Translations under genes and position numbers: made by a program | Shown: in pieces, positions 1 through 35,926 of the stretch | How the letters are laid out: every line of letters starts with the position of its first letter | Position numbering within the stretch: the stretch's first letter is position 1 | Origin: Candidatus Eisenbacteria bacterium | GTDB taxonomy: Bacteria > Eisenbacteria > RBG-16-71-46 > CAIMUX01 > VGJL01 | Assembly: GCA_016867495.1 (NCBI GenBank) | Contig: VGJL01000011.1 | Location: 1-35,926 of the forward strand | Direction of reading: 5' to 3' | DNA length: 35,926 bases | Notes under the pieces: model-generated | What the model was told of the DNA's origin: nothing | What the model saw: only the letters and a program-made list of their open reading frames with translations | Database searches by the model: none

Positions 1-1150
1 CGATGGCGCGCCGGTAGGGCTCGGCCATGTAGGCGGCCGCGAACTGGAGGATCTCATAGTCGAACTCCTCCCGGCCGAGGTCCTCCTCCATCCAAAGAGC
101 CTCGAGATATGTCGCGAAGCCCTCGTTCAGCCAGGCGTGCGCCCATGACTTGCAGGTGATGAGGTCGCCGAACCATTGATGCGCCAGCTCGTGCGAGACC
201 AGATCGTCGCTCGTGAAGTCGAGCGAGGCCCTCGCGTCATGCAGAGTCCCGTCCGACTGGCTCGTCGCAGACGTATTCTCCATCCCCCCGAAGTGGAAGT
301 CGCGGATCGCGATCTGCGAGTACTTCTCGTACGGATAGGGACAGTCGAGCCGATCGGAGAAGAACTCGATCATGCGTGGAGTCTTGCCGAAGGAGCGTCG
401 CGCCTCCTCCTCGCGACCCTTCTCGACGTAGGAGTCGACCGGGATCTTCCGCCAGCGGTCCTCCAGGCGGACAAACTCCCCGACGACGAGGGCGATCAGG
501 TAGCTGACATGGGGGACTCCCTCCGACCAGTGGTAGGTCTTTCTGCCGTCGCGCTCGGTCACGGAGAGCAGCCCGCCGTTCGAGATTGCCGTGTATCGGC
601 TCTCGACGGTCGCCACGATCTCGGTCGTCATCCTCTCGTTGGGGGCGTCGTGGCAGGGGATCCAGTAGCGCGCTTCCTCGTCCTCTCCCTGGCTCCAGAG
701 CTGCCAGGCGCCGGCCGGGTCCTGATCGGCGGGAGCAATGAAGTAGAGCCCGAGCGCCGGATGATCGACCTCGTAGCTGACGACGAGCTCGATCGTGTCA
801 GCGACCGGAACGGGGAAGCGGATCGTGAGCTTGCGGTCCAGATAAGAATGGGGGAGATCCTGGCCGTTCCCGTCACGAACCGATCGGATCTTGAGATCGA
901 CCGCGTCGAGGACGATCGAGTCGAATGGGCCGTAGGCGGCGCGCAGCCGCTGGGCGCATGTCGCATCGACGTGCCTGCGTGGCAGGTCGATTTCCAGATC
1001 GAGCCGTAGATGCTCCACATCGCAAGTGCGGTCGGGAGCGTACTTGGGCTGTTCCTCCCTCAGCGTCCATCGCCCCGCGGCATGCCCAAGCTGACGGCAG
1101 ACCATCCGCTCGCCCCAGGCGCCGCCATGCCTTGAATCTGTTCCCGTCAT
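1..1150 (-). CDS. M1 family aminopeptidase (gluzincin), 3' part off the window edge
   Basis: Zinc metallopeptidase that removes N-terminal residues from peptides. I translated the complement directly: 383 codons are visible and the frame stays open to base 1, so the C-terminal part is missing. The N-terminal beta domain is followed by the substrate-recognition motif GGMEN, the zinc site HELAHQW, and the distal glutamate in WLNEGFATYLE, which is the HExxH-18-E arrangement of the M1 family. The ATG at 1150-1148 follows a GAGGGGGAC ribosome site. I see no signal peptide, so a cytoplasmic enzyme is likely. It is divergent from the peroxiredoxin gene across a 162-bp spacer. The family call is secure; substrate preference cannot be read from this portion. 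Confidence 0.93.
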   Translation of the reverse strand, partial: MTGTDSRHGGAWGERMVCRQLGHAAGRWTLREEQPKYAPDRTCDVEHLRLDLEIDLPRRHVDATCAQRLRAAYGPFDSIVLDAVDLKIRSVRDGNGQDLPHSYLDRKLTIRFPVPVADTIELVVSYEVDHPALGLYFIAPADQDPAGAWQLWSQGEDEEARYWIPCHDAPNERMTTEIVATVESRYTAISNGGLLSVTERDGRKTYHWSEGVPHVSYLIALVVGEFVRLEDRWRKIPVDSYVEKGREEEARRSFGKTPRMIEFFSDRLDCPYPYEKYSQIAIRDFHFGGMENTSATSQSDGTLHDARASLDFTSDDLVSHELAHQWFGDLITCKSWAHAWLNEGFATYLEALWMEEDLGREEFDYEILQFAAAYMAEPYRRAI

Positions 1151-1180
1151 CTGCGTCCCCCTCGTGGCTCGGCCTCTTCA

Positions 1181-1209
1181 CTGACACGGCATGACCGCGA
1201 TGATACCGA
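1181..1209 (+). promoter_or_regulatory. Candidate promoter of the peroxiredoxin gene
   Basis: CTGACA (-35), 17 bases, then TACCGA (-10) preceded by TGA, an extended -10 feature. It would give a leader of about 95 bases. The -10 match is modest. Confidence 0.3.
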
Positions 1210-1228
1210 AGGGCGGCCGCGCGGACCA
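1200..1228 (-). promoter_or_regulatory. Candidate promoter of the M1 aminopeptidase
   Basis: On the minus strand TGGTCC (-35, 1228-1223), a 17-base spacer and TATCAT (-10, 1205-1200) stand about 50 bases before the start codon. The -10 is good and the -35 is weak. It overlaps the candidate promoter on the other strand, so the two genes may compete for polymerase. Confidence 0.35.
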
Positions 1229-1312
1229 TCCGGTGCTCGGCCGGCCGGCATCCGGTCGACAGCCGCGCGGCGGCCCTGCGAGTCTGAGACCCGGTGAGGA
1301 GAGGAGGAGCTC

Positions 1313-1678
1313 ATGATGCCAAGAGCTGGCGATGCCGCGCCTTCCTTCAGCGGCAAGGCGACATCGGGACAGATCGTCTCCCTCGCGGACTTCAGGGGCA
1401 AGAAGCTGATCCTCTACTTCTACCCGAAGGACAACACTCCCGGCTGCACGACCGAGGCGTGCGACTTCCGCGACAATCTAGGACGGCTTTCGCGAAAGGG
1501 AGCGGCGGTTCTCGGCGTGAGCCCCGATAGCGTCGTCTCGCACGCGCGATTCGCGGCCAAGCACGATCTGAGCTTCCCGCTCCTCTGCGATCCGGATCGT
1601 GCCGTCGCGCAGGCCTATGGCGTCTGGGTCGAGAAGACGCTCGCGGGGCACGTCGAGGAGCTCCTGAAAGCCCTCTAG
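1313..1678 (+). CDS. bcp: Bcp-type peroxiredoxin with an apparent internal deletion
   Basis: Thioredoxin-fold thiol peroxidase of the AhpC/TSA, Bcp/PrxQ group, expected to reduce hydroperoxides in the cytoplasm. The N-terminal two thirds is normal: TPGCTTEAC carries the peroxidatic Cys45 and the resolving Cys50 five residues later, as in E. coli Bcp. The protein is only 121 residues against about 155 for the family. It passes from the conserved YGVW-EK segment straight into the C-terminal AGHVEELLKAL. The strand carrying the family's conserved arginine and TFLID motif, roughly 30 residues, is absent, with no frameshift. The ATG doublet follows GAGGAGAGGAGGAGC. The stop codon overlaps the convergent neighbour's stop. 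Whether the product is active is doubtful. Confidence 0.88.
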   Translation: MMPRAGDAAPSFSGKATSGQIVSLADFRGKKLILYFYPKDNTPGCTTEACDFRDNLGRLSRKGAAVLGVSPDSVVSHARFAAKHDLSFPLLCDPDRAVAQAYGVWVEKTLAGHVEELLKAL

Positions 1679-2124
1679 AGAAAAGAGCGCCGGCGCCGCC
1701 GGGGGGAGCCCGGCGACTCCGTTCGTCGGGCGGCGGAGGGGCGGCGCGGAGAGTCGGGCCGAGGCCTCCACCGGTAGCGTGAGAGATCACAGGCGCCCCG
1801 GGCGCTGAACTGGATTCCCTCCCGCTCGAGGAGCGCCCTCTGGAGGGACGTCTCCCCATCGGGGAAGCTCCCGGAGCGGACGGAGATCTCCCCGCGGGCG
1901 TTGACGACCCGGTGCCAGGGGATCGAGAGCCCCGCTGGAATCGAGTAGAGGGCGTATCCCGCGAGCCGCGGCTGGCAGGGATGCCCCGCCAGGGCGGCGA
2001 TCTGCCCGTAGGTGGCGACCCTTCCCCGGGGGATCCTCGCGACGACCCCCCAGATTGAGCGGTAGAGCTGCGAGGCCCGCCGCGCGGGCTCCTCGTCGCT
2101 TCTGCCGCGGGAACGTCTCGGCAT
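1675..2124 (-). CDS. Alkyltransferase-like protein (ATL, MGMT DNA-binding fold)
   Basis: Relative of O6-alkylguanine-DNA methyltransferase. The core holds the helix-turn-helix region (IPRGRVATYGQIAALAG) and the active-site segment reads PWHRVVN, where methyltransferases have PCHRV. Replacing the alkyl-acceptor cysteine with tryptophan defines the ATL family, which binds alkylated bases and hands them to nucleotide excision repair instead of repairing them. The tail after about residue 115 is rich in Arg, Pro and Ser and looks disordered. I chose the ATG at 2124; a TTG two codons earlier (2130) is possible, and neither has a clear ribosome site. It is convergent with the peroxiredoxin gene, the two stops sharing CTAG. 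Confidence 0.85.
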   Translation of the reverse strand: MPRRSRGRSDEEPARRASQLYRSIWGVVARIPRGRVATYGQIAALAGHPCQPRLAGYALYSIPAGLSIPWHRVVNARGEISVRSGSFPDGETSLQRALLEREGIQFSARGACDLSRYRWRPRPDSPRRPSAARRTESPGSPRRRRRSFL

Positions 2125-2204
2125 GTCCAACCGCTAGCACGGCGGGCCCGGCTCGTCCATAGTTGTGAGGGATCGTGCGCCTCGGCCGCGATCTGGGAGG
2201 TGTG

Positions 2205-2816
2205 ATGGGAATCGCGGCGTTCGAAGGGAAGTCGCCTCGCATCGGAGGCGGCACCTATGTTCACCCCTCGGCGGATCTCTTCGGGGACGTGGAGATCGGC
2301 GCCGGCTGCTGGATAGGCCCGGGCGCGCGGCTGCGCGGGGACTACGGGACGATCCGAGTCGGCGACCGCACGAGCATCGAGGACAACTGCGTCATCCACG
2401 CGCGCCCCGGCGAGGTCTGCACGATCGGAAACTGGGTGACGATCGGTCACGGAGCCATCATCCACAACGCCCTCCGGATCGAGGACTACGCCGTCATCGG
2501 GATGGGCGCCATCGTCTCCGACTGGACGATCGTCGGCGAGTGGGCGGTGGTCGGCGAGGGGGCGGTCGTGCGCCAGCGCCAGGCCATTCCAGCCGGGGCG
2601 ATCGCCGTGGGGATTCCCGCCCGTCTCCTGGAGAAGGAGGTCGAGGAGGCCTACAAGGCGGAGTGGATGCACTTCAAGCAGACCTATGTCGACCTGGCCC
2701 GGAGGTATCCGTCCGGCCTGTTGCCTCTCGACGACTCGGCCGGGCGGGAGCGGGGCATGGAACCGCCGCGTTCGGGGCGAGGGACATCCGAGAAGGGGAT
2801 GGAGGAGAGGGATTGA
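2205..2816 (+). CDS. Gamma-carbonic-anhydrase-like left-handed beta-helix protein
   Basis: Hexapeptide-repeat protein of the YrdA/PaaY/gamma-CA group. The repeats run from about residue 10 to 160 (GDVEIGAGCWIG and so on). The three zinc-ligand histidines of the family have counterparts in DNCVIHAR and in TIGHGAIIHN, so metal binding is plausible; the physiological substrate is not evident. The C-terminal EEAYKAEWMHF helix is usual for the family, and the last 30 residues are low complexity. I chose the ATG at 2205, after GGAGG, because MGIAAFEGKSPRIG matches the family N-terminus; a GTG at 2175 is an alternative. The stop overlaps the aconitase start (ATGA), so the two are probably translationally coupled. 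Confidence 0.85.
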   Translation: MGIAAFEGKSPRIGGGTYVHPSADLFGDVEIGAGCWIGPGARLRGDYGTIRVGDRTSIEDNCVIHARPGEVCTIGNWVTIGHGAIIHNALRIEDYAVIGMGAIVSDWTIVGEWAVVGEGAVVRQRQAIPAGAIAVGIPARLLEKEVEEAYKAEWMHFKQTYVDLARRYPSGLLPLDDSAGRERGMEPPRSGRGTSEKGMEERD

Positions 2817-5125
2817 TGAACGGTGCGGGCACTTCGGCCGATCTCGTGCGGGCCGCGTACGCAAGGCTGGAACGGAACCTGGGAGTCATCAGGAGTCGCC
2901 TTGGACGCCCGCTCACGCTCGCGGAGAAGGTCCTGCTCGGACACCTCAGGGATCCCGAGGGGCAGGACCTGCGCCCCGGAGAAGGATTCCTCTTCCTCGA
3001 CCCCGACCGCTTGGCGATGCAGGACGCCACGGCGCAGATGGCCCTCCTGCAGTTCATGCATGCCGGCCGCTCGCGCTCGGCCGCGCCGGCCACCGTCCAC
3101 TGCGATCACCTGATCCAGGCGAGGGTGGGAGCCTTGGAGGACACGGAGGCGGCTCTTCGGGAGAACGGGGAGGTCTATGACTTCCTGCAGAGCGCATCCT
3201 CCGCCTTCGGCATCGGATTCTGGAAGCCGGGCTCCGGGATCATCCATCAGGTGCTCCTCGAGAACTATGCCTTTCCGGGCGGGCTCTTGATCGGCACAGA
3301 CTCCCACACGCCAAACGCGGGTGGACTCGCGATGCTCGCCAGCGGCGTCGGCGGCGGAGACGCCGTCGATGTGATGGTCGGAATGCCCTGGGAGGTCAGA
3401 CATCCAAGGGTCCTCGGAATCCGGCTCACCGGCGCCCTGCGCGGATGGACGTCGCCGAAGGACGTCATTCTGCGGCTGTGCGGGATCCTGACGGTCAAGG
3501 GGGGGACCGACCGGATCCTCGAGTACTTCGGGCCGGGCGCGCGAACGATCTCATGCACCGGCAAGGCGACGATCGCCAACATGGGGGCCGAGCTGGGGGC
3601 GACCGGATCGATCTTCCCCTTCGATGAGGCGATGGACAGATACCTCAGGGGGACGGGCCGGGGGACGATCGCCGATCTCGCCGCGAGCCACGCGGCGATT
3701 CTCTCCGCCGATCCGGAGGTTGAGGCGGAACCGGAGAAGTACTTCGAGCGGGTGATCACGATTGACCTGTCGAGCCTGGAGCCTCAGATCGCGGGGCCGC
3801 ACACCCCTGACCTGGTGCGGCCGATCTCCGCCTTCGCGGCGGAAGTGCGGGAGAGGGGATATCCCGAGGCGCTGTCGGCCGCGCTGCTCGGATCCTGCAC
3901 GAACTCCTCGTATGAGGACATCGGACGCGCGGTCGAGGTCGCCGGCCAGGCCCGCGCCCGTGGTCTGCGTATGAAGACCCGGCTCCTCGTGACGCCCGGC
4001 AGCGAGCAGATCCGCGCCACGATCGAGCGCGATGGGCATCTGGCCGCTCTGGAGGCGATCGGGGCGACCGTGCTCGCGAACGCGTGCGGCCCTTGCATCG
4101 GCCAGTGGCGCCGGGAGGGGATCGATACGGGCGGGCCGAACTCGATCCTCACATCGTTCAACCGGAACTTCCCGGGGCGCAACGACGGGAGCCGGACCAC
4201 GCTCGCCTTCATCGCCAGCCCCGAGATCGTGATCGCTGTCGGTCTGGCCGGCCGCCTGAGCTTCAATCCGCTGAGCGACCCGATCGCAGGCCTCTCGGGC
4301 AAGAGCATGCGCCTCATGCCGCCGAGGCCGGTTCCCGATCTGCCGCCGGAGGGCTTCGTCGGGGATCTTTCGGGATTCCTCCCTCCGGAGGATCGGAGGG
4401 AAGGAAGGGGGAAGATCAGGATCGCCGCCGGAAGCGAGCGGCTCCAGGCCCTGAAGCCCTTTCCCGCATGGGACGGATCGGACTTCATCGAGTTGCCGAT
4501 CCTCTTGAAGGCGAAGGGGAGCTGCACGACCGATCAGATCTCGCCGGCCGGACCGTGGCTTCGCTATCGCGGCCATCTCGAGCGGATCAGCGACAACATC
4601 TTCCTGGGGGCGCAAGACGCGTTCACGGGGGAGGTCGGCAAGGGTGTGAACATCCTGACCGGGCAGGCGGGGGAGCCCCTTCCGCTGATCGCGCGCGACT
4701 ACCGGGCGCGCGGGCTGCGGTGGATCGCGGTCGGAGACGAGAACTACGGCGAGGGGAGCAGCCGCGAGCACGCGGCGATGTCGCCGCGCTTCATGGGCGC
4801 AGCGGCGATCGTCGCGCGCTCCTTCGCGCGGATTCATGAGTCGAATCTCAAGAAGCAGGGTCTCTTGGCGCTGACGTTCACCGATCCGGCAGACTACGAG
4901 AAGGTTCTCCCCGGAGATCGGATGAGCCTGCTGGGACTGGCCCGTCTCGAGACCGGCCAATCGCTCAAGGCCATCCTCCACCATGCGAATGGGGAGAGCG
5001 AGGGACTAGTGCTACGACACACGGTAACGCCTGAGCAGATGCACTGGTTTCGTGCAGGGGGCGCCCTGAACCACCTGCGCGCGGGCCGCACGGGGCCCGG
5101 GTCCGGGGATCTCCTTACTGGTTAG
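2816..5125 (+). CDS. acn: Aconitate hydratase, mitochondrial type
   Basis: TCA-cycle enzyme interconverting citrate and isocitrate through cis-aconitate with a 4Fe-4S cluster; cytoplasmic. It is 769 residues, the size of mitochondrial-type aconitase rather than the roughly 900 of AcnA/IRP. The cluster cysteines are Cys361 (GSCTNSS) and Cys424/Cys427 (ANACGPCIGQW), nearly the same numbering as the mammalian enzyme. The substrate-binding GTDSHTPNAGG lies near residue 165, and the swivel domain follows a linker at about 520-540, with GDENYGEGSSREHAA in its expected place. The frame is open far upstream, but the start is fixed by homology and by the ATGA overlap with the preceding gene, whose end carries GGAGGAGAGGG. 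Confidence 0.96.
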   Translation: MNGAGTSADLVRAAYARLERNLGVIRSRLGRPLTLAEKVLLGHLRDPEGQDLRPGEGFLFLDPDRLAMQDATAQMALLQFMHAGRSRSAAPATVHCDHLIQARVGALEDTEAALRENGEVYDFLQSASSAFGIGFWKPGSGIIHQVLLENYAFPGGLLIGTDSHTPNAGGLAMLASGVGGGDAVDVMVGMPWEVRHPRVLGIRLTGALRGWTSPKDVILRLCGILTVKGGTDRILEYFGPGARTISCTGKATIANMGAELGATGSIFPFDEAMDRYLRGTGRGTIADLAASHAAILSADPEVEAEPEKYFERVITIDLSSLEPQIAGPHTPDLVRPISAFAAEVRERGYPEALSAALLGSCTNSSYEDIGRAVEVAGQARARGLRMKTRLLVTPGSEQIRATIERDGHLAALEAIGATVLANACGPCIGQWRREGIDTGGPNSILTSFNRNFPGRNDGSRTTLAFIASPEIVIAVGLAGRLSFNPLSDPIAGLSGKSMRLMPPRPVPDLPPEGFVGDLSGFLPPEDRREGRGKIRIAAGSERLQALKPFPAWDGSDFIELPILLKAKGSCTTDQISPAGPWLRYRGHLERISDNIFLGAQDAFTGEVGKGVNILTGQAGEPLPLIARDYRARGLRWIAVGDENYGEGSSREHAAMSPRFMGAAAIVARSFARIHESNLKKQGLLALTFTDPADYEKVLPGDRMSLLGLARLETGQSLKAILHHANGESEGLVLRHTVTPEQMHWFRAGGALNHLRAGRTGPGSGDLLTG

Positions 5126-5156
5126 CAAGTTCCCTCTGGCGCCGGGCGCGCCGTCC

Positions 5157-5165
5157 TGGTAGAAT
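5157..5165 (+). promoter_or_regulatory. Candidate extended -10 promoter of the parA-like gene
   Basis: TGG followed by TAGAAT is a TGn-extended -10 forty bases before the start. No good -35 lies 17 bases upstream (TGGCGC). The spacer between aconitase and this gene is otherwise a GC-rich 79 bases. Confidence 0.4.
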
Positions 5166-5204
5166 GCGCCCTGGCGAGTTGGTCAATCAAAATGTGGAGG
5201 CTGG

Positions 5205-6020
5205 ATGAGATCATACGCGATCGCAAACATTAAGGGTGGATCGGGCAAGACGACGGTTGCCGTCAATCTCGCCGCAGGACTTGCGCTCGAGGGGCGCAAG
5301 GTCCTCTTGATGGATTTGGATCCGCAGGGCTCGAGCAGCTTTCATCTGCTCCCCCGGTCTTCGAACGGGAACCTCGCGGATGTGCTCTCGTGCGAGAAGC
5401 GGCTCCCGGAAGTCTTCTGCGAGACGATCGTCAGCGGGCTCAAGGTCGCGCCGGGCGGGCGCCTGCTCGCCCCCTTCGACAATGGCGCGCATCCGACGCG
5501 CGAGCGGCTGCTGCACTCGCTGGGCCAGGTGCCGGAGGATGTCGACTATGTTCTGATCGACACTCCGCCTACTTGGGGGTCGCTCCTGATCGGCGGCCTC
5601 TCGACGGTCGACGGCGTGCTGATCCCGGTGACGACCAGAGAGCTGGACATCGAGATCCTGGGGTTGTTGCTCGATGTGATCGAGCAGGTGCAGCGTCACC
5701 GCAATCCCAAGCTGCGCGTCACGGGGATCGTTCCCAACCGGATCGTGAGAACCCGGCTGAGCGCCCGGATCGAGGAGCGACTGCGCGCCGAGCACGGTGC
5801 GCTCGTCCTCTCCTCGATCCGCGAGAATGTGAAGCTCGCCGAGGCGGGCGGGTTCCATGCCCCTGTCCAGGTGACGGCCCCCTCCAGCAGCGGGGCGGAG
5901 GACTTCTCCATGCTCGCGAGAGCTTTCCTCGAGCGGGAGGAGGGCGGCGGGGCGATCCGGCCGGTGGCGTCGGAGACGGAGGAGGGACGGGAGGCGTCGT
6001 TCTCGGAGTCGGCCTCGTAG
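5205..6020 (+). CDS. ParA/MinD-type P-loop ATPase without a ParB partner
   Basis: Deviant Walker A ATPase of the ParA/Soj family, which forms ATP-dependent gradients to position DNA or protein cargo. The deviant Walker A is KGGSGKTT at residues 10-17, the Walker A' region is LLMDLDPQGSSS, and Walker B is YVLIDTPPT. The N-terminus begins directly at the P-loop strand, so the DNA-binding extension of plasmid-type ParA is missing. The ATG follows TGGAGG. The last 30 residues are acidic and Ser-rich. No ParB or parS-like sequence was seen next to it, and its neighbours are metabolic genes, so it is an orphan whose cargo cannot be told from context. The family is certain; a role in chromosome segregation is not. 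Confidence 0.9.
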   Translation: MRSYAIANIKGGSGKTTVAVNLAAGLALEGRKVLLMDLDPQGSSSFHLLPRSSNGNLADVLSCEKRLPEVFCETIVSGLKVAPGGRLLAPFDNGAHPTRERLLHSLGQVPEDVDYVLIDTPPTWGSLLIGGLSTVDGVLIPVTTRELDIEILGLLLDVIEQVQRHRNPKLRVTGIVPNRIVRTRLSARIEERLRAEHGALVLSSIRENVKLAEAGGFHAPVQVTAPSSSGAEDFSMLARAFLEREEGGGAIRPVASETEEGREASFSESAS

Positions 6021-6069
6021 GCGGCGGGGGCGCCGCGCCCGACCCGATCCGCCAGCGGCCAGCGCGCCA

Positions 6070-6098
6070 TTGCCCGCCTGCGGCGTCTGGGCTACCCT
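6070..6098 (+). promoter_or_regulatory. Candidate promoter of the transketolase-like gene
   Basis: TTGCCC (-35, 6070-6075), a 17-base spacer and TACCCT (-10, 6093-6098), ending 48 bases before the ATG. It may drive the whole run of genes to the terminator at 12503. Confidence 0.45.
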
Positions 6099-6146
6099 GA
6101 GCGGGAATCTCTCATCAGGGGCCGAGGCGGGGAAGGGAGGTCGAGG

Positions 6147-8549
6147 ATGACGACGGGCGCCGGCGCGGTGGCAGGAAGACCAATCGAGTTCGCCCCACGG
6201 AGGGCGGTCCACATCCCGGTCAGCGAGGAGTTGAAGGCAGGGCGATCGCCGAGCGCGCCCCCCGCTCCCGAGCTGCTGGAGGCCCTGGGACGCTTCGATC
6301 TCCTCTATCGCGCCCTCTGCGGCGTGCTCTTCAACTTCGTGCCCACCTCGGGGCATCCCGGGGGGAGCATCTCCTCCGGCAGGATCGTCTCATCGCTTCT
6401 CTTCGCCGGAACCGAGTACGACTTCCGCAATCCGGAAGAGGCGGCCAACGACATCCTCGTCTATGCGGCCGGACACAAGGCGATGGGCCTCTATGCCATG
6501 TGGGCGCTGCGAAACGAGATCGTCCGCGTGGGCGCCCGCGATCTGCTCCCTCCCGAGGAGAAGTTCCAGCTCAGGCTGGAGGATCTGCTCGGTTTCCGGC
6601 GCAACCCGACGACGGAGACGCCGCTCTTCCGGGCGATGAAGGCGAAACCGCTCGATGGGCATCCCACGCCGCTGACGCCGGGCGTGAAGATCGCCACCGG
6701 GGCCTCCGGCGTCGGCGTCCCCGCCGGCCTCGGGCTTGCGCTCGCCGCTCTCGACGCCTACGGGCAAGACGATCCCCCCCGCGTGCATCTCATCGAGGGA
6801 GAAGGGGGCATGACGCCGGGACGCGTTGTGGAGGCGATGGCGACCGCGGCCACCGCGGGTTTGCACAACGCCTATCTCCACATCGACTGGAACCAGGCGA
6901 GCATCGACAGCAATCGAGTCTGCCGCGTCGGACAGGAGGCGGGGGACTACGTGCAGTGGAATCCGGTCGAGCTGGCCTACCTCCATGACTGGAACGTCCT
7001 CACGGTCGAGGACGGGCATGACTTCGCGCAGGTCCTCGCGGCCCAACAGATGGCCCGGACAAGGCGCAACGACCAGCCGACTGCGGTCGTCTACAAGACC
7101 GTCAAGGGATGGCGCTACGGGATCGAGGGGCGCACATCGCACGGGGCCGGCCACAAGTTCTGCTCGGATGAGTACTACGCCTGCCTCAAGGAGGCGGAGG
7201 AGGGTCTCGGGATCAGCTTCCCGCGCCACTCCGGGGCGAAGGACCCCGTCTCGGTGGAGGAGACCTACTGGGCGACGCTTCTCGCCTTCAGATCGTGGAT
7301 CGAGAGGGACGGGAGCACGGCCCGCCTCTTGGCGGAACAGATCCGCAGGAGCGCGGAAGCGCTCCGCCAGAGGGGACGCAGGCCCAGAGCGGCGGCGCCC
7401 GATCTTTCGCCGCTCTATGCCGACTCGATGCGGCCCGATGAGGTGCCGGAAGAACTGATACTCAAGCCCGGGGCCGAGACGACCCTCCGCGGCGCGCTCG
7501 GCGACGCCCTCGGCTACGTCAATCGCATGACCGGCGGCGGTGTGATCGCGGCCGCCGCGGATCTGCTCGGCTCCACGAGCGTCTCCAACGCGGCGAAGGG
7601 GTTCCCCCCGGGGTTCTTCCACTCGACGGGCAATCCCGATTCCAGGGTCGTCTCCGGCGGCGGGATCTGCGAGGACTGCATCGGCGCGTTTCTCGCGGGG
7701 CTATCGAGCTACGGCCGCCACATCGGCGCTGGATCGTCCTACGCGGCGTTCATCGCAGCGCTTCAGCACGTCCCCTCGCGGCTTCATGGGATCGGCCAGC
7801 AGGCCCGCCACGAGCTCACGGGCGACGCGTATCGGACCTTCCTCATCATCTGCGCGCACGCGGGGCTCAAGACCGGCGAGGACGGCCCGACGCACGCCGA
7901 TCCGCAGGCGCTTCAGCTGCTTCAGGAGAACTTCCCGCCGGGGGTGTGCATCACGCTGACCCCCTGGGAGCCTGCGGAGCTCTGGCCGCTCCTGATCGCG
8001 GGACTGAAGGCGCGCCCGGCGATCCTCGCCCCGTTCGTGACGCGGCCCAACGAGAAGGTGCCGGACCGCGCGGCTCTTGGGATCCCGCCCGCTTCCGATG
8101 CGACGCGCGGGATCTACGCCCTGCGCAAGGTCGACCCGGGCGTGGCGCCTTATCACGGGACGCTCGTCCTCCAGGAGAGCGGGGTCGCCTACGCCTTCGT
8201 GGACGAGGTCCTTCCGAGGATGGACAGGGACGGCCTGCGGATGAATGTCTACCTCGTTACGAGCGCCGAGCTCTTCGATGCCCTCCCCGAGGCGGAGAGG
8301 GCGAGGATCTACCCGGCCGAGCGGGCCCGCGAGGCGATGGGGATCACCGGCTTCACGATGCCCACGCTCTACCGCTGGATCCTCTCGGAGGAAGGCAGGC
8401 GCGCCAGCCTCCATGCCTTCTCTACGGGGAGATACCTGGGAAGCGGGCAGGCTCACAAGGTGCTCGAGGAAGCCCGTCTCGACGGCGCGTCGCAGTACGA
8501 GGCGATCCGGCGGTACGCAGATGGCTTCGCCCGTCGCGGCGGCGTCTAG
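6147..8549 (+). CDS. Divergent transketolase-like thiamine-diphosphate enzyme
   Basis: An 800-residue protein with the three-domain layout of transketolases. SGHPGGS (68-74) matches the family's N-terminal substrate and TPP site. The metal-diphosphate motif is GEG (218-220) followed by DWN (247-249), where the family normally has GDG and DYN. The middle domain keeps the glutamate that activates TPP (ICED in place of REH), and GEDGPTH is conserved. An N-terminal extension of about 45 residues and the overall length exceed a standard transketolase (about 660). It could be a true transketolase of the pentose phosphate pathway or a paralogue with another ketol donor. The next gene begins 9 bases after the stop, so co-transcription with the membrane cluster is likely. 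The ATG follows GGGAGGTCGAGG. Confidence 0.8.
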   Translation: MTTGAGAVAGRPIEFAPRRAVHIPVSEELKAGRSPSAPPAPELLEALGRFDLLYRALCGVLFNFVPTSGHPGGSISSGRIVSSLLFAGTEYDFRNPEEAANDILVYAAGHKAMGLYAMWALRNEIVRVGARDLLPPEEKFQLRLEDLLGFRRNPTTETPLFRAMKAKPLDGHPTPLTPGVKIATGASGVGVPAGLGLALAALDAYGQDDPPRVHLIEGEGGMTPGRVVEAMATAATAGLHNAYLHIDWNQASIDSNRVCRVGQEAGDYVQWNPVELAYLHDWNVLTVEDGHDFAQVLAAQQMARTRRNDQPTAVVYKTVKGWRYGIEGRTSHGAGHKFCSDEYYACLKEAEEGLGISFPRHSGAKDPVSVEETYWATLLAFRSWIERDGSTARLLAEQIRRSAEALRQRGRRPRAAAPDLSPLYADSMRPDEVPEELILKPGAETTLRGALGDALGYVNRMTGGGVIAAAADLLGSTSVSNAAKGFPPGFFHSTGNPDSRVVSGGGICEDCIGAFLAGLSSYGRHIGAGSSYAAFIAALQHVPSRLHGIGQQARHELTGDAYRTFLIICAHAGLKTGEDGPTHADPQALQLLQENFPPGVCITLTPWEPAELWPLLIAGLKARPAILAPFVTRPNEKVPDRAALGIPPASDATRGIYALRKVDPGVAPYHGTLVLQESGVAYAFVDEVLPRMDRDGLRMNVYLVTSAELFDALPEAERARIYPAERAREAMGITGFTMPTLYRWILSEEGRRASLHAFSTGRYLGSGQAHKVLEEARLDGASQYEAIRRYADGFARRGGV

Positions 8550-8558
8550 GAGCATCGC

Positions 8559-9023
8559 GTGAGCGGGCTCGACTTGAGGCAGGAGGCGGCGAGGGCCGGT
8601 AGGATCCACCTGATCATCTGGGCGGCCTTTCTCCTCGTGGTCGTGAGCTATCTCGTCATCCTCCTTCTGACCGCGCGGGAGCGGCCGGCGCGAGGGCTCG
8701 CCGAGGCCCCTCTCGCCACGGTGCGCATGATCTTCTACGCGCTCGGGGCGGGGATGCTCGTCGCCTCGGTCCTTCTCCGCTGTCTGCTGGATCAGAGGTC
8801 GTACACCTATGCCGACGAGGCCCTTCGGGGGTCTCTCCTCTCCTTGATCGTGGGGCTCGCCATGGCGGAGAGCGTGGCGATTCTCGGCGTGGTCCTGGCC
8901 TTTCTCGGAGGCGGATGGAAGGACGCAGTTCCCTTCCTCGTGGCGGGATTCGCGGGAGTCCTGCTGCAACGGCCCGATCCGGACAGGCTCGCCGAGCGGA
9001 TCCGGACGCTCCGGGTGAGGTGA
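8559..9023 (+). CDS. Small four-helix membrane protein, c-subunit-like
   Basis: A 154-residue integral membrane protein of no recognised family. Four hydrophobic helices lie at about 17-37, 56-76, 91-115 and 120-137. The third reads GLAMAESVAILGVVLAF, which resembles the C-terminal helix of rotary-ATPase c/K subunits, including a buried glutamate; this is likeness by eye, not a family assignment. The short C-terminus is charged (DPDRLAERIR). The GTG start lies 9 bases after the transketolase stop, with TAGGAG overlapping that stop as ribosome site. It is the first of five consecutive membrane-protein genes. Confidence 0.75.
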   Translation: MSGLDLRQEAARAGRIHLIIWAAFLLVVVSYLVILLLTARERPARGLAEAPLATVRMIFYALGAGMLVASVLLRCLLDQRSYTYADEALRGSLLSLIVGLAMAESVAILGVVLAFLGGGWKDAVPFLVAGFAGVLLQRPDPDRLAERIRTLRVR

Positions 9024-9101
9024 AAGCGCGAGCGCCATGCCGTCGCCTCTCGATCCGATCCGCAACCTTCAACCATTCACCGCTCGATGAGGGCTGAACG
9101 C

Positions 9102-10259
9102 ATGAGACGGGCATCCATCCTTCTTGCCCTGGCCGTGACCTGTCCCGTATCGCTGGCCGCGGGCCAACCTCCGCCCGAGACCCGGCCCGGGAAGTCGCCG
9201 CCGGCCGTGACCGACCTGCAGGCAGCCGACACGCGGTTCGACGGAGGAAGCAGCATCACCCTGCGCTGGCGGGGAGGTGAAGGCGCGGTCCGCTTCCGCA
9301 TCGAGCGAGCCGGGCCGGAGGGAGGCTTCGACAGCCTCGATGTCGCGGGCGCGGGGAGCAGCGTCTACGAGGATGGCGAGGCGACCGACGGCGTCGACTA
9401 TCGCTATCGTGTCATCTCCATCGGGGGGATGGGGGGCGAGACGGCGTCGGCCGAGACCGGGCCTGTGCGCAGCAGTCCCCAGTGGTTCAACGGCCACTAC
9501 ACGAGTGTCGCGATCGCTCTGCTCGTCTTCGGGGGGCTGATCCTCTGGTTCATCCGCAAGGCCCGGAAGGGCATCCATCTGTTCGTTCGCAAGATCGCGG
9601 GGCTCGAGGCGGTGGACGAGGCGATCGGGCGGGCGACCGAGATGGGCAGGCCCCTCCTCTACATCCCGGGGACCGGATACATCGAGTACATCAGCACGGT
9701 CGCTTCGCTGAACCTCCTGGGCGAGGTGGGCAAGAAGATCGCGGAGTACGGTACGCAGATCCGCGTTCCCGTCCGCGATCCGATCGTCTTCACCGTCGCC
9801 CGCGAGGTCGTCCGGGGTTCGTATGCCGCCGCCGGGCGACCCGACGCCTACGATCCCGAGAGCGTCCACTTCCTCGTCGAGAACGCGCTCGCCTATGCCG
9901 GCGCCGTGAGCGGGATCATCGTCCGCGAGAGGCCGGCCGCCAACTTCTTCATGGGCTTCTTCGGCGGCGAGTCGCTGATCCTCTCGGAGACGGGCGCGAC
10001 AACGGGCGCGATCCAGATCGCGGGGACCGATCAAACGACGCAGCTGCCCTTCTTCATCGTGGCCTGCGACTACACCCTGATCGGGGAGGAGCTCTACGCG
10101 GCCTCCGCCTACATCGCGCGCGAGCCTCTCATGCTGGGGGCCTTGAAGGGGCAGGACTACACGAAGTTCATCCTCGTGGCGCTGCTCGTCGTCGGAACGC
10201 TGGTGTCCCTCATCACCGGCTTCGACTTCAGGCAGGTGCTCGAGACCTCGGGGCACTAG
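9102..10259 (+). CDS. DUF6754-type protein: signal peptide, FN3-like domain, doubly anchored alpha/beta domain
   Basis: I recognise the long C-terminal region as the uncharacterised DUF6754 type, from memory of such proteins in candidate phyla. The order is a signal peptide (1-22, ending LAAG), a Pro-rich linker, a fibronectin-III-like domain (about 38-118, ITLRWRGGEG... YRYRVISIGG), a helix near 135-152, an alpha/beta domain of about 190 residues beginning GRPLLYIPGTGY, and a C-terminal helix near 358-377. With the first helix after the export signal, the alpha/beta domain should lie in the cytoplasm. I chose the ATG at 9102, which has AGGG eight bases upstream; an in-frame ATG at 9087 has no ribosome site. 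The next gene starts 9 bases downstream. Confidence 0.8.
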   Translation: MRRASILLALAVTCPVSLAAGQPPPETRPGKSPPAVTDLQAADTRFDGGSSITLRWRGGEGAVRFRIERAGPEGGFDSLDVAGAGSSVYEDGEATDGVDYRYRVISIGGMGGETASAETGPVRSSPQWFNGHYTSVAIALLVFGGLILWFIRKARKGIHLFVRKIAGLEAVDEAIGRATEMGRPLLYIPGTGYIEYISTVASLNLLGEVGKKIAEYGTQIRVPVRDPIVFTVAREVVRGSYAAAGRPDAYDPESVHFLVENALAYAGAVSGIIVRERPAANFFMGFFGGESLILSETGATTGAIQIAGTDQTTQLPFFIVACDYTLIGEELYAASAYIAREPLMLGALKGQDYTKFILVALLVVGTLVSLITGFDFRQVLETSGH

Positions 10260-10268
10260 GAGGAGAAG

Positions 10269-10928
10269 ATGCGCGACAAGCTCCCGCTCGGTCTGCTGAT
10301 CCTGATGGGGATTCTGGGGGTGACCGCGAACTTCCTTCCCCATCCGATCGCGGAGGGACTGAACGACTACCTGCGCAACACGCTGCTCAGGATCGTCGGC
10401 TCCTTCGCCCTCATCCTGGGTCTCGGGAACCTGATGCTCCACCACTACAACCGGATCAAGCGCAAGGCGGCCCACTGGCGGCAGTCGTACACGACGATCG
10501 TCTCCTTTTTCGTGGTCGCGGCGATCGGCGTGCTGGGCGGAGCCAGGGGCGAGGGGCCGATGCCGACGAAGATCCTCGGATTCCCCTTCGACACGACGAC
10601 GATCTACAACAAGCTTCTGATCCCCCTGGGCGCTACGCTCTTCGCGCTCCTGGCCTTCTACATGGCCTCGGCCGCCTATCGCTCGTTCCGGGCCAAGAGC
10701 ACGATGGCGGTCCTCCTGCTCGGATCGGCCTTCATCGTGATGCTCGGGCAGGTCCCCATCGGGGAGCTGATCAGCCCCTACCTGCCCAAACTGAGCAGCT
10801 GGATGATGGCGGTGCCGAACACGGCCTCGAAACGCGGGATCGACATCGGCGTCACGCTGGGCGCGACGGCGACCCTCCTCAAGATCCTGACCGGCGTTGA
10901 GCGCAGCTGGATGGGGGCGTCGAAATGA
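10269..10928 (+). CDS. Six-helix membrane protein of the DUF6754 cluster
   Basis: A 219-residue polytopic membrane protein with no recognised domain. Hydrophobic segments lie at about 5-23, 39-60, 74-92, 115-136, 143-161 and 190-209. A basic loop (NRIKRKAAHWRQ) sits between the second and third, probably on the cytoplasmic side. AYRSFRAKS and VMLGQVPIG follow the fourth and fifth helices and are the segments I would expect to be most conserved. The start follows TAGGAGGAGAAG, and the stop overlaps the next ATG as ATGA. The absence of catalytic-looking motifs and its place between two doubly anchored proteins suggest a structural or channel subunit; that is inference. Confidence 0.78.
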   Translation: MRDKLPLGLLILMGILGVTANFLPHPIAEGLNDYLRNTLLRIVGSFALILGLGNLMLHHYNRIKRKAAHWRQSYTTIVSFFVVAAIGVLGGARGEGPMPTKILGFPFDTTTIYNKLLIPLGATLFALLAFYMASAAYRSFRAKSTMAVLLLGSAFIVMLGQVPIGELISPYLPKLSSWMMAVPNTASKRGIDIGVTLGATATLLKILTGVERSWMGASK

Positions 10929-11791
10929 ACCTGGAACGCCTGATGCGGATCGACCGCAGGATCATCTTCCTCTTCACGGCGGCGGTGATCATCCTCCCGC
11001 TCCTGTTCCCGTTTCAGATGCCGATGGGGGTGCAGAAGCCGACGCAGAGATTCTTCGACACGGTGCAGGCGATCGACCCCGAGAGGCAATGCATCCTGAT
11101 CGCGACCGACTATCTGCCGCAGACGGAGGCCGAGAACCATCCGATGACGATCGCGCTGCTGCGCCACGGGCTGGCGGCCAAGATCCCCGTTCTGATGGCG
11201 GCGATGTACATCGAGGGGGCCGGCCTGACCCTCGATGCCATGAATCGCGTGACCGATGAGTTCAACGCGCGCGCCAAGACGTCCGCCGACAGCGTCGTCT
11301 ACGGCCGCGACATCGTCTTCCTCGGATGGCAGCCGCCGCCGATCGTGCCGATCCTGGGGATGGGGCGCAGCATCGCGGCGGTCTATCCGACCGACTACTT
11401 CGGCAACAGGATCGACAGCCTGCGGGTCATGCGCAACGTCCGGAACTACGACGACATCGGAATCGTCTGCTCGATCTCCGCCGGGACGATGCCCCTCTCC
11501 TTCGTCCAGTACGCGCAGTCGAAGTACGGTGTGAAGGTCGGGGGGGGCGTCACGGCGGTGAGCGCGCCCGACTACTATCCCTACTTCGAGACCGGCCAGT
11601 TCTCGGGCCTGCTCGGCGGGATGAAGGGGGCGGCGGAGTACGAGCACCTCGTCGAGAAGACATTCCACCTCGGTGGCCGGATGAGGGCGACGGAGGGGAT
11701 GGGGGCGCAATCGACGGCCCACATCCTGATCATCGTCTTCGTCGTGATCGGCAACGTGGCCTACTTCGCCGGGAGGAGGAAGCGCTCATGA
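10925..11791 (+). CDS. Doubly anchored alpha/beta protein of the DUF6754 cluster
   Basis: A 288-residue protein of no recognised family: one helix at about 13-33, a soluble domain of about 230 residues, and a closing helix at about 265-283 followed by a basic RRKRS tail. The soluble part opens with a strand-helix-strand pattern (CILIATDYL, then KIPVLMAAMY) and ends with LLGGMKGAAEYE before the last helix. The DUF6754 protein has a comparable MLGALKGQDY in the same place relative to its own last helix, so the two may be distant relatives. It overlaps its upstream and downstream neighbours by 4 bases each, which implies translation in step. The function is unknown. Confidence 0.78.
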   Translation: MNLERLMRIDRRIIFLFTAAVIILPLLFPFQMPMGVQKPTQRFFDTVQAIDPERQCILIATDYLPQTEAENHPMTIALLRHGLAAKIPVLMAAMYIEGAGLTLDAMNRVTDEFNARAKTSADSVVYGRDIVFLGWQPPPIVPILGMGRSIAAVYPTDYFGNRIDSLRVMRNVRNYDDIGIVCSISAGTMPLSFVQYAQSKYGVKVGGGVTAVSAPDYYPYFETGQFSGLLGGMKGAAEYEHLVEKTFHLGGRMRATEGMGAQSTAHILIIVFVVIGNVAYFAGRRKRS

Positions 11792-12477
11792 ACATCACCC
11801 CCGAGGTCATCTGGATCTGGATCGGGGCCTTCATGACCCTTTCCATCTTCTCGTTCCTCTACAGGGACAACCCGTTCTATCGATTCGCCGAGCACCTCTT
11901 CGTGGGCGCTTCCAACGGATGGACGGTCGGCTTCTACTGGCATCTCGTGCTGAAGCCGATTCTCTTCAGGCCGCTGGGCGAGGCGTTCCGCACGGCCTTC
12001 ACGAACGGCCTCTCATGGAGCCACTTCAACCCCGCCGCGCCGGCGAACTTCATGCTGATCGTCCCCTTCGCGATCGGGATGCTCTACTTCATGCGCTTCG
12101 TGCCGCGGGCGAGCTGGCTGGTCCGCTTCCCGATAGGGATCTTCATGGGCTACTACACCGGCCTCGCGATTCCGGTCGCCTTCACGGGGGCCCTCTTCCC
12201 GCAGCTGAAGGGAACGATCGTGACGCGCGGGAGCTTCGCGGATCCGATCGCCGGGCTCTGGGCGGTGCTCGTCCTGATCGGAGTCCTGGGGACCCTGATC
12301 TACTTCTTCTTCTCCAAGGAGCAGAAGGGGATCTTCAAGATCGGGGCGAAGACGGGGATCGTCTACATCATGCTCGGCTTCGGCGCGTCCTTCGGTTTCA
12401 CCGTCATGGCGCGCGTGTCGCTGGCGCTCGGCCGCTTCGTCTTCTTGCTGAGGGACTGGCTGGGAGTGATCTCGTAG
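11788..12477 (+). CDS. Polytopic membrane protein closing the DUF6754 cluster
   Basis: A 229-residue membrane protein with six or seven hydrophobic segments and no family I can name. The N-terminal part, SFLYRDNPFYRFAEHLFVG, is polar and aromatic within an otherwise hydrophobic stretch and looks like a functional loop. Further helices lie at about 88-105, 112-135, 151-170 and 185-220. The start is the ATG at 11788 in the ATGA overlap, with GGGAGGAGGA directly upstream; the frame is open further upstream, but only inside the preceding gene. It ends 25 bases before a strong terminator, so it closes the operon. Confidence 0.78.
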   Translation: MNITPEVIWIWIGAFMTLSIFSFLYRDNPFYRFAEHLFVGASNGWTVGFYWHLVLKPILFRPLGEAFRTAFTNGLSWSHFNPAAPANFMLIVPFAIGMLYFMRFVPRASWLVRFPIGIFMGYYTGLAIPVAFTGALFPQLKGTIVTRGSFADPIAGLWAVLVLIGVLGTLIYFFFSKEQKGIFKIGAKTGIVYIMLGFGASFGFTVMARVSLALGRFVFLLRDWLGVIS

Positions 12478-12502
12478 GGGCGGGCCGCGGTTCGCCGAGA
12501 AG

Positions 12503-12530
12503 CCCCGGCCCCGCGGGCCGGGGTTTTCTC
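12503..12530 (+). terminator. Rho-independent terminator after the membrane cluster
   Basis: A perfect 9-bp stem, CCCCGGCCC with GGGCCGGGG, around a CGC loop and followed by TTTTCTC. It separates the DUF6754 cluster from the DNA-damage gene group. Confidence 0.88.
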
Positions 12531-12560
12531 ATACGGGCGGGGACGGTACGATTCCCCTGC

Positions 12561-12890
12561 ATGATGAGATGGGTGAGCGAGGCGATCGCGCCGATCGAAG
12601 GGACGTTCGAGGCGGCGACGATGGCGCGCGGCGAGCCGGGCTTGCCCCGCGGCTTCGTCTGGCGCGGGCGGCCGGTGCGTATCGCTGCGGTGGAGCGCGT
12701 CTGGAGGAAGCTCGGGCCCGAGAGCACGGGAAAGGAGCTCTACCTGAGGCGCCACTACTTTCGCCTGGCGATGGAGGACGGCACGCGCTGGACGGTCTAT
12801 TGCCTCCGCCAGCCGGGGGGTGGGGCACGACCGGGCGCGAGGTGGTTTCTCTATGCGATCGAAGAGAAGGCGGATGAGTCCCGCCCGTGA
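12561..12890 (+). CDS. DUF6504-like small protein upstream of the polymerase
   Basis: A 109-residue soluble protein. Its core, GFVWRGRPVRIAAVERVWRK, then YLRRHYFRLAMEDG and a final RWFLYAIEE, follows the strand pattern of DUF6504, a small domain I remember as occurring near Y-family or DnaE2 polymerase genes, mainly in Actinobacteria. That association is recalled, not tested. The ATG at 12561 has no ribosome site. A -10-like TACGAT (12547-12552) lies eight bases upstream, so the transcript may be nearly leaderless. The frame is also open upstream, inside the terminator and the previous gene, which I discount. The flavoprotein and polymerase genes follow on the same strand. Confidence 0.62.
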   Translation: MMRWVSEAIAPIEGTFEAATMARGEPGLPRGFVWRGRPVRIAAVERVWRKLGPESTGKELYLRRHYFRLAMEDGTRWTVYCLRQPGGGARPGARWFLYAIEEKADESRP

Positions 12891-12941
12891 CGCTCGCTCC
12901 ACCAACGCCAGCGGAGGCGGGGGAGCGACGATGATGCCGGC

Positions 12942-14303
12942 ATGAGCGAGCGCGGAGTTTGGCGCGTCGCGATCGTGGGAGCGGGGGCCGCGGGCCTGAC
13001 CGCGGCGATCGCCGCCGCGGAACGGATCCGGCGCGAGGGGACCAGGCGGCGCACGACGCCCGAGGTCGCCGTCCTGGACGGCGCCGCGCGTCTGGGCGCC
13101 AAGATCCTCGTGTCAGGGGGCGGCCGGTGCAATGTCACCAACGTGACGGTTGTGCCCGAGGACTTCAATGGATCGAGGCAGCAGATCCGGAAAGTCCTGG
13201 CGGCCTTCAGCGCGAGAGACGCCGCCCTCTGGTTTCGCTCCATGGGAGTGGATCTGCGCGAGGAGGCGGGAGGCAAGCTCTTTCCCGCCACGGGCCGCGC
13301 GAGGGACGTCCTGGGCGCTCTGCTCGGCCGCTGTCGCGCGCTGGGGATCGAGGTGCGCACCCGCTGTCGCGTGCATGCGATCAACCGCGTCGCCGCGGCG
13401 CAGGAAGGGGAGGGCGGCGCGACCGATCCCCCCTCTCTCCGCGTGGTCCACGAAGCGGGAGAGACGCTCGCCGCTCGCGTCGTTCTCGCGACCGGGGGAT
13501 CTTCGTTGCCCCGTTCCGGCAGCGACGGAGAAGGGTTCCGGATCGCGGCCGCGCTGGGGCACTCGGTGATCGGGCCGGCCCCCGCGCTGGTCCCCCTCGT
13601 CCTCGCGGAAGGCATGCTCCACGGGAGCCTCTCCGGCGTCTCGCTTCCGGCGGAGATGCTCACGCGAAGGGACCGACGGATCATCGATCGGCGGACGGGC
13701 GATCTCCTCTGGACTCACTTCGGCGTGAGCGGCCCGGTCGTGCTCGATGCGAGCCGGCACTGGACGACCGCGCGGGCCGCGGGCGCAAGGGTCGAGATCA
13801 CTGTCTCGTTTCTGCCGGGCGAGGACTTCGAGTCTGTCCAGAGGATGCTCCTCAGGGAGTCATCCGAGGGAGGGGCGCGCTCCTGCCGTCGGGCGCTGGC
13901 CGGAAGGATCCCCGAGCGCCTGGCGGAGGCGCTGATGCTTCGCGCGGGGATCGACCGCTCGCGCCGAATCGGAGATCTGCGCAGGGACGAGAGGCGAAAC
14001 CTGGCGCGGGCGCTTGTCGAGCTTCCTCTCCCGATTGAGCGGGACAGGGGATGGAGCCATGCCGAGACGACGGCGGGCGGGGTCCCGCTCTCCGAGATCG
14101 ATCCCCGAACGATGGGTTCCCGAAAGGTCCCCGGACTGCACCTCGCGGGAGAGATCCTCGACTGCGACGGTCGCGTGGGCGGATTCAACTTCCAGTGGGC
14201 CTGGTCGACGGGCTGGATCGCGGGGCGGGGCGCGGCGGGCGCGACGGGGCGAGGGGCCAGGGGGAAGGGAGGAAGGGGAGCGGGCGGCCCGGGGCATGAT
14301 TGA
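12942..14303 (+). CDS. BaiN/HI0933-family FAD-dependent oxidoreductase
   Basis: Flavoprotein of the HI0933/BaiN (RdsA) family, whose members are NAD(P)/FAD-dependent reductases of mostly unknown substrate. The Rossmann FAD motif is IVGAGAAGLTAAIAA near residue 10. The family signature GAKILVSGGGRCNVTN appears at about 50, and the C-terminal FAD-binding stretch GRVGGFNFQWAWSTGWIAG at about 410. At 453 residues it is somewhat long because of inserts at 30-45 and around 150. The tail is a Gly/Arg-rich low-complexity stretch. The ribosome site is weak. The stop codon lies inside the -35 element of the following polymerase gene. The family is firm; the reaction is not. Confidence 0.88.
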   Translation: MSERGVWRVAIVGAGAAGLTAAIAAAERIRREGTRRRTTPEVAVLDGAARLGAKILVSGGGRCNVTNVTVVPEDFNGSRQQIRKVLAAFSARDAALWFRSMGVDLREEAGGKLFPATGRARDVLGALLGRCRALGIEVRTRCRVHAINRVAAAQEGEGGATDPPSLRVVHEAGETLAARVVLATGGSSLPRSGSDGEGFRIAAALGHSVIGPAPALVPLVLAEGMLHGSLSGVSLPAEMLTRRDRRIIDRRTGDLLWTHFGVSGPVVLDASRHWTTARAAGARVEITVSFLPGEDFESVQRMLLRESSEGGARSCRRALAGRIPERLAEALMLRAGIDRSRRIGDLRRDERRNLARALVELPLPIERDRGWSHAETTAGGVPLSEIDPRTMGSRKVPGLHLAGEILDCDGRVGGFNFQWAWSTGWIAGRGAAGATGRGARGKGGRGAGGPGHD

Positions 14304-14328
14304 ATAGCGAACGCGCGTTTGGTATTCT
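14300..14328 (+). promoter_or_regulatory. Leaderless promoter of the polymerase gene with a LexA-type box in its spacer
   Basis: TTGAAT (14300-14305), a 17-base spacer and TATTCT (14323-14328); the ATG begins after six more bases, at about the predicted transcription start. Inside the spacer, CGAACGCGCGTTTG (14308-14321) matches the Gram-positive/actinobacterial LexA consensus CGAACRNRYGTTYC at 13 of 14 positions, so repressor binding would block the promoter. Confidence 0.7.
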
Positions 14329-14334
14329 CGCGTC

Positions 14335-17300
14335 ATGCCCCTCCGCAATGACGCCCGCCGCGGCCCCGGACCGACCCCGGTCCCGCTGATCGTCCGAAGC
14401 GCCTACTCGCTGGGGCGCGGGACGGCCCTCCCGGGCGATCTCGTGAGCCAGGCGGTCGCCCTCGGGTATGACACCCTCGCTCTGACCGATCGGGACAACC
14501 TCTACGCCGCCCTGCCGTTTCTCCGGGCGTGTTCCGCGGCCGGGCTGCGGCCGATCCTTGGAGCCGAGGTGACCGGAGGCGGCGGGAGACCGCACGACTC
14601 GCGCGAGCCGCCGCGCGGGATGGAGAGGGGCGCCTGCAGCGCGCCGATCTCCGCCGTCCTGCTCGCGCGCAACGCCTCCGGCTACCGTTCCCTCTGCCGC
14701 ATCCTGACGGCCCGGCACCTGGCGGCCGACTTCGACCTGGCCGAGCGCGTGGCCGCCGAGCGCGAGGGGCTCACCGTCCTGGTCCGCCATCCGGCGCTCC
14801 TCGAGAGGCTCCATCCCAGTCTGCCCGCGGGGGCTCTCTACGGCGCCATCGTCCGGCCTGGATCCCGGATGGAGGAGGATCTGATGCGGCGCGCTGCGGC
14901 CCGGGTCGGACGCCCCCTCGCGGGGACGATCGATGTCTACTTCCGCTCGGCGGAGGAACATGAGACGCACCGACTCCTCACGGCGGTTCGTGAGCTCGAG
15001 TTGGTCGGTCGCCTCGCCGGCGACAGATGCGCCGGCCCCGAGCGCCACCTCATCTCGCCGCCGTCCTTCTCATCCCTCTTCGCCGACGAGGTCGTGCTGC
15101 TCGCCGCAGCGCGCGAGATCGCCCTCTCCTGCGTCTTCGGGCCCGGAGATCTGCCGCCGCCGGGCAGCCTCTTCCCCAAGCTCCCGCTCGGGCCCGACGA
15201 GGCCGTCTTCGATCGCCTGCACCGGATGGCGCACGAGGGGCTGCGCCGCCGCTACCGGAAGGTCACGCGCGCCGTCTCGGGGCGCCTCGCCTGGGAACTC
15301 GAGCAGATCGACACGATGGGGTTCAGCGACTACTTCGTCGTCGTGGGAGAGATCTGCGCCTCGGCCCGTGCGCGCGGAATCCCGACAGTGGGCCGCGGGA
15401 GCGGGGCCAGCTCGCTCGTCGCGTATCTGCTCGGGATCACGAATGTCGACCCGCTCCGCTACGGGCTCACCTTCGAGCGTTTTCTCCACCGTCTCCGCCG
15501 CGACCTGCCCGATCTCGACATCGACCTCTGCTGGCGGCGCAGGGACGAGGTGATCGCGCACGTCTACCAGACCTACGGCGCGGACCGGGTCGCCATGATC
15601 TCGACGCACAATCACTATCAGCCGCGCGGGGCCTTCCGCGAGGCCGCGCGCGCCTTCGGGCTCGCCTCGGAAGAGATCGAGCGACTCTCCCGCGCCATCC
15701 CGGGCCACGCGCGCGGCCCGCTGGAACAGGCGATCGCCTCGACCGCCCTGGGGCGCCGGATCGATCTGATGGAGCCGCCCCTCCCGGATCTGATCGCCGC
15801 CTCGGAGAAGCTCCTCGGCCTGCCTCACACACTCGGGATTCACTGCGGGGGGATCGTGATCGGTCCGGGGCGGCTCGACGACTGGGTGCCGCTCGAGCGG
15901 GCGACGAAGGGGATCGTCGTCACGCAGTACGAGATGCACGGGGTCGAAGGCGTGGGCCTGGTCAAGATCGACCTCCTGGGCAACCGCGCTCTCTCGACCA
16001 TCGCGGGGACGCTCGAGACGATCGCGGCGGCGGGGGAGAGGCCGCCCGCCCTCGACCTCCTCCCCGATCCAGACGGCCCGACCGGGGAGATCCTGTCGCA
16101 GGGCGACGCGATCGGCCTCTTCCAGATCGAATCGCCCGGAATGCGCAATCTCCTGAAGATGCTCGGGACGAGGGACCTGGAGGGGACGATCGCGGCCCTC
16201 TCGCTGATCCGGCCGGGCCCCGCGGGGTCGGGCATGAAGGAGAGGTTCATCCGCCGTTTCCGGGGTCTCGAGCAGACAAGCTACCTCCACCCGAGCCTCG
16301 TCCCGCTCCTGGAGCGGACCTACGGCGTCCTTCTCTACGAGGAGGACGTGATCTGCGTCGCCAGCGCGATCGGCGGCTTCGATCGCGCCATGGGCGATCT
16401 CATGCGGCGCGCGATCGGAGGCGCGATGGCGGTGGCGGTCGATCCTTCGCTAGGCGAGCGGCCATCGCCTCGGGGGGAGCGCCGCGATGAGGACCCGTGG
16501 GCGGGAAGGACGATGCGCGAGATCGAGAATCGGTTCGTCGCGAGCGCCGTCGGCAACGGCATCGAGCCGGACGTCGCGGTCAGGGTCTGGGGCGAACTGG
16601 CCCGCTTCGGCTCGTACGCATTCTGCAAGGCGCACGCGTCGGGTTATGGCGCCCTCGCCTATCAGACCGCCTACCTGAAGGCGCACCATCCCGGCCCCTT
16701 CTACGCCGCCCTGCTCAACAACCATCAAGGGATCTACCCGCTGCGCGTCTATGTCGAGGACGCGCGGCGTCACGGGATTCGCCCGGCGCCTCCATGCGTG
16801 CACCGCTCCGCCATCGAGTGGACCTGGGACGGCGCCGAACTCCGCTGCGCGCTCGGGCTGATCCGCGGGATCTCGAGGCGCCTCCTCGGGCGGATCATCG
16901 AGGAACGGTCCCGGCGGCGCTTCGAGAGCCTCGATGACTTCCTCGCGCGAGCGGGGCCGGCGATTCCCGAAGCCGAATCGCTGATCCTCTGCGGGGCGCT
17001 CGACGACGTGGGCGCCGGGCCCCGGCCGGCGAAGCTCTGGCGCGTGCGCTGCCTGGCGCGCGACGGAGCGAGGCGTCCCGCGACCGACACGCTGAGGCTG
17101 GAGGGAACCGGCGCGAGCGGCCCGTCACCCTGGCGCGAGTTCGATCTTGCCGAGAGGGTCGAGAGCGAGCTCGCCGTGCTTGGAATCGCGATCAGCGATC
17201 ATCCTGTGCGGATCCTCCGCGGCCGGGCGGAGCGCGAGGGCAAACTGCCGATGGCGACGCCCGCGGCGCAGATCGGCGGGGGGCAGCGCGCGCGCCTGAT

Positions 17301-17535
17301 CGGCCTGCCGGCGGCGGCGCGCAGGGTGGCGACGAAGCGCGGCGATTGGATGCTCTTTCTCACGATCGAGGACGAGAGCGGGCTCGCCGAGTGCACGCTC
17401 TTCCCGGATGCCTATCGCGCCTACGGACACCTGGCGCATCAGGCGGATGGACGCCTCCTGTGGGTGGACGGCCCGGTCGAGGCGCCCTACGGCGCCCCGA
17501 GCTTGAGCGTCGAGCGCATGGGGCTGCTCGGCTGA
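14335..17535 (+). CDS. dnaE2: DnaE-type DNA polymerase III alpha subunit, error-prone (DnaE2-like)
   Basis: C-family DNA polymerase of 1066 residues, the size of DnaE2/ImuC or short DnaE paralogues rather than the roughly 1160 of replicative DnaE1. The catalytic aspartates are present in PDLDIDL (Asp393, 395, 397) and VKIDLLG (Asp546). GRGSGASSLVAYLLGI, SYAFCKAHASGYGALAYQTA and the C-terminal OB fold (ECTLFPDAY) are typical. The N-terminal PHP domain is degenerate: the usual HSxYS reads RSAYS, so the metal site is probably lost. No ribosome site precedes the ATG, in keeping with a leaderless mRNA. A LexA-like box in the promoter supports a damage-induced role. ImuA and ImuB are not in the window. 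It could instead be a second DnaE of another subgroup. Confidence 0.85.
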   Translation: MPLRNDARRGPGPTPVPLIVRSAYSLGRGTALPGDLVSQAVALGYDTLALTDRDNLYAALPFLRACSAAGLRPILGAEVTGGGGRPHDSREPPRGMERGACSAPISAVLLARNASGYRSLCRILTARHLAADFDLAERVAAEREGLTVLVRHPALLERLHPSLPAGALYGAIVRPGSRMEEDLMRRAAARVGRPLAGTIDVYFRSAEEHETHRLLTAVRELELVGRLAGDRCAGPERHLISPPSFSSLFADEVVLLAAAREIALSCVFGPGDLPPPGSLFPKLPLGPDEAVFDRLHRMAHEGLRRRYRKVTRAVSGRLAWELEQIDTMGFSDYFVVVGEICASARARGIPTVGRGSGASSLVAYLLGITNVDPLRYGLTFERFLHRLRRDLPDLDIDLCWRRRDEVIAHVYQTYGADRVAMISTHNHYQPRGAFREAARAFGLASEEIERLSRAIPGHARGPLEQAIASTALGRRIDLMEPPLPDLIAASEKLLGLPHTLGIHCGGIVIGPGRLDDWVPLERATKGIVVTQYEMHGVEGVGLVKIDLLGNRALSTIAGTLETIAAAGERPPALDLLPDPDGPTGEILSQGDAIGLFQIESPGMRNLLKMLGTRDLEGTIAALSLIRPGPAGSGMKERFIRRFRGLEQTSYLHPSLVPLLERTYGVLLYEEDVICVASAIGGFDRAMGDLMRRAIGGAMAVAVDPSLGERPSPRGERRDEDPWAGRTMREIENRFVASAVGNGIEPDVAVRVWGELARFGSYAFCKAHASGYGALAYQTAYLKAHHPGPFYAALLNNHQGIYPLRVYVEDARRHGIRPAPPCVHRSAIEWTWDGAELRCALGLIRGISRRLLGRIIEERSRRRFESLDDFLARAGPAIPEAESLILCGALDDVGAGPRPAKLWRVRCLARDGARRPATDTLRLEGTGASGPSPWREFDLAERVESELAVLGIAISDHPVRILRGRAEREGKLPMATPAAQIGGGQRARLIGLPAAARRVATKRGDWMLFLTIEDESGLAECTLFPDAYRAYGHLAHQADGRLLWVDGPVEAPYGAPSLSVERMGLLG

Positions 17536-17543
17536 AACGCGGC

Positions 17544-17567
17544 GGGGGCGCCACCCATCGCGCCCCC
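17544..17567. terminator. GC-rich hairpin between convergent genes
   Basis: GGGGGCGC and GCGCCCCC form a perfect 8-bp stem around an 8-base loop between the polymerase stop and the end of the convergent secreted-protein gene. A second palindrome, CCGAGGGCCCTCGG, lies at 17577-17590. Neither has a clear U-tract, so a bidirectional terminator is only likely. Confidence 0.5.
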
Positions 17568-17598
17568 TCGAATGGCCCGAGGGCCCTCGGAACCTCTT

Positions 17599-20500
17599 CT
17601 AGCGGATCCTCAGAAGCTTGAGCTGGCGTTGCTGGCCGCTCGGGCCATGGGTCAGACGGGCGTGGTAGCAGCCGCTCGCGACCGGGTGGCCGGCGTCGTC
17701 GAGGCCGTCCCAATCCCACTGTCCGGAGGCGGGATGGGGCCCCGCGCGATCGAGGACCGTTCGCACAAGCCGCCCGGCGAGGTCATAGATGGAGAGGCGG
17801 ACGGGTCCGCCGGGAGGAGAGGACCAGGAGAGCGAGACCGACGACCTGAAAGGATTGCCGGCGGCGCGCAGCGCGAGCGACGCGCGCCTCATCGTCAGAG
17901 AACCGTTCCATGGCCCCGCGAGCTCGCCCCTCTCGTCCTCGATCCAGTAGGCGTACGACGCGCCCGGGCGGACGGAGCGATCCGCGAACTCGTACTCCCC
18001 CTCGCCCTCGCCGAGGGGGCCGACCGCGTCCACCGTGAGGAGCTCGGCCGCGGCGGACGGTCTCTCCGCTGGAGCCGCGGCGACCGTCTCCTCCCGCCAG
18101 ATCCTGTAGAAGGAGCCGAGGCGGTCGCGGGGCACGGCCCACCTGATGACCAGCGCTCCACCCTCCTCCGAGATCTCCCAGGACTGCAGGGCAACCGGCG
18201 TAGGCGACCCATCGTAGCGCCATCCCACTGTACGGATCCGGGCATCCCAGCTCCGCCCCTCGCGGCTGTCCGCAAAGGCGAAGCGGATCCTGTAGGCGTC
18301 CACGGCCACGTCGCCTGGGAGAGTCGCGATCGCGCCGCCGAGGGAAGTGACGCAATAGGGCGGGCCGATGGGGCTGGCCGTCGACGTGAAGCGCTGCGCC
18401 ATGACCCGCGTCGAGTCCCTCGAGGTGTCCCAGTAGACCACGACGAATCGGCCGTCATGGGCCATGTCGACGCGGGGGTACTTGAGGCCCGGGGTTCCGA
18501 CGGCAAGGCTGAAGGGGTAGTACTCCTCCGCCTGCGAACGCGAGTCCTTGCTGCTGGGGAGCGAGACGAGGACTCCTGCGACCCCTCCTCCCGCGAATGG
18601 ATCCTGATCCCAGACGGCCACGTAGCGATCGGACTTGGCCGATACATCCGGATTCGTCTGGATCACGGGGGTGTCGTCCTCGAGGGGGCTCAGGAGCACA
18701 TTGCGCTGGATCTTCCTCCCGGCGGGGCCGAGGCGCTGCGCATAGACGTCGTAGTTGCCGCGGCGATCGTCAAGCCAGACGACGACCGTCTCGCGCCCCG
18801 GTCCGGTCGAGATCGCAGGGCTCGCCTGCGAGGCTCCTTGGTAGGGGGGATCCGGCACGCGGATAGTATCGCCGACCGTGGTTCCGCCCGACTCGTAGCG
18901 CCGCACAAAGACGTCTCCATCCAGATCCTGGCAAGTGTCGAACCAGGCGAGGAAGTAGCCGCCGCCCGGGATCGGGGAGAAGGACGGCGAGCTCTGCGCG
19001 CTCCCCGAGAACTGGACGCCGTTGGCCGGAAGAAGCTCGATGTTGTTGTTCAGGGAGCCGCCGGCAGGATCGTAAGCCTGGTAGAAGAGCTTGGAGGAGC
19101 CGCCCGGCCGGATCACGGTCCACGCGGCGACGGCGTAGCCGTCATCGGTGAAGACGGCCGCCGGACGATTGCGCAGCAGGTCGCGGAGATTGGTCGCGGG
19201 CGCGCTGACCGCCCCTCCGGGCGCGTCGCTGATGCGGAAGGAGCTTCCGCTAGGTTCTCCCTCCAGGTCGAAGAACGCGCCGTAGATTCCGAGGTTTCCT
19301 GAGCGGAAGTCCTCCCAGACGAGGATGCCTCCCGATCCGGCGCTCGTCGCGATCTCCGGCAGGATCTGGCTCGCCGTCCCGGTCGCCTCCTTGATGAGTC
19401 GCGGCGCGCCGCCCGGCGCGCCCGTGGCGTCGAGCGGAAGATGATAGACGAGGTCCCCTCCCGTCCTGCCGTCGTCCCAGAGCGCCCGGCCCCCGCCCCC
19501 TTCCCTTCCAACCAGGGCGAGGTGACGCGGTATGACCACTTGCCCCGGAGGAGGCTGGGGATCGTCGACGACCACGAAGGGGAGCTCGACTTGGTCCGGA
19601 AGACGGATCTGGCGGGCATGGATCCGGGAGCGATTCCCCTCTCCGGCAAGCCATCCGACAAGGACATGGTCGGCATCGGTCGCGACGATCTCGGAGCTGC
19701 GCGGAGATATCGTCTCCGCGTGCGGGGCGATCGTGAACGGAGGCGAAGCCAGACTCAGATCGGGCAAGAGCGTAACCCCGTGAAGATTGACTTCCGATCC
19801 AAGGTACTCCGACCAGGACACGAAGAAGCCGGTAGAGACGACGGCGATCGTGGGCTCCTTCTGCGAGGCCAGGGGATTCGGATGGATCTGCTTCGCGTCG
19901 CCCGGCAATCCGCCTTCCGCTGTGATTGCGCGCGCCAGCACCTGGGGAGGCCCCGGCGATTCCTGACACCAGACCGCCGCCCATCCGGTGGCCGAAGGCG
20001 CGATGCGGCAGCCGTCCTGCACCCTCTCCGTTCCCCGGCCAAGAAGGAAGTTTCCCCCCACGCGCTGAGGCGACAGGTCGAGGACCTGGGCGTAGATGCG
20101 GCTCGACGGCGATCGCCCCTCTGTCCAGGCCACGAGCGCCCGGTCTCCGGAAACGGAGACGCGCGGCGAATGGGGGATGTCGGGACGCGACTCGTTGACC
20201 GTGATGGGGCCGGACAGGATGCCATCGACAGTCGTGACAAGGGCACGGATCCTCCACCTCTGCGATCGTTCCTCGCACCAGACGACGAGCGATCGACCGT
20301 CGCCGAGGGAGGCGAGATCGGGCGTCTCGACCGAGCTGGGGCTCATCTCCAGACGGAACAGGCCAAGGCCGTCGGTCAGAGGGATGGCCGGCGCCAGCGT
20401 GTCGTCCTCCGCATCGAAGGTCCCGACCCAGATCGAGGGGTATCCGGTGCGGTAGTCTACCCAGGCGGCGGTCCAAGAGCCATCGGAGTGCAGGGCCGCG

Positions 20501-20640
20501 CGAGGGTGCTGCTGGTATTCCTGGCCGGTGGTCTCCGCGTGCGCGCGCCACTCGTCGGTAGAGGAGGAGGCGGTCGGCGGCCAGAGGAGAAGGCCGGCCG
20601 CCACGATCGAAAGGGCCAACGACGTTCTTGCCGCTTGCAC
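17599..20640 (-). CDS. Large secreted beta-propeller-like protein with FlgD/T9SS-type C-terminal domain
   Basis: A 1013-residue exported protein. The start is the GTG at 20640, preceded by CCGGAGGAACC, and gives a signal peptide (TSLALSIVAAGLLLWPPTASS). The body consists of about a dozen repeated blade-like units with the recurring pattern of a small-residue strand, then VAWxDxR or VVWxEDxR (for example AAWVDYRTG, LVWEDFRSGN, VVWLDDRRGNYDVYAQR). After an FN3-like module comes a C-terminal Ig domain of the FlgD/T9SS type A class (GNPFRSSVSLSW, LSIYDLAGRLVRT, GLDDAGHPVASGCYHARL). The C-terminal domain marks it as probable cargo for the PorU/PorV-type route encoded further on. The ligand or enzymatic role is unknown. 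Open frame upstream of the GTG includes the promoter and is not coding. Confidence 0.85.
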   Translation of the reverse strand: MQAARTSLALSIVAAGLLLWPPTASSSTDEWRAHAETTGQEYQQHPRAALHSDGSWTAAWVDYRTGYPSIWVGTFDAEDDTLAPAIPLTDGLGLFRLEMSPSSVETPDLASLGDGRSLVVWCEERSQRWRIRALVTTVDGILSGPITVNESRPDIPHSPRVSVSGDRALVAWTEGRSPSSRIYAQVLDLSPQRVGGNFLLGRGTERVQDGCRIAPSATGWAAVWCQESPGPPQVLARAITAEGGLPGDAKQIHPNPLASQKEPTIAVVSTGFFVSWSEYLGSEVNLHGVTLLPDLSLASPPFTIAPHAETISPRSSEIVATDADHVLVGWLAGEGNRSRIHARQIRLPDQVELPFVVVDDPQPPPGQVVIPRHLALVGREGGGGRALWDDGRTGGDLVYHLPLDATGAPGGAPRLIKEATGTASQILPEIATSAGSGGILVWEDFRSGNLGIYGAFFDLEGEPSGSSFRISDAPGGAVSAPATNLRDLLRNRPAAVFTDDGYAVAAWTVIRPGGSSKLFYQAYDPAGGSLNNNIELLPANGVQFSGSAQSSPSFSPIPGGGYFLAWFDTCQDLDGDVFVRRYESGGTTVGDTIRVPDPPYQGASQASPAISTGPGRETVVVWLDDRRGNYDVYAQRLGPAGRKIQRNVLLSPLEDDTPVIQTNPDVSAKSDRYVAVWDQDPFAGGGVAGVLVSLPSSKDSRSQAEEYYPFSLAVGTPGLKYPRVDMAHDGRFVVVYWDTSRDSTRVMAQRFTSTASPIGPPYCVTSLGGAIATLPGDVAVDAYRIRFAFADSREGRSWDARIRTVGWRYDGSPTPVALQSWEISEEGGALVIRWAVPRDRLGSFYRIWREETVAAAPAERPSAAAELLTVDAVGPLGEGEGEYEFADRSVRPGASYAYWIEDERGELAGPWNGSLTMRRASLALRAAGNPFRSSVSLSWSSPPGGPVRLSIYDLAGRLVRTVLDRAGPHPASGQWDWDGLDDAGHPVASGCYHARLTHGPSGQQRQLKLLRIR

Positions 20641-20734
20641 GGTTCCTCCGGAAGTGCTGATCCCGCACCATCGGCGGGGAACCAACCCCATCTCTTTGGC
20701 GGACCGCAGCCGTGGCTCCGATCCGGCTCGACTC

Positions 20735-20764
20735 AGTCTAGGCGCGTCTGGCCGCGCCTGACAA
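20735..20764 (-). promoter_or_regulatory. Promoter of the secreted propeller-like gene
   Basis: On the minus strand TTGTCA (-35, 20764-20759), an 18-base spacer and TAGACT (-10, 20740-20735). The expected leader is about 90 bases to the GTG at 20640. Confidence 0.65.
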
Positions 20765-20785
20765 GCGACGTCTAGACGCGCCGAG
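20738..20785. repeat. Inverted repeat overlapping the promoter
   Basis: CTAGGCGCGTCT (20738-20749) and AGACGCGCCGAG (20774-20785) are inverted copies with one mismatch, 24 bases apart. They bracket the -35 element, and the left arm enters the -10, which is the geometry of an operator. Confidence 0.5.
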
Positions 20786-20888
20786 CCGAGCCTGAGAGGC
20801 AGGGCGGGCGGCGATGCAGGGCGCCTCCACGATTCAGGCCGGCCGGGCGGCTGCGGCAAGCGAGAGTCGCCGCCACAAGGGGACCGCC

Positions 20889-21350
20889 CTATGCCGAGGG
20901 GGGATCGGATGGCCGTCGAGCGCGGATGTAGTCGTCGAGGATGCGACGATGATCGAAGCAGAGCGGATCGGGCAGGTCAGCGAGAGGGAAGAGGGCGGTC
21001 TCCGCCGCGTCGTCTCCCGCTCGAGGATCGCCGCGCCCCGAAGCGACGAAGACCGTCGTGATCGTGTGACGCCGCGGATCGCGGCGGGGATCCGAGTAGG
21101 TGTGGAACTGCTCCAGATGCTCGATCACGATCGCCGTCTCCTCCTCGATCTCCCTCCGGCATGCGTCCTCGAGCGACTCGCCCGCCTCGACGAAACCGCC
21201 CGGGAGGGCCCAGCCGATCGGCGGGTAGCGCCTGCGGACCAGCAGGACTCTCCGCCCCGGGAAGAGCAGAATCGCGTCCGCGGTGCAGCGCGGGAACCGG
21301 GAAGGAGGCAGCGGGGCGCCGCACGAGGGACAGCTCTCTGCGGTCTCCAC
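20889..21350 (-). CDS. Nudix hydrolase with partial N-terminal zinc ribbon
   Basis: Hydrolase of nucleoside diphosphates linked to another moiety. The Nudix box spans residues 52-74: Gly52, Glu58, and REIEEETAI carrying the metal-binding glutamates; the usual glycine near its end is Ala73. Cys7, Cys10 and Cys22 at the N-terminus resemble part of a zinc ribbon, as in NudC-like or ADP-ribose pyrophosphatase-like members. The protein has 153 residues. The GTG start shares its first G with the last base of the pyrE stop (TAGTG), so translation is coupled to pyrE. Pairing with a pyrimidine gene suggests nucleotide or nucleotide-sugar clean-up, but the substrate cannot be told. Confidence 0.88.
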   Translation of the reverse strand: METAESCPSCGAPLPPSRFPRCTADAILLFPGRRVLLVRRRYPPIGWALPGGFVEAGESLEDACRREIEEETAIVIEHLEQFHTYSDPRRDPRRHTITTVFVASGRGDPRAGDDAAETALFPLADLPDPLCFDHRRILDDYIRARRPSDPPSA

Positions 21351-21934
21351 TAGATTCCCCTGACCTCGGCTGCCTGGAGGATCTCTCCCACGCGGAAGAC
21401 GGCGTAGAAGTCGAGTCCCGCCTCACGAAAGAGCTGCGGTCCTCCTTCCTCCCGGTCGACCAGCGCGAGCGCCATGACCGGGAGCGCCCCGGCCGCCCGG
21501 ACCGCATCGAGCGATCGCATGAGGGATCCGCCGCGTGTCACGACATCGTCGAGGATCGCGACCCGCGCGCCCTCGGGGCAATGTCCTTCGATTTGTCGGC
21601 CGGCTCCGTGATCCTTGGGCGCCCCACGGACCAGGAATCCCTGCATCGTCTCCCCCCGCGCGCGCGCGTCGAGCATGAGCCCGGCGACCAGGGGATCGGC
21701 GCCGAGAGTCGGCCCGCCGACCGCGGCCACGCGCGCCTCCGAGATCCGGGGAGCCAGGAGAGCGCAGGCCGCCACCAGCCCGTCGGGATCGAGGGTCGTC
21801 CGTCGAAGGTCGATGTAGTAGTCGCTCCATGCGCCGCTGGCCAGTTGAAAACGACCGCGCCGGAAGGATTGGCGCAGTATGATCTCCATCAGCCGCGAGC
21901 GAGGGTCATCCGTTGGGGGCGGGGAGTTCGGCAT
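21350..21934 (-). CDS. pyrE: Orotate phosphoribosyltransferase
   Basis: Fifth step of de novo pyrimidine synthesis: orotate plus PRPP gives OMP. The 194-residue protein has the family's SDYYIDLR near residue 38, the catalytic-loop segment LVRGAPKDHG near 101, and the PRPP-binding motif VAILDDVVTRGGS near 125. The ATG at 21934 has no ribosome site, and the predicted -10 ends six bases before it, so the mRNA is probably leaderless. The stop overlaps the Nudix start by one base. No other pyr genes lie nearby. Confidence 0.93.
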   Translation of the reverse strand: MPNSPPPTDDPRSRLMEIILRQSFRRGRFQLASGAWSDYYIDLRRTTLDPDGLVAACALLAPRISEARVAAVGGPTLGADPLVAGLMLDARARGETMQGFLVRGAPKDHGAGRQIEGHCPEGARVAILDDVVTRGGSLMRSLDAVRAAGALPVMALALVDREEGGPQLFREAGLDFYAVFRVGEILQAAEVRGI

Positions 21935-21940
21935 GGGCGC

Positions 21941-21969
21941 AGTCTAGGCGTTGCGGGTGGCCGGCACAA
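21941..21969 (-). promoter_or_regulatory. Leaderless promoter of pyrE
   Basis: On the minus strand TTGTGC (-35, 21969-21964), a 17-base spacer and TAGACT (-10, 21946-21941), then six bases and the ATG. The geometry is the same as at the polymerase gene. Confidence 0.6.
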
Positions 21970-22072
21970 GTGGCCCGGAGCAAAGAGGCGGGGGGCGCCA
22001 CGGAACCCCGGCGCAGCGCCCCCTGCACGGAACGGTGGTAGGAAGCCCCCGTCCCATCTGTCTATGCCTTGA

Positions 22073-22615
22073 CTATCCTCTGCCGTGCGGGTCGTTCTGC
22101 TCGGCCGGCTCGCTGCCGCCGCCGGAGCCGGGCTCTGCGGATCCGCCCCTGCCATCGGGAAGCTCCCCCTCGCCGATGGGGGGCGTCGTCGAAGGCGCGA
22201 AGGTGAAGCTGCAGCTCTCGCCCATCGCGCTCTCATTGCCGCTCAGGTCGACAGCGGAGACGCGCAGGGTAAAGGCGGTGCCCTGCGTTGCCGCCATCGT
22301 CATCTTGGGGCCCGCGAGCAGTCCGGCGCCCGAGACGCAGACATACGCGCTCATCCGCGCGGGATCGGGCTCATAGCGGTAGACTCGGTAGCCGGCGAGG
22401 TCCGGCTCGCTGTTCGCGTTCCAGCGGATGGCGAACTTGCCGTCCATCTGCCACATGAGCTGCGTCCCGGCCGGCGGCACGGGCGGAGCAGTGTCCATGA
22501 CGACAGGATCCATGACGCTGGATCGATCGTCGGATCCGCACCCCGCGATCGACAGCACCAGGGCCATCGCCAGTCCCGCCAGGGACAAACCCGCAAGATA
22601 ACGATGCTCGCGCAT
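22073..22615 (-). CDS. Lipoprotein with a fibronectin type III-like domain
   Basis: A 180-residue lipoprotein. The start is the ATG at 22615, eight bases after AAGGAGG; open frame upstream of it is not coding. The signal peptide ends in LSIAGC, a lipobox with the acylated Cys followed by GSDD, so the protein sits on the inner or outer membrane; the Asp at +3 does not settle which. A single FN3-like domain covers about 45-135 (FAIRWNANSEPDLAGYRVYR, then FTLRVSAVDLSGNES). The C-terminal 40 residues are Gly/Pro/Ser-rich and disordered. It is divergent from the M23-like gene. I see no enzymatic motif. Confidence 0.8.
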   Translation of the reverse strand: MREHRYLAGLSLAGLAMALVLSIAGCGSDDRSSVMDPVVMDTAPPVPPAGTQLMWQMDGKFAIRWNANSEPDLAGYRVYRYEPDPARMSAYVCVSGAGLLAGPKMTMAATQGTAFTLRVSAVDLSGNESAMGESCSFTFAPSTTPPIGEGELPDGRGGSAEPGSGGGSEPAEQNDPHGRG

Positions 22616-22967
22616 GAGAGGGGCCTCCTTCCAGTCTGTCTGTGGCCTGCTCCGGCCTGCCTGTCGCCGAAGCCGCACTCGCCCCGGCTGGCTGCAAGTG
22701 GCGTGCCGCGGAGGCCGCTGCTCGTGCCATCGCGACAGGCTCCGGCGCGAGGTAGAAAGAGGCCGTCGCAAGAGGGCGGTCAAAGCGGGTATCTTTCGGC
22801 AGTATCTCAGGAAACGGATTCTCGGGAGGCGGCGTTTGCTGAAGCGGCACGGACGGTCGAGGCGGTTCCTGCAAGAGGAGAGTGCAAAACCCGAGCCTCC
22901 CTCGAGGCCTCAGGCGCAGAATGCAATCGCGGGGCCATCGATTTGCACTTGGCAATGCGCACCGCTG
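22616..22967. other. Divergent intergenic region of about 350 bp
   Basis: This lies between the lipoprotein and M23-like genes. Both neighbouring frames stay open through it, which is common at this GC content. A weak plus-strand promoter (GTCAAA at 22779-22784, 18 bases, TATCTC at 22803-22808) is the best I can see, and I found no convincing minus-strand promoter. GGGAGG at 22824-22829 stands six bases before an in-frame TTG at 22836, an alternative start for the M23-like gene. Confidence 0.5.
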
Positions 22968-25232
22968 ATGGCGGCCCTCGCCGTCGGATGCGGGGTGGCC
23001 GGCGCCTCCCCAGCCGCGCTCCTGCGACCCCTTCCGGAGGCGATCAGTCCCTCGGCCACTCATGGAAGGATCGCGGGGGGGACCTTCCATCAGGGGATCG
23101 ATCTTTTGACCGGCGGGAGGGAACTGCCGGTTGCCGCGGCGTCGGACGGCGAGATCGTGCGTGCGCGGATCGGCGCATCCGGCCATGGGAAGGCCGTGCA
23201 CCTGCTTCTTCCTGACGGGCGAGAGATCCTCTATGGCCATCTGTCCTCCTTCATGCCGGCTTTGGAGGAGTCCTGCCGCGCGATGCAGTGGAGGTCGGGA
23301 CGCATGGAGATTGACTGGAGGCCGCCGGCAACCGCCTTCACCGTGCGCCGCGGAGAGTGGATCGGGCGGACGGGCCGGACCGCCGACGGCCGTTCGCTCT
23401 TGCATGTCGAGATGCGTCTGGGCGGCTCTCTGGTCGACCCGCTGCGCCACGGCTTTGCCTGGCCGGACACCTCACGGCCGCGCATCGGCGCGATCCGCTT
23501 CGTCCCGCTGGGACCCGACGCCCGGGTGGACGGGAGCCTGCGCGCCAAGTCGATCCAGCCTGCCGACGGGAGACGGTCGCTTCTGCCGGCGACCTCTCTC
23601 TGGGGGCCCATCGGAATCGAGTGCGAGAGCTGGGACGAGATCTCGGGACAGCGCACGCTGCCCGCCGCCGTTCTGTTGGATCTGGACGGCGCGCATCGCT
23701 TCACTCGGGACCTTGAAACCGAGATCGGCGAGATCGCCTGGATCTCCGAGCCGCCCGAGCCGGGCCCTTTCAGCGCGAGCGTTCAGCGGCTCTATGAAGA
23801 GGGGCGGGATCGACGCGGATGGCTGCAATGCGGAACGGAGCTGCCGGCCGGAGATCACGGGATTCGAGTCATCTGCCGCGATGCCCTGGGGAATGCCGAT
23901 ACTGCGGCCGTGGGGGTGAGGGTTCAGCCGAATCCGCGCGTCGACGAGTGGATGGCCCGTCCCCTGAGCAGGGGAGGGTGGGACATCGCCGTTCATCTGC
24001 GGACCCACGGGGGCGAAGACCTCGAGCGAACCAGATTGTGGGTTGATCTGACCGAGGATGGGCTTCGCTTCCCCATAAGGACGCTCCTCGGCCACATCGG
24101 TTCAGGGTGGTATCTGGGAGAGCTCTCAGCCGTGATCCCATCGGGAGCGATCGGACTGCGGGTGCGCGTGCACACTCCCGGTGGACTCGAAGTCTGGGGT
24201 CCCCCCCTGAGCCTTGCGCCCAGCGGGCTCTGCGCGACGGGCGCCGTGGGTCCGCCGGAGATCTCCGTCGCGCCGCGGTGGCTCATGGCGAGCTTCCGCG
24301 ACGCTTGCCTTTCCTATCGCGAGCCGGAGGCGGCCCTCCTCCTGCCTGGGCTGGTCGTGCCCTGCGCGCTCCTTGACGTCCCCGATCTCGGAGAAGCGGC
24401 TGTGTGGCGATTCGCCGGTGAAGGGCCCGCGACTGCGGGAGGGATCTCTCCGCGCTTCGTGCTGCGCGTCGAGGACGACACGCTGGAGTGGCGGCTTCCC
24501 GGCGTCGTCGCCGCGAACGACTGGGACGATCTTCTCTGGAGGAGCCCGGACGGCGCGTTCACCATGGAGGCCCATGCCGGCACCTTCCTCGGACCCGTCT
24601 GGCTGCAGTGGAAGGACGGCGAACCGGAGGAGGAAGGAGCGCGCCCGATCAAGGAGGCCATGCGCGGGCTTCCCCCCTCGGAAGAGCGGGAAACGCTCGC
24701 CCCGCGCAGCCGCCGACACGCGATCGAGCCGCGGGGGATCGATCTTGGCGGCCCCTTCCGGTTGAACCTGCGTCCGACCCTCCCGCCGGCGAGCCCCGAA
24801 GAGGCCCGGCGCCTTCTGGTGTTTGGCCGGTCGGAGACCGGTGGCCCATGGGAGGTGCGCGGCGGCGTCTGGACTGGGAGCGAGGTGGCCGTGGTCGTCG
24901 ATCAGCTCGAGGAGTGGATCCTCCTCGAGGATCGGACCGAGCCGTGGATCTACGCGATGGAGCCTTCGGATCTGGAGAGGCGCTCCCATCCGCTGAGCGG
25001 GATGAGCGCCCGGATCCGGGAGGACGGCTCCGGGGTTCTCCCGGGGGACGTCGAGGTTCGCCTGGATGGGCATCGCGTTCCGGCGAGCTGGAGTCCATGG
25101 TCGAGAGCCGTCTCCGTGGACCTTGCGGAGCCGCTCGCGCGCGGTCAACATCGATGGGACGTGCAGGTTACGGATCGTGCCGGCAACCGTGCCCGGCGAT
25201 CCGCGGCCTTTGTGGTGATCGCGGAACCGTAG
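22968..25232 (+). CDS. Secreted M23 (LytM)-like protein with Ig-like C-terminal half
   Basis: A LytM/peptidase M23 fold occupies residues 25-155. The zinc ligands are His41 and Asp45 (HQGID) and His146 (LLHVEM), and His91 sits in YGHLS. The first histidine of the family's HxH motif is Leu144, and an insert of about 25 residues follows YGHLS, so peptidoglycan cleavage is doubtful. The rest consists of beta-rich modules ending in an Ig-like domain (about 655-754, WDVQVTDRAGNRARRSAAF). A hydrophobic N-terminus (MAALAVGCGVAGASPAALL) suggests export. The start is uncertain: the ATG at 22968 has no ribosome site, while the TTG at 22836 has GGGAGG and would add 44 residues. accA begins 12 bases downstream. 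Confidence 0.72.
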   Translation: MAALAVGCGVAGASPAALLRPLPEAISPSATHGRIAGGTFHQGIDLLTGGRELPVAAASDGEIVRARIGASGHGKAVHLLLPDGREILYGHLSSFMPALEESCRAMQWRSGRMEIDWRPPATAFTVRRGEWIGRTGRTADGRSLLHVEMRLGGSLVDPLRHGFAWPDTSRPRIGAIRFVPLGPDARVDGSLRAKSIQPADGRRSLLPATSLWGPIGIECESWDEISGQRTLPAAVLLDLDGAHRFTRDLETEIGEIAWISEPPEPGPFSASVQRLYEEGRDRRGWLQCGTELPAGDHGIRVICRDALGNADTAAVGVRVQPNPRVDEWMARPLSRGGWDIAVHLRTHGGEDLERTRLWVDLTEDGLRFPIRTLLGHIGSGWYLGELSAVIPSGAIGLRVRVHTPGGLEVWGPPLSLAPSGLCATGAVGPPEISVAPRWLMASFRDACLSYREPEAALLLPGLVVPCALLDVPDLGEAAVWRFAGEGPATAGGISPRFVLRVEDDTLEWRLPGVVAANDWDDLLWRSPDGAFTMEAHAGTFLGPVWLQWKDGEPEEEGARPIKEAMRGLPPSEERETLAPRSRRHAIEPRGIDLGGPFRLNLRPTLPPASPEEARRLLVFGRSETGGPWEVRGGVWTGSEVAVVVDQLEEWILLEDRTEPWIYAMEPSDLERRSHPLSGMSARIREDGSGVLPGDVEVRLDGHRVPASWSPWSRAVSVDLAEPLARGQHRWDVQVTDRAGNRARRSAAFVVIAEP

Positions 25233-25244
25233 CCCGGAGGAGCG

Positions 25245-26207
25245 ATGGAGACGGGGTGGCTCGACTTTGAGAAGCCGATCATTGAGCTCGAGCAGAAGAT
25301 CGAGGATCTCAAGACGGTGTCGGACAAGGGGGATGCGGAGACATCGGATGAGCTGCGCCGCCTCGAGGCCGAGGCGGCGCGTCTCCGCGCGGAGACATAC
25401 GCGAGCCTGACCCCCTGGCAGAAGGTCCAGATGGCGAGGCATCCGCGGCGTCCTTACACGCTGGACTACATCCAGCGGCTGTTCGGCGAGTTCGTCGAGC
25501 TGCACGGGGATCGCCGCTTCGCCGACGATCGCGCCATTGTGGGCGGGATCGCCCGCTTCGAGGGACGCCCCGTGATGGTGGTCGGACACCAGAAAGGGCG
25601 GACCACGAAGGAGAATCTCGTCCGCAACTTCGGGATGCCGCACCCGGAGGGATACCGCAAGGCGCTGCGGCTGATGCGCCTCGCGGAGAAGTTCGGCAAT
25701 CCCGTCGTCTGCTTGGTGGACACGCCGGGCGCCTATCCAGGCGTTGGCGCGGAGGAGCGAGGTCAAGGAGAGGCGATCGCGAGGAACATCCTCGAGATGG
25801 CGGTCATCCGCGTGCCGATCGTTGTCGTCGTGATCGGCGAAGGCGGCTCGGGAGGGGCCCTTGCCCTCGCCGTGGGAGATGAGGTGCTGATGCTCGAGAA
25901 CGCGATCTACTCGGTGATATCGCCCGAGGGGTGCGCGGCGATCCTCTGGAAGGATCAGGCCAAGGCCAAGGAGGCGGCGGAGGCGTTGCGCCTGACCGCG
26001 CGGGACCTTGCCTCTCTCGATGTCGTGACTCGGATCGTCCCGGAGCCTCTCGGCGGCGCCCACCGAGATCTCGAGGCGATGTGCGAGACGCTGCGGGGCG
26101 AGCTGAGGCGGAGCCTCGGCAGACTGTCCTCGCTGGCCCCGGACGAGATGATCAAACATCGGCAGGCCGCCTACAGGCGCATGGGGGTCTTCGCCGAAAC
26201 GAGCTGA
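25245..26207 (+). CDS. accA: Acetyl-CoA carboxylase carboxyltransferase subunit alpha
   Basis: Half of the carboxyltransferase that moves CO2 from biotin to acetyl-CoA in the first step of fatty-acid synthesis; it pairs with AccD, which is not in the window. At 320 residues it has the usual length. The N-terminal coiled coil (LEQKIEDLK) and the crotonase-fold segments VDTPGAYPGVGAEERGQGEA and IGEGGSGGALALAVGD are textbook. The start follows CCCGGAGGAGCG only 12 bases after the M23-like stop, so it is probably read from the same transcript, an unusual partnership. Confidence 0.97.
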   Translation: METGWLDFEKPIIELEQKIEDLKTVSDKGDAETSDELRRLEAEAARLRAETYASLTPWQKVQMARHPRRPYTLDYIQRLFGEFVELHGDRRFADDRAIVGGIARFEGRPVMVVGHQKGRTTKENLVRNFGMPHPEGYRKALRLMRLAEKFGNPVVCLVDTPGAYPGVGAEERGQGEAIARNILEMAVIRVPIVVVVIGEGGSGGALALAVGDEVLMLENAIYSVISPEGCAAILWKDQAKAKEAAEALRLTARDLASLDVVTRIVPEPLGGAHRDLEAMCETLRGELRRSLGRLSSLAPDEMIKHRQAAYRRMGVFAETS

Positions 26208-26240
26208 CCCCTTCTCTTCGCCCCGAACGAGGAGGGCGCG

Positions 26241-26269
26241 TTGACCTTGAGGGGCGTGGTTGCTAGGTT
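26241..26269 (+). promoter_or_regulatory. Promoter of the trm112-porU unit
   Basis: TTGACC (26241-26246), a 17-base spacer and TAGGTT (26264-26269), about 40 bases before the Trm112 start. Confidence 0.65.
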
Positions 26270-26307
26270 GAGTTCGAGCCGCGCTTGCGGCCGGGAGAGG
26301 AGACGGG

Positions 26308-26505
26308 ATGCTCGCGAAGGAACTGCTGGACATTCTTGCCTGCCCGAAGTGCAAGGGGGCGCTCGAGTACGACACAGGCCGCCAAAGGCTCCACTGCCAC
26401 GCCTGTCGGCTCTCTTACCCGATCCAGGACGACATCCCGATCATGCTGATCGACGAGGCGGAGCCCTTCGACTCCGGCACGGCGGGGGCGGCGGGAGATG
26501 CCTGA
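26308..26505 (+). CDS. Trm112 family zinc-ribbon protein
   Basis: A 65-residue protein of the Trm112/YcaR family. The signature LLDILACPKCKGAL is followed by LHCHACRLSYPIQDDIPIML; the two CxxC pairs make the zinc site. Eukaryotic Trm112 activates methyltransferases; bacterial members are often of unknown role. GGGAGAGGAGACGGG precedes the ATG. The end overlaps the start of the C25 protease gene by 8 bases, so the two are co-translated although no functional link is known. Confidence 0.92.
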   Translation: MLAKELLDILACPKCKGALEYDTGRQRLHCHACRLSYPIQDDIPIMLIDEAEPFDSGTAGAAGDA

Positions 26506-29500
26506 GGCAACGCTCAGGACTCCGCTCGCCTTGCGGCAAGCGCCGGCCCTGACGGCCGCCCTCGCCCTCCTTACGGCCGGCCCGGCCGGCGCCTTCGAAG
26601 GCGTCGATGATCTAGCGTGCCCGATGGGGGAGTGTGCCTTTGTCCTGCGGGTGGATCCGCCCGCGCTGCGAGTAGTGAGCGACGACGGCGGTCCCCCTCG
26701 GGTCGAAGCGGACGGTTTCGTCTCGTCCGGAACGGGCTGGCTCCTTCCGGCCCGTTCGTTCTGGGTTGGCATTCCGCGGGAGGGGAGCGTCGCGATCGAC
26801 GTGGCCCCGCTGCGGCGCCAGGCGGTCGAGATCCCGGGCGGGTTGCCTCCGCCCGCCATCGCCGCGCTCCCTGAGGCGTCGGTTTCCCTGGGGGATCCGA
26901 CGTGGATGCGCAACCAGCGGGTCGTCCCCGTGGTCTGGACTCCGCTCGTGAGGAGCGCGGCCGGCGTCGCGTGGGAAGGAGATGTCCGGGTGCGCCTTCG
27001 ATTCCTGGGAGCCGGCGGAGAAGACCGGGCTGAGCCTGGGGACGCGTGGGAGGGAATCTACCGAGATCATCTCTTGAACTACGAGCAGGCCCGCGGCTGG
27101 CGCCGCGCCGATGCGCCGCGGCCGCGCCCGCGAGGCGACTTCTTCTCGACCACCTCGAATCCCTGGTTTCGGATCGAGGTCACGGCGGCGGGGCTGTACG
27201 CGATCGAGGGGAACGCCCTGCAGGGCGCGGGCCTTTCCGATCTGGGTGCCGTCGATCCGTCCCGCGTTCGCCTCTTCACGGGAAGGGGCGTGAGTCTGCC
27301 CGAGGCGAAGTCGGTCCTGGAGGTTCCGGCCTGGCTGGACGAGATCGCAGTCCTCGTCGAAGGGGGGGAGGATGGCGTGTTCGACCCGCAGGATCGCATC
27401 CTCTTCTGCGGGCTCGGTCCCGACGGCTGGTATGCCGACTACGGATTGGAGGATCGCCCTTACGAGCGGTATCGCAGCGACGAGTTCTCGAACGTCAACA
27501 CCTATTGGCTCTCCTGGGGGGAGTTCAGCGGCGCCCCCCGGCGCTGGCTGACGGAGGACGGCTCGAGCCACCCGTCGCAGCTTGCGACACAGGGGACGCA
27601 TCGAATCCACTTCGAGCAGAACGAGATCTGGGATCCCCAGCCCAGCGAGCTGCTGGTTCGCGGCATTCCCTATCCGGAGACGCTGCCCGCTTGGGAGAAG
27701 TGGCACTGGCTGCGGCTGATCGCGACCGCGGGCGGCGGGCGCTCGCGGGTCCGCTTCCGTCTCGACGACCCGGCGGCCGGAACCAGCGCGCGGCTGCTCG
27801 CCCGCTTCTGGGGCGCGAGCTGGGACTACTCGACCAATCTGCGCGACCACTATGCGCGGATCGTGGTCGGCGCCGACTCCAGCGAGGTGGCATGGGACGA
27901 TAGGTTTCATCAAGATCTGACCCTCGATGGGCTCGATCTCGGCGCCGGGGAACGCGACCTGTTCCTCATCGCCCCATACAAGGAGGATCAGAACCCGCAG
28001 GTGGTGCGGCAGGATCGGTCCTATCTGAGCTGGTTCGAGATCGACTACACGCGTCGCCTGCATGCGCGAGGCGACAGCCTCGACTTCCGTGTCGCGGCGG
28101 GGAGCGGGCGAGTCGGCTTTGAGATCTCGGGAGTTTCCGACACAAGTCGCGCGACTCTCCTCGATGTGACCGACCCGCTTCAGGCGACGCGGATCCTCCC
28201 GCGGTTCGTATCCGACGCGACGGCCTACCGGCTCAGGTGGGGCATGGACGCCGACGCCCAACGGGAGCGGCACATCGCCCTCGTGGACCTGGCTCGCGCC
28301 CGCGCTCCGTCGATCGAGCTCGACTCGGCTCCAATCGGTGGATACCTCCGGGAGCGGGTCGAGCCTGTCGACTACATCCTGATCGCCCACGCATCCCAGA
28401 TGGAGTCGGCCGGTTCCCTGGCGGCGTGGCGCGAAGTGAACGCTCCCACCGAAGAGGGATTCCGCGTGGCCGTCGTCGATGTGCAGGACATCTACGACGA
28501 GTTCTCGGCGGGGAGGATCGACCCGACGGCGATTCGCAACTTCCTGCACCATGCCTATCTGAGCTGGAACGGCGGCGATCCGGTCGACTCTCCCTCCTAC
28601 GTCCTGCTCCTTGGAGACGCCGCCTACGACTTCCGCAACCGCCTGGAGCAGGGAGTCATCCTGACGGTCCCGAGCTATGAGGGATACTTCGACCCCAACC
28701 TGCGCCGCTCGATCTACTCGGCTCAGTTCGCCTCGGATGACTGGTTCGTTCTCTTCGATCCCCACCCCGACCCGACGCCGGAGATGATCATCGGCCGTCT
28801 TCCCGCCGACACGCCTCTCACGGCATCGAATCTGGTCGCGAAGGTGCGCTCGTACGAGACCGGCCAGGATCCGGGGGCCTGGCGGCAGCGATTCACTCTC
28901 GTCGCGGACGATGTCTGCCAGGGGCTGCAGTGCGACTACCCGCTCGTCTTCACGCACATGAACCAGACGGAGGGCTTGGCCGACGCGACACTGCCGACGG
29001 CCCTGGAGCGCGACCGGATCTACCTGTACGAGTACGGTTCCGAGTGCATCTACGACCGAAAGCCCGCCGCGGCGAGCGCCCTTCGCAGGAGCATCGACAA
29101 CGGGACGCTGGTCGTGAACTACACCGGCCACGGCAGCGATGTCCAGCTGGCGGACGAGAAGATCCTGGAGATCCCAGGAGTCAGCAGCATGGCCAATGCC
29201 GACCGCCTCTTCTTCTTCCTCACGGCATCCTGCTCGGTGGGCAAGTTCAACATGGCCGGGGATGGGCTGGGCGAGGCCCTGATCAAGCAGCCGGGGGGAG
29301 GGGCGATCGGCGTCCTCTCCGCGACCTCCGTCGCCTATTCCGGGCCCAACGCGGAGCTGAACCGCCAGTTCTTCGATGCGCTCTTCCCAGGTCGCGTCAC
29401 GACCGGGCGGCGCCCCGTCGGCGAGGCGCTTGTCAGCGCCAAGCTGCGGATGGGCAGCGCGGCGGCCATGGACAATCGACGATATCCGCTCCTCGGCGAG

Positions 29501-30616
29501 CCGGCGATCCGTCTGGCCGTGCCCTCGCTCGCAATCCGCCTTTCCGTCGAGAGCGAGCGGCTGAGCCCTCCGGCCGCGACCGACACGATCCTGCGCGCGG
29601 CCCGGGTGATCGTGCGGGGGGAAGTGACCGACGGGGAGGGCCGGCTGCAGGAGGACTTCGCCGGGCGGGTGGACTTGCGGATCAACGACTCCGAGGTCGC
29701 CCGCGACGAGACGGTGCAGTGTCGCGATCTGACGTATCGCCTCTCGTACAACTTGACCGGCGCCTCCATTCTCCGGCTGCAGGTCGAAGCGAGCGGGGGG
29801 CGCTTCGAGACGTCGTTCATCACTCCGGCGGTGCTTCGTTCCGGGCAGAAGGGATACGCGCAGATCTATGCCTCCGCGGCGGCCGCCGATGGGAGGCTCG
29901 CCATGGGGGGAGTGGACGGGGTCGTCGTCCTCGAGAACGAGCCGATCCTCCAGGCGGATGGAGAAGGGCCGCGCATCGTCCTCGAGACAGAGGGGAATCT
30001 CGAGAGCCTCTCCCCCGGAGCGGTCTGGCGCGTGACCCTCTCGGACAGCAGCGGGATCAACATCACGCAGCTCGTCCCGAGTCGCTCCATCATCGCCCGG
30101 ATCGATGAGGGAAGCAGGCTCGTCCATGTCGAGGATCTCTCTTCGCTCGTCAGCTTCCCCGAATCGTACGAAGAAGGGCGGCTGGACTTCCGGCTGCCGG
30201 ACTGGCTCCCGACCGGGCGCGGGTATCGGCTGACGGTCAGCGCTTCCGACAACCTCAATCAGGGTGGCTCGGCCTCTGTCGAGTTCTTCCTCGAGGGGGC
30301 GGGGGCGGAGGATCTCGTTCTCGCGCGGGTCTGGAACGTGCCGAATCCGACCGATGGAGCGACGACCTTCTTCATCGACATGACCCAGAGCGCGGAGATC
30401 GGGATCAGGATCTTCACGATCAGCGGAAGGACCGTGCAGGATCTTCGTGTCGGTCGACTGGCCCCGCTGCAGGCGTCGTCGGAGGGGATCTACTGGGACG
30501 GGCGTGACGCCGACGGCGACCTGCTCGCCAACGGCGTCTACTTCTACAAGGTCGAGCTTCGCGGCGCCGGGGGAGAGAAGAGGGAGCGGGTCGAGCGGCT
30601 CGCCGTGCTGCGCTAG
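26498..30616 (+). CDS. porU: C25 (gingipain-fold) protease, PorU-like type IX sortase
   Basis: A secreted cysteine protease of 1372 residues. A signal peptide (to about residue 33, TAGPAGAF) precedes a long N-terminal beta region. The C25 caspase-like fold runs from about 620 to 1000, with the catalytic His878 (NYTGHGS) and Cys912 (LTASCSVGKF) at the spacing typical of gingipains. Ig-like modules follow, and a C-terminal FlgD/T9SS-type domain occupies about 1280-1372 (NVPNPTDGATTFF, GRDADGDLLANGVYFYKV). In Bacteroidota, PorU is the C25 sortase that removes cargo C-terminal domains and attaches cargo to the surface. The size and the PorV-like gene 3 kb downstream favour PorU over a cargo gingipain, though the intact C-terminal domain leaves cargo possible. 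The ATG follows GGCGGGAG and overlaps trm112. Confidence 0.82.
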   Translation: MPEATLRTPLALRQAPALTAALALLTAGPAGAFEGVDDLACPMGECAFVLRVDPPALRVVSDDGGPPRVEADGFVSSGTGWLLPARSFWVGIPREGSVAIDVAPLRRQAVEIPGGLPPPAIAALPEASVSLGDPTWMRNQRVVPVVWTPLVRSAAGVAWEGDVRVRLRFLGAGGEDRAEPGDAWEGIYRDHLLNYEQARGWRRADAPRPRPRGDFFSTTSNPWFRIEVTAAGLYAIEGNALQGAGLSDLGAVDPSRVRLFTGRGVSLPEAKSVLEVPAWLDEIAVLVEGGEDGVFDPQDRILFCGLGPDGWYADYGLEDRPYERYRSDEFSNVNTYWLSWGEFSGAPRRWLTEDGSSHPSQLATQGTHRIHFEQNEIWDPQPSELLVRGIPYPETLPAWEKWHWLRLIATAGGGRSRVRFRLDDPAAGTSARLLARFWGASWDYSTNLRDHYARIVVGADSSEVAWDDRFHQDLTLDGLDLGAGERDLFLIAPYKEDQNPQVVRQDRSYLSWFEIDYTRRLHARGDSLDFRVAAGSGRVGFEISGVSDTSRATLLDVTDPLQATRILPRFVSDATAYRLRWGMDADAQRERHIALVDLARARAPSIELDSAPIGGYLRERVEPVDYILIAHASQMESAGSLAAWREVNAPTEEGFRVAVVDVQDIYDEFSAGRIDPTAIRNFLHHAYLSWNGGDPVDSPSYVLLLGDAAYDFRNRLEQGVILTVPSYEGYFDPNLRRSIYSAQFASDDWFVLFDPHPDPTPEMIIGRLPADTPLTASNLVAKVRSYETGQDPGAWRQRFTLVADDVCQGLQCDYPLVFTHMNQTEGLADATLPTALERDRIYLYEYGSECIYDRKPAAASALRRSIDNGTLVVNYTGHGSDVQLADEKILEIPGVSSMANADRLFFFLTASCSVGKFNMAGDGLGEALIKQPGGGAIGVLSATSVAYSGPNAELNRQFFDALFPGRVTTGRRPVGEALVSAKLRMGSAAAMDNRRYPLLGEPAIRLAVPSLAIRLSVESERLSPPAATDTILRAARVIVRGEVTDGEGRLQEDFAGRVDLRINDSEVARDETVQCRDLTYRLSYNLTGASILRLQVEASGGRFETSFITPAVLRSGQKGYAQIYASAAAADGRLAMGGVDGVVVLENEPILQADGEGPRIVLETEGNLESLSPGAVWRVTLSDSSGINITQLVPSRSIIARIDEGSRLVHVEDLSSLVSFPESYEEGRLDFRLPDWLPTGRGYRLTVSASDNLNQGGSASVEFFLEGAGAEDLVLARVWNVPNPTDGATTFFIDMTQSAEIGIRIFTISGRTVQDLRVGRLAPLQASSEGIYWDGRDADGDLLANGVYFYKVELRGAGGEKRERVERLAVLR

Positions 30617-30719
30617 TACGTTCAGATCAGGCATTGAGGGCGGTAGCGGCGAAGGTCTGCTGGGCTCAGGACGTGAGCCGGGTTCGGGGTGCCGATCTTG
30701 CGATGGAGGCGCTCGGAGC

Positions 30720-30755
30720 GGCCCCGGGGGGAGAGATCGGTCTTCATCCGGGGCC
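30720..30755 (+). repeat. Inverted repeat ending next to the small-protein promoter
   Basis: GGCCCCGG (30720-30727) and CCGGGGCC (30748-30755) form a perfect 8-bp stem around a 20-base loop, ending one base before the -35. A smaller hairpin, GGCTCA/TGAGCC, lies at 30663-30679. These may terminate the porU transcript, but U-tracts are lacking. Confidence 0.4.
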
Positions 30756-30756
30756 G

Positions 30757-30786
30757 TTGACAGAGGCTTTCGGGCGCTGATACACT
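30757..30786 (+). promoter_or_regulatory. Strong promoter of the mS38-like small-protein gene
   Basis: A consensus TTGACA (30757-30762), an 18-base spacer and TACACT (30781-30786) with TGA before the -10. This is the best -35 in the window, as expected for a ribosomal-type gene. Confidence 0.75.
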
Positions 30787-30874
30787 CCGGAGGTCTTTAT
30801 GCGGCGCTGCGGTGCGCCCGCGTACGCGACGCGGGGATGGCGGCGCGAAACGAAAGGGAAGGAAACGAGGGTCG

Positions 30875-30970
30875 ATGGGGAGCGGAAAGAAGCGGAAGAG
30901 GAAGAAGATCGCGACGCACAAGCGCAAGAAGCGGCTGCGGAAGAATCGGCACAAGAAGCGGGTCCGCTAG
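30875..30970 (+). CDS. AURKAIP1/COX24-domain (mS38-like) small basic protein
   Basis: A 31-residue, extremely basic protein: MGSGKKRKRKK, IATHKRKKRL, then RKNRHKKRVR. It matches the short AURKAIP1/COX24-domain proteins known from Bacteroidota, which are related to mitochondrial small-subunit protein mS38 and are taken to be ribosomal. Eighteen of its 31 residues are Lys or Arg. GAGG stands a few bases before the ATG. It has its own consensus promoter 90 bases upstream and its own hairpin terminator 35 bases downstream, so it is a single-gene unit. Its size explains why gene callers may skip it. The sequence match is strong for so short a protein. Confidence 0.85.
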   Translation: MGSGKKRKRKKIATHKRKKRLRKNRHKKRVR

Positions 30971-31004
30971 CGGATCGACCCTTCCGGGCGTGGAGATCTG
31001 CATG

Positions 31005-31043
31005 AAGCTCCGAGGCCCCCTGAGCGGGCCTCGGAGCTTTCTA
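31005..31043 (+). terminator. Terminator between the small protein and RNase R
   Basis: A perfect 14-bp stem, AAGCTCCGAGGCCC (31005-31018) with GGGCCTCGGAGCTT (31026-31039), with a 7-base loop and a short TTCT tail. It ends 34 bases before the rnr start, so rnr needs read-through or a promoter hidden here. Confidence 0.82.
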
Positions 31044-31072
31044 TGCCTCTCGGGGCGTGGGAGGATGCCTGC

Positions 31073-33184
31073 ATGAGACGATCGGCGACGGTCACGGGAG
31101 TCGTGCGCGGCACCCGGCAGGGTTTCGCCTTCCTGACCCCTGATGCAGGAGCAGAGGATCTCTTCATCGCGCAGGAGAATCTGCATGGCGCGATCCACGC
31201 GGACCGCGTCGAAGCGACGCTCACGCGCCGATCGCCGCACGACTTTCGCTCCGAGGCGGTCGTCGAACGGATTCTGGAGCGGACGCGCCCCCTGATGACG
31301 GGCAACCCCGTCAGGTTGGCGCGGAGCTGGTTCGTCGTTCCGGATCAGCCGGTGCTGCCCCCCCGGATCCGCCTGCTGGCCGGAGCTCAGAGGATCGTCG
31401 AGGGGACGAAGATCCTCTTCCGGTTGGCGGAGGGCGCGCCCGGAGGGACGCTCGCCGCTCGATTCGAGGGAGTGCTGGGCGACGCGGAGGACCCGGCCCT
31501 CGATGCCGTGGTCGTCGCGACGGCTTTCGGGCTGAGAACGCGCTTCCCGGACGCGGCCATCGACGAGGCGCTCGCCGTGTCACGCCGCGACGACCCCGAG
31601 GAGATGGCCCGCCGCTGTGCCTATCGCGGCCGCTTCGTGCTGACGATCGACCCGGAGACGGCAAAGGACTTCGACGACGCGGTCTCCATCCAGAGGAGCG
31701 CCGCAGGCTATCACCTGCAGGTCCACATAGCCGATGTCTCCTGGTTCGTGGAGGAGGGGGGCGAGATCGATCGCGAGGCGGCGTTGCGCGGCACGAGCGT
31801 CTACTTCCCCGGAGGCGTGATCCCGATGCTGCCCGAGGTCCTATCGAACGAGACGGCGAGCCTTGCCCCGGGCTGCGATCGAAGGGTCCTGACCGCGGAG
31901 ATAGACCTCGACGGGGAAGGGGCCCCGTCTTCGGTCCGCTTGCGGGAAGGTCTGATCAGGAGCGAGGCGCGGCTGCATTACGAGCAGGCCCAGTCGATCC
32001 TCGATGACGGGATGGATGACAGCGAGCCAAGCCGCTCCCTTTCCATCATGGCGGATCTGGCCGCCAAGCTGCGGCGCCGGAGACTCGCGGAGGGGGGATT
32101 CGACCTCTCCATTCCCGAGACGGAGGTCGAGCTCGACGGCGGCGGGATGCCGGTTGCCCTCCGCCGCCACCGGACCCTGGAGACGAACCGAATCATCGAG
32201 GAGTTCATGATCCTGACGAACCGAGCCGTCGCGAGGTTCGTCGCCGACCGATTGATGCCACTTCTCTTCCGGGTCCACGAGGAGCCCGATCGGCGCGCCC
32301 TCGAGCAGTTCGGGGAGATCGCGCTGACTCTCTATCCGGGGGCCTCGGGCCGCGACGTGGAGACCGTCCCGGCCCTGCGCAAGTTCCTGATGGGTCTGCC
32401 TGAGGACCCTATGCGACGGATCCTCCATGGCTTCTTCCTGCGGAGCCTCAAGCAGGCGGTCTACTCGCCGACCGACACGGGGCACTTCGGCCTCGGCATC
32501 GATCGCTACTGCCACTTCACGTCGCCGATCCGGCGGTACCCGGATCTCTTCAATCACCGCCTCGTTCGCTGGCTGCTGAAGAACGAGCTGCCGGGACGCG
32601 TCGGGGCGACCCGAGTGGCCGGATGGCGAGATAGGGCGGAAGCGCTTGCGACCGCCTGCAGCCGGACGGAAAGGACCGCCGAGCGGGCTGAGCGGGAGAT
32701 CGTGCGACTCAAGGTCCTCCGGTGGGCGGCCGCGAGACTCGGGAAGGAGTTTCGCGGGCGGGTCGTAGGGATGGTGACTTCGGGCCTCTTCGTGGAACTC
32801 GATGAGTTTCCCGTCGAGGGTTTCGTTCCCCGTGCTACATTGCACGCGGGGGCGAGACTGGTCGAGGACCGGCTGGCCTTCGTGGAGAAGCGCAGCCGCT
32901 GGGAACTGAGGCTGGGGGACGGCGTCTGCGTGCAGGTGGCGCGCGTCGATCTGCGGGGGCGGCAGATCGACTTCAGGCTCCTCCCCGATCGTCCGGGCAG
33001 CGGGAGGAGGGGGGCAGGAGGTGCCGCGGCGGGTTCGATGGGCGCCCAGGTCGGCCGCGCGGGGAAGAGCGGGGTGCGCAAGAAGGAACCTGGTCGCGAT
33101 GGAAGACGGTCCCGCCGGTCCGTTGCCGGCAAAAGCAAGAGGACGGTCCGTCGACCCCGCAGGGGGGGAGGAGGACGGCGATGA
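31073..33184 (+). CDS. rnr: Ribonuclease R (RNB-family 3'-5' exoribonuclease)
   Basis: Processive exoribonuclease that degrades structured RNA. The cold-shock-like N-terminus (GVVRGTRQGFAFLTPD) leads into the RNB domain. The catalytic aspartates are in IDPETAKDFDDAV (Asp193, 199, 201, 202). HFTSPIRRYPDL is the conserved RNB end motif. An S1 domain follows (FRGRVVGMVTSGLFVELDEF), then a Lys/Arg-rich tail typical of RNase R. It has 703 residues. I chose the ATG at 31073, eight bases after GGGAGG; the in-frame ATG at 31043 lies against the terminator tail and lacks a ribosome site. The stop overlaps the PilZ gene start as ATGA. Confidence 0.94.
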   Translation: MRRSATVTGVVRGTRQGFAFLTPDAGAEDLFIAQENLHGAIHADRVEATLTRRSPHDFRSEAVVERILERTRPLMTGNPVRLARSWFVVPDQPVLPPRIRLLAGAQRIVEGTKILFRLAEGAPGGTLAARFEGVLGDAEDPALDAVVVATAFGLRTRFPDAAIDEALAVSRRDDPEEMARRCAYRGRFVLTIDPETAKDFDDAVSIQRSAAGYHLQVHIADVSWFVEEGGEIDREAALRGTSVYFPGGVIPMLPEVLSNETASLAPGCDRRVLTAEIDLDGEGAPSSVRLREGLIRSEARLHYEQAQSILDDGMDDSEPSRSLSIMADLAAKLRRRRLAEGGFDLSIPETEVELDGGGMPVALRRHRTLETNRIIEEFMILTNRAVARFVADRLMPLLFRVHEEPDRRALEQFGEIALTLYPGASGRDVETVPALRKFLMGLPEDPMRRILHGFFLRSLKQAVYSPTDTGHFGLGIDRYCHFTSPIRRYPDLFNHRLVRWLLKNELPGRVGATRVAGWRDRAEALATACSRTERTAERAEREIVRLKVLRWAAARLGKEFRGRVVGMVTSGLFVELDEFPVEGFVPRATLHAGARLVEDRLAFVEKRSRWELRLGDGVCVQVARVDLRGRQIDFRLLPDRPGSGRRGAGGAAAGSMGAQVGRAGKSGVRKKEPGRDGRRSRRSVAGKSKRTVRRPRRGGGGRR

Positions 33185-33582
33185 TCTGGGATGGAAAGAT
33201 GGAGCGGCGCGGCCACCGACGGGCGGCGATTCGGATCGTGAGCGAGTTCGGCGATCCGGGCTCGGCGACGAGGATCGAGACGGTTGACTTCAGCGCCAGC
33301 GGGGTGAGCTTCTGGCTGAACCGGCCGATGCAGACGATGACAAAGCTCGCACTTCGTTTTGAATTCCCGGAATACGGAAACGGGGAGGCGCGCGCGGTGA
33401 GCGCGGAGGCGATCGTGGTCAGGTGCCAGAAGGACGCCGCCCCGGAGGGCCGGTGGATCGTCGCCGCGGCCTTCACCGGCCTGTCACCCGCCGATAGGGA
33501 GTTCATCTCCTCGTACGTCGACTGGCACCATCGGATGGGCATCGAGGGCTCGAGCGACCGGCTGGCTCCGGGCACGGGATAG
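33181..33582 (+). CDS. PilZ-domain protein, probable c-di-GMP receptor
   Basis: A 133-residue single-domain PilZ protein. The N-terminal ERRGHRRAAIRI supplies the RxxxR nucleotide-binding arginines, and DFSASGVSF is the (D/N)xSxxG motif, so both c-di-GMP-binding elements are present. The barrel ends near residue 110 (AFTGLSPADREFISSYV). Its ATGA overlap with rnr indicates co-translation. A second in-frame ATG at 33199 (MERRGHRR) is possible. Its output partner is not evident; the genes around it deal with RNA decay and surface export. Confidence 0.88.
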   Translation: MIWDGKMERRGHRRAAIRIVSEFGDPGSATRIETVDFSASGVSFWLNRPMQTMTKLALRFEFPEYGNGEARAVSAEAIVVRCQKDAAPEGRWIVAAAFTGLSPADREFISSYVDWHHRMGIEGSSDRLAPGTG

Positions 33583-33607
33583 ACCGTCCTCCGGCTCGGC
33601 CGGGCGG

Positions 33608-33636
33608 TTGACCTGCGCCAGCGACGTCCTTAGAAT
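33608..33636 (+). promoter_or_regulatory. Promoter of the porV-like gene
   Basis: TTGACC (33608-33613), a 17-base spacer and TAGAAT (33631-33636). The start codon is 167 bases after the -10. That leader holds only small hairpins (33690-33705 and 33773-33786, the latter just before the ribosome site); I recognise no riboswitch. Confidence 0.7.
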
Positions 33637-33803
33637 TCTCAATAGAGGCCGCTGTCCGTGTGTGAGGGGAGAGCTTGCACGATACCAGATTCCGTGTTCT
33701 CGGAACTTGAGGCGGAGCGGATGTGTTTAGCGAGCGTCCCAGATGCGGTCAGACCGGTTTGGATGGGGGTTAGCCGCCGGAGCGGCCCCGTGGAGAGATC
33801 CGG

Positions 33804-34844
33804 ATGAATGCTCGTTACAGACGAGTGGCCTTCCTCGCCGCCGCGATCGTGCCTCTCGGCCTGGCTTGCTTGGCCGCGCCTGCCGGGGGGGAGAAGTACG
33901 CGGCGGAGTTCCTCCGGATCGGTGTGGGCGCCCGGGCTCTTGGCATGGGCGGGGCGTTCACCGCGGTGGCCGACGATGCATCGGCCGCCTACTGGAATCC
34001 GGCGGGTCTCGGGAGGATGGGGGAGTCGGAGATTCTCTTCATGCACGCCGAGCAGTTCGGCTCGCTCGCGACGCATGACTTCTTCGGGTATGTCCAGCCT
34101 CTCTGGCACGCGGGCGGGAGCCCCAGGTCATCAGTCGGGATCGCGGCGGTCCGCTTCGGGGTCGACGACATCCCGATCACGCGAGACGGATGGATCGACG
34201 CCGACCGCGACGGGCGCGCCGATCCTGACGAGATCGATCCCTCGCTCTTCCGCAAGGGGAGCGATGACGAGTGGGGAGTCCTCTTCTCCTACGCGCTCGC
34301 GATGGGCGGCCGGTGGAGCGCGGGAGGGAACCTCAAGGTTGTGCGGCAGGGGCTGCTCCAGAACACCTCTTTCGGGATGGGGGTCGACCTCGGCCTCCTC
34401 TGCGCGGCGAGGCGCGATCTCACTCTTGGTCTCAGGCTCTCCGACATCACGACGACGCAGGTTTCATGGGACACGGGGACTCGAGAAGTGGTGAACCCGT
34501 CCGTCACGCTCGGCTCGCGATGGACAGGCCAGGTCCCTGGAATCGGCGGGGAGCTCACGGCGGCGCTCGACATGCCGGTCACCTTCGATGGTCGCGCGAC
34601 GGCGAGCCAGTTCTCGCTTCGCGATCCAGGCATCGACAAGACCGGACCCGGAATCGGCTTCGACCTCCTGGCGGGATTCGAGTACTGGCTTGCGCGGGTC
34701 GCGGCCTTGAGAGTCGGCTCGAGCGCAGGGGAGTGGACCGCCGGAGCCGGAGTCCGCTATCGAGGCATGGGCGGGGACTATGCCTTCCTTCCTCATGACG
34801 ATCTGGGCGACACCCACAGGGTCTCCGCCTCAGTCCGCTTCTAG
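33804..34844 (+). CDS. porV: PorV/PorQ-family outer-membrane beta-barrel protein
   Basis: A 346-residue outer-membrane protein of the PorV/PorQ (UPF0164-like) family. The signal peptide ends near LAAPAGG. The family signature FLRIGVGARALGMGGAFTAVADDASAAYWNPAGL starts at about residue 36; its segments are unmistakable. Alternating strands end in a C-terminal Phe (VSASVRF), the barrel-insertion signal. In type IX secretion PorV carries cargo to PorU. A loop at residues 132-143 has Asp132, Asp134, Asp136, Gly137, Asp140 and Glu143, an exact EF-hand calcium pattern that the family does not need. GTGGAGAG precedes the ATG. Assignment to PorV rather than another PorQ-like member is tentative. Confidence 0.87.
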   Translation: MNARYRRVAFLAAAIVPLGLACLAAPAGGEKYAAEFLRIGVGARALGMGGAFTAVADDASAAYWNPAGLGRMGESEILFMHAEQFGSLATHDFFGYVQPLWHAGGSPRSSVGIAAVRFGVDDIPITRDGWIDADRDGRADPDEIDPSLFRKGSDDEWGVLFSYALAMGGRWSAGGNLKVVRQGLLQNTSFGMGVDLGLLCAARRDLTLGLRLSDITTTQVSWDTGTREVVNPSVTLGSRWTGQVPGIGGELTAALDMPVTFDGRATASQFSLRDPGIDKTGPGIGFDLLAGFEYWLARVAALRVGSSAGEWTAGAGVRYRGMGGDYAFLPHDDLGDTHRVSASVRF

Positions 34845-34997
34845 GCCCCGATCCCGAGCGTTGGCGCAAAACTGGCCGCTGCACGGCCGGGTCTGCTCAA
34901 TTCCTGCGTGCTCCGCAAGGACCAAGGGGGGAAGCACTGGCCTCTCCTTTCGTCGTCGCCCTCCTAACGAATAGCATGACAATGTGTTAACGCAGTT

Positions 34998-35017
34998 GGT
35001 CCGACCGCGATCGGACC
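34998..35017. repeat. Palindrome upstream of the sigma-54 promoter
   Basis: GGTCCGA and TCGGACC are perfect inverted arms around CCGCGA, ending nine bases before the -24 element. It could be an operator or activator site, though it lies closer than most enhancer sites. The rest of the 251-bp spacer (34845-35095) shows only a weak GGCCG/CGGCC hairpin at 34874-34888. Confidence 0.5.
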
Positions 35018-35025
35018 GGGCGCGC

Positions 35026-35040
35026 TGGCACTCCCCTTGC
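35026..35040 (+). promoter_or_regulatory. Sigma-54 (-24/-12) promoter
   Basis: TGGCAC, five bases, TTGC: an exact match to the sigma-54 core, with the invariant GG (35027-35028) and GC (35039-35040) ten bases apart. It lies 55 bases before the start codon of the next gene. Confidence 0.75.
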
Positions 35041-35095
35041 GCCACCATCCTCTGCTTGCCCCATCTCCGGCCGAGGGGCGGGCGGGAGGAACCTC

Positions 35096-35926
35096 ATGAC
35101 CCAGCAACCGGACGGATCCGTCCCGATGCGGATCGATCTCGCCAGCTCCGAAATCGAGGGAGGCGACTACATTTCCTGGGTCGACCCGGAGCAGGTGATC
35201 GCATGCGTCGCGGCCGCCCGGCCGCGCTCCTCGTTCGCCCGCTACCTGGAGCCGCGTCTGGCCGACCTCGACGCCAGCCTGGGGGCCGGGACTGAAGGAG
35301 GCTCTGGCTTGCCTCCGCGCGTTCGCACGCTCCTGCTCCGCCTGCGGCAGGCCCACGCCCGGATCTTCCGTGAGAATCAACTCGGAGCGCAGGAGCCCCG
35401 CAGCGTCCGGCTTGCGGTCGCCGTCGTCGAGGAGGGACGGACCTACTTCCTCAAAGCGACACGGTGCTGGATCTTCCTCCTGCGCGACGGAAGCGCGCAG
35501 CAGGTTGGCCCCGAGCCCGAGGCGGGCGTAGAGGGGGCCGAGACGCGAGGTCTGGGCAGCACCGACCGCATGAGCGTCGCCGTGACGTCCGTTGACGTCC
35601 ACCCGAACGACGTGGTGGTCCTGATCGCCGCCGAGACGGGCGAGGGTGTCAACCACCGGGCCGTGACGCGCGTCTTCGAGCAGAGCGTCGACCTCAAACG
35701 GGCCTGCGACGGCCTGGTCAACCTCTTTGGCCTCTGCTCGAGCGGCGCGGGCGCCGTGGCGATGCGGTTTGTCCCGGTCGGTCAAGGCGGCATCCCGGCG
35801 AATGGCAACTCCATTCTCCGCGATATCGCTCAGGATCTGGTCGTCGACTCTCGCGACGCATTTCCAATCCGAGAGGCGGGCGCGCGCTCGAATCGAGAAG
35901 CGGAGGCGGGCTCGGATCGAGAGACG
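35096..35926 (+). CDS. Degenerate PP2C-like protein, 3' end off the window
   Basis: 277 codons are visible and the frame is open at the window edge. The ATG follows GGGAGGA at ideal spacing. Residues 100-225 follow the strand order of a PPM/PP2C phosphatase: TYFLKATRCWIFLLRDGS stands where active enzymes have a GDSRxYLLRDG segment, HPNDVVVLIAAETG stands for the GDxLLLxSDG segment, and GAGAVAMRFVP for the last DN segment. All the metal-binding aspartates are replaced, so it is probably a pseudophosphatase or regulator. The tail is an Arg/Glu/Ala/Gly/Ser repeat. A sigma-54 promoter upstream suggests activator-dependent expression. The fold call rests on pattern only. Confidence 0.6.
   Translation, partial: MTQQPDGSVPMRIDLASSEIEGGDYISWVDPEQVIACVAAARPRSSFARYLEPRLADLDASLGAGTEGGSGLPPRVRTLLLRLRQAHARIFRENQLGAQEPRSVRLAVAVVEEGRTYFLKATRCWIFLLRDGSAQQVGPEPEAGVEGAETRGLGSTDRMSVAVTSVDVHPNDVVVLIAAETGEGVNHRAVTRVFEQSVDLKRACDGLVNLFGLCSSGAGAVAMRFVPVGQGGIPANGNSILRDIAQDLVVDSRDAFPIREAGARSNREAEAGSDRET

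Follow-up and report, generated by a model that had tools for sequence, protein, structure and literature searches.

A four-gene DUF6754 membrane module and its ATPase partner as candidate parts of an undescribed inner-membrane machine

Introduction

When adjacent genes encode nothing but membrane proteins, do they specify a single complex, and what might such a complex do? The question is raised by a window of 35,926 nucleotides (the whole stretch analysed, positions 1 to 35,926 of contig VGJL01000011.1 from a Candidatus Eisenbacteria bacterium), in which an initial annotation, made from the letters alone, proposed that five consecutive genes at 8559-12477 encode an undescribed integral membrane complex. 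All five frames were found where it had placed them, and the features of the run are as follows.

8559 to 9023, forward strand: g1, GTG start, 154 aa, small hydrophobic protein, outside the conserved system
9087 to 10259, forward strand: g2, 390 aa, signal peptide, variable beta-rich N-terminal part (predicted periplasmic), transmembrane helix (TM) 139-157, Rossmann-like DUF6754 domain at ~160-360 (predicted cytoplasmic), TM 361-379
10269 to 10928, forward strand: g3, 219 aa, polytopic membrane protein, six predicted TM, predicted N-in/C-in
10925 to 11791, forward strand: g4, 288 aa, TM, Rossmann-like alpha/beta domain (predicted periplasmic), TM; ATGA overlap with g3
11788 to 12477, forward strand: g5, 229 aa, polytopic membrane protein, at least five predicted TM; ATGA overlap with g4
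~12500 to 12531, forward strand: intrinsic-terminator-like hairpin that ends the run after g5

The spacing is 63 nt between g1 and g2 and 9 nt between g2 and g3, and the ATGA overlaps claimed for the last three genes are seen at both the g3/g4 and g4/g5 junctions. The description of the hairpin as a strong terminator holds for its fold (~12501-12530; -34.7 kcal/mol, z -3.0) but not for its T-run, which is short, and because of this the hairpin is missing from the output of a terminator consensus pattern scan.

Extent of the conserved unit

By tblastn g1 has no homologue among ~135 related loci or in five paralogous copies, and the unit is therefore one of four genes, g2-g5 (9087-12477), rather than the five originally proposed. 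As a fifth subunit g1 is ruled out, its homologues being absent from all loci collected. Its only Pfam and NCBIfam matches are sub-threshold ones to ATP-synt_C and ThrE, and as an F-ATPase subunit c it falls below the cut-off (PF00137, 17.9 bits against 24). The neighbouring transketolase gene (6147-8549 of the window) was also rejected as a member; its Fermentibacteria homologues near modules are split enzymes with 25-31% identity.

Distribution, synteny and coevolution

The module is present in six paralogous copies in its own genome and in 45 of the 47 genomes of its phylum. The same fixed order was found in Eisenbacteria, WOR-3, Zixibacteria, Cloacimonadota, Fermentibacteria, Poribacteria, Latescibacterota and Planctomycetota, and tandem arrays of two or three copies are frequent. 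Conserved synteny had been suggested as a check on the proposed complex, and it extends across these phyla: the order g2-g3-g4-g5 is kept in all loci with four genes but one, a start-codon artefact, with g3 always right behind g2 and g5 closing every intact module. Scattering of the genes in other genomes, which had been held to speak against a complex, was seen only as a split operon in some planctomycetes, where all tested parts are retained, including g4 and g5.

Across 292 Planctomycetota genomes, g2 and g4 share one and the same set of 88; a barrel-sandwich protein ('BSH') accompanies them in 81 of these and a MutL-type ATPase in 83 (p ~1e-61), even with the genes dispersed. Only 2 of the 292 carry BSH or MutL without g2/g4. 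Among 30 named genomes with DUF6754, the corresponding figures are 27 for BSH and 28 for MutL. Within each copy the four genes have coevolved with one another rather than with their paralogues, the inter-gene distance correlations being 0.72-0.84, values that within-genome paralogue shuffles did not reach (0/300). Zixibacteria tandem positions 1, 2 and 3 form separate ancient clades. Judged from synteny, g2/g4 co-occurrence and coevolution, g2-g5 very likely form one membrane complex, and with g1 removed the original claim of one complex stands.

The four probable subunits

Only g2 among the four bears a family name, and its assignment to the DUF6754 type was sound: PF20539 is matched at 363.2 bits against a gathering cut-off of 27 (E=7.8e-109, positions 3-253 of 257), and 36 columns are invariant in an alignment of 109 relatives. 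An FN3 label also given to g2 could not be upheld, there being no Pfam fn3 match and only low-confidence AlphaFold2 strands at residues 44-109; pLDDT exceeds 88 across the DUF domain. By the positive-inside rule (hydropathy and charge) the alpha/beta domain of g2 should be cytoplasmic. The protein has no PDB sequence relative, and a literature search found no paper naming DUF6754. Between paralogues of the same genome identity is 47-54% for DUF6754 as against 32-39% for g4. The extracytoplasmic extensions of g2 are variable. An OmpA-like lipoprotein gene lies directly upstream of one g2 in the same genome (locus L009, 8342-9013); this position does not recur, and the gene was rejected as part of the system.

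For g3, g4 and g5 nothing above cut-off was found in Pfam or NCBIfam, in agreement with the first reading, which recognised no transporter, secretion or respiratory family in them, and with g2 alone matched the four cannot be parcelled out among unrelated known families. Six helices had been claimed for g3, and six TM are predicted from hydropathy over 84 aligned relatives. Helices were counted in the same way for g5, whose 80 aligned relatives define a C-terminal motif, GFGASFGYTVMARxSLLxGR. Neither g3 nor g5 has a PDB sequence relative or any likeness to known transporters. As to the conserved ionisable TM-core residue that an ion-translocating pump would be expected to have, none is strongly conserved in g3 (Lys205, 69%), Arg103 of g5 lies at a TM edge, and two residues are invariant in the second TM of g4 (see below). 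Across g2-g5 there is no NqrB/D/E or RnfA/D/E/G-type match in Pfam or NCBIfam, and no such relative in the PDB.

The soluble domain of g4 should, by the same positive-inside rule, be periplasmic. Its AlphaFold2 model has a mean pLDDT of 95.5 and pTM of 0.91, His266 and Asn277 are invariant in TM2, and by sequence the PDB yields only chance-level matches. Foldseek searches with the g2 and g4 domain models returned generic Rossmann-like matches of low TM-score (best E 7e-4 and 3e-3) and no specific PDB fold match. Profile comparison rejected homology between the g2 and g4 domains, as it did between g3 and g5; the "two paired soluble domains" of the initial annotation are thus non-homologous and are predicted to lie on opposite membrane faces. 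An apparent g3-g4 fusion (L084) was discarded, the junction reading as a frameshift. One g4 is carried in a long ORF with HEAT repeats (L076).

Cytoplasmic partners

In many phyla a GlmL/MutL-type ASKHA ATPase and BSH are encoded directly upstream of the module. The intact operon, in the order small protein-MutL-BSH-g2-g3-g4-g5, occurs in Planctomycetota, in Eisenbacteria (L107, L108) and in Fermentibacteria (L115). The genome under study encodes its GlmL-type ATPase, BSH and ~125-aa protein elsewhere, on contig C155, out of sight of the initial annotation, and has one ATPase-BSH operon to six modules. There is strong support for one GlmL/MutL-type ATPase and one BSH, usually with the ~125-aa protein, being obligate partners of g2-g5, and for a single ATPase-BSH pair serving several paralogous modules, six in this genome.

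A partner ATPase (L101) is a full-length PF13941 MutL protein (420.5 bits, 1-450 of 450). The subfamily is of ~600 aa with a C-terminal extension and 61-71% identity across phyla, and shows no variation in its ASKHA phosphate and adenosine motifs; among named proteins, GlmL and the ornithine-degradation Or-4 protein stand nearest to it. The similarity of BSH to biotin/lipoyl and RnfC/NqrA barrel-sandwich domains is weak, and for the standalone protein lies below cut-offs. A second family of paralogues joins MutL and BSH in a single ORF, and one such fusion passes the NQRA_N cut-off; these fusions have no recurrent neighbour gene giving a functional clue. None of g2-g5, MutL or BSH contains an ABC ATPase domain. 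PADLOC gave no match for g1-g5, MutL, BSH or the small protein, and a defence-system reading was rejected. No paper on PF13941 was found in the literature search, and the main text of an essential-gene study of P. limnophila (PMC10632474) does not deal with these genes.

Proposed function and alternatives

Four subunits are inherited as a unit with an ATPase and an adaptor in at least a dozen phyla, and therefore probably represent a whole unrecognised cell machine. That a multi-protein system exists is highly probable. With about an even prospect of being right, we propose that g2-g5 supply the membrane module for an inner-membrane machine, so far undescribed, that is driven by a shared ATPase-adaptor. 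The ATPase-BSH pair would dock at the cytoplasmic face on the DUF6754 domains, the best-conserved part between paralogues. ATP-driven conformational change would then pass through g3 and g5 to the periplasmic domain of g4 and to the variable N-terminus of g2; these two may handle module-specific cargo or envelope partners, and from such docking and relay ATP-driven transport, export or envelope handling would follow as the likeliest job. A transport step taken alone is plausible but less likely than not. It is also only tentatively that we suggest a new ATP-driven class, spread over a dozen or more phyla, in which a GlmL-type ASKHA ATPase, a barrel-sandwich adaptor and interchangeable four-subunit modules, of several ancient types per cell, would move or process cargo across the inner membrane. 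Against the machine model stand the lack, in the TM cores of g3 and g5, of any strongly conserved ionisable residue, the unlikeness of both proteins to known transporters, the presumed service of GlmL relatives elsewhere to B12 mutases, the split operon in part of the Planctomycetota and the separation of BSH from MutL in WOR-3.

The main rival is a link to glycine and one-carbon metabolism, in which ATPase, BSH and DUF6754 module would form a membrane-anchored accessory complex that assembles, activates or regulates a lipoyl-dependent enzyme, either the glycine cleavage system or some other. The operon, whole or in part, lies between gcvT-gcvH-gcvPA-gcvPB and the lipoate ligase gene lplA at several loci (L107, L108, L115, L116, L117, L065, L101), gcvH-gcvPA stands behind g5 in one WOR-3 locus (L073, with no MutL at that spot), dihydrolipoyl dehydrogenase-like genes occur near two planctomycete copies, and the barrel-sandwich similarity of BSH would suit such a role. 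We nevertheless consider this unlikely, since most loci in Planctomycetota, Zixibacteria, Cloacimonadota and Poribacteria have no nearby gcv genes, glycine cleavage is near universal and runs without the DUF6754 system in most bacteria, and four conserved membrane families in two or three tandem modules would be odd for a soluble pathway.

Little different in standing, and also unlikely, is a structural or sensory envelope complex (a scaffold, mechanosensor or signalling hub) with the ATPase as a switch and no transport. The variable g2 extensions, the HEAT repeats in the long ORF that carries one g4, the OmpA-like gene upstream of one g2 and the absence of TM charges conserved in a transporter-like way are all consistent with it. 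The OmpA link is non-recurrent, however, and with so little variation in the ATPase and BSH an active catalytic cycle seems likely.

Distinctly improbable is a role in GlmL-related reactivation or cofactor handling, whereby the ATPase would repair a cofactor enzyme or load it, with the membrane module importing the cofactor. Its attraction is the full-length MutL match and the relatedness to GlmL and Or-4, but the ATPase scores (155-227 bits) lie, model by model, under the GlmL, Or-4 and glmL_fam cut-offs of 475, 600 and 204 (206, 195 and 156 bits in the genome under study), and no B12-dependent mutase was found beside the operon in neighbour clusters or Pfam counts (flanks ~10 kb). That unrelated membrane genes are merely co-transcribed, together by chance or shared regulation, is hardly credible: the fixed order in multiple phyla, the perfect g2/g4 co-occurrence, the persistence of g4 and g5 where the operon has come apart and the per-module coevolution of four genes stand against it.

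Few undescribed multi-subunit inner-membrane machines spanning many phyla remain, and for the one proposed here a putative parts list of at least six proteins, including an active-looking ATPase, can now be written. The system is present in about 30% of the Planctomycetota sampled, some of them with closed single-contig genomes of a culture-derived kind, and knock-outs and pull-downs are therefore feasible, making a nameless DUF testable.

Comparison with known systems

Within PF20539 g2 is a clear member, although the family spans only its cytoplasmic domain and is without an assigned function, and its description leaves out g3-g5, BSH and the MutL subfamily as constant partners. With the GlmL/MutL family (PF13941; TIGR01319, NF040745, NF040744) the partner ATPase shares a full-length match and intact ASKHA motifs; it differs in falling under every NCBIfam cut-off and in being linked to a membrane module, not to a B12 mutase. 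Elsewhere GlmL relatives presumably assist B12 mutases rather than transport, as their NCBIfam names also indicate, and of the ASKHA ATPases (Hsp70, actin, acyl-CoA dehydratase activators) none is known to power a multi-subunit membrane machine. BSH is weakly similar in fold class to the N-terminal domains of NqrA and RnfC (PF05896, PF13375), whereas its C-terminal half is unrelated and its partners include no relatives of NqrB-F or RnfA/B/D/E/G.

A further analogy, one of arrangement only, may be drawn with group II ECF transporters, where one cytoplasmic energiser is common to several scattered membrane modules, much as the ATPase-BSH pair would be here. The two are unrelated: the present system has no ABC ATPases and no similarity to EcfT or S-components, and its exchangeable modules are built of four subunits with large soluble domains.

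A conserved four-gene membrane module

All five reading frames proposed in the initial annotation are present, as are the ATGA overlaps that it reported, which were found at g3/g4 and g4/g5:

8559-9023, g1, orphan hydrophobic protein
9087-10259, g2, membrane protein with a DUF6754 domain
10269-10928, g3, membrane protein
10925-11791, g4, membrane protein
11788-12477, g5, membrane protein

Spacing is 9 nt at g2/g3 and 63 nt at g1/g2, and a GC-rich hairpin (-34.7 kcal/mol, z -3.0) lies 3' of g5. The sole family assignment was that of g2 to PF20539 DUF6754 (Pfam, 363 bits); g1, g3, g4 and g5 gave nothing over cut-off with Pfam and NCBIfam profiles, PADLOC returned zero matches for g1-g5 and the term DUF6754 was absent from the open-literature papers searched. 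The only resemblance of g1, to ATP synthase subunit c, is sub-threshold.

Six copies of DUF6754 are present in the host genome (3.35 Mb over 373 contigs), most of them in contig-split versions of the g2-g3-g4-g5 run (C11, C85, C43, C151+C69, C110 and C189+C103, contig joins inferred). It had been proposed that g1 belongs to the same complex, but it is missing from every other copy in this genome. Compared with the window copy, the paralogues are 47-54% identical in the DUF6754 domain, 32-39% in g4 and 37-43% in g5. In the C85 copy g2 is short, without the N-terminal beta region, and an OmpA-like glycine-zipper lipoprotein gene (L009:8342-9013) lies 15 nt upstream of it.

Within the host phylum DUF6754 was found in 45 of 47 genomes, at 1-7 copies per genome, and in 0 of 14 control genomes. 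A scan of GTDB genomes, from which 80 loci were collected (relatives >500), placed it in Eisenbacteria, WOR-3/Stahlbacteria, TA06, Edwardsbacteria, Latescibacterota, Zixibacteria, Cloacimonadota, Poribacteria, Fermentibacteria, CSSED10-310, Hyd24-12, Scalindua (Planctomycetota) and others. Conserved synteny, which the initial annotation regarded as support for a complex, was observed for g2-g3-g4-g5 on one strand wherever the contig was long enough, the complete patterns being single (64), double (9) or triple (7) arrays. The sole deviating order, at L022, is an artefact of a g5 start over-extended upstream, and a seeming g3-g4 fusion (L084:5610-6989) is a frameshift or assembly error.

Across 114 modules the pairwise-distance matrices of g2, g3, g4 and g5 correlate at 0.72-0.84. 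For each of the six gene pairs 0/300 partner shuffles reached the observed correlation, with shuffling confined to paralogues within one locus or one genome so that species history was preserved. Modules 1, 2 and 3 of the Zixibacteria tandem arrays fall into separate, well-supported clades, which together with the shuffles indicates that the modules are old and distinct and have kept their order.

Structure and topology

AlphaFold2 models, built with 109 relatives for g2 and 92 for g4, were confident for the DUF6754 domain (pLDDT >88 across residues ~140-380) and very confident for g4 (pLDDT 95.5, pTM 0.91). Both domains are Rossmann-like alpha/beta in the models, for which Foldseek gave generic matches only, with low TM-scores; a profile search of PDB sequences found nothing for g2, g3 and g5 and chance-level matches for g4. 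The suggestion that the two soluble domains are paired was not supported: they are not homologous, and charge bias assigns DUF6754 to the cytoplasm and the g4 domain to the periplasm. It also predicts six TMs for g3, N-in/C-in. The TM cores of g3 and g5 contain no strongly conserved charge; His266 and Asn277 in TM2 of g4 are invariant. The g2 N-terminus is beta-rich, but its model is of low confidence, which leaves the FN3 label plausible. Cloacimonadota g2 ORFs (L054, L059, L062, L083, L095, L099) have N-terminal extensions of ~700 aa, and in the one scanned, L083, this part had no Pfam match. A 644-aa ORF carrying g4 (L076:4075-6009) includes a HEAT-repeat region, suggestive of an extracytoplasmic protein-binding extension.

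ATPase and barrel-sandwich partners

Neighbour clustering identified two extra genes, which at 15 loci, spread over at least six lineages, lie close to g2 or immediately upstream of it. One encodes a GlmL/MutL-type ATPase (~600 aa; PF13941 MutL, 420 bits) and the other a barrel-sandwich protein, BSH (~375 aa), with weak RnfC_N/biotin-lipoyl similarity; a ~125-aa protein, small, often precedes them. Many planctomycetes carry the complete operon small-MutL-BSH-g2-g3-g4-g5, as do relatives in the host phylum (L107, L108) and Fermentibacteria (L115). In the host genome small, MutL and BSH form one operon on contig C155, apart from all modules:

L104:1285-6098, gcvPB, 2TM protein (163 aa), small, GlmL-type ATPase, BSH; no adjoining DUF6754 genes

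A short membrane protein (115-210 aa) recurs directly before small (L065, L104, L107, L108, L116, L117, L144; distant forms L120, L133) and is a possible eighth component.

The ATPases share 61-71% identity with the host copy across phyla, have invariant ASKHA motifs (TDCGSTTTK, VDIGGATTD, GSGG-LSHAPRR) and fall under every NCBIfam GlmL cut-off; they form a distinct subfamily that is probably active. A second paralogue family holds MutL and BSH-like domains in one 700-1,070-aa frame (L060, L145-L154), a natural fusion, and is standalone, with no recurring neighbour; the four given here are of ~900-1,070 aa:

L060:17474-20236, MutL-BSH fusion
L145:7803-10682, MutL-BSH fusion
L146:8010-10799, MutL-BSH fusion
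L148:3923-6898, MutL-BSH fusion

Among named DUF6754 genomes 27/30 have BSH and 28/30 MutL. Of 292 Planctomycetota, a minority of which carry the system, g2 is in 88 and g4 in the identical 88 (Fisher p 5e-77), BSH in 83, 81 common to the g2 set (p 5e-61), and the MutL subfamily in 85, 83 common to it (p 5e-64), all p values ignoring phylogenetic non-independence. The five DUF6754 genomes with neither BSH nor MutL may be incomplete assemblies. Operon-split genomes (G298, G318, G098, G168, G197, G243) retain g4 and g5 elsewhere, and g5 was missing from three DUF6754-negative genomes examined. Such keeping of genes after dispersal is stronger evidence for joint function than operon structure alone. 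In L127, L129 and L135 (Planctomycetota) BSH-g2(-g3) stay together with g4-g5 elsewhere, in some cases also away from MutL.

Possible function and comparison with known systems

A role in glycine/lipoyl metabolism is a rival explanation, since glycine cleavage genes and lipoate ligase adjoin or bracket the operon in several lineages (L107, L108, L115, L116, L117, L065, L101; partially in L066, L094, L112, L073). At other loci the flanks are variable, and such a role leaves the membrane modules and the gcv-less loci unexplained.

The sequence comparisons show g2-g5 to be a four-subunit membrane module that is conserved and coevolves and has the ATPase and BSH as near-obligate partners, and there are several modules per ATPase. 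The ATPase-BSH pair would dock on DUF6754, action there would be transmitted to the periplasmic side, and the g4 domain and g2 N-terminus, which are more divergent, may determine how cargo is handled. This combination of parts was not found in any known system (Pfam, NCBIfam, PADLOC, PDB, open literature). Of the four subunits, three fall outside all described families and the remaining one is a DUF. The partner ATPase adds a new branch to a known fold family.

Follow-up and report, generated by a model that had tools for sequence, protein, structure and literature searches.

The window, by which we mean the whole 35926-base stretch of DNA analysed here, is contig C11 of an assembly that totals 3.35 Mb and is divided into 373 contigs. 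Its last part carries a PilZ-domain gene, a gene for a PorV-like protein, and the beginning of a third gene, referred to below as the downstream gene. The features of this region are collected in Table 1.

Table 1. Features around the putative promoter near the end of the window.
Feature	Position	Strand	Remarks
PilZ-domain gene	33181-33582	+	Further syntenic anchor
PorV/UPF0164-like outer-membrane protein gene	33804-34844	+	Upstream neighbour, syntenic anchor
20-bp imperfect palindrome GGTCCGACCGCGATCGGACC	34998-35017	.	9/10 symmetric pairs
-24 element TGGCAC	35026-35031	+	Sequence and exact pattern scan
-12 element TTGC	35037-35040	+	Sequence and exact pattern scan
Shine-Dalgarno-like GGAGGAA	35085-35091	+	4 nt ahead of ATG at 35096, read from sequence
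Downstream gene, 5' part, N-terminal PP2C-fold domain	35096-35926	+	Runs off contig C11

Within the window, TGGCACNNNNNTTGC is matched exactly only by the sequence TGGCACTCCCCTTGC (35026-35040, + strand), where a first-order Markov model fitted on 336 kb of the same genome predicts 0.02 matches (2.0 for the genome). This analytic value was used instead of simulation, since with so small an expectation (0.02) a count of 0 in 200 runs says nothing. The GG and GC of the element are separated by 10 bp, which is the gap in the sigma-54 consensus, and the element lies 55 nt ahead of the ATG of the downstream gene. Against TGGCACG-N4-TTGCW it scores 10/12, the misses being T for G after CAC and G for W at the end. 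An earlier note on this DNA had described an exact TGGCAC-N5-TTGC match with correct GG to GC spacing ahead of a well-placed ribosome site, and both descriptions are borne out. It had also called this the only such promoter in 36 kb, which holds for the exact pattern and is doubtful otherwise, given that a site on the minus strand at 22693-22708 scores 11/12. This second site, CGGCACGCCACTTGCA, thus scores above the reported one, and is located 78 nt ahead of the ATG (22615, minus strand) of a small predicted lipoprotein.

The downstream gene can be followed onto contig C5. Positions 35653-35925 of the window overlap C5 1-273 with 269 of 273 bases identical, which makes C5 very probably the continuation of C11, allowing for some variation between strains. 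C5 extends the reading frame by 564 aa, including a PEGA domain, and the joined gene is about 750 aa long, compared to 735-796 aa in three relatives, while two others are longer. A hydrophobic stretch in the protein is probably membrane-spanning. Further downstream, C5 encodes an MXAN_6640-type metalloprotease and a competence-type protein.

The structure predicted for the first 235 residues (pLDDT 84, pTM 0.83) was compared with known structures using Foldseek, which matched it to PppA (6jkv, E 4.4e-12, TM about 0.68) and tPphA (2j82, E 2.0e-11, TM about 0.65). The N-terminal domain is therefore modelled as a PP2C fold, like these PP2C-family phosphatases. Unlike them, it has no recognisable DGxGG, which is the metal-binding motif of PP2C phosphatases, and the PP2C-fold part of the protein gave no match in Pfam or NCBIfam. 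The motif is absent, by eye, from all six orthologue rows of the alignment, and because of this the domain is, as judged from sequence, a probable pseudophosphatase.

The earlier note proposed that the element is a sigma-54 promoter, took the absence of rpoN from the genome as the observation that would speak against it, and suggested looking for rpoN and enhancer-binding proteins near the next genes. The genome contains one rpoN (E 1.2e-61), and the translated end of this gene includes the sequence ARRTVAKYRE, which we take to be the RpoN box. Across the phylum, the sigma-54 DNA-binding domain is present in 45 of 47 genomes. There are 23 matches to Sigma54_activat in the window's genome, and the top 17 of them, at E 4.3e-37 or better, are strong. 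All 17 are on contigs other than C11 and C5; a single weak match (E 2.2e-7) lies 48 kb into C5. Inspection by eye of the upstream regions and their alignment gave no convincing shared activator motif.

The exact pattern TGGCAC-N5-TTGC occurs six times in the genome, compared to about 2.0 expected and two for the reversed pattern. According to gene maps, five of the six are between called genes, each facing one. They comprise the window's own site on C11; a site on C4 facing a Lamin Tail Domain protein; a site on C14 facing a small gene followed by two further genes, which we take to be hypA and hypB; a site on C27 facing a glycosyl transferase of family 2; and a site on C82 facing a gene without an assigned domain. 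The sixth, on C17, falls within a called gene, in antisense orientation. On C4 only 17 nt separate the site from the called ATG, and a later ATG, 63 nt on, is the likelier start. Random positions fall into between-gene, gene-facing places at a rate of 3.8%; against this rate, and with the window's site excluded, the placing of four of the remaining five exact sites has P = 1e-5. Similarly, of the sites scoring at least 10/12 in 336 kb, 8 of 15 lie outside called genes (against 1 of 20 when the motif is reversed), and four of these extragenic sites are at most 250 bp upstream of a same-strand gene start (none for the reversed motif); these positional rates are approximate, as the home-made gene caller misplaces some genes and missed, for example, an accA-like gene at 25245-26204. 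The 336-kb sample consists of 16 of 20 stretches of the window's genome, four that were wholly or mostly N having been left out, and it holds one exact match, compared with a mean of 0.77 for scrambled versions of the motif, which is no excess.

The related pattern TGGCAY-N5-TTGCW has five matches in the genome, three of them shared with the list above. Both new sites are between genes, one on C26 with a small predicted lipoprotein, and the other on C162. The latter site, TGGCATGCCTGTTGCA (G000 C162:538-553, L135), has an activator gene on one side and, on the other, a small gene whose product contains Sigma-70 region 4, an arrangement that could possibly represent a sigma-54 to sigma-70 cascade.

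A scan with a single protein found no relatives, and an alignment-based search gave four, the nearest named ones being three Candidatus Eisenbacteria assemblies and one labelled 'bacterium'. In the relatives, the order of genes is PilZ, PorV-like, BON-like, TPR and PP2C-fold/PEGA, where the Pfam hit to BON (E 0.019) is weak and does not reach its cut-off. In the window, PilZ and PorV-like are followed directly by PP2C-fold/PEGA. A correctly oriented site scoring 10-11/12 is present in the 200 bp ahead of the BON-like gene in 5 of 11 genomes, namely G002 (TGGCACGTCCGTTGCC), G003 (TGGCACATGGCTTGCA), G004 (TGGCACGAGGGTTGCG), G010 (TGGCATGCGGCTTGCA) and G012 (TGGCATCGAACTTGCT). The 11-genome count leaves out G007, where the start of the contig cuts the BON-like gene, and four weak matches to BON (E 0.0048 to 0.0094). 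In G004, G006 and G018 the start of the BON-like gene was placed by eye. As controls, such a site precedes 2 of 62 other gene starts within these loci and 3 of 239 gene starts in the 16 stretches of the window's genome. The difference between 5/11 and 2/62 has a Fisher P of 0.0006, in a count that was not blind, the sites in the relatives having been seen before the control was run. The flanking DNA aligns poorly, with a mean column identity of 40%, so that the -24/-12 element is conspicuous within otherwise diverged surroundings.

It is highly improbable that the element is a chance match, without meaning, in a 3.35-Mb high-GC genome. About two exact matches are indeed expected genome-wide, one of the six observed is antisense within a called gene, and the comparison with scrambles in the 336-kb sample shows no excess. 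Against this stand the between-gene position of the element, its orientation and its spacing to the ribosome site, the strong tendency of the remaining exact sites to lie between genes and face one, and the syntenic site in five relatives.

The syntenic site is missing from the other six relatives (G005, G006, G008, G011, G018 and G021), for one of which, G006, the upstream region is shortened by the contig start. G005 has TGGCATGCCCCTTGAC at the syntenic place, with GA replacing the required GC. In G018 and G021 the BON-like gene is preceded by TTGACA-N17-TATGTT in place of the sigma-54 site, and these are the only two occurrences of TTGACA-N16-18-TATGTT in 220264 strand-bases of relatives. 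They are located at about 4952 in L110 and about 6104 in L112 (reverse-complement coordinates), and their sequence suggests that the promoter type has changed at one operon. G021 also contains TGGCATGGTGCTTGCT (11/12), in L110 between 7990 and 8327, which points in the opposite direction, towards a divergent 580-aa gene.

A search of the window's genome with the BON-like profile found no match below E 0.19, and the TPR protein gave only generic matches, the best being 43% over 103 residues. In G001, which belongs to the same family, the PorV-like gene (68% identity) is followed by a different open frame, and neither the operon nor a -24/-12 site was found after it. The simplest reading of these sequences is that the head of the operon was lost in the window's lineage and that the promoter was left ahead of the third gene: with the BON-like and TPR genes missing here, the old operon promoter would now abut that gene. 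An assembly artefact, in which the two genes have dropped out and the true downstream gene is BON-like, would fit the fragmentation into 373 contigs. We regard this as unlikely, given that no copy of either gene was found in the rest of the assembly, whose completeness is rated at 100%, and that the stretch from promoter to ATG has its own ribosome site.

A further alternative is that the element is a decayed sigma-54 relic, and that the third gene has been run from another promoter since the loss of the operon head. Both genes that stand behind the promoter in relatives are gone here, G005 carries the GA variant, and G001 is without the whole block at this place, all of which would be consistent with decay. 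In the window, however, TGGCAC, TTGC and the spacing between them are still perfect, and the ribosome site is at a normal distance. A scan of 34780-35150 for sigma-70-like promoters, which covers one promoter type only, found none. A relic is therefore considered very unlikely.

It is concluded that 35026-35040 is most probably a sigma-54 (RpoN) promoter, inherited from a BON-like/TPR/PP2C-fold-PEGA operon of related Eisenbacteria-type genomes, which would here have lost its two leading genes. The proposal of the earlier note that this is a sigma-54 promoter is well supported by the presence of rpoN, by the activator genes elsewhere in the genome, and by the position being kept in 5 of 11 relatives. 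The sigma-54 holoenzyme characteristically waits for an activator before starting transcription. The same mechanism is described in the parts of PMC3162934 considered here. RNA polymerase with sigma-54 would thus bind TGGCAC-N5-TTGC and stay closed, until one of the enhancer-binding proteins of the genome acts on it from an upstream site. Transcription would start near 35052, a position inferred from the usual location of the -12 element, and continue into the gene at 35096. What was the promoter of the three-gene operon would then read straight into its third gene. Both promoter activity and the involvement of an activator are inferred from sequence.

The palindrome that the earlier note placed just upstream of the promoter is present, and ends 8 bp before the -24 element, spanning approximately -54 to -35 relative to the predicted start. 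Palindromes as good as this one occur six times in the window. The further suggestion that it may bind the activator or a repressor is not supported, the palindrome being unique in the genome and absent from relatives. The genome scan proposed in the note was run, and at 0 or 1 mismatch located the palindrome nowhere else; with 2 mismatches there are 22 other places, compared to 15 for a reversed control. No matching palindrome was found in the upstream regions of relatives. G004 has a different quasi-palindrome, CCATGCGATCCCATGG (L037 7353-7368), at a near-identical position ahead of its -24 element.

A lineage-specific operator, through which a repressor or activator controls the -24/-12 promoter, seems doubtful. 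The 9/10 pairing, the closeness to the -24 element and the occurrence of an equally good palindrome in only 9 of 1000 simulated 251-bp intergenic regions would favour it, as would the quasi-palindrome of G004, which differs in sequence and holds nearly the same position. It is opposed by the lack of copies in the genome at 0-1 mismatch and in relatives, and by the fact that 7-bp arms with a spacer of up to 10 occur in 215 of 1000 such simulated regions. In addition, sigma-54 activator sites usually sit further upstream. A role of the palindrome as a 3'-end hairpin of the PorV-like transcript, serving in processing or termination independently of the promoter, is likewise rather doubtful. The surrounding RNA does fold to -21.4 kcal/mol (z = -1.7), but there is no T run, no terminator-like site was found, and the palindrome lies about 150 bp past the PorV-like stop codon. 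The possibility of an intergenic riboswitch was considered and dropped, as there is no Rfam match at E up to 5 in 34700-35200; no family is over its cut-off in the whole window, and G002 gave one chance-level match. On its sequence, the palindrome is a striking yet unconserved feature that is easily over-read.

A more elaborate history can be put forward only tentatively. The promoter type of the operon may have switched within one class, between sigma-54 and the housekeeping-type TTGACA-N17-TATGTT; loss of the operon head may have handed the sigma-54 promoter to the PP2C-fold/PEGA pseudophosphatase gene; and a new palindromic operator may have been added.

A literature search found no studies of gene regulation for this candidate phylum, to which the present locus adds a probable sigma-54 promoter, conserved in several relatives, together with its operon. 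The promoter is an ordinary one, of an already known kind, and the case shows that sigma-54 promoters of this sort can be found by reading sequence alone. The promoter has probably survived the genes that it originally drove, and in this respect the locus has a modest bearing on the evolution of operons.

In its two elements, its GG-N10-GC arrangement, its intergenic position facing a gene, and the occurrence in the same genome of rpoN and of enhancer-binding proteins, the site resembles the -24/-12 promoters of sigma-54 (RpoN). It differs from consensus sigma-54 promoters in the base after TTGC, which is G rather than A or T. In the portion of PMC12316311 consulted, TGGCAC and TGC are separated by 5 to 7 nt; the word 'Eisenbacteria' is absent from its main text. 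Within the parts of Francke et al. (2011; PMC3162934) considered, the BON-like/TPR/PP2C-fold-PEGA operon is not among the systems met. The locus nevertheless resembles the sigma-54 control of cell-surface genes described there, in that the gene driven by the putative promoter codes for a PEGA-domain protein that is predicted to be a membrane protein, and stands beside PorV-like and PilZ genes.
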